Assembly: GCF_003590775.1 (NCBI RefSeq)
Contig: NZ_QYUM01000002.1
Span: forward strand, 1,240,001-1,304,000
Direction: 5' to 3'
From: Sphingomonas cavernae
GTDB lineage: Bacteria; Pseudomonadota; Alphaproteobacteria; Sphingomonadales; Sphingomonadaceae
DNA: 64,000 bases
In this document: positions 1 to 64,000 of the stretch, piece by piece
How the letters are laid out: every line of letters starts with the position of its first letter
How positions within the stretch are numbered: the stretch's first letter is position 1
Notes under the pieces: model-generated
What the model saw: only the letters and a program-made list of their open reading frames with translations
Databases searched by the model: none
Told to the model about the DNA's origin: nothing
Made by a program: the position numbers and the translations under genes

Positions 1-350
1 CGCACGACTGCCTTCGCCCCCGCAAAGGCGCCCGTGAGCGTTTTGACATCCACGCCAGCCATGATCGAAACAACGGTCGTATTCGCGCCAACCGCGGCCG
101 CGAGCTGCTGCGCGATCGCGGGAAAGGTCTGCGGCTTGACGCCGAGCAGCAGCATTGCGGGGGGAGCTTCATCTTCCGGCGCGGCAGCAAGCAGGCGAAC
201 GCCCCCGGGCGCTTCGGCGCGGTTGGGATCGACGATCGTGACCGCGGCGGGATCGAGCCCGGTTTCAAGCCAGCGCGACAGCATCGCGCCCGCCATATTG
301 CCGCAGCCGATCAGCCAGAGCGGTCGTGAAACGTCGAAAGAATAGGTCAT
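1..350 (-). CDS. proC: pyrroline-5-carboxylate reductase, N-terminal part (cut by window edge)
   Basis: About 116 codons from an ATG at 350 run off the left edge. The product starts MTYSFDVSRP and reaches the nucleotide-binding glycine motif GCGNMAGAML near residue 16, followed by a Rossmann-type strand ending in VDPNRAE and the LLGVKPQ stretch typical of ProC. ProC catalyses the NAD(P)H-dependent reduction of 1-pyrroline-5-carboxylate to proline in the cytoplasm, the last step of proline synthesis. The 3' half is outside the window, so completeness cannot be judged. The gene lies 46 bases downstream of the M23 peptidase stop and on the same strand, so it may be co-transcribed with it. Confidence 0.85.
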   Translation of the reverse strand, partial: MTYSFDVSRPLWLIGCGNMAGAMLSRWLETGLDPAAVTIVDPNRAEAPGGVRLLAAAPEDEAPPAMLLLGVKPQTFPAIAQQLAAAVGANTTVVSIMAGVDVKTLTGAFAGAKAVV

Positions 351-396
351 GCCCGGCGCTTAGGCCAAAATGAGCGGCCGCGCAAAAGGCGGTCGG

Positions 397-1941
397 TCAG
401 CGCACGGCCTTGGCCAGCGCGCCGCCCATTGGTTGTGCGGCGGGCGGAGGCGCTGCCTTGGCGCCGAGCTTCACGTTCAGCAACTGCGCAAGCTTGGCGC
501 GGAAGCGTCCGAGATCCGCACCCGCGAGCTGCGAGGTCTGGACGAAGGAGATCGACTTCGGGTTGATCGCGACGCCGTTCCGATAGACCTCGTAATGGAG
601 GTGCGGCCCCGTCGACAGGCCGGTCGAGCCGACATAGCCGATCACCTGGCCCTGACGCACACGCGCGCCGCCCGGAACCGCGATACGGCTCATATGCGCG
701 TAGCCCGTGCCGATGCCGCCGGCATGGTTCAGCCGCACATAATTGCCATAGCCACGGTTGCGTCCGGCAAAGGCGACGACGCCGTCGGTGGCCGCGTAGA
801 TGGGCGCGCCATGCGGCGCGCCGAAATCCAGCCCCTTGTGAAGCCGTGAATAGCCGAGCAGCGGGTGACGCCGCATTCCGAAGCCCGATGTGAGCCGGCC
901 GCTGACGGGCTGGGTCATAACCCCGCGTTTCTTGCCGACGCCCGCGGCATCGAACCATTCGGTGCGACCGTCGATCGTCCATTCGATCAGGCGCACCTGG
1001 CGGCGCCCCTGATCGAGCCCGGCATAGAGCAGCTTACCCGTTTTGGTTTCGCCGGTCTCGGCGCGCGCATGTTCGATGATGATGTCGAAGCGATCGTCGG
1101 GGCCGAGATCGTTGATCGAGATCTTGCCGCCGATCGCTTTCAGATATGCCTCGATGGCATGTGCAGGGACGCCCGCGGCGCGCGCTGAGGTGACGAAGCT
1201 CGCGCCGCGCCGGCCCTGTATGCGGAGCGGCGTATCATCGACCGCAATCGGAATCCGCTTGAGCACGAGTGCGCCGTTCGCGCGCTCGAGCTGGAGACGG
1301 AGGTCGAAGCGCGCGCGAAAAGCAAGAAAATCGAGCGGGCGGGCTACATTACGATTGGGGCGGCGGCCAAGCGTCACGTCCATGCGCGTGCCGGGCGCGA
1401 TGTCGCCGAGCGAAACCGCACCCGCAACAAGGCTCGCGACCTTTGCGGCCTCGCTATCGGCGACGCCCGCGCGCGTCAGCACCCGCGCAAAGCCATCGCC
1501 GCGGCCAAGTGTCGCCACCAGATCGATCGAGGGGCGCTCGGGCGTGTCGGCGAGCGGCGCGACCGCATCGGTCGCGGCCATGCGGCGGCCCGTATCGGCA
1601 CCGAGCGCGAGCGGCGCGATCGAGAGCACGCGCGCCTCGCTCCGCGCCTCTTCACCCATTGCGGGTGGGCTGGCGGCGATGATCGGGTCGAAACCCGGCG
1701 CGAGCGCCCATGCCGCGGAAATGAGCACCGCGCAGGTCGCGAGCCCGCGAAACCATTCGCGCGATCCGATGCGCGCGCCGAGGTCGGGGACCAGCTCGAC
1801 ATCGGCAAGCCGCGCCTCGATCCGCTGCCAGGCGCTGGGACGCACGATCCTGCGGCCGAAGCCGGCGGGCAGCGCCTGATCAAGCGACAGCGCGGCGGTG
1901 CCGCTGCCATTGCCGAATCCATGATCGCTGCGCTGATACAA
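397..1941 (-). CDS. M23 family metallopeptidase (peptidoglycan endopeptidase)
   Basis: A 514-residue envelope protein. Residues 1-65 look cytoplasmic, one membrane segment follows (about 67-88, CAVLISAAWALAPGF), then a long periplasmic middle region, and a C-terminal M23/LytM domain (about 350-450). The zinc ligands are visible as HKGLDFG and LHYEV, with GYVGSTGLSTGPH between. M23 enzymes cut peptide cross-links in peptidoglycan; the anchored layout resembles cell-division or envelope-remodelling members. The longest reading starts with TTG at 1941 (protein MYQRSDHGFG); I see no better ATG upstream, and the conserved-looking start supports it. A CtrA-like box lies 80 bases upstream (2021-2035). 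Substrate bond and catalytic activity are not shown by sequence alone. Confidence 0.85.
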   Translation of the reverse strand: MYQRSDHGFGNGSGTAALSLDQALPAGFGRRIVRPSAWQRIEARLADVELVPDLGARIGSREWFRGLATCAVLISAAWALAPGFDPIIAASPPAMGEEARSEARVLSIAPLALGADTGRRMAATDAVAPLADTPERPSIDLVATLGRGDGFARVLTRAGVADSEAAKVASLVAGAVSLGDIAPGTRMDVTLGRRPNRNVARPLDFLAFRARFDLRLQLERANGALVLKRIPIAVDDTPLRIQGRRGASFVTSARAAGVPAHAIEAYLKAIGGKISINDLGPDDRFDIIIEHARAETGETKTGKLLYAGLDQGRRQVRLIEWTIDGRTEWFDAAGVGKKRGVMTQPVSGRLTSGFGMRRHPLLGYSRLHKGLDFGAPHGAPIYAATDGVVAFAGRNRGYGNYVRLNHAGGIGTGYAHMSRIAVPGGARVRQGQVIGYVGSTGLSTGPHLHYEVYRNGVAINPKSISFVQTSQLAGADLGRFRAKLAQLLNVKLGAKAAPPPAAQPMGGALAKAVR

Positions 1942-2020
1942 GGCTGCGTGCCCCCGAAGCCGTGTTTACCCCGCGGTCCCGTTAGAACCGACCCGAGCGC
2001 CTGTCTGTGGACCAACAGGG

Positions 2021-2044
2021 TTAAAGTCAAATTAAGGTGGTTAA
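2021..2044. promoter_or_regulatory. candidate CtrA box (TTAA-N7-TTAA) plus extra TTAA
   Basis: TTAA at 2021-2024 and TTAA at 2032-2035 are separated by exactly seven bases, the full CtrA consensus of alphaproteobacteria; a third TTAA follows at 2041-2044. The site lies in the divergent gap between the M23 peptidase (start 1941) and the helicase (start 2153), in a locally AT-rich patch of an otherwise GC-rich region. CtrA commonly controls cell-cycle and envelope genes, so the peptidase is the likelier target. This is motif matching only. Confidence 0.5.
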
Positions 2045-2152
2045 CAAAGCACGCATTCTGCGGCGAAACGTGCGGTTCCGCGGGTCACTTCCGCATCTTC
2101 CCCGGTGCGAAGCCCGCTTGCGTTCTCGCATTGCATTTCCGATCTAGGGGGC

Positions 2153-4642
2153 ATGAGCCGTTTCGCGCGTTCGCCGGTCACCGCCATTCTGGGACCCACC
2201 AACACCGGCAAGACCTATCTCGCCGTCGAGCGGATGTGCGCGCATTCGAGCGGGATGATCGGCTTTCCGCTGCGTCTGCTCGCGCGTGAGGTCTATGACC
2301 GCGTCGTCGCGATAAAAGGCCCGGAGGAGGTCGCACTGATCACGGGCGAGGAGAAAATCCTGCCCGACAAGGCGCGCTGGTTCCTCTGCACCGCAGAGAG
2401 CATGCCCACCGATCGCGAGGTTTCCTTCGTCGCAATCGACGAGTCGCAGCTTGGCGCGACGCCCGAGCGCGGCCATGTCTTCACCGACCGGCTGCTGCGC
2501 GCGCGGGGGCGCGAGGAGACGATGATCCTCGGCTCGGAAAGCCTGAAGCCGATGGTGCGCGCGCTGGTGCCTGACGCCGAGATCATCGGGCGGCCGCGCT
2601 TTTCGACGCTGAGCTATGCGGGTGCGAAGAAGCTCTCGCGCCTTCCCAAGCGATCCGCGATCGTCGCCTTTTCGGCGGAGGAGGTTTATGCGGTGGCCGA
2701 GATGCTGCGCCGGTTGCGCGGCGGTGCGGCGGTGGTGATGGGCGCGTTGTCCCCACGCACGCGCAACGCGCAGGTCGCGATGTTCCAGGCGGGCGAGGTC
2801 GATTATCTCGTTGCGACCGACGCGATCGGCATGGGGCTGAACATGGACGTCGCGCACGTCGCGTTCGCAGGGCTCAGGAAGTTCGACGGAAGGCGCAGCC
2901 GTCGGCTCACGCTTGCCGAAATGGCGCAGATCGCAGGGCGCGCTGGCCGCCACCAACGCGACGGCACCTTCGGGACGCTGGGCGCGGAGGAGGGCGGGAT
3001 CAGCTTCACGCCCGAGGAGATCGAGCGCATCGAGAATCATCACTTCCCCCCGCTCGACCATCTCTTCTGGCGCGACGGCACACCCGATCTGTCGAGCCTC
3101 GACGGACTCGTCGCCGCGCTCGAGGCGCGCCCGCAGTCGCCCGTGCTCCGCGCCGCGCCGCAGGCGGTCGATCTGGCGGTGCTCAAGCGACTCGCCGAGG
3201 AAGGCTGGGTGCGCGAGCGCACGATCCGCCCGGCGATGGTTTCGCGCCTCTGGGCGGCGTGCGGATTGCCCGATTTCCGCAAGACGGGCGCCGAGCACCA
3301 CGCGCGGCTGGTCGGCCGCATCTTCCGGTATCTTAGCGAACGCGACGGCCACATTCCGGTGCACTGGTTCGCCGACGAGATCGCCCGGCTCGACACGGTC
3401 CAGGGCGATGTCGAGACGCTTTCGGGGCGCATCGCCTCGATCCGGACCTGGGCATATATCGCACACCGCGCCGACTGGCTCGCCGACCCGTTGCATTGGG
3501 CCGAGCGCACGCGCGCGATCGAGGAAAAGCTGTCCGACGCGCTTCACGCCGCGCTCACCCAGCGCTTCGTCGACCGGCGCACGACGGTGCTGATGCGCGA
3601 GATCGGCGCGGATCCGGGCGCTATGCCCGTGACGATCGCCGAGGACGGTGCGGTGCTGGTTGATGACGAGCCGATCGGCCGGCTCGACGGCTTCCGCTTC
3701 GAGGTCGCCGCCGATGCGCGTCATGCCGATCGCAAGAAGCTGCTTGCAGTCGCCGGACGGCGGCTGGGCAAGGAGCTCGGAAGGCGCGCCGACGCGCTGC
3801 TTGCGGCCGACGACAAGGCGTTCATGCTCGTGACCGAGCCGGGCGCTCCGGTGCGGCTGTGCTGGCAGGGCGCGGCGCTGGGCGTGCTCGCAGGCGGGCG
3901 GACGCTGCTTCAGCCCCGCTTCCTGCCCGATCGCGGGCTCGACGCGCTCGATGATGCTGCGCGCAGGGCGATCGCTGCGCGCGTCCAGGCGTGGCTCGAC
4001 GTGCGGATCACACAGCTATTGAGGCCGCTCGCGCGGATCACCGAGGCGTCCTCCAGCCCCGATACGCCGCCGCTGTTGCGCGCGTTGCTCGTGCCGCTCG
4101 CCGAGGGCGGCGGCGCGCTGGCGCGGACTGCGGTCGATGCGCCGCTCGCCGCGCTCGACAAGGCCGCGCGCTATCAGGCGCGGCGGCTCGGGATGGTGAT
4201 CGGCACGCTCGACATCTTCCATCCGCAACTGCTCAAGCCCGAGGCGATGCGCTGGCGCGCCGCACTGATCGCGGTGCGCGACGGCAAGACGATGCCCGCG
4301 CTGCCCGTACCGGGCGCGGCGATACTCGGGCACGCATCTGTGCTCCCCGATTTTCGCACGCTCGGGCGGCAATCGCTGCGCATCGATCTGGTCGAGCGGA
4401 TCGCGCGCGCCGCACATGAGGCACGCGACGGCCGCCGTCCGTTCACTCCCGATCCCTCGCTTGCGGTTTCGCTCGGGCTGAGCGCCGATGCGCTGGCGCG
4501 GCTGATGCGGCTGCTGGGTTTTGAACCAAAGGCCGATGCCTGGGCGTGGCGCGGACGCGTGCGGCAGCGCGAGGGGCCGCCCGCGCGCGCCGACGGCCAT
4601 TTTGCCGGCCTTGCCGATCTCGTGACGGCGAATGGCCGGTGA
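2153..4642 (+). CDS. SUV3-type DEAD/DEAH-box RNA helicase
   Basis: An 829-residue helicase. The Walker A motif is near the N-terminus (GPTNTGKTYLAV, residues 12-23), Walker B is DESQ, and the second RecA domain carries ATDAIGMGLNMD and the motif VI-like QIAGRAGRH. This arrangement, with the very early P-loop and GPTNTGKT, is that of SUV3/MgpS-like helicases found in alphaproteobacteria and mitochondria, which unwind RNA or RNA/DNA. The C-terminal half (about 400-829) has no domain I can name. I chose ATG 2153 (MSRFARSPVTAILG), which follows CTAGGGGGC, over a GTG 48 bases upstream. The stop overlaps the next gene by 11 bases, so the two are co-translated and may share a role in RNA metabolism. 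Confidence 0.85.
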   Translation: MSRFARSPVTAILGPTNTGKTYLAVERMCAHSSGMIGFPLRLLAREVYDRVVAIKGPEEVALITGEEKILPDKARWFLCTAESMPTDREVSFVAIDESQLGATPERGHVFTDRLLRARGREETMILGSESLKPMVRALVPDAEIIGRPRFSTLSYAGAKKLSRLPKRSAIVAFSAEEVYAVAEMLRRLRGGAAVVMGALSPRTRNAQVAMFQAGEVDYLVATDAIGMGLNMDVAHVAFAGLRKFDGRRSRRLTLAEMAQIAGRAGRHQRDGTFGTLGAEEGGISFTPEEIERIENHHFPPLDHLFWRDGTPDLSSLDGLVAALEARPQSPVLRAAPQAVDLAVLKRLAEEGWVRERTIRPAMVSRLWAACGLPDFRKTGAEHHARLVGRIFRYLSERDGHIPVHWFADEIARLDTVQGDVETLSGRIASIRTWAYIAHRADWLADPLHWAERTRAIEEKLSDALHAALTQRFVDRRTTVLMREIGADPGAMPVTIAEDGAVLVDDEPIGRLDGFRFEVAADARHADRKKLLAVAGRRLGKELGRRADALLAADDKAFMLVTEPGAPVRLCWQGAALGVLAGGRTLLQPRFLPDRGLDALDDAARRAIAARVQAWLDVRITQLLRPLARITEASSSPDTPPLLRALLVPLAEGGGALARTAVDAPLAALDKAARYQARRLGMVIGTLDIFHPQLLKPEAMRWRAALIAVRDGKTMPALPVPGAAILGHASVLPDFRTLGRQSLRIDLVERIARAAHEARDGRRPFTPDPSLAVSLGLSADALARLMRLLGFEPKADAWAWRGRVRQREGPPARADGHFAGLADLVTANGR

Positions 4643-4934
4643 CGCCCCTATATGCGGCCAGCGGATCGACCGCTTCCTGTGGTTCGCGCGTCTGGCAAAG
4701 TCGCGCAGCATCGCGCAGGCGCTGTGCGAACAGGGCCATATCCGCCTCGACGGACGGCGGATCGAACGCGCACACACGCTGGTGCGGCCCGGCAATGTGC
4801 TGAGTCTGATGGCGCATGGCCGCGTCCGCGCGCTGCGGATCGAAGCCCTGCCGGCACGCCGCGGCCCGGCGAGCGAGGCGGTGACTCTGTACCGCGAGCT
4901 CACTCTCGCGACACCGGCCGAAACGGATGATTGA
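4632..4934 (+). CDS. S4-domain RNA-binding protein (Hsp15/HslR-like)
   Basis: A 100-residue protein with an S4 fold at residues 10-58: [15 protein letters not shown], then GHIRLDG and VRPGNVLSL. Length and motif order match Hsp15 (HslR), a heat-shock protein that in E. coli binds stalled 50S subunits carrying nascent chains; many alphaproteobacteria have such a short S4 protein next to the SUV3-like helicase. It overlaps the helicase gene by 11 bases and lies about 50 bases before fdxA. The start ATG at 4632 lies inside the helicase coding end. Its exact function here is inferred from family. Confidence 0.8.
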
Positions 4935-4984
4935 CGGCGGCGGGGCGCGGGAATAGCAGGGCCGTTACAGGAGGATTGATCCCA

Positions 4985-5323
4985 ATGACCTATGTCGTCA
5001 CCGATGCCTGCATCCGTTGCAAGTACATGGATTGCGTCGAGGTGTGCCCCGTCGACTGTTTCTACGAGGGCGACAACATGCTGGTGATCAATCCGAGCGA
5101 GTGCATCGACTGCGGCGTGTGCGAACCCGAATGCCCCGCGGAGGCGATCCTGCCCGATACCGAGAGCGGGCTGGAGAAATGGCTCGAACTCAACAACACC
5201 TTCTCCGCGCAGTGGCCCAATATCACGCGCAAGCGCGAAGCCCCCGCCGACGCCGACGCGCACAAGGGCGAGGAAGGCAAGTACGAGAAATTCTTTTCGC
5301 CCGAACCCGGCCAGGGCGACTGA
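4985..5323 (+). CDS. fdxA: 7Fe ferredoxin FdxA
   Basis: A 112-residue ferredoxin. The N-terminal [17 protein letters not shown] and the second motif [12 protein letters not shown] provide cysteines for one 3Fe-4S and one 4Fe-4S cluster, the pattern of FdxA-type seven-iron ferredoxins, with the usual acidic C-terminal extension. It carries electrons in the cytoplasm; the partner is not evident. I chose ATG 4985 because AGGAGG lies eight or so bases upstream, rather than an ATG 54 bases earlier. The FdxA-CarD order is common in alphaproteobacteria. Confidence 0.93.
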
Positions 5324-5630
5324 TGCTCAACCCGCGGACCTGATGTAAAAGACTGTCGCGCTCCCTCGACTCCGCGGCGCGCTGACTACGTATTTTTCCC
5401 CGGATTCCAACAGTTGCGCGGCATAGCGTCGCTTGCTCGCAAGAAAAGACTGCGGGCTGGCATTTTTGTTGCGAATCTGTTAAACAGCGTTCGTCGCAAG
5501 CGCGTGCGCCGCACGCTGCTATAGGAGAATCACACCCGCTGATCGCCGCTATGGGGGACTGTGCTGACTTGGTTGGTCAGGGTCGCATTCCCATATCCGG
5601 TGATCTCCCCATGGAAAGGGCCGTATCAAC
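5324..5630 (+). promoter_or_regulatory. 307-base gap: leader and promoter region of carD
   Basis: No credible reading frame. The stretch contains AT-richer pieces (around 5388-5400 and 5460-5490, with TTTTTGTTGCGAATC) of the kind expected for a promoter, a small inverted repeat CTGTTAAACAG near 5478, and a hairpin CTGAC-TTGGTTG-GTCAG at 5564-5580 ahead of the carD start. An AGGAGAAT at 5523-5530 looks like a ribosome site but heads no long frame. A structured 5' leader is plausible; I cannot assign a promoter with confidence. Confidence 0.35.
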
Positions 5631-6161
5631 ATGGCATCCAAGGCTTTGTCCTTCGACGTCGGCGATTATGTCGTTTACCCCAAGCATGGCGTGGGTCGCG
5701 TCATCGAGCTGCAGAGCACCGATATCGCGGGCATGCAGCTAGAGCTTTACGTTCTGCGTTTTGAAAAGGAGCGGATGACGCTTCGCGTTCCGACTAACAA
5801 GGCCGAGAGCGTTGGCATGCGCAAGCTGTCTTCGGACAAGACGCTCAAGGAGGCCATGGACACGCTCAAGGGCAAGCCCAAGGTCAAGCGCACCATGTGG
5901 TCGCGCCGTGCCCAGGAATATGAAGCCAAGATCAATTCGGGCGATCTCGTCTCGATTGCCGAGGTGGTGCGCGACCTGTTCCGCGCCGACGACCAGCCCG
6001 AGCAGAGCTATTCCGAACGCCAGATCTTCGAAGCGGCCACCAGCCGCCTCGCGCGCGAGCTCGCGGCGATGGAAGAAACAGATGAGGCAGGCGCACAGGT
6101 GAAGATCCTTGAGATCCTCAACAAGGCGGCCCCGCTCCACGCGAGGGACAAGTCCGAGTAA
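5631..6161 (+). CDS. carD: CarD-family transcriptional regulator
   Basis: A 176-residue protein with the CarD/Mfd-like Tudor domain at residues 6-65 (FDVGDYVVYPKHGVGRV) and a helical C-terminal domain rich in R and W (MWSRRAQEYEAKI). CarD binds the RNA polymerase beta subunit through the N-terminal domain and stabilises the open complex through the C-terminal domain, adjusting transcription broadly, including rRNA promoters. ATG 5631 directly starts the conserved sequence; GGAAAGGG lies about 10 bases upstream. A strong terminator follows at 6191. Confidence 0.93.
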   Translation: MASKALSFDVGDYVVYPKHGVGRVIELQSTDIAGMQLELYVLRFEKERMTLRVPTNKAESVGMRKLSSDKTLKEAMDTLKGKPKVKRTMWSRRAQEYEAKINSGDLVSIAEVVRDLFRADDQPEQSYSERQIFEAATSRLARELAAMEETDEAGAQVKILEILNKAAPLHARDKSE

Positions 6162-6190
6162 GCGGCATTCGCTGACTACTGCAAACGCCG

Positions 6191-6223
6191 AAAAGGGCGG
6201 TCCCGCTTGGGGCCGCCCTTTTT
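6191..6223 (+). terminator. rho-independent terminator after carD
   Basis: AAAGGGCGG and CCGCCCTTT pair around a short CCC/GGGG extension and loop, and the right arm ends in five Ts (6219-6223). It lies 30 bases after the carD stop and is a textbook intrinsic terminator. Confidence 0.85.
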
Positions 6224-6289
6224 GCATGGGGGCTGGACTGCGGCCGGACACTGGTGTATTAGTGCGGCAACACAGTACGGAGCCTTGTC

Positions 6290-7039
6290 ATGCGCATGCT
6301 TTACCTTCTTCCGTCGTTGCTGCTGGTCACCGCCTGCTCAGCCTCTGCCGATGACGAAGCCCCGCTGAGCGGGGTCAAGGGCGACCGCGCCTTTGCCGCT
6401 TCGGGCTTCGACACGGTATCGTTGCGCGGCCCCGACAACGTCGTCGTCAAGGTCGGTGGTGCCGAGTCGGTGAGCGCCGCAGGGGACCAGGCGATCCTCG
6501 ACCGTCTCGAGATCGAGGTAGTCGACGGCACGCTGCGCGTCGGCCGCAAGAAACAGGCGGGCATCCACTGGGGCGGCGACAAGGGGTCGGCAACGGTCAC
6601 CGTCACCCTGCCTGCGCTCAAGGGCGCAAATATCGCGGGTTCGGGGGACATGTCGGTCGACAAGGTCAATAGCCCCGGGTTCGACGGCTCGATCGCGGGC
6701 TCGGGCTCGCTCAGCATTGCATCGCTCGCTGCAAGCGCGGTCGATTTCTCGATCGCAGGCTCGGGTGACGCGCACATTGCCGCGGGTAAGGCGGATTCGC
6801 TCGATGTGTCGATCGCGGGTTCGGGCAATCTCGACGCGCCCGCACTCGCCGCACGGACTGCCGACATCTCGGTGGCGGGTTCGGGTGGCGTGAAGGCGGC
6901 GGTGTCCGATGCTGCCGACATCTCGATCATCGGCTCGGGCGACGTCGAGCTTTTCGGCAACGCCAAATGCAGCGTCTCGAAGGTCGGATCGGGCAACGTA
7001 CGCTGCACGCCCGCAGCGCCGTCGACGACCAAGGAGTAG
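6290..7039 (+). CDS. secreted GIN-domain (DUF2807) protein 1
   Basis: A 249-residue exported protein. The N-terminus MRMLYLLPSLLLVTACSASA is a lipoprotein-type signal with LLVTAC as lipobox. The body is a putative auto-transporter adhesin head GIN domain (DUF2807), with a core motif of the form IAGSG(D/S/N) recurring at least six times at about 18-20 residue spacing between residues 115 and 240, as expected for a right-handed beta helix. Function of the family is unknown; it is exported to the periplasm or outer membrane. It precedes a paralogue by 63 bases to the chosen start, so the two probably form an operon. Confidence 0.85.
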   Translation: MRMLYLLPSLLLVTACSASADDEAPLSGVKGDRAFAASGFDTVSLRGPDNVVVKVGGAESVSAAGDQAILDRLEIEVVDGTLRVGRKKQAGIHWGGDKGSATVTVTLPALKGANIAGSGDMSVDKVNSPGFDGSIAGSGSLSIASLAASAVDFSIAGSGDAHIAAGKADSLDVSIAGSGNLDAPALAARTADISVAGSGGVKAAVSDAADISIIGSGDVELFGNAKCSVSKVGSGNVRCTPAAPSTTKE

Positions 7040-7102
7040 CACGCGGCATTGCCGCCGGCGACCCGCGATGCCACTATAACCCGGTCTGAGGGGAGGATGG
7101 TC

Positions 7103-7804
7103 ATGGCGGGGCTTCAGCATTGGGTGATGGCGGGGGTGCTGGTGGCCGCGACGCCCGCGGCGCAGGCAGCCGATCGCGGCTTCACCATCACCGATTTCGA
7201 TCGCATCCGTATCGACGGTCCCTATGCCGTCCAGATCACCACGGGGCGGGGTACCACGGCCAAGGCGAGCGGCGCGCGCGAAGCGATCGAACGCGTCTCG
7301 CTCCAGGTCCAGGGACGCACGCTCACGATCCGGCCCGATCGCAGCGTCTGGGGGGCCAATGGCGCCGCCGCGACGAGCCCCGTCACAATCAGCATATCGA
7401 CACGCGAGCTTCGCACCGTGATGCTCTATGGCAGCGGCAGCCTGCAGATCGACCGCGCAAGTGGCCCGAGGCTCGAGCTCATCGTTCAGGGCTCGGGCCG
7501 GGTCGAGGTGGGTCGTGTGGAAACCGACCGGCTCGACCTCGGCATGACGGGATCGGGCGCAGCGAAGCTCGCGGGCAGCGTCAAGGCACTGAACGCCGTG
7601 GTGCGCGGATCAGCGTCGGTCGACGGCACCGCGCTCACTGCCAATGACATCATCCTCAATACCGAGAGCGCCAGCAACGTCACCCTCGCCGCGAAGACGA
7701 GCGCCAAGGTCCAGTCGACGGGCGCGGGCAATACCAGCATCACCGGCAAGGCCGCCTGCACCGTGACCGCGACAGGTGCGGGCCTCGTTCAGTGCGGGCG
7801 GTAA
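7103..7804 (+). CDS. secreted GIN-domain (DUF2807) protein 2
   Basis: A 233-residue paralogue of the upstream protein. A cleavable signal peptide ends near AQAADRG. The GIN domain starts with FTITDFDRIRIDGPYAV and carries serial YGSGSLQI, VQGSGRVEV, MTGSGAAKL turns. I chose ATG 7103 because GGGGAGG lies seven bases upstream; ATG 7097 is too close to that site and a TTG at 7049 is less likely. The protein ends nine bases before the convergent ppc stop. Function unknown; the pair may arise from duplication. Confidence 0.83.
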   Translation: MAGLQHWVMAGVLVAATPAAQAADRGFTITDFDRIRIDGPYAVQITTGRGTTAKASGAREAIERVSLQVQGRTLTIRPDRSVWGANGAAATSPVTISISTRELRTVMLYGSGSLQIDRASGPRLELIVQGSGRVEVGRVETDRLDLGMTGSGAAKLAGSVKALNAVVRGSASVDGTALTANDIILNTESASNVTLAAKTSAKVQSTGAGNTSITGKAACTVTATGAGLVQCGR

Positions 7805-7814
7805 ACGGCAACTT

Positions 7815-10490
7815 CTACCCGCTGTTCCTGAGCGCTGTTGCGATCGCGTTGATCGAAAGCTGGATGCCCTCGGCGACACGCGGATCGTCCTCGCCCGCGC
7901 GGTGCCGTTTGAGCAGCTCGATCTGGAGCATGTTCAGCGGCTCTATATATGGCAGTCGCAACCGGATCGACTGGTCGAGCGCGGGGCTTTTCTCGAGCAG
8001 TCGCGCCTGATCCGTCGCGGCGAGCAGCCCGTCATGCGCGAGCTGCCAGCCCTCGCGGATGCGCCCGAAAATCGCATCGGCTGCATCGCGGTCCTCCACC
8101 AGGCCCGCATATTGCGCGGCGATCCCCATATCCGACTTGGCGAGCACCATTTCCATATTGGCGAGCGTCGCGTGCAGGAAGGGCCAGCATTGCGTCATTT
8201 CCCTGAGCAGTCCCTGATCGGGAAAGTTCGTCAGCGCCTGGCCGACGCCGTACCAGCCCGGCAGCATGACGCGCGCCTGTGCCCAGGAAAAGACCCAGGG
8301 GATCGCGCGCAGATCCTCGATCGCGTCGGTCTTCTTGCGGCTCGACGGGCGCGAGCCGATCTTCAGTGTCGCGATCTCCGCTATGGGCGTCATCTGACGG
8401 AAAAAGGCGCGGAAGCCCTCGGTGTCGTAGACGAGCGAGCGATAGGCGCGAAACGCGTCCGCCGACAGCGCGTCCATCGCCGCGCTGAAGCGCTGCCGGT
8501 CCTTCTCCGCGATCGCCTCGGGCTCGAGCGAGGCGATCAGCGTCGCCGAGGCCATAGCCTCCAGATTGGCAGCGGCGCTTTCGCGCGTGCCATATTTGGC
8601 GGCGATCACTTCGCCCTGCTCGGTGATGCGGATACGTCCGCGCACCGTGCCGCGCGGCTGCGCGAGGATCGCGGCGAAGGACGAACCGCCGCCGCGCCCG
8701 ACCGCGCCGCCGCGTCCGTGGAAGAGCTGCATTGCGACCCCCGCTTGCCCAAAGACCGGCGCGAGCGCGCGGCTGGCGCGGTCGAGGCTCCAGGTCGAGG
8801 TCAGATAGCCTCCGTCCTTGTTCGAATCGGAATAGCCGATCATCACCTCCTGATGCCCGCGCGTCCGCGCGATCGCGGCGGCATCGGGATCAGCGAACCA
8901 CCTGGCCATGACTCCGGGGGCGTTCTCAAGGTCGCCGATCGTCTCGAACAGCGGCACCGCCATGATATCGGCTTCAGGCTCGTCGCCCGGCCGGTACAGC
9001 CCCGCTTCCTTGAGCAGGATATGGACCTCGAGCAGGTCCGACACGTCCTGCGTCATCGAGACGATATAGTTCTGGATGCAGTCGCGCCCGAAGCGGCGAT
9101 GTGCCTCGGCGGCGGCACGCACGATCGCAAGTTCCCCCGCGGTCTCCTCCGTATAGGTGAAGTGCGGGCTCGACAGCGGACGCGGCGTCGCCAGTTCGCC
9201 GCGGAGCAGTGCGACCCGCGCCTCCTCGCCCAGCGCGGCATAGTCCGCCTCGACTCCGGCCACCCGCAACAGTTCGGCGACGACGCGCTCATGCACCGCG
9301 CTGTTCTGGCGCATGTCGAGCGTGGCGAGATGAAAGCCGAAGGTGCCCACCGCGCGGATCAGCCGGCCAAGCGCACCGCCCGAGGACAGCGCGCCACGCC
9401 CGCCGGCGGCAAGGCCGTGCGCCAGGTCCTTCAGATCGGCGCACAGCGCGTCGGGGCCGCCATAGGGTTCGGCCGCGAGCGCGGCCGGGCGCGGCGGCTG
9501 CGTGTCCGTCAGCGCGACATATGTCGCGGAAAGCCGTGCATAAATGCCCGTGATCGCGCGGCGATAGGGTTCATCCTGGCGGCTGGGCGCAGCGTCGCCA
9601 CTTGCGTCTGCCAGCGCTGTCACTTCGGGCGTGGCATCCGCAAGCTCGGTCGAGATCGAAAGCTCGGCGCCCAGCGTGTGCAGCGAATCGAGATACCAGG
9701 CGATCACCGTCTGCGATGACCGCACAATTGCGAGGCGGAGCGAGTCCGCGGTGACAAACGGATTGCCGTCGCGGTCGCCGCCGATCCAGCTCCCCGGGCG
9801 CAGGAAGCTCTTGGGCCGCTGGCCAAGCGCGCGTTCCCAGCGCGCGTAAAGCGCAGGGAGCACGGGCAGGAAGGTGTCGCGCAGATAGGCGAGCGCGGTC
9901 TCGACCTCGTCGGCGACATAGAGGCGTTCGCGGCGTAGCGTCCGCGTCTGCCAGAGCAGCGCGATCTGGCGATAGATCGCTTCGTCGACCAGATCACCCT
10001 CGGGGGTCTCCGCCGCGCCTGCATCCTTGAACTGCATCAGCTCAGCGATGCGGTTGCGATGGTCGATCATCGACTTGCGGCGGACTTCGGTCGGATGTGC
10101 GGTCAGTACAGGCGCGACGAGCGCGTGCGCCAGCAGATCGAGAATTTTGTCGCTGTCGATCCCCTCAGCCTTCAGCCGGTCGAGCGCGTGCGCAACGTCG
10201 GCCCCGGGGTCGGTCGCGACGCCCTGGCGATCCTCGGCGAGATTGGCGAGCATCGAAAAGAGCATGAATCCGCGAACGAACTGGAGCGTCTCGTCGAGGC
10301 TGAGCGCGCCCAGCCCCGTGTCGATCGCATCAGCGCTCGCGACCCCGCGATGCCGGTCCACCGATGCGGCCCGGATATATTCGGTCCGGCGGAACAGCGT
10401 CTCGCCGCCATAGGCGCGGATGACGTCGCCGAGGAGCTTGCCGAGATAGCGTATATCGGGGTTCTGCGTGATGGGGGGTGCGCTGGCCAT
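7815..10490 (-). CDS. ppc: phosphoenolpyruvate carboxylase
   Basis: An 891-residue cytoplasmic enzyme that converts phosphoenolpyruvate and bicarbonate to oxaloacetate, refilling the TCA cycle. The first active-site signature VLTAHPTEVRRKS carries the catalytic His at residue 132, and the second, VMIGYSDSNKDGGYL, is present in the C-terminal half. FHGRGGAVGRGGG and the C-terminal LSINAIATALRNSG also match the family. Length is normal. I chose ATG 10490 (MASAPPITQN); a GTG six codons upstream gives a longer form. No clear Shine-Dalgarno is seen. Confidence 0.95.
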   Translation of the reverse strand: MASAPPITQNPDIRYLGKLLGDVIRAYGGETLFRRTEYIRAASVDRHRGVASADAIDTGLGALSLDETLQFVRGFMLFSMLANLAEDRQGVATDPGADVAHALDRLKAEGIDSDKILDLLAHALVAPVLTAHPTEVRRKSMIDHRNRIAELMQFKDAGAAETPEGDLVDEAIYRQIALLWQTRTLRRERLYVADEVETALAYLRDTFLPVLPALYARWERALGQRPKSFLRPGSWIGGDRDGNPFVTADSLRLAIVRSSQTVIAWYLDSLHTLGAELSISTELADATPEVTALADASGDAAPSRQDEPYRRAITGIYARLSATYVALTDTQPPRPAALAAEPYGGPDALCADLKDLAHGLAAGGRGALSSGGALGRLIRAVGTFGFHLATLDMRQNSAVHERVVAELLRVAGVEADYAALGEEARVALLRGELATPRPLSSPHFTYTEETAGELAIVRAAAEAHRRFGRDCIQNYIVSMTQDVSDLLEVHILLKEAGLYRPGDEPEADIMAVPLFETIGDLENAPGVMARWFADPDAAAIARTRGHQEVMIGYSDSNKDGGYLTSTWSLDRASRALAPVFGQAGVAMQLFHGRGGAVGRGGGSSFAAILAQPRGTVRGRIRITEQGEVIAAKYGTRESAAANLEAMASATLIASLEPEAIAEKDRQRFSAAMDALSADAFRAYRSLVYDTEGFRAFFRQMTPIAEIATLKIGSRPSSRKKTDAIEDLRAIPWVFSWAQARVMLPGWYGVGQALTNFPDQGLLREMTQCWPFLHATLANMEMVLAKSDMGIAAQYAGLVEDRDAADAIFGRIREGWQLAHDGLLAATDQARLLEKSPALDQSIRLRLPYIEPLNMLQIELLKRHRAGEDDPRVAEGIQLSINAIATALRNSG

Positions 10491-10596
10491 AGGAAGCGAG
10501 TGCTGCACCGCAGCGAGACTTTCGTCAACTGCCGTATTTGGGTAATTTAATTACGCGCCCTTGTCTCGCAGCGCGGCGGTCCCATATGGCCTGCGC

Positions 10597-10656
10597 GAGG
10601 ACGACCTCCCCCATTACGGGCCAAAACCGTCGGGACGACCCGACGTTTTGCAGGAG
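10597..10656 (+). promoter_or_regulatory. guanidine-II (mini-ykkC) riboswitch
   Basis: Two hairpins carry identical ACGA tetraloops. Hairpin P1 is GAGG-ACGA-CCTC (10597-10608). Hairpin P2 has a long stem, CAAAAC(c)GTCGGG with loop ACGA (10635-10638) and CCCGACGTTTTG (10622-10650, one bulged C). The linker is 13 bases, and the Shine-Dalgarno AGGAG (10652-10656) follows P2 immediately, ahead of the exporter ATG at 10663. Paired ACGR-loop hairpins just before a gdx/sugE start define the guanidine-II class, which turns on translation when guanidinium bridges the two loops. Confidence 0.88.
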
Positions 10657-10662
10657 CCGATC

Positions 10663-10983
10663 ATGGCCTGGGTCTATCTTATCCTCGCGGGAATTCTCGA
10701 AATCGTCTGGGCCTTTTCGATGAAGCAGTCGGAAGGCTTTACCCGCTTCGGCGCGAGCGCGGTGACGATCGTCGCGATGATTGCCAGTTTCGCGTTGCTG
10801 TCGATGTCGATGCGCGCGCTTCCGCTTGGCACCGCCTATACAATCTGGACGGGCATCGGCGCGGTCGGCGCCTTTGTGCTGGGCGTGATCGCGCTCGGTG
10901 AACAGGCGACGCCGATGCGCATTTTCGCCGCGGTGCTGATCGTCGCCGGACTGGTGCTGATGAAGCTGAGCGCCGCCGACTGA
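10663..10983 (+). CDS. gdx: small multidrug resistance family guanidinium exporter (Gdx/SugE)
   Basis: A 106-residue, four-helix inner-membrane protein. The first helix contains GILEIVWA, with the central Glu that binds guanidinium and protons, and the Gdx-type G-x-E-x-x-W arrangement; LPLGTAYTIWTGIGAVGAF in helix 3 and LGEQATPMR before helix 4 match SugE/Gdx closely rather than EmrE. SMR dimers exchange substrate for protons. ATG 10663 is preceded by AGGAG and a guanidine-II riboswitch, which supports guanidinium rather than general drug export. It stands alone, with the HNH gene convergent. Confidence 0.92.
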   Translation: MAWVYLILAGILEIVWAFSMKQSEGFTRFGASAVTIVAMIASFALLSMSMRALPLGTAYTIWTGIGAVGAFVLGVIALGEQATPMRIFAAVLIVAGLVLMKLSAAD

Positions 10984-10987
10984 TCGT

Positions 10988-11554
10988 TCAGGCGAGCAGC
11001 TCGATGTCCCAGTAAAGCCAGTCGCGCCAGGTATCGTGAAGATAGTTGGGCGGAAAGCTGCGGCCATGTTCCTGAAGATGCCAGCTCGTCGGCCTGATCG
11101 GTGCAATATGGAGCTGCATCCCGGCCTGCTGCGGAGTACGACCGCCTTTTTTAAGGTTGCACGGCGCGCAGGCTGTCGCGACATTCTCCCAGGTCGTGCG
11201 GCCACCTTGCGCGCGGGGGATGACATGGTCGAAGGTGAGATCGCGCGAGACGCCGCAATATTGGCACTCGAAACGATCGCGCAGGAAGAGGTTGAAGCGG
11301 GTGAAGGCAGGATATTCGGAAGGTTTGACATACTGTTTGAGCGCGATGACCGAGGGCAGCTTCATCGCGCTGCTGGGACTTCGGATTTCCCGCTGGTAAT
11401 GATCGACGATCGTCACCCGGTCGAGAAACACCGCCTTGACCGCGGTCTGCCAGGGCCACAGGCTCAAGGGATAATAGCTCAGCGGCTTGAAGTCCGCGTT
11501 GAGCACAAGCGCGGGGCAACTGTCCGGATGGCGGATCAGATCGGGATGATACAT
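10988..11554 (-). CDS. HNH endonuclease
   Basis: A 188-residue protein with the HNH nuclease core near residues 85-130: CQYCGVSRDLTFDHVIPRAQGG, then N-V-A-T-A-C-x-x-C-N-L-K-K-G. Two CxxC pairs bind a structural zinc and the DHV/N residues form the metal site. Such stand-alone HNH proteins are widespread in alphaproteobacteria; their substrate is not established. I chose ATG 11554 (MYHPDLIRHP), preceded by GGGAG at about 13 bases; a further 44 codons are open upstream but overlap gluQ on the other strand. It is convergent with the exporter gene, four bases away. Confidence 0.82.
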   Translation of the reverse strand: MYHPDLIRHPDSCPALVLNADFKPLSYYPLSLWPWQTAVKAVFLDRVTIVDHYQREIRSPSSAMKLPSVIALKQYVKPSEYPAFTRFNLFLRDRFECQYCGVSRDLTFDHVIPRAQGGRTTWENVATACAPCNLKKGGRTPQQAGMQLHIAPIRPTSWHLQEHGRSFPPNYLHDTWRDWLYWDIELLA

Positions 11555-11667
11555 GGCGTCACGCTGTCTCCCATTGCCTGCACTCCCCTCGCGGAAAATG
11601 ATGACGTGGTCATGACACCATATGTCGCGACTCGTGGTCAACCCTTGATTTCGGATTGCAGCGCAGA

Positions 11668-12561
11668 ATGACTGAGATCGCCACACGCTTCGCGCCGAGC
11701 CCCACCGGCAGGCTGCATCTCGGCCATGGCTGGTCGGCCCTGCAGGCGCATGATTTCGCGACCGAAAGACGCGGCCACTTCCTGCTGCGCATCGAGGATA
11801 TCGATCCCGGCCGCGCGCGCGAAGAGCATGTTTCGGGGATCATCGAGGATCTGCTCTGGCTGGGGCTGACCTGGGAGGGCGAGATCGTCTTCCAGTCGCA
11901 GCGGCTGGCGCTCTACGCGATGGCGCTCGAGGACCTGAAGGAGCGCGGGCTGGTCTATCCCTGTTTCTGCACGCGCGCGGAGATCGCGAGGGAGATCGCG
12001 GCAAGTGCCTCGGCGCCGCATGGCCCCGACGGGCCGCATTATCCGGGAACCTGCCGCGGCATCCCCGCCGAAGCCGCCGCCGAGCGCGCCGTCCACGAGG
12101 CGCATTGCTGGCGGCTGGACACGGCAAGGGCGTGCGCCGAGGCAGGACCGCTAAGCTGGACCGACGGCGCCGGCATGAACCATCGGGCGCACCCGCAGAT
12201 GCACGGCGATGTCGTGCTCGGCCGCAAGGACGCGCCCGTCAGCTATCATCTTGCAGTCACCATCGACGATGCTGATCAGGCGATCAGCCATGTCGTGCGT
12301 GGCGCGGACCTTTTGCACGCGACGCATGTCCACCGGCTGCTTCAGGCGCTGTTCGATCTACCCACGCCTGTGTACCTCCATCACGCGCTGCTCGCCACCG
12401 CATCGGGCGAGCGCCTCGCGAAGCGGAATGCCGCGCCCGCGATCGCTGACCTGCGCGCGGCGGGCGTAGATCCCGTTGCGCTGATCGAGGGCATGCGCGC
12501 CGGACAATTTCCCGACGGCTATCGCCCGTTGGATTTGCCAGTCGATGCGCTTGGACCTTGA
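11668..12561 (+). CDS. gluQ: glutamyl-Q tRNA(Asp) synthetase
   Basis: A 297-residue protein related to the catalytic half of glutamyl-tRNA synthetase. It has the HIGH-like HLGH in RFAPSPTGRLHLGH, zinc-site residues CFCTR and YPGTC, and a KMSKS-equivalent RLAKRN. It lacks the anticodon-binding domain, as expected for GluQ/YadB, which attaches glutamate to queuosine in position 34 of tRNA-Asp. ATG 11668 starts MTEIATRFAPSPTG; a TTG four codons upstream is less likely. Start-to-start distance to the divergent HNH gene is 114 bases. Confidence 0.92.
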   Translation: MTEIATRFAPSPTGRLHLGHGWSALQAHDFATERRGHFLLRIEDIDPGRAREEHVSGIIEDLLWLGLTWEGEIVFQSQRLALYAMALEDLKERGLVYPCFCTRAEIAREIAASASAPHGPDGPHYPGTCRGIPAEAAAERAVHEAHCWRLDTARACAEAGPLSWTDGAGMNHRAHPQMHGDVVLGRKDAPVSYHLAVTIDDADQAISHVVRGADLLHATHVHRLLQALFDLPTPVYLHHALLATASGERLAKRNAAPAIADLRAAGVDPVALIEGMRAGQFPDGYRPLDLPVDALGP

Positions 12562-12614
12562 TCCGCTCAGGCTGAATTAGCCTGAACCGTAAATCAAGGT
12601 CCCAACTGTTGAAT

Positions 12615-12676
12615 AGAGCCTGATTCACGCTTTCAGTGGGAGCGCGTAGCGCTTCCACTTCAACCGATCAGGCTCT
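12615..12676. repeat. palindromic intergenic element
   Basis: Outer arms AGAGCCTGAT (12615-12624) and ATCAGGCTCT (12667-12676) are perfect inverted repeats; inside, GTGGGAGCG and CGCTTCCAC form a second stem. A smaller inverted repeat, CAGGCT-GAATT-AGCCTG, lies just upstream (12568-12584). I know this element type from intergenic regions of sphingomonads, where it is dispersed; it may fold in RNA and separates gluQ from the next gene. Confidence 0.7.
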
Positions 12677-12690
12677 AGAGAGAATGGATT

Positions 12691-12921
12691 ATGAGCACCG
12701 TCCTCACCATCCTCATCATCGTCGCGATGATCGCCACCGTGGTAGCACTCGTGCGCGGCATCGTCGCCTTTCTGCGCACGACCGAGCAGGATCTGAAGGG
12801 CACGGGGCCCAGCGCCTCGAGCCTGAAACAGAACAAGGCGATGCAGATGCGCATCCTGTTCCAGGCGATCGCGATCCTCCTCGTGGTGCTGTTGCTGGCC
12901 CTCTACAGCGGCGGAAGCTGA
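12691..12921 (+). CDS. twin transmembrane (HIG1-like) small protein
   Basis: A 76-residue protein with two membrane helices (residues 3-27 and 54-73) joined by a polar loop with LKQNKAMQMRILFQ. The layout and the basic loop match the short alphaproteobacterial twin-transmembrane/HIG1-type proteins, whose mitochondrial relatives assist respiratory-complex assembly. It ends four bases before the adenosyltransferase start, so they are co-transcribed. Function in bacteria is not established. Confidence 0.78.
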   Translation: MSTVLTILIIVAMIATVVALVRGIVAFLRTTEQDLKGTGPSASSLKQNKAMQMRILFQAIAILLVVLLLALYSGGS

Positions 12922-12925
12922 GACT

Positions 12926-13495
12926 TTGGTCAAGCTCAACAAGATCTACACGCGCACCGGCGATGACGGGACAACGGGTCTTGTCGACGGATCGCGGACG
13001 ACGAAGCACGATCCGCGGATGCAGGCGATCGGCGATGTCGACGAAGCCAATAGCGCGATCGGCATCGCGGTGGCCGCGATCGGCGGGGGCGACCATGCGG
13101 CGATGCTGCGCCGGATCCAGAACGATCTGTTCGACCTTGGCGCCGATCTCGCAACCCCGGGGGAGGATTTCACGCCCGGCGAAATGACGCTGCGCATCGT
13201 GCCGACTCAGGTTGCGCGGCTGGAGGCAGAGATCGACGCGATGAATGCTGCCCTCGAACCCCTCCGCAGCTTCATCCTGCCCGGCGGCAATCCGGGCGCT
13301 GCTGCGCTGCACCTTGCGCGCGCAGTGACGCGACGCGCGGAGCGGACCGCGGTGACCGCGGCGCAAACCGTGACTCTCAACCCGCAAGCGCTGGCCTATC
13401 TCAACCGACTTTCGGATCATCTTTTCGTCATGTGTCGCATGCTCAATGCCGCGGGCGAAGGCGACATATTATGGGTGCCCGGCGGTTCGCGCTGA
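12926..13495 (+). CDS. pduO: PduO-type ATP:cob(I)alamin adenosyltransferase
   Basis: A 189-residue protein starting with TTG at 12926 (MVKLNKIYTRTGDDGTTGL). The N-terminal T-R-T-G-D-D-G-T-T-G-L nucleotide-binding stretch, DVDEANSAIG, FILPGG and the R-R-A-E-R motif are those of PduO-type adenosyltransferases, which transfer the adenosyl group of ATP to cob(I)alamin to form coenzyme B12. The start codon is fixed by the short gap (four bases) to the preceding stop and by the conserved N-terminus. No B12 synthesis genes are adjacent. Confidence 0.9.
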   Translation: MVKLNKIYTRTGDDGTTGLVDGSRTTKHDPRMQAIGDVDEANSAIGIAVAAIGGGDHAAMLRRIQNDLFDLGADLATPGEDFTPGEMTLRIVPTQVARLEAEIDAMNAALEPLRSFILPGGNPGAAALHLARAVTRRAERTAVTAAQTVTLNPQALAYLNRLSDHLFVMCRMLNAAGEGDILWVPGGSR

Positions 13496-13570
13496 ACTGT
13501 TTCACTGCTGACACGTATTGACACTGGGTCGCCTTGACCCGGCCCGATATATCGCGATGTTGAGAACATT

Positions 13571-14854
13571 ATGGCAACACTGCTTAAATCGACCGCAGCT
13601 CCCGATGCGCTCTCCTCGCTTTTCCGCAACGTCCGCGCGCTGAGTGAGGCGCTCGTCGCGCCGCTGTCGGATGCCGACGCGACCGTTCAGTCGATGGACG
13701 ATGCTTCCCCGGCCAAATGGCATCTGGCGCACACGACCTGGTTCTTCGAAAGCTTCGTGCTGCGCGATCATGTGCCGGGTTACCAGTTGTTCGATGATCG
13801 CTGGCCGTTTCTGTTCAACAGCTATTATGAGGTCGAGGGCCCGCGCTATGCGCGACCGCGGCGCGGAATGATCACGCGCCCCTCGCTTGCGGAGGTGCTG
13901 TGCTGGCGCGCGCATGTCAATGCGGCGCTGATCGAAGCGCTGCCCGAGCTCGGCGACAGGGCACGCGCGCTGGTCGAACTTGGCTGCCATCATGAGCAGC
14001 AGCATCAGGAATTGCTGCTGACCGATATCCTGAGCCTGTTCGCGCTCAATCCGCTCGCCCCCGCGATATGGGACATGCCCCGCGGCGCGCCCGCCCCGGC
14101 GCCCGCCCCGCTGCGCTGGATCGAGGGCGCGCACGGCATCGTGGAAATCGGCCATGATGGCACAGACGTGAATGCAGGTTTCGGCTTCGATTGCGAGGGG
14201 CCGCGCCATCCCGTGCTGCTGCCGCGCCATGCGCTGGGCGATCGATTGGTGACCAATGCCGAGTGGCGCGGCTTCATCGACGACGGCGGCTATGAACGCC
14301 CCGATTTCTGGCTTTCGGACGGCTGGACCTGGGTGCAGCGCGAGGGGATCGAGGCGCCGCTCTACTGGCGTCACCAGCCGGACGGAGAATGGGCGCAATT
14401 TGCGCTCGACGGCCTGCATCCGGTTCGGCCTGCCGCACCCGTCACGCATATCAGCTATTATGAGGCCGATGCCTTTGCGCGCTGGGCGGGCGCGCGGCTG
14501 CCGACCGAGGCCGAATGGGAAAGCGCTGCGGCGACGCTCGATCCACTGGGGGGCAATCAGCTCGATACCGCGGGCCCGGCGCGCCCGCGCGCCGCGACCA
14601 ACGGCGAGGGTTTACGCCAGATGTTCGGCGATGTCTGGGAATGGACCGCGAGCGCCTATCTCGCCTATCCCGGCTTCCGCCCCGCACCGGGCGCGGTGGG
14701 CGAATATAATGGCAAGTTCATGAGCGGCCAGTTCGTCCTCAAGGGCGCGAGCTGCGCAACGCCGCGCGGCCATGCGCGCGCCAGCTACCGCAATTTCTTC
14801 TACCCGCATCAGCGCTGGCAGTTCACCGGACTCCGGCTGGCAAAGGACCTCTGA
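13571..14854 (+). CDS. egtB: ergothioneine sulfoxide synthase EgtB
   Basis: A 427-residue non-haem iron enzyme. The N-terminal DinB-like part carries WHLAHTTWFFE (His51) and HEQQHQELLL (His141, His145), the three iron ligands in family order, and the C-terminal formylglycine-generating-enzyme-like domain carries RLPTEAEWE and GDVWEWT. EgtB joins trimethylhistidine to a thiol (gamma-glutamylcysteine or cysteine, depending on type) with oxygen. The stop TGA is separated by one base from the egtD start, so the pair is translationally coupled. Confidence 0.93.
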   Translation: MATLLKSTAAPDALSSLFRNVRALSEALVAPLSDADATVQSMDDASPAKWHLAHTTWFFESFVLRDHVPGYQLFDDRWPFLFNSYYEVEGPRYARPRRGMITRPSLAEVLCWRAHVNAALIEALPELGDRARALVELGCHHEQQHQELLLTDILSLFALNPLAPAIWDMPRGAPAPAPAPLRWIEGAHGIVEIGHDGTDVNAGFGFDCEGPRHPVLLPRHALGDRLVTNAEWRGFIDDGGYERPDFWLSDGWTWVQREGIEAPLYWRHQPDGEWAQFALDGLHPVRPAAPVTHISYYEADAFARWAGARLPTEAEWESAAATLDPLGGNQLDTAGPARPRAATNGEGLRQMFGDVWEWTASAYLAYPGFRPAPGAVGEYNGKFMSGQFVLKGASCATPRGHARASYRNFFYPHQRWQFTGLRLAKDL

Positions 14855-14855
14855 G

Positions 14856-15839
14856 ATGCTGCTCGAACAGGATGCGCCGCCGCTCCCCGCCGAAGAGGCG
14901 GATCCCGCCTTCCGCGCCGACGTGCTGAAGGGTTTCGCCGATACGCGCAGGCGCGCGATCCCCGCGCGCTGGTTCTACGACAAGACGGGCTCCGAGCTGT
15001 TCGAGGAGATCACGCAGCTCCCCGAATATTACCCGACGCGTGTCGAGACCGCGTTGCTTGCAAGGCATTCGTCCGAGGTGGCCGAAATTGCGGGGCCGGG
15101 ACGCGCGGTGGTCGAGTTCGGATCGGGATCTTCGATCAAGACGCCGCATCTGCTCCGCGCGGTGAACCCCGCAGCCTATGTCCCGATCGACATATCGGGG
15201 GATTTTCTGCGAGAATCCGCCGCCGCGCTGGCCGCGGACTTTCCGGGGGTAAAGGTCGAGCCCGTCGAGGCCGATTTCATGCACCCGATCGACCTGCCGA
15301 TGAGCGTGGGCGAGCTGCCCAAGCTCGGCTTCTTTCCGGGCTCCACTATCGGCAACATGATCGCGCGCACCTCGGTCGATTTGCTGCGCGCAATGCGCGA
15401 ATCGCTTGGGGTCGGATCGCTGTTGCTGATCGGGATGGACCGGGTGAAGGATCCCGCGATCCTCGTGCGCGCCTATGACGATGCCGCGGGCGTCACCGCG
15501 CGCTTCAATCTCAACCTGCTCCACCGCATCAATCGCGAGCTGGGCGGCACGATCCCCGTCGAGGCCTTCCGCCACCGCGCGATCTGGAACGATCTCTATG
15601 CGCGGGTCGAGATGCATTTGGAGGCGACCTGCGACGTCACCTTCGGCATAGAGGGTGCGAGCTTCTCGATGCGCAGGGGCGAGACGATCCATACCGAAAA
15701 CAGCCACAAATACGGCCAGCGCGACGCGCGCCTCCTGCTCCGAGCGGGCGGCTGGACGCCACTTCGCGAATGGACCGACGCCGATAACATGTTCGCGCTG
15801 ATTCTCGCAGGCGCGCACCCGCTCAGGACGGCGCCCTAA
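14856..15839 (+). CDS. egtD: L-histidine N-alpha-methyltransferase EgtD
   Basis: A 327-residue SAM-dependent methyltransferase that makes trimethylhistidine (hercynine), the first step of ergothioneine synthesis. Visible motifs are ELFEEITQLPEYYPTR, the SAM loop VEFGSGSSIKT, GFFPGSTIGN and the substrate-site region near IHTENSHKY. I chose ATG 14856 (MLLEQDAPP), one base after the egtB stop; upstream extension would overlap egtB deeply. Its stop overlaps the convergent next gene's stop by three bases. EgtC and EgtE are not present here, so an alternative route for those steps is implied. Confidence 0.93.
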   Translation: MLLEQDAPPLPAEEADPAFRADVLKGFADTRRRAIPARWFYDKTGSELFEEITQLPEYYPTRVETALLARHSSEVAEIAGPGRAVVEFGSGSSIKTPHLLRAVNPAAYVPIDISGDFLRESAAALAADFPGVKVEPVEADFMHPIDLPMSVGELPKLGFFPGSTIGNMIARTSVDLLRAMRESLGVGSLLLIGMDRVKDPAILVRAYDDAAGVTARFNLNLLHRINRELGGTIPVEAFRHRAIWNDLYARVEMHLEATCDVTFGIEGASFSMRRGETIHTENSHKYGQRDARLLLRAGGWTPLREWTDADNMFALILAGAHPLRTAP

Positions 15840-16648
15840 GCCGGCTCCATGCCGTAGTCGCCCAGATCGATGGCCATGATGTCGGCCTCTATATCGGGGT
15901 GTCGTTTGACGAGATAGGAAGCTGCCCTCCTGAGGTCCGAAGCCAGATGCGGCTTGAGCCAGCGCGCGGCATCCAGCGGATCGCGACCTGCGAGCCGCTG
16001 GGTAACGGCGAGGGCGGTCACCAGCGCCTTTTCGCTGAGATAGCCCGACTGGCTCGATGACCAGCCCATCGAGTCGAAGGAATTGAAGGCCTCGAAGGTC
16101 TTTGCCCCATTGGCCAGAAAGACGCCGAAGCCCATGAACGCCGCGGCCAGATCGGTTGCGAGTTCATGGAGGTCCGCACCGCCGGGTGGCAGACGCCTCG
16201 CACCGTCGATCACGTAATGCGCCAGCTCATGTGCAAAAGTGCCCACAAGCCGCGCGGGATCCGCAAGCGACGAAGGATTGTAGGTGATGACGGGTTCGTA
16301 TTGCCCCTGCCCGCGATCTTCGAGGTGATACGTGCCGAGCGGGGGCGCGGCTTCGTGCCGAAGCCCGAAGCCGGGCTGAACGCGGTCCGGGCGATTGGCG
16401 GCTCCGGCTTCCAGCCTGAAGGCAACATCTTCAAGCCCGGCGTGTGACCGGACCTGATCGAAAAGCTCGCGCGCTCGGGCGTGGCCGGTCAGTCGGCTGT
16501 CGGGAAAATAATCGATCGTCGGCGTGACAAGCGGCGTCTGGCGATGACGCCCGACCTGTTCGAAATCCTCGAGCATCCATTTGAAGCAGGCGAGTTGCCA
16601 TTCGAACTCGTCGGCGTCGATCGGCAATTTCGGCCCGAACAATCCCAT
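15836..16648 (-). CDS. uncharacterised protein with HEXXH zinc-metallopeptidase motif
   Basis: A 270-residue soluble protein without a signal peptide. The motif HELAH lies in GTFAHELAHYVIDG (about residue 138), followed by HELATDLAAAFMGFGVF about 18 residues later, where a further acidic ligand could complete a zinc site. This resembles gluzincin-like peptidases, but I do not recognise the family and the remaining sequence (for example YFPDSRLTGHAR) has no known domain. A strong ribosome site GGGGGAGGG precedes ATG 16648. Converges on egtD. Confidence 0.7.
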   Translation of the reverse strand: MGLFGPKLPIDADEFEWQLACFKWMLEDFEQVGRHRQTPLVTPTIDYFPDSRLTGHARARELFDQVRSHAGLEDVAFRLEAGAANRPDRVQPGFGLRHEAAPPLGTYHLEDRGQGQYEPVITYNPSSLADPARLVGTFAHELAHYVIDGARRLPPGGADLHELATDLAAAFMGFGVFLANGAKTFEAFNSFDSMGWSSSQSGYLSEKALVTALAVTQRLAGRDPLDAARWLKPHLASDLRRAASYLVKRHPDIEADIMAIDLGDYGMEPA

Positions 16649-16728
16649 GGCGTCCCTCCCCCGAAAGTCGCATCACACATGCTTCCCACAGCTTGCGTCG
16701 CCCTGTCCAGCACGCCGCCGCCCTCGCC

Positions 16729-18069
16729 TCACTCCGCCGCCACAATCCCCTTCGGCAGATCCTCGACGCGCGGCATCTTGCCCGCGAGCGCCGCATCGAA
16801 CTGCGGCTTGTCGAGCACACCCTCCCATTTGGAGACCACCACCGTCGCCACCGCGTTCCCGATGAAGTTGGTGAGGCTGCGGCATTCGGACATGAAGCGG
16901 TCGATGCCGAGGATCAGCGCCATGCCCGCCACCGGGATCGAGGGCACGATCGAGAGCGTGGCTGCGAGCGTGATGAAGCCCGCGCCCGTCACCCCCGCCG
17001 CGCCCTTGGACGAGAGCATGGCAACGCCGAGCAGCAGCAGTTGCTGGCCGATCGTCAGTTCGACATCGCATGCCTGCGCGATGAACAGCGCGGCGAGCGT
17101 CATGTAGATATTGGTGCCGTCGAGATTGAAGCTGTAGCCCGTGGGGACGACGAGCCCGACGATCGACTTGGGGCAGCCCGCGCGCTCCATCTTCTCGATC
17201 AGGCTTGGCAGCGCGCTTTCCGACGAAGAAGTGCCCAGCACGAGCAACAGCTCGGCCTTCAGGTACGCGATCAGCTTGAAGATCGAGAAGCCGCACAGCT
17301 TCGCGACAAGGCCGAGCACGACGATCACGAACAGCAGCGAGGTGAGGTAGAAAGTGCCGACCAGTGCCGCGAGATTGGCGAGCGTGCCGACGCCATATTT
17401 GCCGATGGTGAAGGCCATCGCGCCGAACGCGCCGATCGGCGCGACCCTCATCACGATCGCGACGAGCTTGAAGAAGGCGATCGAGACGTCTTCGAGCAGA
17501 TCGAGCAGCTTGGTTCCACGATCGCCGATCAGCGCGAGGCTGATCCCGAACAGGATCGACACGAACAGCACCTGGAGGAGGTTGCCCCCGGTCATCGCCG
17601 ACAGGAAGGTGTCGGGGATGATCGAGCTCAGGAAGCCCGTGATCGTGCTGTCATGCGCCTTGGCCGCGAACTCGCTGACCTTGGAGCCGTCGAGCGTCGC
17701 TGGGTCGATGTTGAGCCCCGCGCCGGGACGCACGACATTGCCGACGACCAGGCCGATGACCAGCGCCAGCGTCGAGAAGAACAGGAAATAGGCAAAGGCC
17801 TTGCCAGCCACGCGGCCGACGGCGGCGAGGTCGCGCATCCCCGCGATGCCGGTGACGATCGTCAGGAAGATGACGGGCGCGATCACCATCTTGACCAGCT
17901 TGATGAAGGCGTCGCCCAACGGCTTCAGCGCCTCGCCCGTCGCGGGCGCAAAATGGCCGAGCAGCACGCCCGCGGCGATCGCGACCAGCACCTGCAAATA
18001 GAGCTGCGCATACCATGGCTTTGCGGGCGGGGGCGGCGGCAGGATCTCCGCGTCAGGGGCGATGATCAT
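16729..18069 (-). CDS. dctA: dicarboxylate/amino acid:cation symporter (DctA-type)
   Basis: A 446-residue inner-membrane protein of the DAACS family. Eight or so hydrophobic stretches flank two re-entrant loops, seen as [14 protein letters not shown] and [12 protein letters not shown], with the substrate/sodium motif [12 protein letters not shown]. DctA relatives import succinate, fumarate, malate or acidic amino acids with cations. I chose ATG 18069 ([10 protein letters not shown]), which has GAAAGG upstream; 17 more codons are open above it. An unusual proline run (PPPPP) sits in the short cytoplasmic N-terminus. Confidence 0.9.
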
Positions 18070-18194
18070 CTTGGTGCGCCTTTCATCCTCATCACCGTTC
18101 ACTAGCCAGCGGTTCGCCATTCGAAAAGCGGTCTGTCGGCATGCGCCAGCAGCACATCTCCGTGCCGGGCTTGCATCTCCCCGTCCGCGCCGCC

Positions 18195-18875
18195 ATGTCC
18201 AGCGCCATGGACAAGCCCACGCCCCCTCTGAAAGCCGCGATCATTCCGGTCACTCCGTTGCAGCAGAACTGCACGCTGCTCTGGTGCACCGAGACCAACA
18301 AGGGCGCCTTTGTCGATCCCGGCGGCGACCTCGACAAGCTCAAGGATGCGATGCGGCAAACGGGCGTCGAGATCGAGAAGATCCTCGTTACCCATGGCCA
18401 TATCGACCATTGCGGGCAGGCGGGCACCCTCGCGAAGGAACTGGGCGTGCCGATCGAGGGGCCGCATGAGGCCGACCGCTTCTGGATTGCGCGGCTCGAG
18501 GATGACGGCCGCAAATATGGCGTCGACGGCAGGGTGTTCGAGCCCGACCGCTGGCTGGAGGACGGCGATACCTGCACTGTGGGCAATCTCACCTTCGACG
18601 TGATCCACTGCCCTGGCCACACGCCGGGCCATGTCGTGTTTCATCACCCCGAATCAAAGCTCGCGATCGTCGGCGACGTGCTCTTCCAGGGCTCGATCGG
18701 ACGGACCGATTTTCCGATGGGCAATCATCAGGACCTGCTCGACGCGATCACGCAGAAGCTCTGGCCGCTGGGCGACGACACCGCCTTCGTGCCCGGACAC
18801 GGCCCGATGAGCAATTTCGCGCACGAGCGCCGGACCAACCCCTTCGTGAGCGATCAGGCGATGGCTGGCGGCTGA
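18195..18875 (+). CDS. MBL-fold metallo-hydrolase (YcbL/glyoxalase II-like)
   Basis: A 226-residue metallo-beta-lactamase fold protein. Metal ligands are [18 protein letters not shown], the bridging D in [15 protein letters not shown] and PGHGP, the order for YcbL-type hydrolases related to glyoxalase II, which cleave thioesters such as S-lactoylglutathione. The start is uncertain: ATG codons at 18141, 18195 and 18207 are all in frame and none has a clear ribosome site; conserved sequence starts near [15 protein letters not shown]. Divergent from dctA. Confidence 0.85.
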
Positions 18876-18911
18876 GCGCGCTTGACGGCTACCCCAAGTG
18901 CGTTTTTTGCG

Positions 18912-18999
18912 GTCATGCTGAACTTGTTTCAGCATCCAGGCTGAAGCCGCTCATATTCCGCAAGCGGCACCATAGACCCTGAAACAAGTTCAGGGTGAC
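18912..18999. repeat. inverted-repeat element with 15-base perfect arms
   Basis: CTGAACTTGTTTCAG at 18918-18932 and its exact reverse complement CTGAAACAAGTTCAG at 18979-18993, with additional flanking matches (GTCATGCTGAAC and GTTCAGGGTGAC). The 46-base middle has no gene. The element lies between the MBL hydrolase and the convergent MAPEG gene and belongs to a class of dispersed sphingomonad intergenic repeats; it could act as a bidirectional terminator. Confidence 0.72.
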
Positions 19000-19039
19000 G
19001 GTTGAGGTTGCGGATACCAATGGAAATGCGCCGTCGCGT

Positions 19040-19462
19040 TCAGGCGAAGCGTGGATCGATCGGCTGCCCCGCGGGGGTGAAGACGACGTAGATCGCCCAG
19101 ACGATCAGCGCGATCGTCACCAGATAGGTCACAAGGATGCCGCCCCCGCGCAGCGCATTGGGCGCGGGACGCTCCATGCCGAAGGGGTGGGCCAACCGCG
19201 CTACCGCGAGCAGGCCGCCGAGCACCCACAATCCCAGCGCCGCGCCCGCATGGACTTCGATCAGCCCCATCAGAATCAGCGCGAGCGGCACATATTCGCT
19301 GAAATTGGCGTGGGCGCGCATGCGGGCGCGGAGCAACTCATTGCCGCCGTCCCCGATCATGATCTTGTCCGCGACGCGGATCTTGCCCGCGCGCCACGAC
19401 AGCCAGAGATTGATGATCGCGAGGATCGCGGCGTAGAGCAATGTGATCTTGAGCACAGGCAT
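19040..19462 (-). CDS. MAPEG family membrane protein 1
   Basis: A 140-residue protein with four hydrophobic helices. Motifs RVADKIMIGDGG, MRAHANFSEYVPLALILMG and RLAHPFGM match MAPEG (membrane-associated proteins in eicosanoid and glutathione metabolism). Bacterial members include glutathione-dependent detoxification enzymes, but the activity of this one cannot be read from sequence. It lies 15 bases after the stop of a second MAPEG gene, probably as an operon. Confidence 0.83.
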   Translation of the reverse strand: MPVLKITLLYAAILAIINLWLSWRAGKIRVADKIMIGDGGNELLRARMRAHANFSEYVPLALILMGLIEVHAGAALGLWVLGGLLAVARLAHPFGMERPAPNALRGGGILVTYLVTIALIVWAIYVVFTPAGQPIDPRFA

Positions 19463-19477
19463 GGCGCGTCCTTTCGT

Positions 19478-19903
19478 TCAGCCGACGGCCTGGATATCGG
19501 TGACGATCGGGTCGGCGTTCCCCGCCAGATAGGGAATCGCGATCGCATAGAGGCCGAGGCCGAGCAGCGTCAGCATCGTGACCAGCGTGCCTGCCATCCG
19601 TGCCTTGCCGACGCCATCCATGCCAAAGCCGTGCGCGACGCGCGCCAGTATATAAAGCGCGCCGACGATCCACAGCCAGAGCGAAGTCCCCTGCGCGAAT
19701 TCGATCAGGCCGATCAGGATCAGGACGAAGGGCGTGTATTCGACGAAATTGGCGTGCGCGCGCATTCGGGCGGTAAGCCGGGGATTTCCGCCATCGCCGA
19801 TCGACACTTTTTCGGCAGTGCGCACGCGCCCGACGCGCATCGCAAGCCAGATGTTGACGATCGCGGCGGCACCCGCAATTGTAAGCGTGATCGGTAAAAT
19901 CAT
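19478..19903 (-). CDS. MAPEG family membrane protein 2
   Basis: A 141-residue paralogue of the downstream protein with the same order of motifs: EKVSIGDGG, MRAHANFVEYTPFVLILIG and RVAHGFGM. I chose ATG 19903 (MILPITLTIA), which follows GGGGGAA by six bases; 23 codons more are open upstream. Tandem duplication of MAPEG genes is seen in several alphaproteobacteria. Divergent from rpmF. Confidence 0.83.
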   Translation of the reverse strand: MILPITLTIAGAAAIVNIWLAMRVGRVRTAEKVSIGDGGNPRLTARMRAHANFVEYTPFVLILIGLIEFAQGTSLWLWIVGALYILARVAHGFGMDGVGKARMAGTLVTMLTLLGLGLYAIAIPYLAGNADPIVTDIQAVG

Positions 19904-19966
19904 GACGTTCCCCCATATTTCGTGGCGGTGGGAAACTGTCATGCCTGATCGCCCCAAGCAACGGCC

Positions 19967-19994
19967 TTGCAACTCGTCGGAGAATCGCTATACG
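19967..19994 (+). promoter_or_regulatory. candidate promoter of rpmF
   Basis: TTGCAA (19967-19972) and TATACG (19989-19994) are spaced by 16 bases, a reasonable sigma-70-like match, about 125 bases before the rpmF start. The 217-base gap it sits in has no gene and must also hold the MAPEG promoter on the other strand. Confidence 0.4.
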
Positions 19995-20120
19995 CCCGGC
20001 TTCGCTCGCGATGAGCCCGGCCGCGATGGTCCGCGGCCTTACCAGGCTGTCGGTTGCCAGCATGGCATCAAGGGCGTAACCGCAGATTTGTATTTTTGAA
20101 GAACTGGAACAGGTGCCGGA

Positions 20121-20300
20121 ATGGCTGTCCCCAAGAGAAAAACCACGCCGTCCAAGCGCGGCATGCGCCGCAGCCATGACGCGCTCAGCGTCGAGAGCTT
20201 TCAGGAATGCCCGAACTGCGGCGAACTGAAGCGCCCGCACAATCTGTGCCCGGCCTGCGGCCATTATAACGGCCGCGAGATCGTTTCGGCCGAAGGCTGA
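20121..20300 (+). CDS. rpmF: 50S ribosomal protein L32
   Basis: A short 59-residue protein starting [22 protein letters not shown], followed by the zinc-type pairs CPNCG and CPACG and ending [11 protein letters not shown]32 is part of the large ribosomal subunit near the peptidyl transferase region. This gene heads the block rpmF-plsX-fabH-ihfA-merR, the classical order in which ribosomal protein L32 is linked to fatty acid and phospholipid synthesis. The plsX start follows 29 bases later. Confidence 0.95.
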
Positions 20301-20329
20301 CACAAGCGCTTTCCGAGGAGTCGGGACCG

Positions 20330-21379
20330 GTGGGCAGTTCGCCGCGGATCGCAGTCGACGCGATGGGCGGCGATGAGGGCCTGGCGGTCATGCTGGCTGG
20401 CGTCGCGCGTGCGCGCCGCCAGAATGACGGCATGCGCTTCCTGCTCGTCGGTGACGAGGCACAGATCAGGGCGGGGCTCGAGAAACACCCCAATCTGAGC
20501 GCAGCCTCCGAAATCCTGCACGCGCCCGAAGTGGTGACCGCCACCGACAAGCCCAGTCAGGCGATCCGGCGTGCCAAGACGACCTCGATGGGGCTCGCGA
20601 TCGACGCGGTGAAACGCGGCGACGCCGCCGCTGCCGTGTCTGCGGGCAATACCGGCGCGCTGATGGCCATGTCCAAGCTCTCGCTGCGCACCATGCCGGG
20701 GATCGATCGTCCCGCGCTCGCCGCGCTGTTGCCCAGCCTTGGCGAGAACGATCTGGTCATGCTCGATCTCGGCGCCAATACCGAGTGCGACGCGCAGAAC
20801 CTGATCCAGTTCGCGGTGATGGGCGCGGCCTATGCGCGCACCGTGCTCGAACTCGACCGCCCGCGCGTTGCGCTGCTCAACATCGGCACCGAAGAACTCA
20901 AGGGCACCGACGAGATCAAGGACGCCTCCACCGCACTGCGCACGGCGACCTATCTGCCCATGCAGTTCAACGGCTTTATCGAGGGCGACCGCATCTCGCG
21001 CGGCGAGGTCGACGTCATCGTCTGCGACGGCTTCTCGGGCAATATCGCGCTCAAGACCGCTGAAGGCACCGCGCGCTTCGTGGGCGACCTGCTCAAGCGC
21101 GCCTTCACCAGTTCGCTGCGCTCCAAGATCGGCTTCCTGATCTCGCGCCCAGCGACCGAGCTGCTCAAGCATCATCTCGATCCGAACAACCACAATGGCG
21201 CGGTCTTCCTTGGTCTCAACGGGCTTGTGGTGAAAAGCCATGGCAGCGCCAATGAAGTCGGCGTCGCCAACGCGATCGGTGTCGCGGCCAAGATGGTGCG
21301 CGCAGATCTGGCGCGGCGAATCACCGAGGATCTGGACAATTTCAAGGCCCATATCGGGCCAGAGGTAGCTGAGGCATGA
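20330..21379 (+). CDS. plsX: phosphate acyltransferase PlsX
   Basis: A 349-residue cytoplasmic enzyme that makes acyl-phosphate from acyl-ACP for phospholipid synthesis. The N-terminal [27 protein letters not shown] and CDGFSGN motifs match PlsX. It starts with GTG 20330, preceded by CCGAGGAG at about 10 bases. The stop overlaps the fabH start (ATGA at 21376-21379), so they are translationally coupled. Confidence 0.95.
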
Positions 21380-22335
21380 CGCGTCGCGCGGCGATTTTGG
21401 GTACGGGTTCTGCTCTTCCGGCGCGCCGCATGAGCAATCATGAGCTGGCAGCCCAGGTCGACACGTCGGACGAGTGGATCGTCGAGCGCACCGGCATCCG
21501 CTTCCGTCATGTCGCCGGTCCCGACGAAACGACCTCTACGCTCGCCACGGCGGCAGCGCAGCATGCGCTTGACGCCGCGGGCATGGACGCGCGCGATATC
21601 GACCTGATCGTCCTTGCGACCGCCACGCCCGATCAAACCTTTCCTGCGACCGCAACGCGCGTGCAGGCTGCGCTAGGCATCAACGACTGCGTCGCTTTCG
21701 ATGTCCAGGCGGTCTGTTCGGGCTTCCTCTATGCGCTCTCCGTCGCCGACAGCATGATTCGTTCGGGTGCGGCGACCAATGCTCTGGTGATCGGCGCCGA
21801 GACGATGACGCGAATCCTCGACTGGGAAGACCGCAACACCTGCGTGCTCTTCGGCGACGGCGCGGGCGCGATTGTGCTCGCGGCGCGGGACGGCGAACAG
21901 GGCGTGCTTTCCGCCAGGCTCCACGCCGATGGCCGTCACAACGAGCTGCTCTATGTCGACGGCGGCGTCTCAACCACAGGCACGATCGGCAAGATCCGGA
22001 TGAAGGGACGTGAGGTGTTCCGCCATGCGGTGGTTAACCTCGCCAATGTGCTCGGCGAGACGCTGGAGGCTGCGGGACTGGCCCCCGATGATATCGACTG
22101 GCTCGTCCCGCATCAGGCCAATGCGCGAATCCTTGACGCCACCGCACGCAAGCTCGGCCTTGACCCGGTCAAGGTCGTCGTCACCGTGGACCAGCACGCC
22201 AACACGTCGGCTGCGTCGGTGCCGCTCGCACTCGATCAGGCCGTCCGCGACGGACGGATCAAAAAGGACGATATAGTGGTGCTCGAGGCCATGGGCGGCG
22301 GCTTTACGTGGGGGGCGGCCGTGGTACGCTATTGA
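21376..22335 (+). CDS. fabH: 3-oxoacyl-ACP synthase III (KAS III)
   Basis: A 319-residue thiolase-fold enzyme that condenses acetyl-CoA with malonyl-ACP to begin each fatty acid. The active-site Cys114 is in VQAVCSGF, with His in VPHQANARI and Asn in [20 protein letters not shown] and the C-terminal GGGFTWGAA also match. The start overlaps plsX. Length is normal. Confidence 0.95.
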
Positions 22336-22398
22336 TCTCCGTCAATTGAATCTTCGGCCGCGAAACGATAGAATGATTTCAAAGCCGTAGAGAAGGGG

Positions 22399-22704
22399 AT
22401 GAATATGGCTTCCGCACCTACATTGACCCGCGCCGATCTGGCCGATTCGGTACACCGCGAGATCGGGCTTTCGCGCGCCGAATCGTCGAAGCTGGTGGAG
22501 CAGATACTCGACCATATGTGCGACGCGCTTGCCGAAGGGCAGAACGTCAAAATCTCGGGATTCGGCAGTTTCGTGTTGCGCGACAAGGGGCAGCGCATCG
22601 GTCGCAATCCCAAGACCGGCGTCGAGGTTCCGATCGCACCCAGACGCGTGCTGACTTTCCGCGCCAGCCAGATGCTGCGCGATCAAATCGTCAAGGCGGG
22701 CTGA
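22399..22704 (+). CDS. ihfA: integration host factor subunit alpha
   Basis: A 101-residue nucleoid protein of the HU/IHF family. The start [18 protein letters not shown] and the DNA-bending arm [21 protein letters not shown] with its proline are IHF-alpha features. IHF binds the minor groove and bends DNA sharply, with the beta subunit as partner. ATG 22399 or 22405 could start it. It sits 63 bases after fabH. Confidence 0.92.
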
Positions 22705-22711
22705 CCGCCGC

Positions 22712-23074
22712 ATGGCGGACAAGGCCGAGGGGGCGTTTCTGACGATCAGCGAGCTTGCCGATGACCTCGGCCTGCCGCAGCATATACTACGCTATTGGGA
22801 GTCGCGGTTCCCGCAGCTCCGCCCGCTCCAGCGCGCAGGCAAGCGACGCTACTACCGGCCCGAAGACGTCGCGCTCGCCCGAAAGATCCACAGCCTGCTC
22901 AACCAGGAAGGTTATACGATCAAGGGCGTGCAGAAACTGTTGGGCAACAAGGCAAACGGCGCGACCGCCACGGCGGCGCCCGCGCCCGCACCGGCCGAAA
23001 CGGGTTCCTTCACCGATATCGGTGCGTTGCGGCGCATACGCGCTCAGCTTGCAGACGCGCTCGCCAGCGCCTGA
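22712..23074 (+). CDS. MerR-family transcriptional regulator
   Basis: A 120-residue protein with a MerR-type winged helix at residues 8-75 (FLTISELADDLGLPQHILRYWESRFPQLRP, then GKRRYYRPEDV) and a short Ala/Pro linker before a C-terminal helix. MerR proteins with this dispersed YWE-RFPQL form are conserved next to ihfA in alphaproteobacteria; their target is unclear. The start ATG is seven bases after the ihfA stop. No metal-binding cysteines are seen. Confidence 0.87.
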   Translation: MADKAEGAFLTISELADDLGLPQHILRYWESRFPQLRPLQRAGKRRYYRPEDVALARKIHSLLNQEGYTIKGVQKLLGNKANGATATAAPAPAPAETGSFTDIGALRRIRAQLADALASA

Positions 23075-23134
23075 CCTCGGGCTAGCTGTCGCGCCAGCAC
23101 GCGAGGTTTCGACAACTCACGGCGGATCAGCCCG

Positions 23135-23683
23135 TCAATGACCATGCGGCACGGGGCCAAGCTCGGCATCGAGATCGCGCGGGCGCATGAGGCGGACGAA
23201 CCGGCCGCTGTCGCCTTTGACGTCGCTCCAGTGTTCAACATCAAACTCGATCGCCGCCAGCGCAGCGGTCGGGAACTTTTCCTCGACCGCATCGCGCAAG
23301 GGGTCGCCCTGCCGATCGGGCACGAGCATCAGGATCAGGTCCTCGAAGCCGGGATTATGGCCGCACATCAGCACCGCCTTCGCACTGTCGGGCGCATCGT
23401 GGACCACATCCAGCAGCGTTGCCGCTGAAGCGAGATAGATGCGTCGATCCCAGCTCGGCGTCACGCTGCGGCCCATCCCTTCCCAGAGATAATCGAGCGT
23501 CTCAGTGCAGCGGATCGCGGGCGAGGAGACGAGATGATCATATTGCAGCCCCTCATCGCGCAGGTAGCGGCCCATGCGCTTCGCCCCCCGGATCCCGCGC
23601 GCATTGAGCGGACGATCGAAATCGCGCGCGACGGGATCATCCCAACTTGATTTGGCGTGGCGCAGCAATGTCAGCGTCTTCAT
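23135..23683 (-). CDS. sixA: SixA-like histidine phosphatase
   Basis: A 182-residue histidine phosphatase-superfamily protein. The phosphohistidine loop LLRHAKSSW has the catalytic His9, and the second His lies in CGHNPGFEDL; there is one compact domain and no signal peptide. SixA relatives dephosphorylate phosphohistidine proteins. Its start ATG overlaps the dinG stop (ATGA), so the two are co-translated. Confidence 0.88.
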   Translation of the reverse strand: MKTLTLLRHAKSSWDDPVARDFDRPLNARGIRGAKRMGRYLRDEGLQYDHLVSSPAIRCTETLDYLWEGMGRSVTPSWDRRIYLASAATLLDVVHDAPDSAKAVLMCGHNPGFEDLILMLVPDRQGDPLRDAVEEKFPTAALAAIEFDVEHWSDVKGDSGRFVRLMRPRDLDAELGPVPHGH

Positions 23684-26406
23684 GCCTTCTCCGTTGGCGC
23701 GATCCCGGCGGTCTCCTGCCGCGGTTCGATGACAGGACCAAGACGGTCTTTAACGTGCGCGACCGCTTCGTCCAGCGTGACGCGGTGAACGGGCGTCCCC
23801 GACGGAAAGGCGGAGAGCAGCCGCGAGGGCATGGCTGCGGAGAGCATGACGAAAAGACCGCGGTCATCGGCCCGCCGGATCAAGCGCCCGAACGCCTGCG
23901 CCAGTCGCGCGCGGATGATCTGGTCGTCATAGGCGCCACCGCCCCCCGCGAGCCGCCGTGCGGCGTGGAGCACCGAGGGCTTGGGCCAGGGCACGCCCTC
24001 CATCAGCACGAGCCGCAGCGAATGGCCGGGGACGTCGACGCCGTCGCGCAGCGCATCGGTGCCGAGCAGCGAGGCGCGCGGATCGTCGCGGAAGATGTCG
24101 ACGAGCGTCCCGGTATCCATCGGATCGACGTGCTGCGCGTAGAGCGGCAGGCCCTCGCGCGCCAGCCGGTCGGCGATCCGGGCATGGACCGCGCGCAGCC
24201 GCCGGATCGCGGTGAACAGGCCGAGCGTTCCGCCCTCCGCCGCCATGACCAGCCGGCCATAGGCCCCGGCGAGTGCGGCGATGTCGCCCTTTTTGACGTC
24301 GGTGACGATCAGCACCTCGGCTTGAGCGGCATAGTCGAAGGGGCTGGGCGCCTCGAAGCGCGTCGCGGGCTGCGCCAGGTGCAGCGCGCCGCTGCGCGCC
24401 TCGGCGACATGCCAGTCGCCACCGCCCTTGAGCGTTGCAGAGGTGACAAGCACGCCGTGCGCCGGCTTGAGTACGATTTGCGCGACGGGGCGCGTCGGAT
24501 CGAGCCAGTGGCGGTGCAGGCCGACGTCATAGTCGCGTCCCTCGATTCGGTCGACGGCGAGCCAGTCGACGAAATCGGGATCGGCGGGCCCGCCGATGCG
24601 TGAGAGCAGCGCCAGCCAGCCCGACAAGGCATCGGTCCGCCAGCTAAGACTTGCGATCGCGCCCTCGACACGCGCACGCGCCTGTCCGTCGAGCCAGTCG
24701 GGACCGTCCTCGATCAGCGCCTCGAGCCTTCGTCCAAGCCTGACCAGCGGGCGCAGCAGCGCATCGAGCGCCTCGGCCGCAGGCTGCGCGGCAGAGACGA
24801 GCGCGCCATCGAGTTCGGCCATCTCCGTTTCGAGGCCATAGCCCGCATCCTCTCCCGCGCCGCGTGCATAGGTGGTGCCGCGGACCGCGGCGAGCAGCAC
24901 TTCTATGGGGCCGAAGGGTGCGCCTTCGCCCAGCCGCTGGAGCCAACCGTCCGAAGGGAGCGCCTGCGCGGCGTTGGTCGCTTCGGCGATCGCCAGCCCG
25001 CCCTCCATGTCGTAGCTCGCGACATCCGACAAGCGCGCCGAAAGCCCGCGCCGTCGCCCGCGCGACTTTCCCTCGGGGCCCGTCACCCAGCGGCGGAGCT
25101 CGATCGCTTCCTGCCCGGTGAGCGCGGTCGCGAACATCGAGTCGGCGGCGTCGAACAGGTGATGCCCCTCGTCGAAGACCAGCCGCGTCGGGCGGTTCGC
25201 GGCCTCGCGCCCGCGCGCTGCATTGACCATTACGAGTGCGTGGTTGGCGATGACGATATCCGCATCAGCGCTGGCGCGGCTCGCGCGCTCGATGAAGCAT
25301 TTGCGGTAATGCGGGCAGCCCGCATAGATGCATTCGCCGCGCCGGTCGGTGAGCGCGGTCGCGCCCGCGCGGCGGAAGAGCGTGGGCAGCCAGCCGGGAA
25401 GGTCGCCCCCCACCATGTCACCGTCGGCGCTATATGCGGCCCAGCGCGCCACGAGCTGTGCAAGGATCGCGGCGCGCCCGGCGAAACCGCCCTGAAGCGC
25501 ATCCTCGAGATTGAGCAGGCAGAGATAGTTCTCGCGCCCCTTGCGGAGCACGACCTTCTTTCGCCGCACACGCGCATCGGGAAAGAGTCGCTCGCTTTCG
25601 CGGCTGAGCTGGCGCTGCAGCGTCTTGGTATAGGTCGATATCCACACCGGGCCGTCGGCGCGCTCGGCCCAGAGCGACGCGGGCGACAGATAGCCAAGCG
25701 TCTTGCCGATCCCGGTTCCCGCCTCGGCGAGGATCAGTTGCGGCTCATCCACGCGCGTTCGCGGCGCGAAGGCCTGTAACACGGCGGCGGCATAGTCCTG
25801 CTGGCCGGGGCGAATCTCGGCGCCGTGGCCGGTGAGGTCGTCAAGCCGCTGCGCAACGTCTGCAGGATCGAGCGAGATTGCGCGCGGCGGCGTGCGCGGT
25901 GGCGCGTCCTCCCATTCGGGCAATCTGGAAAACAGCCAGCGCTCGGCGCGCGCGGGCGCGTCAAGGCGATCGACCAGCGCCGCCGCCCACGGCCAGCGCA
26001 TCCGCGTGAGCGTCTGCGCCGCAGTCCAAGCGCCCTCGCGCTCGGCCCAGTGTGGATCATCGGCGCGCGCGAGCAATGCACCAGCGGCGCTGCGCAGGAA
26101 GTCGGCGACTTCCGAATCCTGCTCGGGCGGTGCCAGCCCGATCGCACGCGCCAGGCCCTTGGGCGTCGGCACCGCGAAGCGCGCGGGATGGATGAAGGCG
26201 AAGAGTTCGAGCAGATCGAGCCCCGAAAGCTCGGGATACCCCAGCCGCTGTCCAATCAGGGGTGCGTTGAGCACGATCAGCGGGGTTTCGGCGGCGCACG
26301 CAATCGCCTCGCCTCGCCCGAGACCCCGGGTTTCGCCGTCGGGCGTGGCGATCCAGATGCCGCCATGGCTTGCATAGAGCGCGGGATAGGGCAATGAGGC
26401 GGCCAC
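23680..26406 (-). CDS. DinG/Rad3-type ATP-dependent DNA helicase
   Basis: A 908-residue XPD/Rad3-like helicase. Walker A is EAGTGIGKT, Walker B is DEGHH, and the iron-sulfur-cluster cysteines fall near residue 300 (YLCLL) and 355-370 (CIYAGCPHYRKC), the XPD/DinG arrangement. Motif VI has FGRLIRRADDRG. The first about 190 residues form an extra N-terminal domain not found in E. coli DinG. GTG 26406 is the only start that keeps the whole conserved sequence. The family unwinds DNA in repair or replication of R-loops and lesions. Confidence 0.88.
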   Translation of the reverse strand: MAASLPYPALYASHGGIWIATPDGETRGLGRGEAIACAAETPLIVLNAPLIGQRLGYPELSGLDLLELFAFIHPARFAVPTPKGLARAIGLAPPEQDSEVADFLRSAAGALLARADDPHWAEREGAWTAAQTLTRMRWPWAAALVDRLDAPARAERWLFSRLPEWEDAPPRTPPRAISLDPADVAQRLDDLTGHGAEIRPGQQDYAAAVLQAFAPRTRVDEPQLILAEAGTGIGKTLGYLSPASLWAERADGPVWISTYTKTLQRQLSRESERLFPDARVRRKKVVLRKGRENYLCLLNLEDALQGGFAGRAAILAQLVARWAAYSADGDMVGGDLPGWLPTLFRRAGATALTDRRGECIYAGCPHYRKCFIERASRASADADIVIANHALVMVNAARGREAANRPTRLVFDEGHHLFDAADSMFATALTGQEAIELRRWVTGPEGKSRGRRRGLSARLSDVASYDMEGGLAIAEATNAAQALPSDGWLQRLGEGAPFGPIEVLLAAVRGTTYARGAGEDAGYGLETEMAELDGALVSAAQPAAEALDALLRPLVRLGRRLEALIEDGPDWLDGQARARVEGAIASLSWRTDALSGWLALLSRIGGPADPDFVDWLAVDRIEGRDYDVGLHRHWLDPTRPVAQIVLKPAHGVLVTSATLKGGGDWHVAEARSGALHLAQPATRFEAPSPFDYAAQAEVLIVTDVKKGDIAALAGAYGRLVMAAEGGTLGLFTAIRRLRAVHARIADRLAREGLPLYAQHVDPMDTGTLVDIFRDDPRASLLGTDALRDGVDVPGHSLRLVLMEGVPWPKPSVLHAARRLAGGGGAYDDQIIRARLAQAFGRLIRRADDRGLFVMLSAAMPSRLLSAFPSGTPVHRVTLDEAVAHVKDRLGPVIEPRQETAGIAPTEKA

Positions 26407-26431
26407 GAACTCGGTCTACTGCTTCCTTGGC

Positions 26432-26488
26432 GCTCAGGCTGAGCCTGTCGAAGCCTTTCAAAAACCCTTCGACAAGCTCAGGGCGAGC
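26432..26488. repeat. inverted-repeat element (GCTCAGG...CTTCGACAAGCTCAG)
   Basis: Arms GCTCAGGCTGAGCCTGTCGAAG (positions 26432-26453; motif GAGCCTGTCGAAG) and CTTCGACAAGCTCAGG (from 26467) pair imperfectly over 22 bases with a 13-base spacer. It lies in the divergent gap between the helicase and lysS. The unit is a common dispersed repeat in sphingomonads. It could fold as an RNA hairpin; no gene is inside. Confidence 0.7.
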
Positions 26489-26538
26489 GCATCGGGGCGG
26501 GCCGGTTCTATGAGATGAAGAACGAAAGGGCAACGTAC

Positions 26539-28113
26539 GTGAGCGAACTGCGCGCAACCGCGATGGAATCAAAGGCCTGGCCTTTCGAGGAAGCGCGCAA
26601 GCTGCTCAAACGCTACGCCAATGGCGCGCCTGAGAAAGGCCATGTGCTGTTCGAGACGGGCTATGGCCCATCGGGGCTGCCGCATATCGGCACGTTCAAC
26701 GAGGTGCTGCGCACGACGATGGTGCGTCAGGCGTTCGAGGCGCTGTCGGACATTCCGACGCGGCTGATCGCCTTTTCGGATGACATGGACGGGCTGCGCA
26801 AGGTTCCCGACAACGTTCCCAACAAGGAAATGCTGGCCGGGCATCTCGGCAAGCCGCTGACGCAGATCCCCGACCCCTTCGGCAAGTTCGAGAGCTTCGC
26901 ACACCACAACAACTCGATTTTGCGCGATTTCCTCGATCGCTATGGCTTCGAATACGAGTTCCTCTCGGCGACCGAATGCTATCATTCGGGCCGCTTCGAC
27001 GCGGCGCTCAAGCTCGTCCTCAAGCACTATGACGACATCATGGGCATCATGCTGCCTACGCTCAGGAAGGAGCGTCAGGCGACCTATTCGCCTGTGCTGC
27101 CGATCTCCAGGAAATCGGGGATCGTGCTGCAGGTGCCCGTCACCGTGGTCGATGCCGATGCGGGCGTCGTCCGCTTCGAGGATGAAGGCGAGACCGTCGA
27201 GCAGTCGATCCTGTCGGGCGCGGCCAAGCTGCAATGGAAGGTCGACTGGGCGATGCGCTGGGTCGCGCTGGGCGTCGACTATGAAATGTCGGGCAAGGAT
27301 CTGATCGATTCGGTGACGCAGTCGTCGAAGATCTGCCGCGCGCTGGGCGCCCGCCCGCCCGAGGGCTTCAACTACGAGATGTTCCTCGACGAAAAGGGCG
27401 AGAAGATCTCCAAGTCCAAAGGCAACGGCCTGTCGATGGAACAGTGGCTGACCTACGGCCCCGAGGAGAGCCTGGCATTCTACGCCTATCGTGAACCCAA
27501 AAAGGCCAAGTCGCTCCACATGGGCGTGATCCCGCGCGCGATCGACGATTACTGGCAGTTCCGCGGCAACTGGAAGGACCAGGCGCTCAAGGAGCGGCTC
27601 GGCAACCCCGTGCATCATATCCATGATGGCGAGGTGCCCGAGGAGTCGCTGCCCGTGACCTTCGGGCTGCTGCTCAATCTGGTCGGCGTTATGGGTGAGG
27701 CGAACAAGACGCAGGTCTGGGGTTATCTGGCCAATTATGTGCCTGATGCCGACCCTGTGAAATACCCCGCGCTCGACCGGTTGATCGGCTATGCGCTCGC
27801 CTATCACCGCGACTTCATCGCGCCCACGCTCAAGCGCCGCGCGCCAACCGCGTCCGAAGCCGAGGCGCTCAAGGATCTCGACGCACGGCTGGCGGGCCTG
27901 CCCGTCGATGCCGATGCCGAAGCAATCCAGAATGAGGTCTATGCGGTCGGCAAGGTCGAGAGCTATGGGTTCGAATCGCTGCGCGACTGGTTCAAGGCGC
28001 TCTACGAGACACTGCTGGGCCAGGAACAGGGGCCTCGCATGGGAAGTTTCATCGCGCTCTATGGTGTCGAGAACAGCCGCAAGCTGATCGCCGGGGCGCT
28101 GGCCGCGGCATGA
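26539..28113 (+). CDS. lysS: class I lysyl-tRNA synthetase
   Basis: A roughly 524-residue synthetase. The HIGH-equivalent is GLPHIGTFNEV and the KMSKS-equivalent is KISKSKGNG, which mark class I LysRS rather than the class II form of most bacteria; the C-terminal part carries the anticodon-binding helices. I chose GTG 26539 because GAAAGG lies eight bases upstream and the protein then starts SELRATAMESKAW; an ATG eight codons earlier also keeps the frame open. Alphaproteobacteria commonly have this class I enzyme. Its stop overlaps the GNAT start. Confidence 0.93.
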   Translation: MSELRATAMESKAWPFEEARKLLKRYANGAPEKGHVLFETGYGPSGLPHIGTFNEVLRTTMVRQAFEALSDIPTRLIAFSDDMDGLRKVPDNVPNKEMLAGHLGKPLTQIPDPFGKFESFAHHNNSILRDFLDRYGFEYEFLSATECYHSGRFDAALKLVLKHYDDIMGIMLPTLRKERQATYSPVLPISRKSGIVLQVPVTVVDADAGVVRFEDEGETVEQSILSGAAKLQWKVDWAMRWVALGVDYEMSGKDLIDSVTQSSKICRALGARPPEGFNYEMFLDEKGEKISKSKGNGLSMEQWLTYGPEESLAFYAYREPKKAKSLHMGVIPRAIDDYWQFRGNWKDQALKERLGNPVHHIHDGEVPEESLPVTFGLLLNLVGVMGEANKTQVWGYLANYVPDADPVKYPALDRLIGYALAYHRDFIAPTLKRRAPTASEAEALKDLDARLAGLPVDADAEAIQNEVYAVGKVESYGFESLRDWFKALYETLLGQEQGPRMGSFIALYGVENSRKLIAGALAAA

Positions 28114-28631
28114 CGATCCGCGTCGCGCGCCTCGCCGCGGACGACATCGACGCGCACGCCGAAGCGCTCGGCGCGATCCTGCTCGATTGCGTGGCGGGCG
28201 GAGCGTCGGTCAGCTTCATGGCCGACCTGACGCGCGAACGCGCCGAGGATTTCTGGCGGAGCAAGGCCGAGGGGGTCGCGCGCGACGATATCCGCCTGCT
28301 CGCGGCCGAAGCGGACGGCGCTATGCTCGGCACGGTCACCGTTGCGCGCGCGGGGCCCGACAATCAGCCGCACCGCGGCGATGTCGCCAAGATGCTCGTC
28401 CATAGCCGCGCGCGCAGGCGCGGCGTGGCGCGGCTGCTGATGGAGACGGCCGAGCGCGAGGCGCGCGCCATGGGGCTCACTTTGCTCGTGCTCGACACGG
28501 TGACGGGCAGCGCCGCCGAAGCCCTTTATGTGGGCCTTGGCTGGCAGCGCGTGGGTGAGATCCCCGATTTCGCGCTGTATCCCGACGGCGCCCTCTGCCC
28601 GACGACCTTCTTCTATAAAAGGCTCGGCTAG
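28110..28631 (+). CDS. GNAT family N-acetyltransferase
   Basis: A 173-residue acetyltransferase. The acetyl-CoA pyrophosphate loop is RRRGVARLLM (about residue 100), and AEALYVGLGWQRVGE is the C-terminal motif. The substrate is not visible. Its start overlaps the lysS stop (ATGA), so it is co-translated. The stop is three bases from the convergent S41 peptidase stop. Confidence 0.85.
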   Translation: MTIRVARLAADDIDAHAEALGAILLDCVAGGASVSFMADLTRERAEDFWRSKAEGVARDDIRLLAAEADGAMLGTVTVARAGPDNQPHRGDVAKMLVHSRARRRGVARLLMETAEREARAMGLTLLVLDTVTGSAAEALYVGLGWQRVGEIPDFALYPDGALCPTTFFYKRLG

Positions 28632-28634
28632 GTT

Positions 28635-29744
28635 CTACCGCGAAGCCGCGCGCACGCGGCGGTGCATTCGGCCCTGCGGCGCGAGTTCGGCGGACAGCCG
28701 CTCAGCGTCGGCGGATGCGATGCCTGCGCGCTTCAGCGCCTCGACCAGCGCCTGCTCAGCCGGAACCTCGACATCGGGCGCAACGCCGGGGCCTTCCCAT
28801 CCCTGGCCGGTGTCGGGGTCGTACGTGCGGCCGACGGGAATGAAGGCGGTGAAGCCGGAGGGCAGCGGCACCATGCCCCCATAATGCCCCGCGCCCGCGG
28901 TCGGCTGACCTATCAGCGTGGCGCGATGCGTGCGCTTCATCGTCAACGCGAAATGCTCGGCGGCTGAGGCGCTGCCGCCCGAGGTCAGCACGTAGATCTT
29001 GGCCGAGGCGAGCGGGCTCGCGGGGCTTGCGGCCAATGCCCAGTGATCCTGGCGGACGACTTCCGGCGCCGATGCGACGCGTTTGAGCGTTGCGCGATCG
29101 TCCAGCGGCTCGTTGCCCGCAGCAACCACCGCTGCGCGCGTCTCCATCGCAACGAGCTGGGTCGATTGGGCGAACAGCAGCGGGAACATTACGTCCATTT
29201 CGTCGAGCCCGCCGCCGCGATGCGTGCGGACATCGATGATGAGCGTCTTGGCCGTCGCATAGTCGCGCACGAACTGCCTGCTCGCGGCGACCGACTCCTC
29301 GGAGCCGGGAAAGCCGTTGAAGCGGATAAACGCTACGCCGGGCGCAACCCAACGCGCCTTTTCGACCGCAGACGGCGGCGTGGAACCCGGCTGCACAGCG
29401 GGGCGCGAAAGATCGGGCGGGCTCGCAAAGACCCGCAGATGTCCATCGGGCGCGATCGCCTGGACGTCGGCGGTCATCATCTCGGCCAACGCTTCGCGAC
29501 TGATGGTCTTGTCATAGCCGCCTGCCGCAGCCTTGACGCGCAGCGCGGCCGCGTAACGCTTGCCTGTTTCGGGGAAGACAAAATTGTCTTCGAGCTTCCT
29601 GGCGAACTCCTCGGCAAGCGCGCGCGCCTCGGACGCAGTCGGCACCGGCGACGGAGCCTCGGCTTTCGCGGTCTCGGCCTGGGCAAAGAGTGCGCCGCTC
29701 GACAGCGCGGCGACGGAGAGAGCAAATGGCAAAGCGAAGCGCAT
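28635..29744 (-). CDS. S41 family peptidase (C-terminal processing type)
   Basis: A 369-residue exported protein. A signal peptide MRFALPFALSVAALSSGALFAQ precedes a small N-terminal helical region, then the S41 catalytic domain with LIIDVRTHRGG and VLTSGGSASAAEHFA, where the Ser in TSGGSASAAE is the expected nucleophile. It lacks a PDZ domain, as do IRBP/tricorn-like members. ATG 29744 is preceded by GAAAGG six bases away. It probably cleaves peptides or signals in the periplasm; the substrate is unknown. Confidence 0.83.
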   Translation of the reverse strand: MRFALPFALSVAALSSGALFAQAETAKAEAPSPVPTASEARALAEEFARKLEDNFVFPETGKRYAAALRVKAAAGGYDKTISREALAEMMTADVQAIAPDGHLRVFASPPDLSRPAVQPGSTPPSAVEKARWVAPGVAFIRFNGFPGSEESVAASRQFVRDYATAKTLIIDVRTHRGGGLDEMDVMFPLLFAQSTQLVAMETRAAVVAAGNEPLDDRATLKRVASAPEVVRQDHWALAASPASPLASAKIYVLTSGGSASAAEHFALTMKRTHRATLIGQPTAGAGHYGGMVPLPSGFTAFIPVGRTYDPDTGQGWEGPGVAPDVEVPAEQALVEALKRAGIASADAERLSAELAPQGRMHRRVRAASR

Positions 29745-29894
29745 CGGCATCCTTTCGATTGATGCGTTACATGTTACCGATTCGCGATGCCGAAGCCCTG
29801 CGCCGCACGCCGCCGATTTTCCATCAACGGCCAACGAGGTGCGACGAAACGCGACGCCGGCCGAAACGATCTCCGGCCGGCGCCATAGCCAGCA

Positions 29895-31733
29895 TCACTG
29901 CTTCGATGCGATCCAGTCGTCGATCTTCTTGTCGAGCACGGTGAGCGGCAGCGCGCCCGTCATCAGCACCTGCGCGTGGAATTCGCGCGGATCGAACTTC
30001 GCACCGAGCTTGTCCTGCGCGCGCTTTTTCAGCTCGGAGATCTTGAGCTGGCCGACCTTGTACGCAAGCGCCTGGCCCGGCCATGCGATATAGCGTTCGA
30101 CCTCGGCGGTGGCGTCGGTCTTACCCATGCTCGAATTGTCCAGCATGTACTGGATCGCCTGTTCGCGGGTCCAACCCTTGGCATGGATGCCGCTGTCGAC
30201 CACCAGCCGCATCGCGCGCAGCATCTCGTCGTCGAGACCGCCGAAGCGCTGATAGGGATCGGTTTCCATGCCCAATTCCTTCCAGAGCGTCTCCGCATAG
30301 AGGCCCCAGCCTTCGGAGTAGGCGGTGTTCCCGCCATAGCGCATGAACGAAGGCAGCGCGTCATTCTCCTGCGCAAGGCTGATCTGGAAATGGTGTCCCG
30401 GCGCGCCTTCGTGCAGGTAAAGCGTTTCCATGCCCGGCGTCGTGCGCGACGGGAGGTCATAGGTGTTGAAGTAGAAGATGCCCGGCCGGTTCTGCGACGG
30501 GTTCTTGGGGTCGTAGAGACCGGGTTCGTAGGAGCCGCCCGCCTGCGTCTTTTCGCGCCAGGGCTCATAGAAGCGGATCTCAAGCGGCGTCTTGGGGATG
30601 GTCGAGAACTGCTCGCCGATGCGCGCATCGACCTTCTTGCCCACCGCATAATAGCCGTCGACCAGTGCCTGTTTCGTCGCCGGCTTGAACTTCGGGTCGG
30701 TGCGGAGATACTCGAAGAACTCGGTGAGCGTGCCCTTGAAGCCGACCTGGTCCTTGATCTTCTCCATCTCGCCCTTGATCCGAGCGACTTCGCTGAGCCC
30801 CAGATTGTGGGCATAATCGGGGGTGAGCGGCAGCGTGGTGAGCTGTTCGATCGCGGCCTGATAGACCTTGGCGCCGCCCTTCATCGCCGAGATACCGACC
30901 TGTTCGCGTGCAACGGGCAGATACTCGTTCTTGAGGAAGTCGCGCAGGCGCGTGTGCGCAGGGAGCAACTCGTCGCGGATCGCGGCGGCGTAGGCGGCCT
31001 TCAGGCGCGTCTGATCGGCCGTCGAAATGCCCTCGGGAAACTTCTGGACCGGTCCGTAGAAAACCGAGCCCTCGACGCCCTGCGCGATCAGATTGTCGAG
31101 CTGGCCGATCATGTTGTTGACCGTCATCTTCGACTGGACGACGCCTGATTTCATGCCCTCGCGGAAGCGACCGATCGAGCGATCGAGGAGGAGGACATAG
31201 TCCTTGTGACGTTTCAGATTATTCTCATAGTCGGCGAGCGTCTTGAACGGCGCGGCGCCCTTGCCCGAGGCGAAGCTGGGGTAGAAGGTGTGAAAGCCCG
31301 TGAAATGGTCGATCGGGCGCACCGCGGTGAGCGCGAGCATTTCGGGTGTGAGGTTCTTGAGCGTCAGCCTGGTCTGCCACTCGAAGACGTCATAGGCGAT
31401 CTGGTCGGTGGCATTGAGCTTGTTGCGGTCGACCGCGTGCAGCCCCTTGAGATCGGCCTCGGCAGCCGTGCGTTCGGCATCGAAATAGGCATCGCTGACA
31501 TAGTCGCCCAAGCGATCGGCATAGCGCATGTCGCCCCGGAAAAGCGCACTGATCGGGTTGCGCTTGAGGCTCGCTTCATCGCTGTCGGCGAAGAGCTTGT
31601 GAAGTTGGGCATGGGCGCTGTTGGCGGCGGCGGCGGCGGCGGGCGTCGCCTGCTGCGCGGCGGCGGGCATCAGTGGAACCAGCGCGGCTGCCGACAGGAA
31701 AAGCGCCGCGCGAACCGTCTTCGAAAGCGTCAT
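29895..31733 (-). CDS. DUF885 family exported protein (metallopeptidase-like)
   Basis: A 613-residue protein with a signal peptide (MTLSKTVRAALFLSAAALVP, ending AAAQQ) and the DUF885 domain. The motif HEGAPGHH near residues 440-447 and the later GWGLYAE (about 475) are those of zinc-binding DUF885 peptidase-like proteins. The family resembles carboxypeptidases with an HEXXH-like site, but activity is not proven. ATG 31733 is preceded by GGAGA; 24 further codons are open upstream. An intrinsic terminator on the same strand separates it from the RcnB-like gene. Confidence 0.85.
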   Translation of the reverse strand: MTLSKTVRAALFLSAAALVPLMPAAAQQATPAAAAAANSAHAQLHKLFADSDEASLKRNPISALFRGDMRYADRLGDYVSDAYFDAERTAAEADLKGLHAVDRNKLNATDQIAYDVFEWQTRLTLKNLTPEMLALTAVRPIDHFTGFHTFYPSFASGKGAAPFKTLADYENNLKRHKDYVLLLDRSIGRFREGMKSGVVQSKMTVNNMIGQLDNLIAQGVEGSVFYGPVQKFPEGISTADQTRLKAAYAAAIRDELLPAHTRLRDFLKNEYLPVAREQVGISAMKGGAKVYQAAIEQLTTLPLTPDYAHNLGLSEVARIKGEMEKIKDQVGFKGTLTEFFEYLRTDPKFKPATKQALVDGYYAVGKKVDARIGEQFSTIPKTPLEIRFYEPWREKTQAGGSYEPGLYDPKNPSQNRPGIFYFNTYDLPSRTTPGMETLYLHEGAPGHHFQISLAQENDALPSFMRYGGNTAYSEGWGLYAETLWKELGMETDPYQRFGGLDDEMLRAMRLVVDSGIHAKGWTREQAIQYMLDNSSMGKTDATAEVERYIAWPGQALAYKVGQLKISELKKRAQDKLGAKFDPREFHAQVLMTGALPLTVLDKKIDDWIASKQ

Positions 31734-31782
31734 GGGGGTCTCCGATATCATCTGTATTACTGGAGTATAGCGCCGCCCTGGA

Positions 31783-31822
31783 TAAAACAAGCAGCCCCGG
31801 CACATGGACTGCGCCGGGGCTG
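31783..31822 (-). terminator. rho-independent terminator after RcnB-like gene
   Basis: On the minus strand, GCAGCCCCGGC (complement of 31812-31822) pairs with GCCGGGGCTGC, with an 10-base loop, followed by TTGTTTTA. It sits 22 bases after the stop of the RcnB-like gene, on the same strand, and is a good intrinsic terminator. Confidence 0.75.
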
Positions 31823-31843
31823 CTGCGCCCGCTCGGCCGGGGC

Positions 31844-32347
31844 TTACCAGTAGAAGTTGCGGATCACATCGATGACGACGCCGCGCCGGATGTCGACGAG
31901 CATCAGATCGTCATAGTTGCGCACCCACCGCTGATAGCCGCTGGCCTTGGGCAGCCGGTAACGCCAGGGATCGGCGATCCAGTAGCGCTGCGTGTAATGG
32001 ACCGGCTTGATCCGCGCACCCGGGCGGAAGCTCTGGTAGCGATAAGGTGCCTTCCAGTTACCGCGGGAATAGAGCGCGCGATGGTCGTTGCGCCAGGCGC
32101 GCCAGTCATTGCGGCTCCAGTTGCGGTCGCGCAGATCCTCGCGATACTCGCGCTTTGCGTCGCGCACATCGCGCTGCTGATCGCGGACTTCGTAGCGCGG
32201 CGCGCCGCGATCGATCGCACGATTTCGTTCGCGCTGTTCCTGTCGGATATCCTGGCGATCACGCCGCAGTTCGCCCTGCGACTGGGCCATCGCTGCCGAT
32301 GGCATGATCGTCGCGGCCATCAGTGCGGCAATAATGAAACTGCGCAT
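31844..32347 (-). CDS. RcnB-family periplasmic protein
   Basis: A 167-residue exported protein: signal peptide MRSFIIAALMAATIMPSAAMA, an Arg/Asp/Gln-rich middle (many RD and RE pairs), and a C-terminal RcnB-type region with YRYQSFRPGARI, PVHY and WIADPWRYRLP. RcnB of E. coli is a periplasmic protein involved in nickel/cobalt balance, but most homologues are uncharacterised and no metal-exporter gene is adjacent. ATG 32347 follows CAGGAG. Confidence 0.8.
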   Translation of the reverse strand: MRSFIIAALMAATIMPSAAMAQSQGELRRDRQDIRQEQRERNRAIDRGAPRYEVRDQQRDVRDAKREYREDLRDRNWSRNDWRAWRNDHRALYSRGNWKAPYRYQSFRPGARIKPVHYTQRYWIADPWRYRLPKASGYQRWVRNYDDLMLVDIRRGVVIDVIRNFYW

Positions 32348-32520
32348 AATCGAACTCCTGACTCGCCCGGCAAAAACCATGTGCGCCGGCAGGAGAAGGG
32401 ATGGCCGATTCGTCCTGAATCGCGGACGAACGGTTTCGTCAGCGATATGAAAGCCTGTGTCGCAAATTGTAACGAGGGAACAGGCACCTATATCATGGGC
32501 TCACGCGAAGGAGCGCGGCG

Positions 32521-32874
32521 ATGAAAGAGCCCGGACCCGACCACCCGATCACCATCACCCCATTTGCCGGGCGCGTCCGCGTGGTCGCCGACGGCAATGT
32601 GATCGTCGATACGAGCCACGCGCTGTCGCTCGCCGAGGCTGACTATCCGCCGGTGCTCTACGTCCCACGCGGCGATACGCACATGGCCTCGCTGACGCCG
32701 TCGAGCCATCACACGACCTGCCCGTACAAGGGTGAGGCCAGCTATTTCGATATTGGTGAAATAAAGAATGCGGTGTGGAGTTATGAGACGCCCAATACCG
32801 CAGTAGCAGCGATCGCGGGACATCTCGCTTTTTATCCCGACAAGGTGAAGATCGAGCGGCTGCCGCCGGGCTAG
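32521..32874 (+). CDS. DUF427 domain-containing protein
   Basis: A 117-residue cytoplasmic protein with the DUF427 core: ADGNVIVDTSHAL, PVLYVPRGD, TTCPYKGEASYF and VWSYETP. No catalytic function is known for this short fold, related to UPF0311-like beta sandwiches. It follows a 140-base gap and is preceded by GAAGGAGCG. It converges on the 2OG-Fe(II) oxygenase, with GGTTGAATCAACC, a perfect palindrome, in the 31-base gap (32890-32902). Confidence 0.88.
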   Translation: MKEPGPDHPITITPFAGRVRVVADGNVIVDTSHALSLAEADYPPVLYVPRGDTHMASLTPSSHHTTCPYKGEASYFDIGEIKNAVWSYETPNTAVAAIAGHLAFYPDKVKIERLPPG

Positions 32875-32905
32875 ACCTTGATCGTTTCCGGTTGAATCAA
32901 CCGCT

Positions 32906-33592
32906 CTAGATCCACGGCCGCTCGCGGAACCATTTGGTGACGATGTATTTGGTGCCCGCGATTACCGGCGCGCCCGCATGCAGCGTTCGCAGATTGGGTG
33001 CGCCATTGGGGCCCATGTTGTTCCACGCCAACAGCAGGCCGGAGCGCGGGTTTACCGAGATGCCCGCCATCGGAAAATCGGTGGCGCCGCCTGCTTCGGG
33101 CATGTTGAGATAGATCATCGCGGTCCAGCTTCGCTGTCCGCCCGTGGCCTCCATGTCGGCCCAATAGGACTGGTTGATGTGGAAGAAATCGTGATGCGGC
33201 TTGAACTCCTGCCCCATCCGGTAACGCTGCCCCTGAAGTGTCTCGCCGTGACTTGGGTCGATACCCATGAGCTCGCAGACCCTGATGTCGATCGCCTCGA
33301 CTTCTTCGTCCCAGCGATCGAGATTGCAGCTATGGCTCGTGCGAAAGCTGTTGTCCGCGCCTTCGGAGAAGAGTGAAGAGGGCTGGCTGTCGGTGTCGAT
33401 CATTGCGATCAGCCGCGCACATTCCTCGACGGTCAGAAAATCGGGGCGCACGAACATCTCGATCCCATCGACGGGTATCGTCTGCACGCCTTGCGCCGCG
33501 GTCAGCCGCGCGGCCACGATCTCGCCGATCTGTGCGAGCCGCTGCGAGGGTGGCCCCGCCTCGTAATCATCGTCCTCGGCCGCCCCGGTCAC
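32906..33592 (-). CDS. 2OG-Fe(II) oxygenase (prolyl 4-hydroxylase type)
   Basis: A 228-residue protein of the P4H family. Iron ligands appear as H-x-D in PHHDFF (about residues 132-134) and a distal His in LRTLHAG (about 202), with a basic residue for 2-oxoglutarate a dozen residues later (KYIVTKWF). The YxxGxEFKPHHD pattern matches bacterial prolyl hydroxylases. The protein could hydroxylate a proline or small molecule; the partner is not evident. The GTG start at 33592 overlaps the stop of the amidohydrolase (GTGA), so both are co-translated. Confidence 0.87.
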   Translation of the reverse strand: MTGAAEDDDYEAGPPSQRLAQIGEIVAARLTAAQGVQTIPVDGIEMFVRPDFLTVEECARLIAMIDTDSQPSSLFSEGADNSFRTSHSCNLDRWDEEVEAIDIRVCELMGIDPSHGETLQGQRYRMGQEFKPHHDFFHINQSYWADMEATGGQRSWTAMIYLNMPEAGGATDFPMAGISVNPRSGLLLAWNNMGPNGAPNLRTLHAGAPVIAGTKYIVTKWFRERPWI

Positions 33593-34857
33593 GGAATGCG
33601 CTTTCCCCGCACCATCACGAAATCGACCTTTTCGAGCGTGCGGATATCGGCCAGCGGATCGCCCGAAACCGCGATGATATCCGCCGAATAGCCCGGCGCA
33701 ATCCGGCCGATCTCATTTTCCATATCGAGCAGCTTCGCAGCGGTGGTCGTCGCGCTCGCGAGCGCCTCGGTCGGCGTCATTCCCCCGAGTTCCACCATCT
33801 GCGCAAATTCCTCGGCATTGCGGCCATGCTCGAACACGCCGGCATCGGTGCCGAAGACAATCGTGACCCCGGCCTCGTGCGCGGCGTTCAGCGCCTTGCC
33901 GATGGTGCCAAGCGTCTCACGCACCTTGGCCTCGACGGTCGGCGTATAGACGCCCTTGCCCAGCCGGTCGCGGATGCCGGTGAACGCCATCAGTGTGGGC
34001 ACATAGGCGGTGCCCTTTTCCTTCATCGCCTTGATCGCCGCGGCGTCGGCGAAGGTGCCGTGCTCGATCGTGTCGATCCCCGCGCGCGCCGCGCCCTCGA
34101 TGCCGCGTGCGCCATGTGCGTGCGCCGCGACGCGCAGGCCAAGGCCGTGCGCGGTGTCCGCGATCGCCTTCATCTCGGGATCGGTGAAATGCTGGCCGAG
34201 CCCTCTGCCCTGCTGCGACAGCACGCCCCCGGTGGCGGTGATCTTGATGACGTTTGCGCCGTTCTTCGATGCTTCGCGCACGCGCGCCGCGCATTGTTCG
34301 GGACCGGTGCAGGTATTGCCCGCGTCGAGCACCGCGTTGACCTCGGGACGAAAGCCCGAGACGTCGCCGTGCCCGCCGATGATCGAGATTGCGGGCCCTG
34401 ACGATATGATCCGCGGCCCCGGGATCATGCCTTCGGCGGTGCCGCGGCGGAGCACGAAGCCGACGTCGCGCGCCGAGCCGAGGTCGCGCACTGTCGTAAA
34501 GCCCGCGCGCGCGGTGACGAGCGCGTTTTTCGCACCGACGACGACGCCCCATTCGTCGGGCTCGACCGCTTCCTTCCAGAAATCTCCGCCGGGATCGCCC
34601 GACAGGTGAACGTGCATGTCGACCAGGCCGGGCAGCACGGTCTTGCCTGAAAGGTCGATCTCGGTCGCGCCCGCGGGCGCGGGCACACGCCCCGGCGTGA
34701 CCGAGACGATCCGCCCGTCGGTAACCGTGATCGTCGATTCGCCGAGCGGCGCGCTGCCCGCCGCAGTGATCACGCGGCCTGCATGGATGACCTGAGTCTC
34801 GGCATAGGCTGGCGCGGCGATAGCGAGCGCGGCAACGCCCATCAAACGTATGATCAT
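33589..34857 (-). CDS. exported amidohydrolase-family protein
   Basis: A 422-residue secreted metal-dependent hydrolase of the imidazolonepropionase/Xaa-Pro dipeptidase-like group. A signal peptide (MIIRLMGVAALAIAAPAYA) is followed by the metal site HVHLSG, a HAHGARG, IEHGTFAD and FGTDAGVF, all expected for the TIM-barrel amidohydrolase fold. Substrate may be an amide or small cyclic compound, or an N-blocked dipeptide. ATG 34857 is preceded by GGGAGG; 69 further codons are open upstream but are not needed. It overlaps the dioxygenase gene by four bases. Confidence 0.87.
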   Translation of the reverse strand: MIIRLMGVAALAIAAPAYAETQVIHAGRVITAAGSAPLGESTITVTDGRIVSVTPGRVPAPAGATEIDLSGKTVLPGLVDMHVHLSGDPGGDFWKEAVEPDEWGVVVGAKNALVTARAGFTTVRDLGSARDVGFVLRRGTAEGMIPGPRIISSGPAISIIGGHGDVSGFRPEVNAVLDAGNTCTGPEQCAARVREASKNGANVIKITATGGVLSQQGRGLGQHFTDPEMKAIADTAHGLGLRVAAHAHGARGIEGAARAGIDTIEHGTFADAAAIKAMKEKGTAYVPTLMAFTGIRDRLGKGVYTPTVEAKVRETLGTIGKALNAAHEAGVTIVFGTDAGVFEHGRNAEEFAQMVELGGMTPTEALASATTTAAKLLDMENEIGRIAPGYSADIIAVSGDPLADIRTLEKVDFVMVRGKRIP

Positions 34858-35005
34858 CAAACCATTCCTCCCTGTTGCGCGACAGTGCAAAAGCCGGGCG
34901 GGCGGCGCAAGGGGCGCGCAACATTTCGCGCAGGATGGACGGAAAGTGATGCTGCGACGCACAAAATCGTTGCGCGACACATGATCGCTGGCCATCTTGG
35001 CGGCC

Positions 35006-35308
35006 ATGAGTTCCAACAAGCTGCTGCTCGAGGCCATCGCGCTCAGGAAATGCGTTACGGCCACCTATAATCGCGGAACCGTCAAGCTGGCGCCGCATAT
35101 CCTCTACACGCGCCATGACGAGCTGTTCATCGATGCCGTCACCGTCTCGCGCGATGGCAAACCGCCACGCGAGATCAAGATCGGCACTTTCAAGGTGTCC
35201 GGGTTGAGCGACCTCGCGCTCGACGACGAACCCTTTGCGCCCGAGCCGGGCTTTGACGCGGACGCCGAGAAATATGCGGGTGTGGCGTTGTTCGCGGTCC
35301 AGAGCTGA
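35006..35308 (+). CDS. small WYL-domain-like protein
   Basis: A 100-residue soluble protein, MSSNKLLLEAIALRKCVTATYNRG, with LAPHILYTRHDELFIDAV in the middle and EIKIGTFKVSGLSDL. The R-K-C-V-T-A-x-Y start and the APH...Y segment resemble an isolated WYL (Sm-like) ligand-binding domain, which in other proteins senses nucleic acid or other signals. No DNA-binding part is present. Divergent from the amidohydrolase. Family call is tentative. Confidence 0.65.
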   Translation: MSSNKLLLEAIALRKCVTATYNRGTVKLAPHILYTRHDELFIDAVTVSRDGKPPREIKIGTFKVSGLSDLALDDEPFAPEPGFDADAEKYAGVALFAVQS

Positions 35309-35505
35309 CCGCCAAGATTCAGTCATCGCCAAGTCAAAATGACTAACATATTGATCGTGCACAATAACCAATAAATATTTTGTCATCTCGCAGGTGAAAC
35401 GTTCTGCAAACGCGCCAGATCGTAGAGTAAATTACGTGGATTGCAGTTGACCGAAACCTGAATTTCACTGATTGGCGCGATCATAGCCCAGACAGGGGGG
35501 TCGCG
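35309..35505 (+). promoter_or_regulatory. AT-rich gap upstream of pectate-lyase-like gene
   Basis: Clearly lower GC than its surroundings (for example ACAATAACCAATAAATATTTTG around 35360-35382, shown by position only). It contains an inverted pair AGTCAT/ATGACT around 35327-35346 and probably the promoter of the following gene; GGGGGG at 35496-35501 is the ribosome site. No open frame. Confidence 0.4.
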
Positions 35506-37536
35506 ATGATCTGTGGCGCATCTTTTGACGCACGTCCAAAATTTCGCATATATTTCTTGGCGTTACTGGCATTGTCTGGCTGTGGCGGCGACGGTGGCTC
35601 GACGCCCGCGCCCAATGTGCCCGGCGGCGCGCCCACCCCAACCCCCACCCCGACGGTGAGCCTGAGCGCATCCCCCGCCACGATCTCTACGGGCGGATCG
35701 AGCACGTTGAACTGGAGTGCATCTTCGGGCGCGGCCAATTGCGTGGCCAGCGGGGACGGGCAGTTCGCGGGCAGCAAGGCCACAACCGGTTCGGCGGTGG
35801 TGACGCCCGTCGCGACGACGAGCTACGAGCTCGAATGCAGCTTTTCTGGCGCGCCGTTGACGGCCAGCGCGACGGTGACCGTCGATGCAACGCCGGGCGG
35901 CGGTGGTGCGTCGGGTGCGTTCGGCAATCCCGATAACGGCGCGATCCCCGATCGCGCGCAGCATCCCATCGCCTTTCCCACCGCGATCGGCTTCGGCAAG
36001 AACACGAGCGTGCGTGGCCCCAATGCGGTCGTCTACAAGATCAACTCGCTCGAGGACACAGCCGTCCCCGGCGACGGCAAGATCACCTACCGCGAATGCG
36101 CGCTCGCGCTGCAGGTGACCAGCCCGTACAGCATCCCCGCGGGGCGTCCGCGCTACTGCGTGTTCGATGTCTCGGGCGCGATCGAGATCCAGTCGGCCGC
36201 CTATATCAGGACGCCCAAAATCTATATCGCGGGCCAGACCTCGCCGGGGGGTATCGAGTTCCGCCTCGGCGCCAACTACAACCCCGTCGATTCGCTGATC
36301 GACACGCGCTCGGGCGGCAACGACATGATCCTGCGCCATGTCCGCACGCGCACCGGCCCGCATCCCGGACGCAGCTCGCTGAACGGCGATCCCATTCGCA
36401 TGTCGGGGACCAACAACCAGATCCTCGACCATGTCTCGACGATGTTCGGCACCGACGAGAGCCTCGACATGGGCTGCACCAACTGTACGCTGCAATGGTC
36501 GATCGTCGGGCCCAATCTGTGCCGCAATGGCGGCCACACCTCGTCGCTCCACTGCAAGAGCTTCTTCCTCAAGCCCGCCTCCAACATCACCATCGCGCAC
36601 AACCTCTCGCAGCATGGCGAGCAGCGCGGCATCAACATCGCGGTGGGCACCGCACCCGCGGCCGCGGGCACCGTCGGCCAGGCCGACATCATCAGCAACG
36701 TCTTCTACAATTTCGTCTCCGAGACGGGGCTGGTCTCCAACCAGTTCGGCAGCGTCTATGCCAATTATGTCGGCAATGTCGCGCTGAGGGGCCCGCGCTA
36801 CAATGCCAGCGACGGCAACTACCTGATCGGGCTCTACACCCCGGGCGGCGCGCTCAACTATGGCTTCAACATCTATGCCAAGGACAATGTGACGCCGCGC
36901 ACGCGCGTCGCGGGGCAGTTCGGGCAGAGCGTCTCCGATCCCTTCGTCCAGGCCGCGGGCTTCATGGCGCATGTCGTGGCCTCGACGATCTGCGGCGTCA
37001 CCCCTGTCGGCGCCAAGGACTGCGCGCGCGCGGGGCTCGGCGTCGTGCAGAATCTCGGTTACGCGATCGCCCCGGGCAAGGCGCTCAGCTTCGACCCCGC
37101 GCGCCTCGTCGCACCCGAACAGGCGCTGCGCGCGGTGCTCGCCTATGCCGGCGCCGATCGCTGCCGCGACGGCACCTGCCGCGACAATGTCGATGCGCGC
37201 TATATCGACGATGTCCGCACCTGCGACAAATCGCCTTATCTGTTCGAGGCCGACTGGCCGGGCTCGATCGCCGATCTCGGCGGCTGGGCGCAGCTCTCCC
37301 CGGGTGCGTCCAAGGCCGACACCGACAATGACGGCATGCCCGACGACTGGGAGAAGCGCTTCACCAACACCAATCCCAATGTCTGGGACGCCAATGACGA
37401 CAAGGACGGCGACGGCTATCCCAATATCGAGGAATATCTCAACGCCCTCGCCCAGGACGACGCCCGCTATTCAGGCTTCGCCGCCAACGCCACCGGCTCC
37501 ATCCCCGCCTATAACTGCGGACGCGCCATGTACTGA
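35506..37536 (+). CDS. secreted pectate-lyase-like lipoprotein
   Basis: A 676-residue exported protein. A lipobox (LALSGC, Cys26) follows a hydrophobic signal; next are a Pro/Thr-rich linker (about 38-50), an Ig-like beta domain (about 50-127), a Gly-rich spacer, a right-handed beta-helix of pectate-lyase fold (about 150-560, with segments such as DHVSTMFGTDESLDMGC and FNIYAKDN) and a C-terminal calcium-binding thrombospondin type 3-like stretch (about 605-650: ADTDNDGMPDDWEKRF, DANDDKDGDGYPN). This suggests a polysaccharide lyase exposed at the surface. The substrate is not known; I did not confirm catalytic residues. Confidence 0.75.
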   Translation: MICGASFDARPKFRIYFLALLALSGCGGDGGSTPAPNVPGGAPTPTPTPTVSLSASPATISTGGSSTLNWSASSGAANCVASGDGQFAGSKATTGSAVVTPVATTSYELECSFSGAPLTASATVTVDATPGGGGASGAFGNPDNGAIPDRAQHPIAFPTAIGFGKNTSVRGPNAVVYKINSLEDTAVPGDGKITYRECALALQVTSPYSIPAGRPRYCVFDVSGAIEIQSAAYIRTPKIYIAGQTSPGGIEFRLGANYNPVDSLIDTRSGGNDMILRHVRTRTGPHPGRSSLNGDPIRMSGTNNQILDHVSTMFGTDESLDMGCTNCTLQWSIVGPNLCRNGGHTSSLHCKSFFLKPASNITIAHNLSQHGEQRGINIAVGTAPAAAGTVGQADIISNVFYNFVSETGLVSNQFGSVYANYVGNVALRGPRYNASDGNYLIGLYTPGGALNYGFNIYAKDNVTPRTRVAGQFGQSVSDPFVQAAGFMAHVVASTICGVTPVGAKDCARAGLGVVQNLGYAIAPGKALSFDPARLVAPEQALRAVLAYAGADRCRDGTCRDNVDARYIDDVRTCDKSPYLFEADWPGSIADLGGWAQLSPGASKADTDNDGMPDDWEKRFTNTNPNVWDANDDKDGDGYPNIEEYLNALAQDDARYSGFAANATGSIPAYNCGRAMY

Positions 37537-37705
37537 CCGAAAGCCGGACAAGCTTCCGCGGCCGCGTCTGGGAATTTCGAGGTACGCCCGGTGACCGGCG
37601 CGCCCTGGGCGCATTTTTGCACGACAATGGCGGCTCACGGGGCAGTGGAAACGGCGCGGATGAGCAGAACATGAGTAGCCAGCGCGAAGCGCGGATTGAT
37701 CGTCG

Positions 37706-39109
37706 ATGCGGCTGACCGATGTGAGAGGGGTCTTCCAGATTTTCGCTGCGGGACCCGCACGCCAGCGTTTCGTCAATGTCGGGCACCTGCTGTCGGGCAA
37801 CATGGTGACGCTGGTCCTGAGCTTCGGCGCGGTGGCGCTGACCGCGCGAACCCTCGGCCCTACCCAATACGGCATGCTCGCCCTGATCATCAGCTTTGCG
37901 CAGGCGATGGAGATGCTCGTCAGCTTCCAGACATGGCAGCCCGTGATCCGCTTCGGCGCCGGGCTCGAAGAGGCGGGGCGCGACGACGATTTCGCGGCGC
38001 TCTGCAAATTCGGTTTCCTGCTCGATTTCAGCGCTGCAGCCGCAAGCTGGATCGTGGCGCTGGCGCTGATGCTGGCCGCAGGACAATTCTATGGCTGGTC
38101 GGGCGAGATCTACACGCTCATCCTCATCTACTCGGCCACGCTGCTCTTCAAGGTCAACGGTGCTCCGGTAGGGATATTGCGCCTGACGGGGCGGTTCCGC
38201 TCGGTCGCCTATCTCCAGGCCGTGAGCATGGCGGTACGGCTTTCACTCTGTGTTGTCGCCTTCCTCCAGGGCGCCGGAATGCTGACATTCGTCCTGATCT
38301 GGGCGAGCACACAGATACTGGGGTCGCTGCTGCTTATCGCGACATCGCTGCGCGAGCTGGCGCGACGGGGCCTCAAGCGTGTCTTCCATGCACGGGTCGC
38401 CGGGATAACCGAGCGATTTCCGGGTATCTGGGGTTTCACCTGGTCGACAAATTTCTCGCTGACGCTCTGGTCGAGCGCGCAGCAGCTAGACACGCTGCTT
38501 GTTGGTGCGCTCGCCGACCCGGCGGGGGCGGGCCTTTATCACATCGCAAAACGCATCAGCAAAACCTTCCTTCAGGCCGGCGCACAGTTGCAGGCGGTGG
38601 TCTATCCGGAGATCGCGCGTCTCTGGAATACCGACAAGCTCGGCGAGTTTCGCCGCGTGGTGCTCCAATCCGAGTTCATGCTGGCCGCATTCGGACTTGC
38701 CGCCTGGGCCTTCATCGCCCTGTTTGCCGGGCCGCTGATCAGGGCCTTTGTAGGACCCGAGTTCGCGGCGGCGGCACCGCTGCTGATCGTCCAGATGTTT
38801 GCGGTGACGCTGGCACTCACCAGCTCGATCAAGCGCGCAGCGCTGATGTCGATGGGCCAGGCGAGACAACTGTTCGTCGCCGTACTGGTCGTGGTGCCGA
38901 TATTCCACGCCTCGGCGATTCTCCTGATCCCCCGGATGGGTCCCATGGGCGCCAATTTGGCGCACCTCATCATGGCCACACTCTGGATCATCGTGCTGCA
39001 CGTTATGTTTCGGCGCGCCTTTCAGCGCGGCAGCGACGGTGGCTCGCCGAGCATCGCGAAGGGGACGAGGAATCAGCCGTTGACCTCCGAGGAAGCGCCG
39101 CGCGGCTAG
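37706..39109 (+). CDS. Wzx-like polysaccharide flippase (MATE/MOP superfamily)
   Basis: A 467-residue membrane protein with 12 or more hydrophobic segments. LTARTLGPTQYGMLALI at the N-terminus is the typical MOP/PST entry sequence, and the topology fits lipid-linked oligosaccharide flippases. It moves undecaprenyl-linked sugar units across the inner membrane. The gene is followed, convergently, by an acyltransferase, and neighbours suggest surface glycan assembly. The ATG at 37706 has no obvious ribosome site. Confidence 0.82.
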   Translation: MRLTDVRGVFQIFAAGPARQRFVNVGHLLSGNMVTLVLSFGAVALTARTLGPTQYGMLALIISFAQAMEMLVSFQTWQPVIRFGAGLEEAGRDDDFAALCKFGFLLDFSAAAASWIVALALMLAAGQFYGWSGEIYTLILIYSATLLFKVNGAPVGILRLTGRFRSVAYLQAVSMAVRLSLCVVAFLQGAGMLTFVLIWASTQILGSLLLIATSLRELARRGLKRVFHARVAGITERFPGIWGFTWSTNFSLTLWSSAQQLDTLLVGALADPAGAGLYHIAKRISKTFLQAGAQLQAVVYPEIARLWNTDKLGEFRRVVLQSEFMLAAFGLAAWAFIALFAGPLIRAFVGPEFAAAAPLLIVQMFAVTLALTSSIKRAALMSMGQARQLFVAVLVVVPIFHASAILLIPRMGPMGANLAHLIMATLWIIVLHVMFRRAFQRGSDGGSPSIAKGTRNQPLTSEEAPRG

Positions 39110-39123
39110 ACCAGGATAAACCG

Positions 39124-40245
39124 TCAGGATCCGATTACGAGCCGCGATCGCTTGCCAAGCGCCCGTCGAACCAGCGCGATAATCGCCAGCGACAGCGCAA
39201 AACCCGCCAGAAAGGTCGCAACTACGCCCGCGAGAAGCGCCCACCATGGCTGATCGGGCGGGACCATTCCCCCGACCAGCCGCGCGATCGGCCGCAATAT
39301 CGGGCCATGGACGAAATAGATCCCGAAAGACGCGGACGCTGCGACGGCAAGCATCGAACGCCATACCGACGCGGGCCGCCCCGACCAGGCGCGCAGCGCG
39401 ACGAGCAGCATCGATGCGATGCCGAGGCGCTGAATGTAGAAGAAGGTTTCGCGCAGCGAGGTAAATCCGATCCTGTCGATCCCGGCGATATGCAGCATCG
39501 CAAGCGCCGCCGTGGCAAGCAGCGCAACTCCGCAGAGCCAGGGCATGCAGCGCGTCAGAAGATCGAGCGACCGGTCAAGCTGGATGCCCAGCACGAGGCC
39601 GAACATATATGCTCCGCCGAAATAGACGAAGATCGAGGGCGTCAGCACGGTTCCGGTGCGTGAGATCAGCAATGGCAGCAGAATGATCGCCACGACGGCC
39701 CACCGCCATCGCCTCGACCGCGCCAGCCTCGAAAGCAGCGGGCTGATCGCGTAGAGGCCAAGGATGACCGGAATATACCACAGCGTATTCCACGCATCTC
39801 CCGTCGCGATGTTGAAGCCGAGTTCTCGCGCGAAAGCGGTCAGGCCCGTTGCCTCGTCGCCGCGACGGACCGCCAGCGCCCAGGCAATCGCGGTCAGCAC
39901 GAACGACACGACGACATAAGGTGATCCGATATTCAGCAACCGCGCCCTGAAGAACGGCCAATGCGCGCGCCGCCAGAACAGATGGCCGTAAAGCACGCCC
40001 GATATAATGCTGAAATAGAGCGTCGAATCATGAAAGAGGATGTGGTTGATCGCCAGTGCCGCGGTCGATGACGGTGTGAGTGCGCCGACACCCTGTAGAA
40101 GAAACGCGTTACCGGCGTGCAGCATCACGATCAGCAGGATCGCGACGCCGCGCAAGAGATCCAGATAGCCGACATATGTCGCGTCCGCCGGCTGCGCTGC
40201 GACCGGATCGCGGGCCATTGCGGGTGAGAGCGCATCGGCCGTCAT
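39124..40245 (-). CDS. acyltransferase 3 family membrane protein
   Basis: A 373-residue polytopic protein. The N-terminal YLDLLRGVAILLIVMLHAG holds the R/H motif of acyltransferase-3 enzymes, which transfer acetyl, succinyl or similar groups to sugars of the envelope. About ten helices are visible. ATG 40245 (MTADALSPAM) overlaps the stop of the upstream gene (ATGA at 40242-40245), so the two are co-translated; a longer frame upstream is inside that gene. Confidence 0.83.
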   Translation of the reverse strand: MTADALSPAMARDPVAAQPADATYVGYLDLLRGVAILLIVMLHAGNAFLLQGVGALTPSSTAALAINHILFHDSTLYFSIISGVLYGHLFWRRAHWPFFRARLLNIGSPYVVVSFVLTAIAWALAVRRGDEATGLTAFARELGFNIATGDAWNTLWYIPVILGLYAISPLLSRLARSRRWRWAVVAIILLPLLISRTGTVLTPSIFVYFGGAYMFGLVLGIQLDRSLDLLTRCMPWLCGVALLATAALAMLHIAGIDRIGFTSLRETFFYIQRLGIASMLLVALRAWSGRPASVWRSMLAVAASASFGIYFVHGPILRPIARLVGGMVPPDQPWWALLAGVVATFLAGFALSLAIIALVRRALGKRSRLVIGS

Positions 40246-41558
40246 GGTCCTGCCCGTGCCTTCAGGGGGCCACAGACCGCTCGGCTCTGCGTCGACTGGC
40301 CGGCGCCTGCCAAGGGCTGCCGCAAGGGATGCTCGCGGTCCAGCATCGTGGCGGGCGGTGCGGGACAGCACGCGCCGCGATCAGCGCTGGCGCGATCGTG
40401 GAGCGGCGCGAGGTTGACGGCGAGGCTGAGGGCAAGCGCGACTGCGATCGCGGCGGAGCCCCGCCCGCCCGCCACCAGCCCGGGGGCAGCCGCGATCGGC
40501 AGCGCGAGCGTCCATTGCGAACTATAGAGCAGCGCTTCGTCGGGATTGAAGAAAAGATAGAACACGAACAGCACTGCGACACAGCCAAGCGAAGCCAGAA
40601 CCAGGGGACGTTGCGCGCCCGCCAGCCCGCGAACGATGCCCGTCAGGTATATCGCGTAGCTGCCGACCAGTGCCGCCGCCCGCATCGGATCGGCGAACAG
40701 CGCCGCGGCATCCGCAGCGACATAGCGACACTGCACATGCTCGATCGGCGCGACGAACGCGAACAGGAAGAAGCTCGCGAGATAATCCTGGAGGATGCGG
40801 GGATCGGTGAAATTCGAGAGCGCGGCATAGCGCTGCAGATATTGCTCCTGCCATAGCAGACCCGACACAGGATCGAAAACGATGGCGGGAAGCATCGCAC
40901 AGATCGACGCAATCGCCGCAGGGACCAGCAGCGTCAAACCCAGCCGCCTGATCCAGGAGCCGCGCGCGTGGCGCCATGCCATCCCGGTATGGACCAGCAG
41001 GAAGGCCAGCGCCGGCGGATTTGCCAGCCCGACGACCGCGCCCGCTGCCCCTGCTCCCGCAGCGGTGAGCCACGGTGCGCGCGTCACGTGCGGAGCGAGC
41101 ATCGTGAACACCAGACACGCCAGCGCCACAGCCATGATCGTCACGCCGTACGTCTCGACGACGCCAAAGATCGTAATCGTCCCGAACGCGGACAGGGCAA
41201 GGCCGGCGAGCAGCATCGCCATGACGCTGCCCGCATGCAGACGCCGCAGAAAGGCGAAGATCAGGCCCGCGGCGATCGCCTGGATCAGTGCGAGCGCGAC
41301 CGAAGCCGCGCTCGCCGCCGACATGCCCATAGCTATCAGGGGCCTCGCGATGCCGGAGACCAGCGCCACCGCAAGCGGGTGCTTGCGCGGCTTGAGCCCC
41401 GAATATTTCTGGTGCGCCAACGCCCTTGCATAACTGGCAGTGTCCGCGCCGAGGACGCAGTTGTTTGTCCCGATCGCCTCACGGCTGAACTCAAGTCTTG
41501 TGAAGGACAGGCAGAATATCGCGGCCATCAGCACGAGCGCGCAGAGAACGGCGCGCAT
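40242..41558 (-). CDS. polytopic membrane protein, glycosyltransferase-C-like
   Basis: A roughly 438-residue protein with about 11 hydrophobic segments and no cytoplasmic domain. The first loop after helix 1 contains GADTASYARAL, with an acidic residue in the position used by GT-C glycosyltransferases such as ArnT, but I cannot name the family. It overlaps the downstream acyltransferase and lies after the UbiA-like gene, so a lipid-linked sugar role is plausible. The start is uncertain: ATG 41558 (MRAVLCALVL) gives a clean N-terminal helix; a GTG at about 41642 would overlap the upstream gene. Confidence 0.55.
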   Translation of the reverse strand: MRAVLCALVLMAAIFCLSFTRLEFSREAIGTNNCVLGADTASYARALAHQKYSGLKPRKHPLAVALVSGIARPLIAMGMSAASAASVALALIQAIAAGLIFAFLRRLHAGSVMAMLLAGLALSAFGTITIFGVVETYGVTIMAVALACLVFTMLAPHVTRAPWLTAAGAGAAGAVVGLANPPALAFLLVHTGMAWRHARGSWIRRLGLTLLVPAAIASICAMLPAIVFDPVSGLLWQEQYLQRYAALSNFTDPRILQDYLASFFLFAFVAPIEHVQCRYVAADAAALFADPMRAAALVGSYAIYLTGIVRGLAGAQRPLVLASLGCVAVLFVFYLFFNPDEALLYSSQWTLALPIAAAPGLVAGGRGSAAIAVALALSLAVNLAPLHDRASADRGACCPAPPATMLDREHPLRQPLAGAGQSTQSRAVCGPLKARAGP

Positions 41559-41635
41559 GTCGACCGCGCCTGCGCCCGTCCCCTTGTCGCGCGGTACCGG
41601 CCACCGACCAGGCGGCGGCGCTGGCGCGACCGACC

Positions 41636-42613
41636 CTACCACGCCCAGACCAGGATCCCGGCCACGGCTCCGCCGCACAACAGGCTCTTGAGATCGCCGG
41701 TCGCGTAGACGACGGGATCGTCCCTCACCTTGAGCCGATTGGCCAGCAGCATCAGCCGGATCAGCCAATAGATCAGGACAGGCGCAATGTACCACAGCCT
41801 TTCTGGATGGCTGTAGGTGAGCAGGACGTCTTCAGAGCCAATGAACCGCGTGAAGATTGTGATCGCGCTGAAGCCCGAGGCAGCCGCAAGCGGAACCATC
41901 ACGCGCAGATCCTCGACCCGGTAGGCGCGGCTGGGCGCGCGCGTGCCCCCTGCATCGAGCAGATAGGACAATTCGGTGAAGCGCTTCACCAGCGCCAGGG
42001 CGAGGAAGAAGAACAGCGAGAAAGCGATGATCCATTCGGAGGAATCGGACCCGATCGCTTCGTCTCCGGCGATCACGCGCAGCGTGTAGAGGAGCGCCAG
42101 GACCACGACGTCAAGGCCAAGCATGCGCTTCACGATCACCGAATACAGGCAGGTTGCGCAATAATAGACGCCGAGAACCACGACGAATTCGATCGGCAGG
42201 AGGGCCGCAACGGCAAAGGCGGCGACGGCAAGGCCAAGGATCAGCCCGATTGCCACGGCGCGGCTGATCGCGCCGCGCGCGATAGGCCGCTCACGCTTGA
42301 ACTGGTGCAGTCGATCCGCCTCGGCATCGATCAGATCGTTAAGCACATAGGCGCTCGACGCCGCGAGCGAGAAAGCGAGGAAGGCCGTGATCGACGCCCC
42401 GAGTGATGCCATGCCGAATTCGCGACTGACCAGCATCGGCACAAAGACGAGGATGTTCTTTTGCCAGTGATGAACCCGCATGAGCATGAGCGCGTCGCGG
42501 GCCAGACCCAAAAGTCCCGTGCCGGGAACCTGAGCCTGTGCCTTGTTGTCCAGGGTGTTGCTTCGCTGCGCTCGATTCATGACGAAACTGTAACGCGAGC
42601 TGCGCGCATTCAT
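41636..42613 (-). CDS. UbiA-family prenyltransferase (DPPR synthase-like)
   Basis: A 325-residue membrane protein. The polyprenyl-diphosphate site is seen as NDLIDAEADR followed by KRERPIARG, which resembles decaprenyl-phosphate phosphoribosyltransferase (Rv3806c type) more closely than ubiquinone or haem prenyltransferases. About nine helices. Such enzymes make polyprenyl-phosphoryl-phosphoribose, a precursor of arabinose donors. No DprE1/DprE2 genes are adjacent, so the final donor is unclear. ATG 42613 or 42580 could start it. Confidence 0.8.
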   Translation of the reverse strand: MNARSSRYSFVMNRAQRSNTLDNKAQAQVPGTGLLGLARDALMLMRVHHWQKNILVFVPMLVSREFGMASLGASITAFLAFSLAASSAYVLNDLIDAEADRLHQFKRERPIARGAISRAVAIGLILGLAVAAFAVAALLPIEFVVVLGVYYCATCLYSVIVKRMLGLDVVVLALLYTLRVIAGDEAIGSDSSEWIIAFSLFFFLALALVKRFTELSYLLDAGGTRAPSRAYRVEDLRVMVPLAAASGFSAITIFTRFIGSEDVLLTYSHPERLWYIAPVLIYWLIRLMLLANRLKVRDDPVVYATGDLKSLLCGGAVAGILVWAW

Positions 42614-42798
42614 TTGCTACGCATTGGAGTTACCTCGCTATTTTGAGATTTCGCAAGTCAACCGGCCGACCTTGCGGGGAGCGCGTCAACCCAACGCAGC
42701 GGTGCGGATCGGTTCGGGTCTTTCGATATGCGATGCGGCACGCGCATGAATGAATGCCTGCCCGTCGACAGCGGCTTTCATAAGGCTTGGAAAAGCCA

Positions 42799-42891
42799 TG
42801 GCGGAGACGGAGGGATTCGAACCCTCGGTACAGGATTTACCCGTACGACGGTTTAGCAAACCGTTGGTTTCAGCCACTCACCCACGTCTCC
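42799..42891 (-). tRNA. tRNA-Ser (anticodon GCT)
   Basis: On the minus strand, GGAGACG (42885-42891) pairs with CGTCTCC at the 3' end, giving the acceptor stem, and discriminator G is followed by an encoded CCA (complement at 42799-42801). The anticodon loop TTTGCTAA (anticodon GCT, complement at 42855-42857) reads AGC/AGT serine codons. The T-loop GGTTCGAATCC and a long variable arm, as needed for tRNA-Ser, are present. A small hairpin GGCTT-TTCC-AAGCC follows the 3' end. Confidence 0.96.
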
Positions 42892-43078
42892 GGATGTTCG
42901 GCGAAGCGCGGCTATAGCGGGCGAATCGGGGCATATCAACAGCGCTATTGCGATTCAGCATATGGTTTTTTGCAGCAAGCGACTCGGATGGCCGCAAGAT
43001 CGACTCGGGTCGCCGCGCCGTTCATTGCAGGCTCATGCGACGAAGCGCTATTCAGGCAAGTCATTGCCGGGGGTCGAT

Positions 43079-43849
43079 ATGATCAGGATTCATGCATTCA
43101 AGGGCATTTTGCTCGCCGCAGCGCTCTCGACGGGGGCATTGCCCGCGGCCGCTCAGATCCGCTCGATCGATCCCAATGAGGCGATCGACGCCGACCTCGC
43201 GCCCGTGCAACAGGATGGCGTGCAGCAGGGTGATTCGACACCCGCCACCCCGAACAATTCCGCGACGCCCGATTCCGGACTGCCGGTCAACAGCGATCCG
43301 CTACCCCCGGCCACCGCTACACCCGCACCCCCCGCCGCCACGACGTCGCGCACCGCGCAGCAACAGGAAACCTATGAGAGGGGCGACCTGATCGGCGCGG
43401 CCGAGGGCGTGTTCGGCAAGGGCGCCGAGGGGCTCGCCGGGCTGATCGAGAACATCCTCAAGGATCAGGGCGAACCCAACGCCTATATCACGGGCGAAGA
43501 GGCCTCGGGCGCGTTCGTCGTCGGGCTGCGCTACGGATCGGGCACGCTCCACCACAAGATCGAGGGCAACCGCCCGGTCTATTGGACAGGCCCGTCGATC
43601 GGCTTCGACGCGGGCGCCAATGCATCCAAGAGCTTCGTGCTCGTCTATAATCTCCACGACAGCCAGGACCTCTACCGCCGCTATCCGCAAGGCGAGGGCG
43701 CGGGCTATTTCGTCGGCGGATTCAGCGCGAGCTATCTGCGCCGCGGGGACGTGGTGCTAATCCCCGTGCGGCTTGGCGCGGGGCTCAGGCTGGGGGCCAA
43801 TGTCGGCTATATGAAGTTCAGCGAAAAGGGCCGCTGGCTGCCCTTCTGA
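43079..43849 (+). CDS. eipA: DUF1134 exported protein (EipA-like)
   Basis: A 256-residue protein with a signal peptide (MIRIHAFKGILLAAALSTGALPAAAQ), a Pro/Thr/Ala-rich spacer (about 55-95), and a DUF1134 domain (about 105-256) containing AAEGVFGKGAEGL, NAYITGEEASGAFVVGLRYGSG and GAGLRLGANVGYMKF. In Brucella, EipA is a periplasmic protein needed for envelope integrity. The disordered spacer is longer than I would expect, but the domain is clear. ATG 43079 starts the signal; a longer frame is open from 42962. Confidence 0.85.
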   Translation: MIRIHAFKGILLAAALSTGALPAAAQIRSIDPNEAIDADLAPVQQDGVQQGDSTPATPNNSATPDSGLPVNSDPLPPATATPAPPAATTSRTAQQQETYERGDLIGAAEGVFGKGAEGLAGLIENILKDQGEPNAYITGEEASGAFVVGLRYGSGTLHHKIEGNRPVYWTGPSIGFDAGANASKSFVLVYNLHDSQDLYRRYPQGEGAGYFVGGFSASYLRRGDVVLIPVRLGAGLRLGANVGYMKFSEKGRWLPF

Positions 43850-43872
43850 ACGGGTTACATTTCAGAAGAAAC

Positions 43873-43898
43873 GGGCCGGCGGAGCGATCCGCCGGCCC
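43873..43898. terminator. bidirectional terminator
   Basis: GGGCCGGCGGA (43873-43883), loop GCGA, and TCCGCCGGCCC (43888-43898) form a perfect hairpin between the convergent EipA-like and TonB-receptor genes. T-runs are weak, but the stem is very stable and could stop both transcripts. Confidence 0.7.
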
Positions 43899-43904
43899 TC
43901 TGCA

Positions 43905-46277
43905 TCAGAAGGTGATCCGGCCTGAAATGCCGTAGATGCGCGGTTCGTTCACCATTCCCGTCAGATTGTTGAAGTCGATGCCGCTGACCGCCGAAGCGTC
44001 GTTGGTGATATTGCGGACATAACCCGCAATCTCCCAGCTATCGGTCTTGTAGCCGATGCGAAGCCCGCCCTCGAGCATGCTCGAATCCTGGAACTCGACC
44101 GACTCGTAGAGGAAGAAGTTGATCTTCGAGCGATAGGCCCAGTCGGTATAGGCGTAGATTTCGCCGTCTCCGATCGGGATCGCGTAGCGCGCGGTCCAGT
44201 TGGCGATCCAGCGCGGGCTCTGCGGCAGGCTGTTGCCGTCGATCGAGACGATCGCGGGCGAGAACGGCGCCGCCGGAACCACGATCGGATCGAGCGGGGT
44301 GCACAGCGATACATTGGGGAAGGTGTCGGTGCGCACCGCACCGCACGCCGCGGTAGTCAGGTCGGAGTCCTGAATCTCGGTATTGTTGTAGCTGAGGCCG
44401 ACGGTGAGCAGCAATTCGGGTATCGGCTTCAGTTCGGCGTCCATCTCGAAGCCATAGCCCCGCACATTGTCCGCGTTGATCAGCCGGTTGGCATTGACCC
44501 CGCCGCCCACCGCGGTGAGCTGCGCGTCGTTGAGGTCATAATAGAAGCCATTGAGGTTGAAGCGGCCTCTGCCGTCAAGGAAGGTAGCCTTGATGCCAGC
44601 CTCATACGACTGGATCGTCTCCGAATCGCCGACCGTGACGCCCGATTCGAGCGGCGTCGGCGTGGCCGGTGCGAAAAGGATGCGCCCCTGGATACTTGGC
44701 GCGCGATAGCCCTTGGCGACGCGCGCATAGAGGTTGACGTCATCGCTGGCCTCGAACGTCGCACTGATGTCCCAGGTCAGATTGTCGTCCTCGACATGGC
44801 GCGTGACCGTGCCGAGCGGGTTCTGCAGGAACGCCGGGAACTGCGTATCGCGCGTGCGGTTCACGACATAGTCGCGCTCGTCATTGTTGTAGCGCATGCC
44901 CCCCGTCAGGCTGAACTGGTCGGTGAACCTGTAGGTGACCGACCCGAAAATGCCGTAGGCCTTGCTGTTCTGGTGCTGGTCGACCGCGATGTTGACCCCG
45001 CCCGGCGGATTCAGCGGATCGCCCAGCGTCGAGTAGTTCTCGCTGACGATGTCGAGATCCTCGTCGAAATAGAAGAACCCAGCCTGATAGCTGAGCGGGC
45101 CGTTGCCATTGCTGGCGATGCGGATTTCCTGCGTGAACTGCTGAAGATTAGGGACGCTGTCGCGCGTCTCGGCGGTGAAGGGGATGAAGCCGGGGCCGGT
45201 GAGCGCGGGCGGCAGGAACGATGCGCCGAAGCCGCCATCGACGTCGCCGACCGAAGTGGCGTCGCCTTCCCAATAGCTGGTCACCGAGATCAGTGACAGC
45301 GGGCCGAAATCATAGGTGATGTTAGCCGACAGGTTATAGGTGTTGACCTCCTGCTCGTTCTGGCCGTCGGTCGCGACCTCGCCGCGCTTGAAACCAGGCC
45401 GCAGCCCCTTCTGCCCGCGCTCGAAGACATTGGCGCGGAACACGCGCGCGGTGCCGTCGAGCGAGCGAAGCTGGCCCGACAGCAGGATGTCGAGATCGTC
45501 GCTTGGCCTGAACAGGAACTGCAGGCGCGCCGCGAACTCGTCATACCCCTCAAGCGCGTCCTTTTCGGGCGCACTGGGATTGGTGTTGTCGACCCAGTCG
45601 TCCTGACGCTGATAGAGCACCGAAAGGCGCGCCGACACCGCATCGCCCGCGAGCAGGCCGCCGACCGCGCCCTGTGCGGTCACTGCATTGTGGCTGCCAT
45701 AGCTGAGCTCGGCATAGCCGTTGAGGTCCTGCCCCGGCTTCACCGAATCGAACTTGACGATGCCCGCGGGCGTGTTGCGCCCGAACAGCGTGCCCTGCGG
45801 TCCGCGCAGCACCTCGACCCGGTCGAGGTCGAACACGGGGAATCCCTTCAGGATCGGGTTTTCGAGAACGACGTCGTCATAGACGAGGCTGACCGGCTGC
45901 GACGCGTTGAAATCGAAATCGGTGTTGCCGAGGCCGCGGATGTAGAAGCGCGGAAAGGTTCGGCCGAACGACGATTCGACCACCAGGCTGGGAACACGCG
46001 CCGACAGGAAGCGGATGTCCGCGCCGCCCGACGAGATCACGTCGAGCTTCTCGCCGCCGACCGCGGTAACCGAGATGGGCACGTCCTGCAGATTTTCCTC
46101 GCGGCGCTGCGCGGTGACGACGATGACGTCGAGCCCGGCATCCTCTTCGGCCTGCGGCTGCTGCGAATCGGGCGTCTGCGCATGGGCGGTGCCAGCGGCG
46201 AGCACGAGGGCGAACGCCGAGGCGCCCGCACGGAAAAGAAACGCGGAATTGGTTTTGAATTGCTGAGGCTTGGCCAT
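43905..46277 (-). CDS. TonB-dependent receptor
   Basis: A 790-residue outer-membrane protein. After a 34-residue signal peptide, a TonB-box-like VIVVTAQRREENLQDVPIS leads into the plug (FYIRGLGN, VEVLRGPQGTLFGRN), then a beta barrel of about 22 strands ending in ISGRITF, with Phe as the C-terminal residue. This is the pattern of sphingomonad receptors that import complex organic substrates rather than siderophores alone; no catabolic gene is adjacent to identify the ligand. It follows pyrC on the same strand after 160 bases. Confidence 0.92.
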   Translation of the reverse strand: MAKPQQFKTNSAFLFRAGASAFALVLAAGTAHAQTPDSQQPQAEEDAGLDVIVVTAQRREENLQDVPISVTAVGGEKLDVISSGGADIRFLSARVPSLVVESSFGRTFPRFYIRGLGNTDFDFNASQPVSLVYDDVVLENPILKGFPVFDLDRVEVLRGPQGTLFGRNTPAGIVKFDSVKPGQDLNGYAELSYGSHNAVTAQGAVGGLLAGDAVSARLSVLYQRQDDWVDNTNPSAPEKDALEGYDEFAARLQFLFRPSDDLDILLSGQLRSLDGTARVFRANVFERGQKGLRPGFKRGEVATDGQNEQEVNTYNLSANITYDFGPLSLISVTSYWEGDATSVGDVDGGFGASFLPPALTGPGFIPFTAETRDSVPNLQQFTQEIRIASNGNGPLSYQAGFFYFDEDLDIVSENYSTLGDPLNPPGGVNIAVDQHQNSKAYGIFGSVTYRFTDQFSLTGGMRYNNDERDYVVNRTRDTQFPAFLQNPLGTVTRHVEDDNLTWDISATFEASDDVNLYARVAKGYRAPSIQGRILFAPATPTPLESGVTVGDSETIQSYEAGIKATFLDGRGRFNLNGFYYDLNDAQLTAVGGGVNANRLINADNVRGYGFEMDAELKPIPELLLTVGLSYNNTEIQDSDLTTAACGAVRTDTFPNVSLCTPLDPIVVPAAPFSPAIVSIDGNSLPQSPRWIANWTARYAIPIGDGEIYAYTDWAYRSKINFFLYESVEFQDSSMLEGGLRIGYKTDSWEIAGYVRNITNDASAVSGIDFNNLTGMVNEPRIYGISGRITF

Positions 46278-46437
46278 TTTGTCCCCCTGATGGAAAGCCG
46301 TTTCAGGTCTCCACTGACGGCTCCGCTCTGTGCACGGATGCCGGTGTCATGGGGTGGTCACATAAAAGCAGAATTTGTGCAAACAATGGCAATGTCGCCC
46401 AAATCGCGCGCCAGCCAGCCGAAAGTCGTCGATCCGT

Positions 46438-47496
46438 TCAGCCTGACGCCGGCGCGAACTGCCATCCCAATGTCTCGCCGGCATGGAAGGGCACCAGCGC
46501 CGCGCCGCCCTCGCCCAGACGCTCGGGCACCACGGTTTCGGCACGCTCTATCACGACGCGATCCTCGTTGAGCGGCAGTCCGTAGAAGCGCGGGCCGTTT
46601 TCGGAGGCGAAGGCCTCGAACCGGTCGAGCGCGCCCTCTTCGTCGAACACCTTGACGTAGCTTTCGAGCGCGAAGGGGGCGTTGAAGATGCCCGCGCAGC
46701 CACAGGCATTCTCCTTGGCGCTCACCGCATGCGGCGCGGTGTCGGTGCCGAGGAAGAATTTGGGCGAGCCCGAGGTCGCGGCGCGGCGCAGCGCGAGCCT
46801 GTGGCGCTCGCGCTTGGCGATCGGCAGGCAATAGGCGTGGGGGCGGATGCCGCCCGCGAAGATCGCATTGCGGTTGATGATCAGGTGCTGCGGCGTGATC
46901 GTCGCGCCGATATTGGGGCCGCCGTCGCGCACGAAATCGGCGGCGTCCTCGGTGGTGATATGCTCGAACACGATCTTGAGCGCGGGGAAATCACGAACGA
47001 GGCCGGTCAGCGTCTTCTCGATGAACACCGCCTCGCGGTCGAAAACGTCGACTTGCGGATCGGTGTCCTCGCCGTGCACGAGCAGCGGCATGCCTATCCG
47101 CTGCATCGCCTCGAGCGCGGGATAGATGTTCTTCACATCGGTCACGCCATGCGCGGCGCCGGTGGTGGCGTGCGCCGGATAGAGCTTGGCGGCGGTGTAG
47201 ACGCCCTCGGCATGGCCGCGCTCGAGATCGGCGGGATCCGTTCGGTCGGTGAGGTAGCTCGTCATGAGCGGCGTGAACGCGGTGCCCGAAGGCAATGCTG
47301 CGAGGATGCGCTCGCGATAGGCGCTTGCCGCCTCGACGGTTGTCACCGGGGGATTGAGGTTGGGCATCACGATCGCGCGCGCGAACTGGCGCGCGGTGTA
47401 GGGCGCGACGCGCGCCAGCATCTCGCCGTCGCGCAGATGGACGTGCCAGTCGTCGGGACGCCTGATCTCCAGTCGCGTGATTTCGGTCGAGGTCAT
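46438..47496 (-). CDS. pyrC: dihydroorotase
   Basis: A 352-residue dihydroorotase of the E. coli (type II) class, which closes carbamoyl-aspartate to dihydroorotate in pyrimidine synthesis. Metal ligands are HVHLR at residues 18-22, the carboxylated Lys in [19 protein letters not shown] and the catalytic Asp in GTDTAPH. Length is normal. The ATG at 47496 is 47 bases from the divergent ygfZ start. Confidence 0.95.
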
Positions 47497-47543
47497 GCAA
47501 GCTCCGGCTTGGGATTCGGCGCTGGCATCCCTAACTGTTCGGC

Positions 47544-48263
47544 ATGAGCAACACCACCCTTGTCGACCGTGCCGTGATTCGCCTCTCGGGAGAGGATGTC
47601 CGCGGATTTCTCCAAGGCCTTGTGACCAATGACGTGACCGGCGTACTCCCCGTCTGGGCGGCGCTGCTGACCGCGCAGGGCAAGGCGCTGTTCGACTTCA
47701 TTATCTGGGCGGATGGCGAGGATGTGCTGGTCGATTGCGAGGCGGAACAGGCCGATGCGCTGGCGAAACGGCTGACACTCTATCGCCTGCGCCGGCCGAT
47801 CACGATCGCGCGCGACGAGACGCTGGCGGTGCATTGGGCGCTTGAAGGCGAAGGCATCGACGACCCGCGCCTTGCCGCGCTTGGCAAGCGCTGGATCGTT
47901 GCGTCGACCGAGCCGGCGCAGGGGTGGCTTGCGCATCGCCTTGCGCTCGGCGTGACCGAGGGTGCGGCCGAACTGGGGCAGGACAAGACGCTCTGGCTGG
48001 AATGCAATGCCGCCGAATTGAACGGCGTGAGCTTCGCCAAGGGCTGCTATGTGGGCCAGGAAAACACCGCGCGGATGAACTGGCGGCAGAAGGTCAACCG
48101 CCGGCTCGTCGTGGTGCCGCTGGCGCAGGCCGATCCCAGCCGCCAGCGCATCGCCTATCCCGAGCTCGGCCTCTCGGTCGAGCATCGCCGCGTCGAGGAT
48201 CTTGGTAGTCTCACCCTGCCCGACTGGCTGGCCGACGCGCTCGCCGAACAGCCCGTGCAATAG
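47544..48263 (+). CDS. ygfZ: folate-binding protein YgfZ/GcvT-like
   Basis: A 239-residue protein with KGCYVGQE, the signature of YgfZ/IBA57, which supports repair or assembly of some Fe-S enzymes with folate. [13 protein letters not shown] and [10 protein letters not shown] in the N-terminal part also fit. Length is slightly short for the family. ATG 47544 follows a 47-base divergent gap. The next gene begins 60 bases after the stop. Confidence 0.9.
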
Positions 48264-48323
48264 TTGGCGCACTCCGGCCATGGGGCTAGGGTGGCGCATC
48301 CTTCCCGCTGCCGGAGTTTTGCC

Positions 48324-49988
48324 GTGGTCTCGCGTATCGCCCTGTTCGCCTCTGCCGCCCTGATGCTGGCGCAGCCCGCTCTTGCCGCGCCCAGGGACAG
48401 CATCGATCCCAAGCATATCGAGGCGACGGTCAAGGCGATCACCGCCGACGAGTTCGAGGGCCGCGCGCCGGGAACGCCGGGCGAGGAGAAGACGATCGCG
48501 TGGCTGGTCGCGCAGTTCAAGGCGCTTGGGCTCGAGCCCGGCGGGCCAGACGGCCAGTGGACGCAGCCGGTACCGTTGCTCCACACCAGGCTCGGTACAC
48601 CCGCGAAGCTGGAGGTGGCGCGCGGCGGCGCGGCGCAGCCGCTTGATACGGGCAAGGACATCTATCTCAGCACGCTGCAGCCCAGGGACCGCGCGGTGAT
48701 CGCGAACGCGCCGATGGTGTTCGTCGGCTATGGCGTGAAGGCGCCCGAGCGCGGCTGGGACGACCTGAAGGGTGTCGACCTCAAGGGCAAGGTCGCGGTC
48801 TTCCTGATCAACGATCCCGATTTCGAGGCGAAGGAGGGCGAGGCGGTCAAGGACAGCTTCGGTGGCCGGACGATGACCTATTATGGCCGCTGGACCTACA
48901 AGTTCGAGGAGGCGGCGCGGCAGGGTGCGATCGGCGCGCTGATCGTCCACGACACGCCCGGCGCTGGCTATGGCTGGAATGTCGTGTTGAGCCCGGGCGG
49001 CGAGAATTACGACATGGTGCGGCCTGCCGACAAGATCACCAGCGTCGCGCTGCAGGGCTGGCTGAGTGGCGAGGCCGCAACCGCGCTGTTCAAGGAAGCG
49101 GGGCTCGATCTCGCGGCGCTCCGCGTGCAGGCAAGAACCAGGGACTTCAGGCCCGTGCCGCTTTCGGGCGTCACCTTCTCTGCCGATATCCCGGTGACGC
49201 GCGAGGTGGTCCAGAGCCGCAACGTGCTTGGAAAGATCAGCGGCGCCAAGCGTCCGCAAGAGGTGGTGATGCTGGGCGCGCACTGGGACGCTTACGGCGT
49301 GGGCAAGCCCGACGCGCAGGGCCGCACGATCCGCGCGGGCGCGAATGACGACGGCATCGGTGTCGCCGCGCTGCTGGAGATGGCGCGACTGTTCAGGGCG
49401 GGGCCGAAGCCTGAGCGGACGATCGTGTTCGGCATGTGGTCGGCCGAGGAGCGCGGGCTGCTGGGCTCGGAGACCTATGCCGCCAACCCCGTCTATGCCC
49501 ATGAGAAGACCGTCGCCAATCTGACCGTCGACGTGCTCCAGACCGCGGGGCGCGCAAAGGACGTGATCCTGATCGGCAAGGGGCAGAACACGCTCGAGGA
49601 CGATCTGGCGCGTTTCGCGGCGAAGCAGGGGCGGACGATCACCCCCGATGCCGCGCCCGAACGCGGGCTCTTCTACCGCGCCGATCATTTCCCGCTGGCG
49701 AAGCGCGGCGTGCCCGTGCTGCTGATGATGGGCTTGGCAGGCGGCGCCGATCTCGTGGAGGGCGGCCGCGCCGCGGGCGAAAAATGGGTCAGCGATTATA
49801 CGACCAATTGCTATCATCAGGCGTGCGATGCGTGGAGCCCCGACTGGAACCTCGACGGCGCGGTGATGGACATGGAGCTGGTGCGTTCGATGGCGAGCGA
49901 ACTCGCCAATTCGAACCGCTGGCCCGAGTGGAAGGCCGGATCGGAGTTCAAGGATATCCGCGACAAGAGCGCGGCGGGGCGGCGGTGA
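48324..49988 (+). CDS. exported M28 family aminopeptidase
   Basis: A 554-residue exported metallopeptidase. Signal peptide residues VSRIALFASAALMLAQPALA are followed by an N-terminal segment, a PA-type insertion (about 130-260), and an M28 domain with LGAHWDAYGVG, ANDDGIGVAALLE, SAEERGLLGSE and a late FYRADHFPLAKRG, the order of zinc ligands in the family. GTG 48324 is preceded by CCGGAG seven bases away. Likely a periplasmic or secreted aminopeptidase. Confidence 0.88.
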   Translation: MVSRIALFASAALMLAQPALAAPRDSIDPKHIEATVKAITADEFEGRAPGTPGEEKTIAWLVAQFKALGLEPGGPDGQWTQPVPLLHTRLGTPAKLEVARGGAAQPLDTGKDIYLSTLQPRDRAVIANAPMVFVGYGVKAPERGWDDLKGVDLKGKVAVFLINDPDFEAKEGEAVKDSFGGRTMTYYGRWTYKFEEAARQGAIGALIVHDTPGAGYGWNVVLSPGGENYDMVRPADKITSVALQGWLSGEAATALFKEAGLDLAALRVQARTRDFRPVPLSGVTFSADIPVTREVVQSRNVLGKISGAKRPQEVVMLGAHWDAYGVGKPDAQGRTIRAGANDDGIGVAALLEMARLFRAGPKPERTIVFGMWSAEERGLLGSETYAANPVYAHEKTVANLTVDVLQTAGRAKDVILIGKGQNTLEDDLARFAAKQGRTITPDAAPERGLFYRADHFPLAKRGVPVLLMMGLAGGADLVEGGRAAGEKWVSDYTTNCYHQACDAWSPDWNLDGAVMDMELVRSMASELANSNRWPEWKAGSEFKDIRDKSAAGRR

Positions 49989-50148
49989 GGCCTTAGCTTC
50001 ACCCCTCGACGATGCTCGGGACAGGCTTAACTTCGCAAACTTCCCACAAACGTCCATGTTGATTTGGCCTCCCGGCGCGGCGTGGCAACCGGCGCTTGCG
50101 GGGAACATGACAGGAACATTGCGTGTAGGACAGGGGGTCCGAATCAGC

Positions 50149-50223
50149 GCTCCTGCGAAAGCAGGAGCCCATATCGGCGGCGCACAATCGCTCCGAACAT
50201 GGGCTCCGGGTCAAGCCCGGAGC
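50149..50223. repeat. composite palindromic element
   Basis: A perfect hairpin GCTCCTGC-GAAA-GCAGGAGC (50149-50168) and a second, GCTCCGGG-TCAAG-CCCGGAGC (50203-50223), are linked by a further inverted pair GGAGCCCAT (50164-50172) and ATGGGCTCC (50199-50207). It sits in the 290-base gap between the convergent M28 peptidase and M15-like genes, where there is no gene. It looks like a REP-type dispersed repeat and could terminate both transcripts. Confidence 0.72.
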
Positions 50224-50278
50224 ACGGATAGCGATCGCGCTGGCATCGGATTCCGCCTTCAGGGGGCGACGCTGCGCC

Positions 50279-50908
50279 TCAGCGCTCCATAATCCCCGCC
50301 CAATGTTCCTCATGGCTCCCTTCATGGTTGGCCATGCCGGGCTTGGTGAGGCAGCCGCGCGGGGCGACGAAGCTGTCGATGCGGCGCACGGGCATTTCGT
50401 GCCATGTGATGTTGAACGCCCAATTGATCGGGAAGAAACACAGGCTCGAATAGTTGAGGTGGTCGTGGATCCACCAGGCGAGCTTCTGCCAGTCGCCGGG
50501 CTCGCGATAACGGTCGATAAAGCCCGGAACGATGACGCAGGCGGTGGCGCCCATGAAGCCCAGTGCGTCGCGACGGTCCCAGATATGCCCCGCGGCGCTG
50601 CTCTCGTTCATTGAGCAATTATAGCCCTTGCCGCCTTTGCGCATCATCTGGTTGCCGAGGCCGTTGACCTCGGCCGAGCGCAGCGAGCCGCGCACCGCGA
50701 TCCGGCCGAATGCGTCCTGCAAGGGTTCGAGCAATTCCTCGCACAGCCGCGTACCCGCCGCGATGGCGAGGTCGGGATCGTCGGGGATGTTGGGAAGGCC
50801 GTGGATCTGCGCGATCTCCGAATAGAGGAAATCGCGCATGAAGAAGCTCCTGGAGAGCCGGACGCGGCCGAAATTGCTGAGGGCGTCGACGCTTTGGGGT
50901 TTGCGCAT
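50279..50908 (-). CDS. M15-like (D-Ala-D-Ala carboxypeptidase fold) protein
   Basis: A 209-residue protein without signal peptide. Sequence features LSRSFFMRDFLYSEIA, RLCEELLEPLQDAFGRIAVRGSLRSAEVN, then SSAAGHIWDRRDA and WHEMP, line up in order with the M15/peptidoglycan peptidase fold: S-x-H-x-x-G-x-x-x-D is partly kept as S-x-A-x-G-H-x-W-D, and the later WH matches the WH of the zinc site. Key residues are therefore arranged unusually, and activity cannot be assumed. I chose ATG 50908 (MRKPQS) with GGAG eight bases upstream. Divergent from the SeqA-like gene. Confidence 0.6.
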   Translation of the reverse strand: MRKPQSVDALSNFGRVRLSRSFFMRDFLYSEIAQIHGLPNIPDDPDLAIAAGTRLCEELLEPLQDAFGRIAVRGSLRSAEVNGLGNQMMRKGGKGYNCSMNESSAAGHIWDRRDALGFMGATACVIVPGFIDRYREPGDWQKLAWWIHDHLNYSSLCFFPINWAFNITWHEMPVRRIDSFVAPRGCLTKPGMANHEGSHEEHWAGIMER

Positions 50909-50938
50909 GACCATCGCTCCTTGACGCGGGGGCGTCAG

Positions 50939-50969
50939 CTTCCTTATAAGGAAGTATCTTATAAGGAAG
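50939..50969. promoter_or_regulatory. palindromic operator between divergent genes
   Basis: A perfect 16-base palindrome CTTCCTTATAAGGAAG (50939-50954) and a second copy of its right half, CTTATAAGGAAG (50958-50969), repeat at 15-base intervals, with core CTTATAAG at 50943 and 50958. The site lies between the M15-like gene (start 50908) and the SeqA-like gene (start 50975), overlapping their 5' leaders. A third core, CTTATAAG, is inside the SeqA-like coding region at 51183-51190. A ribbon-helix-helix protein binding adjacent repeats would fit. Confidence 0.65.
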
Positions 50970-50974
50970 CTGAT

Positions 50975-51520
50975 ATGGCAAAATATAAGCAAATTCAGAT
51001 TGATGTCGACGTCTATCGGATCATTGAAGGGCAGCGTATAGCCTTCTCCGAAACGGAAAACGATATTCTAAAGCGCTTACTGGCGTCGCCTGCATCTTCG
51101 GCGGTGGCCAAGCCGGATGTCACTATAAAGCTAAGCACGGATTCTACCGCTGTCCAGCGATCGCGCGGCAACTGGGAGATTACTTATAAGGGAAAAAGGG
51201 GCGCAGCCGCTAATATGATAGATGCTTATCGCTCTCTGCTGTTGGCGCTCGCCAATGATGACAGCGGCTTTCTGGCGCGTTTCGCCGAAGAGCGATCTCG
51301 AAGTCGGCGCTATGTATCGAAGGATCCGAGCGCGCTGTATGATAAGTCGCCCCAACTCGCGAAGGATCACGCGCGAGAACTGATCGCCGGTTGGTACGTC
51401 GACACAAATCTTTCAAAGGAGCAAGTCGTACAGCGCCTGAAGGCTGCTGCGCGAGTGGCAAATCTGACGTACGGAATTGACGTTCAAATCAGCGAGAACG
51501 GGATCATCATCGGACAGTAA
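50975..51520 (+). CDS. SeqA-like DNA-binding protein
   Basis: A 181-residue protein, the same length as E. coli SeqA. Residues 5-36 (KQIQIDVDVYRIIEGQ, then ETENDILKRLL) align without gaps with the N-terminal oligomerisation helix-strand of SeqA (from memory: KTIEVDDELYSYI...ESASDILRRML). In the C-terminal part, R109-x-R111 before Y113 and D-T-N145 before K148 correspond in order and spacing to SeqA's hemimethylated-GATC contacts R116/R118 and N150/N152, though one Asn is missing. Base composition is lower in GC than neighbours, suggesting acquisition. It is preceded by AAGGAAG and the palindromic operator. Confidence 0.62.
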   Translation: MAKYKQIQIDVDVYRIIEGQRIAFSETENDILKRLLASPASSAVAKPDVTIKLSTDSTAVQRSRGNWEITYKGKRGAAANMIDAYRSLLLALANDDSGFLARFAEERSRSRRYVSKDPSALYDKSPQLAKDHARELIAGWYVDTNLSKEQVVQRLKAAARVANLTYGIDVQISENGIIIGQ

Positions 51521-51570
51521 AGGTCCCCCAACCGGGGTGGTGGAGGGGTAGTTCGGTGCCAGACCCCTCC

Positions 51571-51613
51571 ACCGCCCTTCGGGCGGTCCCCCTCCCCGAG
51601 CAAGCTCGGGGAG
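51571..51613. terminator. paired-hairpin terminator/repeat between convergent genes
   Basis: Hairpins ACCGCCC-TTC-GGGCGGT (51571-51587) and CTCCCCGAGC-AA-GCTCGGGGAG (51592-51613) follow each other in the 103-base gap between the SeqA-like gene and acnA. The GCCCTTCGGGCGG core is a known dispersed sphingomonad element and could stop both converging transcripts. Confidence 0.65.
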
Positions 51614-51623
51614 GATCTAGAGA

Positions 51624-54296
<2,673 letters not shown>

Positions 54297-54535
54297 GTCT
54301 TGGCTCCTTCCAATGGCTGGCATGGACTGGGGAGAAGCCGGGAGCTTGCCCATGCCGTCAAGTTCGCGCGAATGCGAGAGTCGGGCGGGGCCTTAGCAAG
54401 GGATTCGCGCGGGGGGAAGCGGCCAGCAACGAATTGCCGGGAGCCGACCGGATCCGGCGGTCAGGTATCGCGAAAACCGGCAGGCGGCTGGCCCGATGGT
54501 CAGAATGGATCGCCCCGGCGCAGCGATGCCGCGCG

Positions 54536-55912
54536 TCAGGCGCGTTCGCGGGATTGCGCCGGAATCGGCAGGGCGATCCGCGCGCACATGCCCCCTGTGG
54601 CAAGCCTCTTCAGTTCCACCGTCCCGCCATGCGCCTCGGTCGCGGACTGCACGATAGAAAGGCCGAGGCCTGCTCCTCCCGTCTTCCGGTTGCGCGAGGG
54701 CTCGCCGCGAAAAAAGGGTTCGAAGGCGCGCGCGATATGCTCGTCGGTCATGCCGGCACCTTTGTCGGCGATCTCGACTATGGCGGCCTCACCCTCGCGT
54801 CGCACGGAGACGCTGGCGGCGTCGCCATATTTCACCGCATTGTCGATGAGGTTGGTGAACAGGCGCTTGAGCAGGATCATGTCCCCGTCGATCGTGATGG
54901 GCTCTGCATGCTTGATGGCGACATCGTGCTGCATGTCGGCGAAATCGTCGACGACGCCTTCGACCAGCAGGCCGAGCTCCAGCGGTTCCATCACCCTTGG
55001 CCTGCTTTCATTGTCGACAAAATCGAGCGTGGTGCCGATGAGCTGCTCCATCTGCCGGATTTCTTCTTCCGCCGCCTTGCGGACATGTTCGGGCGCCGAG
55101 GCGAGATGGAAGTGAAGCCGGGCGAGAGGCGTTCGCAAATCGTGCGCGATCGCGCCGACGACAGAGGTGCGTTCGCGTATGTAGCGCGAGATGCGCGATT
55201 GCATCTCGTTTAGCGAACGCGCCGCCATACGGATTTCGGTCGGGCCCTCTACGGGCACCGGACTTTCCTCGATCCCCGCGCCGAGTCTTTCGGCCGAAGC
55301 GGCGAAGGCGCGGATGGGACGCGTCAGCAGGGCGCTGACCCAAAGGCTCAAGGGAAGGATCAGCAGCAGCCCGATAGGGACCGAATTCCGGCCGATATGC
55401 TGCCAGAGCGTATCGGGGTTGCGCGCCTCGCGCGTAATCATCCGCCACTGCCCCGATGATGTTCTGACCGCTATGGTGAAGCTGCCCAACACGATCGGAT
55501 CGGCGGCGCCTTCCCCACCATATAACGCCATCTCGCGCGCCATGAGGTCGTGACGACCGCGATCCCCGTCGTTGAGATAAACGCGGACGTCGCCGCCAGA
55601 CACTCCAAGCCGATGGGCCAACGCGGCAGCGATCAGCTTTTCAGCATCGTCGTCCGATCGCCGCGGCTCAACAGCCTGTATCCGCGAGCGGATCGAAGGC
55701 GTGTCCTGCGCAAGCGGCTGACCGCGAACCATGCGAGACATTTCATAGACCGAAATCGGCGCACCAACTTCGGGCGTCACGTAAAACATGATGGAAAGGC
55801 TCAGCGCGGTAAGCACCACTATCGCACCAAGGACGAGCGCCAGGATATATGCCTGGATAGAGTTCATCCACAGCGCGAAGCGCTCGAACCAGCCGCCGAT
55901 CCGGCCCATCAT
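54536..55912 (-). CDS. sensor histidine kinase (HAMP, EnvZ-like)
   Basis: A 458-residue membrane kinase. Helices at about 20-45 and 178-197 flank a periplasmic sensor region of about 130 residues; a HAMP domain (about 198-250) precedes AIAHDLRTPLARL, with phospho-acceptor His257, and an ATP-binding domain with NLIDNAVKYG, DKGAGM and GGAGLGLSIV. It overlaps its regulator by four bases. The sensed signal is unknown. The pair sits divergently next to the redox operon starting at 57070. Confidence 0.9.
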   Translation of the reverse strand: MMGRIGGWFERFALWMNSIQAYILALVLGAIVVLTALSLSIMFYVTPEVGAPISVYEMSRMVRGQPLAQDTPSIRSRIQAVEPRRSDDDAEKLIAAALAHRLGVSGGDVRVYLNDGDRGRHDLMAREMALYGGEGAADPIVLGSFTIAVRTSSGQWRMITREARNPDTLWQHIGRNSVPIGLLLILPLSLWVSALLTRPIRAFAASAERLGAGIEESPVPVEGPTEIRMAARSLNEMQSRISRYIRERTSVVGAIAHDLRTPLARLHFHLASAPEHVRKAAEEEIRQMEQLIGTTLDFVDNESRPRVMEPLELGLLVEGVVDDFADMQHDVAIKHAEPITIDGDMILLKRLFTNLIDNAVKYGDAASVSVRREGEAAIVEIADKGAGMTDEHIARAFEPFFRGEPSRNRKTGGAGLGLSIVQSATEAHGGTVELKRLATGGMCARIALPIPAQSRERA

Positions 55913-56664
55913 CCGCGGCTGACCGACGGCAGAAACATATAGCCCTCGCTTCGGACCGTGCGGATGATTTCGCCATGCATCCGTGTCGCGAGCTTGCGGC
56001 GGAGGCGGCTGACCTGCGTGTCGACCGCACGGTCGAAGGCGTCGGAATCATCGCCGCGCGACAACTCCAGAAGCTGGTCGCGGCTCAAAACCCGTTGGGG
56101 GCGCTCGACCAATGCAAGCAACAGGCCGAACTCGCCTTCCGAAAGGCTGATGATCACGCCGCCGGGATCACGCAAAACGCGTCTGACCGGATCAAGCCGC
56201 CATCCTTCGAAGCAGTAATGGACAGCGGCCGATTGAGCACCCGCGGAGGCGCGCCGACGGCGCTGGAGCGCGCGTATTCGTGCGAGCAGTTCGCGCGGCG
56301 AGACGGGTTTGGGCAGATAATCGTCGGCCCCCACCTCGAGGCCGATTATACGATCGGTCTCGCTGCCCAGCGCGGAAACCATGATGATGCCGAGGTCGCC
56401 CTTTTGCACGAGCGAGCGGGCGACCGAAAGGCCATCCTCCCCGGGCATCATCACGTCGAGAATGATGATGTGCACTTCCGACTGCGCCAGAACCCGGCGC
56501 ATCGAAGGCGCATCTTCGGCTTCCAGAACCGCATAACCCTGATCGACCAGGAAATTGCGTACAAGCGATCGCAGCGAAGGATCGTCATCGACGATCAGGA
56601 TGTTGGGCTGAAACAGCTCCTGCCCGCCAGTGCTGAGGGGTTCATCCATGGCATCCAACTGCAT
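55909..56664 (-). CDS. OmpR-family response regulator
   Basis: A 251-residue regulator. The receiver domain has DDD at 26-28, phosphorylation site Asp70 in IIILDVMMPGEDG and KPVSPRELLARI, and the winged-helix output domain carries SEGEFGLLLALVERPQRVLSRDQLLE and RRKLATR...RTVRSEGY. The N-terminus (M1 or M6, MDEPLS) is uncertain. It probably binds DNA upstream of genes controlled with the overlapping kinase. Confidence 0.9.
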   Translation of the reverse strand: MQLDAMDEPLSTGGQELFQPNILIVDDDPSLRSLVRNFLVDQGYAVLEAEDAPSMRRVLAQSEVHIIILDVMMPGEDGLSVARSLVQKGDLGIIMVSALGSETDRIIGLEVGADDYLPKPVSPRELLARIRALQRRRRASAGAQSAAVHYCFEGWRLDPVRRVLRDPGGVIISLSEGEFGLLLALVERPQRVLSRDQLLELSRGDDSDAFDRAVDTQVSRLRRKLATRMHGEIIRTVRSEGYMFLPSVSRG

Positions 56665-57069
56665 TGCTCATATTTCCGGTCCGCGCCACGCTTCGGCATG
56701 GCCCGGCCATGCCCACGGACAATCGGCAAAAGGCTGGTTACGGTTCAAGCGCGCCTCTCCATCAGGACATGATAGCGACTTTAGCGGCAACGGTTTGTCG
56801 TTCTTTGCCAATGCTGACACAATTGATGCAAAATGATGGCGCGATGGCCCGATTGCGCCGGCCGACCTCTGCCCGTCGCCAAGGCTGCCAGCCCATATGG
56901 GCGGAGCTCCCCCAGATTTCCGGGGTTTCGTGTCGGCGCCGACAAAAAAATCAGCGAGGTTGCTGCTATATCACTCCAACAAGCCAGTCCGTCAAAGTCG
57001 GCGCTAGCAGGCCCAAGGTCGTGCTTGTCCCGACCCGAATAAATGGGCTGGAGGAATATGGGAGATGAT
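56665..57069. promoter_or_regulatory. 405-base divergent control region with two palindromes
   Basis: No credible gene. It holds a perfect 12-base palindrome GCCCATATGGGC (56891-56902) and a perfect 14-base palindrome TGTCGGCGCCGACA (56931-56944) followed by seven As. A shorter AT-rich stretch (around 56810-56835) may hold the promoter of the regulator. The ribosome site of the downstream gene (GGGAGATGAT) is near 57058. I cannot assign -35/-10 boxes confidently. Confidence 0.5.
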
Positions 57070-57381
57070 ATGCGCAAGCTCGTTCTCGCAACGCTTATGG
57101 CCATGATGGCGGCGCCGTCCCCCGTCCTTGCGCAACAGGCCGCGCCGCATGAGCAGCCAGCCAGATACTCGACCGCAGAAACCCCCGTCGGCGACCTGCT
57201 GGACAATCCGGCCGCCCGACAAATCCTTGCGAAACACGCGCCGCGGATCACATCGAGCACCCAGATCGATGCCGTGCGATCGATGCCGCTCAAGGCGCTG
57301 CAAAGCTATGCGCCCGAGGATCTGAGCGACATGGTCCTCGCGAAGATCGACGTCGAACTCGCCAAGCTGCCCGCCAAATAA
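57070..57381 (+). CDS. small secreted protein of unknown function
   Basis: A 103-residue exported protein; signal peptide MRKLVLATLMAMMAAPSPVLA. The mature part has STAETPVGDLLDNPAARQILAKHAP and LKALQSYAPEDLSDMVLAKIDVELAKLP, a helical pattern seen in other short alphaproteobacterial secreted proteins I cannot name. It starts the plus-strand redox run, 13 bases before the HiPIP start. The ATG at 57070 is preferred because the signal peptide begins there. Confidence 0.72.
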   Translation: MRKLVLATLMAMMAAPSPVLAQQAAPHEQPARYSTAETPVGDLLDNPAARQILAKHAPRITSSTQIDAVRSMPLKALQSYAPEDLSDMVLAKIDVELAKLPAK

Positions 57382-57394
57382 GGACAGGTTGGCG

Positions 57395-57745
57395 ATGGGA
57401 CGACAAGCCATGACAAATCAGCCGCACGCAGCACCGCGCGACCCGAATGCGTCGTGGACGCGCCGATCCGCGCTCACGCTGTTCGCTTGCCTGCCGCTGG
57501 GATTTGCCGGCCTTTCCGGGGCAGCTCGGGCGGCGGATTGCGTCAACCAAGCCACGCTCTCCGCGGCGCAGAAAAGCATGCGCAAATCGCTCGGCTTCAA
57601 GGCGCCGTCGCCCGACCCGAAAAAGAAATGCGGCGCGTGCTCCTTCTTTACCGCGTCGGGCAATGGCTGCGGCAAATGCGCGTTGCTGAGCGGCGGCGTC
57701 GTGTCGCCTGATGCGGTGTGCGATTCATGGGCGGCGAAAGGCTGA
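57395..57745 (+). CDS. high-potential iron-sulfur protein
   Basis: A 116-residue electron carrier. A Tat-type signal is suggested by WTRRSALTLF (RR at 23-24) and a hydrophobic stretch to about 46. The 4Fe-4S ligands Cys79, Cys82, Cys95 and Cys109 lie in CGACSFF, CGKCALL and AVCDSW, the HiPIP pattern; Cys49 and Cys92 are extra. HiPIPs shuttle electrons between b/c cytochromes in the periplasm. The ATG is preceded by AGGACAGG. The cytochrome b start is five bases after the stop. Confidence 0.87.
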   Translation: MGRQAMTNQPHAAPRDPNASWTRRSALTLFACLPLGFAGLSGAARAADCVNQATLSAAQKSMRKSLGFKAPSPDPKKKCGACSFFTASGNGCGKCALLSGGVVSPDAVCDSWAAKG

Positions 57746-57750
57746 TCGCC

Positions 57751-58413
57751 ATGCCAGATCCGCACCGGCAATTTGTCTGGGACATTCCGATCCGCATCTT
57801 TCACTGGTCGCTGGTCGGACTGCTGGCCTTCTCATGGTGGAGCGCGGAAAACTACCGGATGGACTGGCATCGTCTGTCGGGACAGGCGGTGCTGTTTCTC
57901 CTCATTTTCCGGGTAATCTGGGGAATTTTGGGCACGCAGACCGCGCGCTTCAGGCATTTCCTGAAAGGACCCCGCGCAATCCGGGCGTGGTGGAAGGGGG
58001 ACCAGTCCGCGCCGGAGCAAATCGGACACAACCCGCTGGGCGGGTGGAGCGTGGTCGCGATGCTTCTCGCGCTCGGTGCGCAGGTCGTCACCGGCCTGTT
58101 CGCTGTCGATATCGACGGGATCGAGTCCGGGCCGCTTTCCCACCTTGTCGACTTCGAGCAGGGCCGGCTGGCCTCGGCGATTCACGACACGAGCTTCAAT
58201 ATCCTGCTCGCGCTCATTGCGCTGCACGTCGCGGCGGTCGTCTTCTATCTCCTCGTGCGTCGCCAAAATCTGGTCGGGCCGATGCTGACGGGCACCAAGG
58301 CTGCCTTGCAACCAGCCGTACCCGTTCGTCGTGGCGGTGTCGTCCAGTTGCTCTGCTCGCTGACGCTGGCGGGCGCGGCTGCCTGGTGGATATTTGCGGA
58401 TCCCGCTTTCTGA
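57751..58413 (+). CDS. b-type cytochrome (cytochrome b561/Ni-hydrogenase type)
   Basis: A 220-residue inner-membrane protein with five hydrophobic helices. His18 (IRIFHWS), His40 (DWHRLSGQ), His145 (AIHDTSFN) and His159 (ALHVAAV) fit two haem ligand pairs of the PF01292 cytochrome b family. It could pass electrons between the quinone pool and periplasmic carriers such as HiPIP. The last helix (GVVQLLCSLTLAGAAAWWIF) is an extra one. Between HiPIP and cytochrome c' genes. Confidence 0.88.
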   Translation: MPDPHRQFVWDIPIRIFHWSLVGLLAFSWWSAENYRMDWHRLSGQAVLFLLIFRVIWGILGTQTARFRHFLKGPRAIRAWWKGDQSAPEQIGHNPLGGWSVVAMLLALGAQVVTGLFAVDIDGIESGPLSHLVDFEQGRLASAIHDTSFNILLALIALHVAAVVFYLLVRRQNLVGPMLTGTKAALQPAVPVRRGGVVQLLCSLTLAGAAAWWIFADPAF

Positions 58414-58485
58414 ACGTGGCGCGGACCGGCCTGCCTCGGGCCGGGCATGCGAACAAGAATAGTAAGTTAAACAAGGAAGAGACGA

Positions 58486-58956
58486 ATGGCGGCAGGCATG
58501 AAACCGGGTTGGAAAGCGGGCGCTCTCGTCGTGATCTGTGCGTTGGCTGCACCATTGCTTGCTGCACCGAACGATATCGTGGCGATGCGTGTTGCGGGGT
58601 TCCGGGAGGTCGGCGCGGCGTTCAAGAACATTAATGACGAGTTGAAGTCGAGCACACCGCAAAAATATGTGATCCAGCTCTCGGCGCGCCAGATCAGGGA
58701 CTATGCGCGCCAGCATTATGGCTGGTTTCCGGCGGGCAGCGGCTCAAAGCCGGGTGTGAAGACCGCCGCCAAGCCCGAAATCTGGAGCCAGGCGGCGGCG
58801 TTCAAGACCGCGCAGGACGGTTTTGCGAAGCAGGCCAATGCCTTTGCGACGGTCGCCGCGAGTGGCGACGTCGCCAGGATGCGCGCGCAGGCCAAGGCGC
58901 TGGGGCAAACCTGCACCGTTTGTCATCGCAGCTTCCGGATCGAGGAACGGCGCTGA
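58486..58956 (+). CDS. cytochrome c' (class II)
   Basis: A 156-residue exported haem protein. Signal peptide through about residue 27, a helical body with AMRVAGFREVGAAFKNIND, and a C-terminal CTVCH (143-147) followed by RSFR, the arrangement of class II cytochromes c'. They bind one high-spin haem and are known to bind NO or transfer electrons. The ATG at 58486 has GGAAGAG upstream. 72 bases separate it from the cytochrome b gene. Confidence 0.88.
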   Translation: MAAGMKPGWKAGALVVICALAAPLLAAPNDIVAMRVAGFREVGAAFKNINDELKSSTPQKYVIQLSARQIRDYARQHYGWFPAGSGSKPGVKTAAKPEIWSQAAAFKTAQDGFAKQANAFATVAASGDVARMRAQAKALGQTCTVCHRSFRIEERR

Positions 58957-58987
58957 TCGACGCGGTCGGGCAGGAAGGAGACGCGTG

Positions 58988-59803
58988 ATGAAGAATATCC
59001 GCAATTGTCTGGCGGTGGTCGCCATGGCCGCGCAGCCCGCCCAGCTTTGGGGGCAGGCGTCGGACATGGACATTTTGGCGGCCGCCTCGGATCGCTTTCC
59101 CGAGGGCATATCGGTGAAGGCAGTCGAGGGTGACAGCGTTTATGTCGATCGTCGGGGCCTGACGCTCTACGGCATGGACGTTCGCGCCGTCACCGGCCGC
59201 ACCGGCAAGCCCTTTGTCTATTGTTCGGGGCCGTGCCTTGACGAATGGCAGCCATTGCTGGCGCCGCCCGGATCAACGCAAGCGCCCGTGTCTCCCGAAT
59301 TCGGCGGATCGCGCATCGCTCCGGGTGGAGAGGACGCCCAAAAAGCGAGCGATGGCGGTGACTGGACGGTCATGCCGGGGCCCGCAGGACCGCAATGGAC
59401 TTACAAGCGCGTCCATCTGGTCTTCACGCGCAAGGGCGACCGGCCGGGTTCAACCGCGCATGACGGCGATGACAGCTATACGTGGAACACGCTGAAATAT
59501 GTTCCGCCCGTGCCCGAGTTTGCAGCACCGCCGAATGTCGAGGCGCGCTTCATCGACGGTGCCTATGTTCTGGCCGATACGCAAGGCAATCTGCTCTTCA
59601 GCCCCAAAGCGAAATCATGCGCCGAGCCATGCGCCGGCTGGCTGGTCTTCGCATCGGGCATGGCGCGCCGGGGCATGGGTGAATGGGCCGTGCGGCAAGG
59701 CGAGGACCATGCCCAATGGGTGTATGGCGGCAAGCCCGTCTACCGGATCAGGAGTAGCAACCTGGCTGACATCCCTGCCGAAGCCGTGTTGCTCAATCCC
59801 TGA
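58988..59803 (+). CDS. secreted COG4315-like protein with two repeats
   Basis: A 271-residue exported protein (signal MKNIRNCLAVVAMAAQ to about 24). Two modules resemble the secreted repeat of COG4315: the first has RRGLTLYGMD and CSGPCLDEWQPL (about 51-85), the second LADTQGNLLFSP and CAEPCAGWLVF (about 195-225). The intervening segment has TYKRVHLVFTRKGDRPG. Function is unknown; the repeat is sometimes found near electron-transfer proteins. ATG 58988 is preceded by AGGAGAC; spacing suits translation. Confidence 0.78.
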   Translation: MKNIRNCLAVVAMAAQPAQLWGQASDMDILAAASDRFPEGISVKAVEGDSVYVDRRGLTLYGMDVRAVTGRTGKPFVYCSGPCLDEWQPLLAPPGSTQAPVSPEFGGSRIAPGGEDAQKASDGGDWTVMPGPAGPQWTYKRVHLVFTRKGDRPGSTAHDGDDSYTWNTLKYVPPVPEFAAPPNVEARFIDGAYVLADTQGNLLFSPKAKSCAEPCAGWLVFASGMARRGMGEWAVRQGEDHAQWVYGGKPVYRIRSSNLADIPAEAVLLNP

Positions 59804-59861
59804 AGCACCGCCCGCAGAACAGCGCCGCAAGCGGCGACAGTAACGAAGAGGATGGCAAGAG

Positions 59862-61076
59862 ATGCAACGGCGAAGGAAACTGCAAGGAGCTATCGCGCTG
59901 GGCGTGTTCCCGGTGGCGGTGATTGCGCTCTCGCCCGGATCGGGCGGCGGTGAATTGACGACGTCCGCGCACGCCGCCGCGCCGGCCTTGCCCGCGCCGC
60001 CCGCCAATGGCGAGATGGGCTTCATCGTCACCCATTTCGCCCCCGCCGTCCATCAGGGCGAGGGCGACTGTCCCGAAGGGCTCGCCGGCACGCTGCGCGA
60101 CAATTATCTGCAGACCGTCGCCCCGGCCGAGCGCACGCGGTTGCTCGACAAGGCGAACGAAAAGGAGCTGACCAGCAACTGGCAGCGCACCGCATTCGGT
60201 CCCGATGGGCTCAACATCTGCTCGCATCCCGACAAGTTCGATCGGCCGCCACAGCGCACGGTCCGGGGCAAAGTGGCTTATGGGCTGAACCTCGATGACG
60301 ACACCGGCAATGACGGCGCGAATGGCGGTGGGAATGCCGGGGGCTGCGCGCACGACAATTTCACCAGCCCCGCGGGCGAAGCGGGAATAGACAACCAGAT
60401 GTGGCGCGCCATGGGCTGCGTGCGCACCTGGCGCGGGGTCGACGGCATGGGCGGAGATATCGTCCGCGGGCTCGACCAGTTCCTGGTGAGTGGCGAGCAC
60501 ACGCAAGTGCTGCTGCTGCGTGGTGTCGACAGCCTGACCGACGATCCTGATGTCGAGGTGATCTACGCCAATAGCGAGGATCGCGCGATCGTCGATTCGC
60601 GCCAGAAATTCATCTTCGGCGCCAGCTACACCGTCACCGGGAATGCGCGCCATCGCAACGTGTTGCGTGGGCGGATCGCGAAGGGCGTGCTGATGACCGA
60701 GCCCACCGACATCCGACTGCGGCAGACCTGGGGTCAGGGATCGGCGCGCGATATAAGGGGCATGCGTACTGAATGGGACCTGCGGCGCGGACGTCTTCGC
60801 CTCGCTTTCCAGCCCGACGGGACGCTCAAGGGGCTGGTGGGCGGCTACCAGCCTTTCTGGAACGTGATGGCCAGCGCCTCGATCGGTGGCATAGGGGCGG
60901 CAACGACCGCAGGCTATGACTGCGCGGCAATGTACGCGGCGCTCCGCAACATGGCCGATGGCGACCGCGATCCAAACACCGGCCAGTGCACGACGATTTC
61001 CAGCGGATTGGAGGCGACCGCGGTCCCCGCCTTCGTCAACGACCGGCTGCCCGAAGCGAAGGTGGCGCGCAAATGA
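59862..61076 (+). CDS. secreted protein of unknown function in redox operon
   Basis: A 404-residue protein with a signal-like N-terminus (about 10-38). Cysteines are paired in GDCPEGL, NICSHP, GGCAHDNF, MGCVRTW and DCAAMY with a late GQCTT, suggesting disulfides or a cofactor site. No CxxCH or domain I recognise. The stop overlaps the next gene's start (ATGA), so the two proteins are co-translated and may work as a complex. Confidence 0.7.
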   Translation: MQRRRKLQGAIALGVFPVAVIALSPGSGGGELTTSAHAAAPALPAPPANGEMGFIVTHFAPAVHQGEGDCPEGLAGTLRDNYLQTVAPAERTRLLDKANEKELTSNWQRTAFGPDGLNICSHPDKFDRPPQRTVRGKVAYGLNLDDDTGNDGANGGGNAGGCAHDNFTSPAGEAGIDNQMWRAMGCVRTWRGVDGMGGDIVRGLDQFLVSGEHTQVLLLRGVDSLTDDPDVEVIYANSEDRAIVDSRQKFIFGASYTVTGNARHRNVLRGRIAKGVLMTEPTDIRLRQTWGQGSARDIRGMRTEWDLRRGRLRLAFQPDGTLKGLVGGYQPFWNVMASASIGGIGAATTAGYDCAAMYAALRNMADGDRDPNTGQCTTISSGLEATAVPAFVNDRLPEAKVARK

Positions 61077-62788
61077 CGCTCACTCGCTTCAAACGCGCGC
61101 GCGGCGCACTTCTCATAGCGTTCGCGCTGGCGGCCTGTACCGCCGAAAATACCCCGCAAGTTGCAGCCACCGAGCCATGGCTCGCCGCGCTCAAGGACCC
61201 ACTCGGGCAGATCGTGGCGATGCGGAGGCTGACCGAGGCGCAGTATCGCAACAGCATCGCCGACATCTTCGGCCCGGACATCACGGTCGCCGGGCGCTTT
61301 GAGCCCATTGTGCGGCCCGTCCACGAACTGATCGCCACGGGAGCCGCGGCCTCCACGATCTCGCCCGCCGGCCTCGAGCAGTTCGACGCGATGGCACGCA
61401 ACATCGCGTTACAGGTCTTCGCGGAGGAAAATCGCGCGCAGTTCATGGCCTGCACGCCGAGGGACGCGACGGCGCCCGATCCCGATTGCGCCGCCCGGGT
61501 CCTCGTCCCGATCGGTCGCTATCTGTTCCGCAGGCCGCTTACCGAAAGCGAGGTCGCGGGCTATGTGAAGATCGCAGGCGATGCGGTCGCCCCCGCCGGG
61601 TCGTTCCACAAGGGGCTGGAGCTCGCGCTCGCGGCGATGCTCGTGTCGCCCAATTTCCTCTATGTCATCGAAAGCGCCGAACCCGATCCGACGAGCCCCG
61701 GCAACCTTCGCCTCGACAACTACGCGCGCGCTGCCCGGCTGAGCTTCCTGTTGTGGAACACGACACCCAATGAGGCGCTGCTTCAGGCGGCGGCAGAGGG
61801 GCGACTTACCGATCAGGCCGAACTTGCAAGGGTTGCCGAACGCATGGTTCGGTCGCCCCGGCTGGAAGACGGCGTGCGTGCCTTCTTCGCGGACATGCTG
61901 CTGTTCGAGAAGTTCGACGAGATGGCGAAGGACCAGGTCGTCTATCCGCGATTCAACGGCGATGTCGCGGCGGCGATGCCCGAACAGATGCTGCGGACGA
62001 TAGTAGACCATCTGGTCGCGCGGCAGGGCGATTATCGCGAGCTGTTCACGACGCGAAAGACCTTCATCAATCGCGCATTGGGGCCGCTCTACCAGACGCA
62101 GGTCAGCGCCTCACAGGGTTGGGTGCCGCTTGAGCTGGACGCCGATGACGATCGCGCCGGCCTGCTGGGTCAGGCCGGGTTCCTTGCGCTCTATTCGCAT
62201 TCGGGGCGGAGCTCACCCACGTTGCGTGGACGCGCGATCCGGGAGCTGCTGCTCTGCCAGCCCGTTCCCAATCCACCCGGCAACGTCAATTTCACCGCCG
62301 TGCAGGAAGTGCACAGCAAGGCAATGCCGACAGCGCGAATCCGGCTCGATGCGCACAACACCGATCCGGTCTGCGCCGCCTGCCACAAGATAACCGACCC
62401 GCTCGGCCTTCCCCTCGAACGCTTTGACGGCATCGGCGCCTTTCGTCCGCGCGAGAACGGCGCCGTCATCGACACCGGCGGCGTATTCGAGGGCGCGGCA
62501 TTCCAGGGCAATACCGGCCTCGGCAAGGCAATGGCCGCGAGCAAATCCACCACCGAATGCGTGGCCGGCCGCGCGTTCCAGTATGCGACCGGGCGCGTGC
62601 CCGAGGATGAAGGCGCGCTGGCTGGCGCGATCGAGCAGGGTTTCGAGGCGGATGGCTATCGCATCCAGGCGCTTTTCCTGCGCGTCGCCACCATGCCCGA
62701 AGCCTATCGGATCACGTCCGGCCCGATCGGCAGCACGACGATAGCGATGATGTCCCCCAACCGCAGCAAGACGGGAGCCAAGCCATGA
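61073..62788 (+). CDS. DUF1587/1595/1592/1588/1585 lipoprotein with c-type haem motif
   Basis: A 571-residue exported protein; lipobox LAACTAENT near residue 20. The domains occur in the order found in planctomycete-type cytochrome-like proteins: RRLTEAQYRNSIADIFG (DUF1587), YLFRRPLTESEVAGYV (DUF1595), LAAMLVSPNFLYVIE (DUF1592), LRGRAIRELLLCQPVP and a CAACHKITDPLG haem motif (DUF1588), and CVAGRAFQYATGR (DUF1585). The family is widespread in planctomycetes and delta/gammaproteobacteria, but its reaction is unknown. It overlaps the genes on both sides. Confidence 0.86.
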   Translation: MTLTRFKRARGALLIAFALAACTAENTPQVAATEPWLAALKDPLGQIVAMRRLTEAQYRNSIADIFGPDITVAGRFEPIVRPVHELIATGAAASTISPAGLEQFDAMARNIALQVFAEENRAQFMACTPRDATAPDPDCAARVLVPIGRYLFRRPLTESEVAGYVKIAGDAVAPAGSFHKGLELALAAMLVSPNFLYVIESAEPDPTSPGNLRLDNYARAARLSFLLWNTTPNEALLQAAAEGRLTDQAELARVAERMVRSPRLEDGVRAFFADMLLFEKFDEMAKDQVVYPRFNGDVAAAMPEQMLRTIVDHLVARQGDYRELFTTRKTFINRALGPLYQTQVSASQGWVPLELDADDDRAGLLGQAGFLALYSHSGRSSPTLRGRAIRELLLCQPVPNPPGNVNFTAVQEVHSKAMPTARIRLDAHNTDPVCAACHKITDPLGLPLERFDGIGAFRPRENGAVIDTGGVFEGAAFQGNTGLGKAMAASKSTTECVAGRAFQYATGRVPEDEGALAGAIEQGFEADGYRIQALFLRVATMPEAYRITSGPIGSTTIAMMSPNRSKTGAKP

Positions 62789-64000
62789 CCTTCACGCTCG
62801 ATCGGAGGACCGCGCTGAGAGGCGCAGTCAACGGCATGGCCGTCGCCATCGGCCTGCCGCTTCTCGACATATTCCTCGACGTCAATGGCGAGGCGATGGC
62901 GGCGACGGGCGCGCCGGTGCCCGTCCGCTTCGGGACATGGTTCTGGGGGCTGGGCGTCAACCCGCCGCGCTGGTTTCCCAGCAAGATCGGCGCGGACTAC
63001 GACCTCAAGGAAGAACTCGCACCGATCGAGCCCTTCAAGAACAAGATCAATATCCTAAGCGATTTCACGCTTCCGCTCGACGGCAAACCCAACCTGCCGC
63101 ACATCAGCGGTGGCATCGGCATCCGCACGGGCATGGCGATCGCGTCCGATCGCGGCCTGCCGGGAACATCCTTCGACGTCTCGATCGGCGACGTGATCGG
63201 CACGCGCACGCGCTTCCGCTCGCTTGAGATTTCGGCGACCGGCGATCCGCGCAACTCGCTGTCGGGGCGCGGCAACGGCAACCTCAATCCCGCGGAAGTG
63301 TCGCCCGCCGCGCTCTATACGCGGATCTTCGGCCCCGGCTTTCGAGATCCCAACAGCGCAAGCTTCACGCCAGACCCGGCGGTGCTCGCGCGGCGCAGCG
63401 TACTTTCAGGCGTCACCGAACAGCGTCAGGCGATTGAATCGCGGCTGGGCGCCTCGGATCGCCAGCGGCTCGACCAGTATTTCACTTCGCTGCGCCAGCT
63501 CGAAAAGCAGCTCGACGTCCAGCTCACCAAACCTGAGCCGATGCAGGGCTGCGTGGTGCCGGGCAAGGTGCCCGAGCTGCCGGTCAATGCCGAAATCGAG
63601 AATGTGATGCGCAACCACGAAATCATGGCGGACCTGCTCGTCATGGCGATGGCCTGCGACAACACCCGTGTCTTCAACATGAACTTCAACAATGGCGCGT
63701 CGTCGCTGACGCGGATCGGCAGCACGATCACGCATCACCAACTCACGCACGAGGAAGTTCTCGACAACCGACTGGGCTACCAGCCCGAAGCGACCTTCTT
63801 CGTCAACAAGTGCATGGAGGCGTGGGTCTATTTCATCAAGGCGCTCGACGCGGTGAAGGAGGGCGACCGGACGCTGCTCGATAACACGCTGGTCTTCGCG
63901 CACAGCGAGACCGAGTTCGCCAAGTTCCACACGATCGACAACATCCCGATGATGACAGCCGGTTCGGGCGGCGGGCGTGTCCGCACCGGGCTGCACATAG
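62785..64000 (+). CDS. Tat-exported DUF1552 protein (cut by window edge)
   Basis: At least 405 residues from ATG 62785 (overlapping the previous stop) to the right edge. A Tat signal is visible as LDRRTALRGAVNG. The mature part matches DUF1552, with FGTWFWGLGVNPPRWFP, LNPAEVSPAALYTRIFG, LTHEEVLDN and LVFAHSETEFA; it is thought to share the alkaline-phosphatase/sulfatase-like fold of DUF1501. DUF1552 proteins are usually encoded beside DUF1592 proteins, as here. The reaction is not known. Confidence 0.87.
   Translation, partial: MTFTLDRRTALRGAVNGMAVAIGLPLLDIFLDVNGEAMAATGAPVPVRFGTWFWGLGVNPPRWFPSKIGADYDLKEELAPIEPFKNKINILSDFTLPLDGKPNLPHISGGIGIRTGMAIASDRGLPGTSFDVSIGDVIGTRTRFRSLEISATGDPRNSLSGRGNGNLNPAEVSPAALYTRIFGPGFRDPNSASFTPDPAVLARRSVLSGVTEQRQAIESRLGASDRQRLDQYFTSLRQLEKQLDVQLTKPEPMQGCVVPGKVPELPVNAEIENVMRNHEIMADLLVMAMACDNTRVFNMNFNNGASSLTRIGSTITHHQLTHEEVLDNRLGYQPEATFFVNKCMEAWVYFIKALDAVKEGDRTLLDNTLVFAHSETEFAKFHTIDNIPMMTAGSGGGRVRTGLHI

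Follow-up and report, generated by a model that had tools for sequence, protein, structure and literature searches.

A DUF1592–DUF1552 operon with electron-carrier genes in Sphingomonas cavernae and its possible role in periplasmic oxidation

What is a DUF1592 lipoprotein doing beside a DUF1552 protein in an operon that also encodes a HiPIP, a membrane cytochrome b561 and a cytochrome c', and on what would such a system act? The genes lie at the end of the window, by which we mean the whole stretch of 64,000 nucleotides analysed here (contig NZ_QYUM01000002.1, positions 1,240,001 to 1,304,000). A preliminary description had read them as an undescribed redox operon, in which a complete quinone-to-periplasm electron route feeds a complex acting on a polymer or small molecule at the cell surface.

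The operon and its proteins

Reading of the open reading frames in the window and its flank confirmed that the operon is real, with eight plus-strand ORFs at 57070-64125 (Table 1); the window ends 125 bases short of the end of the last gene, DUF1552, which stops at 64125, and the gene downstream of it lies on the opposite strand. The close packing first described holds, as do its three couplings: genes 6/7 and 7/8 each overlap as ATGA, and genes 2/3 overlap or leave a 5-base gap, depending on the choice of start. Terminator-like sites show no excess (8 observed versus 6.3, sd 3.0, in shuffles). A divergent two-component system at 54536-56664, overlooked in the preliminary description, probably turns the operon on; its homologue occupies the same place in seven of seven loci (L016-L022) and was not found in L023 or L024. 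Among the loci scanned for neighbours, a homologue of gene 1 occurs only in L016 (at the same place) and L030.

Table 1. Genes of the operon and of the adjoining two-component system, in window positions
Feature	Position	Strand	Identification
Sensor histidine kinase	54536..55912	-	HAMP, HisKA, HATPase (Pfam); divergent from operon
OmpR-type response regulator	55909..56664	-	Response_reg + Trans_reg_C (Pfam); kept together with kinase
Gene 1, 103-residue protein	57070..57381	+	Signal-like start, no Pfam family; alternative starts 57043 or 57064
Gene 2, HiPIP	57410..57745	+	HIPIP (Pfam), Tat-type RR motif
Gene 3, membrane cytochrome b561	57718..58413	+	Ni_hydr_CYTB (Pfam)
Gene 4, cytochrome c'	58486..58956	+	Cytochrom_C_2 (Pfam), CTVCH
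Gene 5, COG4315-like protein	58988..59803	+	Lipoprotein_15 match below cut-off
Gene 6, 404-residue protein	59862..61076	+	Family without convincing Pfam or PDB match
Gene 7, DUF1592 lipoprotein	61073..62788	+	DUF1587-1595-1592-1588-1585, one CAACH haem motif
Gene 8, DUF1552 (HXXSHH family)	62785..64000, continuing to 64125	+	DUF1552 (Pfam), Tat-type RR motif, HQLTHE

Pfam matches and the motif itself bear out the redox cofactor genes of the preliminary description and the CAACH of its DUF1592 protein. Gene 2 is the sole PF01355 match in the genome (E 2.7e-6, 28 bits against a cut-off of 22). The ligands of a HiPIP cluster are four cysteines, and the 14-row alignment of the gene 2 family shows six that are conserved, two more than the cluster uses. 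Gene 3 matches cytochrome b561 at E 2.2e-21, its alignment conserving H29, H51, H104, H156 and H170, and gene 4 matches Cytochrom_C_2 at E 1.4e-24 (87.8 bits against a cut-off of 26.5), with the CxxCH at its C-terminus and Phe at a position of the N-terminal helix that is Met in cytochrome c-556. Four residues after the N-terminal Arg, all 21 DUF1552-linked rows of the cytochrome c' alignment carry Phe, Tyr or Leu, which suggests an open haem face, and two control rows carry Met. Gene 5 reaches 13.7 bits for Lipoprotein_15, under the 24.4-bit cut-off; longer relatives match that family at 6e-24 (L026) and 3e-31 (L029).

The five domains of gene 7, the sole PF07631 match in the genome, all exceed their Pfam cut-offs; a lipobox is recognisable by eye, and the haem motif falls within DUF1588, where C385, C388 and H389 are invariant (alignment A4, 31 rows). 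Gene 8 matches DUF1552 at E 9.5e-53 (180.2 bits against a cut-off of 30); across its family 97% of 39 aligned rows carry RR at residues 7-8 and a His/Asp set is conserved (H106, D131, H318, H322, D366, H382), and where the family has its name-giving HxxSHH, the last His is here replaced by Glu. DUF1552 might belong to the alkaline-phosphatase superfamily; its profile found no credible match in the PDB. AlphaFold2 gave mean pLDDT values of 29.6 for DUF1552 and 42.3 for the 404-residue protein, too low to indicate a fold, each from a 9-row alignment that is shallow because its rows came from the window and related loci only.

Genes 1 and 6 had no match in the Pfam scan. No NCBIfam match rose above the cut-offs. 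The 404-residue protein remains unrecognised, as first described: the best Pfam E-value among the 25 members of its family is 0.015, in one member only. PDB searches with genes 7, 8 and 6, as single sequences or as profiles (42, 31 and 25 rows), returned nothing or weak incidental matches, the best at 0.022. A likeness of the 404-residue protein to DUF1800 was rejected (hhalign probability 0.3).

Partners and carriers around the DUF1592–DUF1552 core

A DUF1592 neighbour is present for all 53 tabulated DUF1552 copies, a set that leaves out L040 (match 1e-5), L032 and L033 (no DUF1552), a second fragment in L055 and the weak PF07586 matches G213:C17, G885 and G1084. What is new is that DUF1552 divides by partner. 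The 404-residue protein adjoins 31 of the 53 copies (8 of these loci were found through that protein itself); none of the 31 has SHH and in 29 the motif ends THE or SHE, so that they make up a divergent DUF1552 subfamily. An ankyrin protein adjoins another 14, and SHH is kept in every one. In a tree of 52 copies (L055:114 was too short) a branch of length 1.93 (SH-aLRT 100) sets the 404-linked copies apart from the rest. This double switch, of SHH to THE and of partner, marks out residues and subunits on which the reaction may depend.

New, too, is that the electron carriers vary around this core. Within 6.5 kb of the 31 copies linked to the 404-residue protein lie HiPIP (15 copies), cytochrome c' (12) and b561 (9); other carriers are a diheme cytochrome c with two matched stretches (L031, with a homologue in L029), a PQQ dehydrogenase gene (L025, L030) and a blue-copper gene of the plastocyanin/azurin family lying between the DUF1552 and 404 genes (L059). 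At L066 (L063 by cluster) Fer2 and MoCoBD molybdenum-hydroxylase genes come after the core and a COG4315-like gene, without a change of strand. Near 13 of the 31 copies neither a carrier with a haem motif nor a HiPIP, b561 or PQQ carrier was found; these 13 include L059, with its blue-copper gene, and four copies no more than 3.5 kb from where the stretch ends.

Do the redox genes then belong with the core? Seven of the eight loci located by the 404-residue protein keep the order HiPIP, cytochrome c', COG4315-like, 404, DUF1592, DUF1552, together with the divergent two-component system. Outside these eight, HiPIP, cytochrome c' or b561 lies within 6.5 kb of 17 of 45 DUF1552 copies, so the association extends beyond this strain, and all three occur together at 2 of the same 45. 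Seven genomes hold both DUF1552 and a cytochrome c' homologue, and in five the two lie within 6.5 kb, more than chance would give (about 0.03 expected, by rough arithmetic). The 'complete' quinone-to-periplasm route stands as a co-occurrence of genes and falls as a specific pathway: b561 also adjoins 19 of 20 control cytochrome c' genes located away from DUF1552, which marks the pair as a generic sphingomonad module that was recruited, and the same controls rule out a route unique to this system. In both the 404 and ankyrin subfamilies the pair turns up next to the core, in differing gene orders. The rows linked to each subfamily stay apart in the cytochrome c' tree, a sign that recruitment may have happened more than once; controls (L074, L073, L086, L071) fall within both sets or next to them, and a single origin followed by losses is also compatible with the branches that have strong support.

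A generic pair may serve other partners, and a single transcript could carry two functions, a cytochrome c'-b561 module for electrons or for NO/peroxide and an independent, hydrolase-like DUF1592/1552/404 system. The control pairs, the open haem face suggested by linked rows where two controls have Met, and the 13 core copies near which the tested carriers were not seen would all suit such a division; the closeness of DUF1552 and cytochrome c' in five of seven genomes, the recurrence of the pair beside both subfamilies and the DUF1592 protein's own haem motif argue against it, and we consider it improbable.

A possible mechanism and its substrate

The reading that we prefer, tentatively and at a little less than an even chance, is that a split relative of Cellvibrio Cbp2D oxidises a hydrophobic small molecule in the periplasm, in a reaction coupled to electron transfer. 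Genes 6-8 would encode an electron-coupled periplasmic oxidoreductase. Catalysis would likely lie with DUF1552, which has the conserved His/Asp set and would fold, and probably acquire its metal, in the cytoplasm before Tat export. The DUF1592 lipoprotein would hold it at a membrane and relay single electrons through its putative haem, and the 404-residue protein would be a subfamily-specific partner, perhaps binding substrate. Cytochrome b561, cytochrome c' and HiPIP would connect that haem with the quinone pool, electrons passing, in the direction that we favour, from quinol to enzyme and driving hydroxylation or oxygenation of a substrate that may enter through a TonB receptor; in some relatives PQQ and molybdenum dehydrogenases could act next.

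The same complex might run backwards, dehydrogenating its substrate and passing the electrons through the DUF1592 haem to HiPIP or cytochrome c', from which quinone or a terminal oxidase would receive them. Gene content is nearly as compatible with this direction: HiPIP and blue-copper proteins such as that of L059 are high-potential carriers that often accept electrons, and the PQQ dehydrogenase and molybdenum hydroxylase genes adjoining several loci encode such dehydrogenases. Yet a quinone-facing cytochrome b561 would be superfluous were HiPIP the electron end point, and transfer from quinol to HiPIP is presumably downhill; we hold the reversal to be possible and somewhat doubtful.

Oxidation of a small molecule, as we prefer, finds support in the sampled neighbours of the clade's loci, which are small-molecule catabolism genes that vary by locus: a KshA-type Rieske gene adjoining DUF1552 (L068), an FMO gene on the opposite strand (L061), flanking hydrolases (L060) and a Rieske oxygenase (L024). 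A link to purine genes at the ankyrin-type operon (xanthine/uracil permease, amidohydrolase, NUP) was rejected as a clue, since all three occur only in L043-L047, of one genus label, and not in L042, L049 or L050. A link to bisphenol, by way of strain BiD32, would be a further candidate.

The polymer of the preliminary description would imply a Cbp2D-like system that cleaves polysaccharide oxidatively, or supports an LPMO, at a cell-surface polymer. Four genomes of other classes do have a C-terminal DUF1592 region fused to combinations of GSDH, CBM26, PKD or Ig-like domains, with 2-4 CxxCH motifs and a DUF1552 gene adjoining. Deletions of cbp2D and cbp2E are reported to hamper growth on insoluble cellulose in the mutant background that was used (PMC12542752), and the proteins listed for a lignocellulose-degrading community include a CBM2-DUF1592 protein of Cellvibrio (PMC6004670). 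Against this, the Pfam scan found no CBM in the eight operon proteins, a search with PF03067 gave 0 LPMO10 matches in the host genome, and none of 40 scanned proteins from loci of the 404-linked clade belongs to a GH or CBM family by its matches; in this clade the evidence leans away from a polymer substrate, and such a system is quite unlikely here.

Comparison with known systems

DUF1592/DUF1552-type genes are frequent in planctomycetes. The planctomycete-type PSCyt3/PSD2-5 proteins (DUF1588, 1585, 1587, 1592, 1595) share the five domains and the DUF1552 neighbour, whereas the sphingomonad operon has the 404 partner, the THE motif, separate HiPIP, b561 and c' genes and its own two-component system; gene 7 has one CxxCH, versus two in the ankyrin subfamily. 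Genes 3-4 are a cytochrome c'-b561 pair of the sphingomonad kind, with b561 first and inside the operon, whereas in controls c' comes first, elsewhere in the genome. DUF1501/DUF1800 are likewise a co-occurring pair of adjacent genes (17 and 16 of 100 genomes), and the two halves resemble them weakly by profile, which is suggestive and insufficient for homology (hhalign probabilities 16.8 and 26.7); the host genome has no match to either, and a DUF1501 profile search of the PDB gave nothing credible.

'Undescribed' was too strong a word, for the domains are in print, with function unknown, and some Verrucomicrobia genomes hold many such genes (PMC5615132). In Cbp2D, moreover, the X132 region appears to be the DUF1595-1592-1588-1585 set, judging from architecture and from the DUF1587 annotated beside X132 (PMC8981238), printed as DUF1687 in the Teredinibacter turnerae paper (PMC10916295), both in figure legends. 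As those sources portray them, Cellvibrio japonicus Cbp2D/Cbp2E and T. turnerae TERTU_3803/TERTU_2913 (CAZy X132) are large, secreted, multi-domain proteins with a CxxCH-bearing C-terminal region and coupled redox modules, mostly with CBMs (TERTU_2913 without). Gene 7, by contrast, consists of its five DUF domains, with no fused redox domain or CBM, and the sphingomonad carriers are separate genes, with neither CBM nor LPMO10. In T. turnerae the related X183 domains reportedly failed to supply the tested LPMO, and PQQ was not bound by the domain predicted to do so (PMC10916295).

More speculatively, and on balance unlikely as a whole, DUF1552–DUF1592 could be a new class of electron-driven periplasmic oxidative enzymes with swappable carriers, in which a third subunit (404 or ankyrin) sets the substrate, the sphingomonad form attacking molecules akin to steroids, terpenoids or aromatics before they are taken up and the CBM-fused form of other classes, Cbp2D included, using the same chemistry on cellulose or starch. 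Without Cbp2D, which appears to carry the same domain, growth on insoluble cellulose is reported to suffer in that mutant background (PMC12542752); in the sphingomonad, where small single-copy genes have a dedicated regulator and LPMO10 is absent, carriers, haem protein and candidate catalytic subunit can each be tested separately.

The operon and its distribution

The operon under study is real and conserved. Its last gene (gene 8) ends 125 bases past the window and is followed downstream by a gene on the opposite strand. Genes 6 and 7, and likewise 7 and 8, are joined by ATGA overlaps, genes 2 and 3 overlap or are separated by a 5-base gap, and terminator-like sites show no excess (8 vs 6.3, sd 3.0, in shuffles). 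A Pfam scan matched no family for genes 1 and 6, the latter encoding a 404-residue protein (the 404 protein). The neighbouring two-component system keeps its position in 7/7 of the related loci L016-L022 and was not found within the stretches L023 and L024.

Features of the operon, its surroundings and two related loci (window numbering unless a locus is named)
Feature	Position	Strand	Assignment	Basis or remark
Operon, genes 1-8	57070-64125	+		eight genes
Gene 2		+	HiPIP	Pfam
Gene 3		+	cytochrome b561	Pfam
Gene 4		+	cytochrome c'	Pfam
Gene 5		+	Lipoprotein_15, sub-threshold (COG4315-like)	Pfam
Gene 7		+	DUF1587-1595-1592-1588-1585	Pfam
Gene 8		+	DUF1552	Pfam
Two-component system	54536-56664		OmpR-type	divergent from operon
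Gene directly downstream	64208-69886, past window	-	1892-residue repeat-rich autotransporter-like protein	by eye from translation; convergent with operon
Reading frame	76518-77150, past window	-	transposase-like	by eye from translation
Second 404-family copy	L030:12375-13367			same cluster as the first
Blue-copper gene	L059:8136-8567		plastocyanin/azurin-family	between DUF1552 and 404-family gene

Scanning genome contigs with the 404 protein recovered eight loci, all of which (8/8) hold DUF1592, DUF1552, cytochrome c' and a COG4315-like gene; among them no b561 turned up in L017 or L023, and L023 has its HiPIP displaced. Within the order, the 404 protein is matched in 8 of 296 genomes at 12 places, ten of which fall in one cluster with DUF1592/DUF1552, the remaining two being a contig end (L032) and a weak match without the pair (L033). 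DUF1552 itself occurs in 23/396 genomes of the order, 8/385 of the class (6 over the cut-off) and 8/398 of the phylum, and is therefore uncommon. The second 404-family copy of L030 has no DUF1592/1552 pair of its own in the stretch. Two genomes under one genus label (G991 and G1064; loci L060-L069) carry five DUF1552 copies apiece, with the 404 protein at 10/10, and some of these copies adjoin Fer2/MoCoBD and PQQ dehydrogenase genes.

Two DUF1552 subfamilies and their electron carriers

All 53 DUF1552 copies collected have a DUF1592 neighbour; 31 accompany the 404 protein, 14 an ankyrin protein and 8 neither (motif unread in two), or 23, 14 and 8 among the 45 left after removing the eight found via the 404 protein. 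The final three motif letters of the 404 group are THE in 27, SHE in 2, SHD in 1 and THT in 1, with SHH in 0/23 once the 404-found loci are set aside; the ankyrin group has SHH in 14/14, copies that are not independent because 8/14 share one genus label (g16). A quick-method tree of 52 copies, in which several other long branches are unsure, separates the 404 group from all other copies by a branch with a length of 1.93 (SH-aLRT 100). The DUF1592 proteins of the 404 group carry one CxxCH in 28/31 copies, that is, in all those with a listed count, and those of the ankyrin group two in 13/14; in L041 the first of the two falls in a PSCyt1/Cytochrome_CBB3 match below cut-offs.

The preliminary description, of a redox operon with a complete quinone-to-periplasm electron route acting on a polymer or small molecule, holds in outline and overstated both the specificity of the route and the case for a polymer substrate. 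Redox genes do stand beside DUF1592/DUF1552 beyond this strain: of the 45 copies not reached through the 404 protein, 13 have cytochrome c' inside a 6.5-kb radius, 12 have b561, 7 have HiPIP, 2 have all three together and 17 have at least one of them. Cytochrome c' homologues occur in 62/296 genomes at 63 places, and b561 adjoins 19 of 20 controls (the best-scoring 20 of 58 places away from DUF1552); the cytochrome c'-b561 pair is therefore generic, and the route is not specific to the operon. Among the seven genomes in which the scans showed both cytochrome c' and DUF1552, the pair lies within 6.5 kb of DUF1552 in five (G000, G125, G146, G223 and G269, not G117 or G213), for which chance expectation is roughly estimated at ~0.03.

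Gene order varies from HiPIP-b561-c'-4315-404-1592-1552 in the window (4315 being the COG4315-like gene) to 404-1592-1552-(4315)-c'-b561 in L026 and L027 and 1592-1552-ankyrin-c'-b561 in L041-L047, L049 and L050. Other carriers include the blue-copper protein of L059, for which phmmer found no homologue in any other locus, and, in L031, a cytochrome c matched over two stretches, with a homologue in L029. L025 and L030 encode PQQ dehydrogenases that bear a cytochrome domain; PQQ-model matches lie farther away in L063 and L066. No haem-motif, HiPIP, b561 or PQQ carrier was found within 6.5 kb of 13/31 404-group copies (L028, L056, L059-L066 and L068-L070). If the core depends on a one-electron partner, an exchange of carriers around a constant core is to be expected. 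A role as electron donor to AA10 is unlikely in this genome, because its HiPIP is the sole one and it has no LPMO10.

Substrate hints and a proposed reaction

A polymer substrate finds little echo in the neighbourhoods sampled: of 40 hand-picked 404-clade locus proteins, one of them (L029) itself COG4315-like, 0 match a GH or CBM family with an E-value of 0.001 or below. TonB receptors belonging to a single cluster lie near 8/31 404-clade copies, and neighbours also include SDRs, Rieske oxygenases (L024 and L068, the latter KshA-type and adjoining DUF1552), an FMO on the other strand (L061), alpha/beta and dienelactone hydrolases on either side of the core (L060) and an acyl-CoA dehydrogenase (L027). 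In L066 the core is directly followed by Fer2 and MoCoBD genes; the same holds by cluster for L063, and genes of these kinds are found in L025 too. Beside ankyrin-type operons, a xanthine/uracil permease, an amidohydrolase, a purine nucleoside permease and a TonB receptor occur together in L043-L047, and this purine-type group in part in L041 and L048.

DUF1552 has Tat-type arginines, and its invariant or near-invariant residues H106, D131, H318, H322, D366 and H382 are read from the sequence as a putative metal site; the DUF1592 protein has a haem motif and a lipobox. Electron flow from quinol through b561 to cytochrome c'/HiPIP would be downhill by redox potential, and alcohols and aldehydes would be the compounds oxidised by the PQQ and molybdenum dehydrogenases encoded beside some loci. 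For these two reasons we favour an electron-fed oxidation by the core, whose product would be an alcohol; reverse electron flow is nearly as likely.

Fused relatives and known systems

Four genomes from other classes within the phylum (L036-L039; two of one genus), which we guess to be gammaproteobacteria, encode proteins of 1590-2369 residues that end in the DUF1592 region; these proteins carry 2-4 CxxCH motifs and differing sets of matches to PKD, Ig-like, CBM26 or GSDH. Around the CxxCH preceding this region, L036 and L038 resemble chain 8q1v_A, whose structure is solved; this stretch is taken to be a candidate X183 domain.

Literature searches on DUF1592, DUF1552 and related names returned few relevant papers, and none that treats the 404 family or this operon of sphingomonads. 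Nothing is said to be known about the functions of PSCyt genes (PMC5615132); a Pseudomonas design lists DUF1587, 1588, 1592 and 1595, from domain comparisons, among the domains whose addition anaerobic respiration would call for (PMC7789669); and a CBM2-DUF1592 Cellvibrio protein is listed from a lignocellulose community (PMC6004670). Cbp2D contains DUF1587 and X132 (PMC8981238). According to PMC10916295, X132 contains a CxxCH motif and none of its homologues has been characterised, X183 domains did not drive the LPMO, and a putative PQQ domain contained no PQQ. cbp2D/E are described in PMC12542752 as important on insoluble cellulose, with direct cleavage via a novel mechanism proposed. The operon is a variant, itself new, of a kind already known yet uncharacterised.
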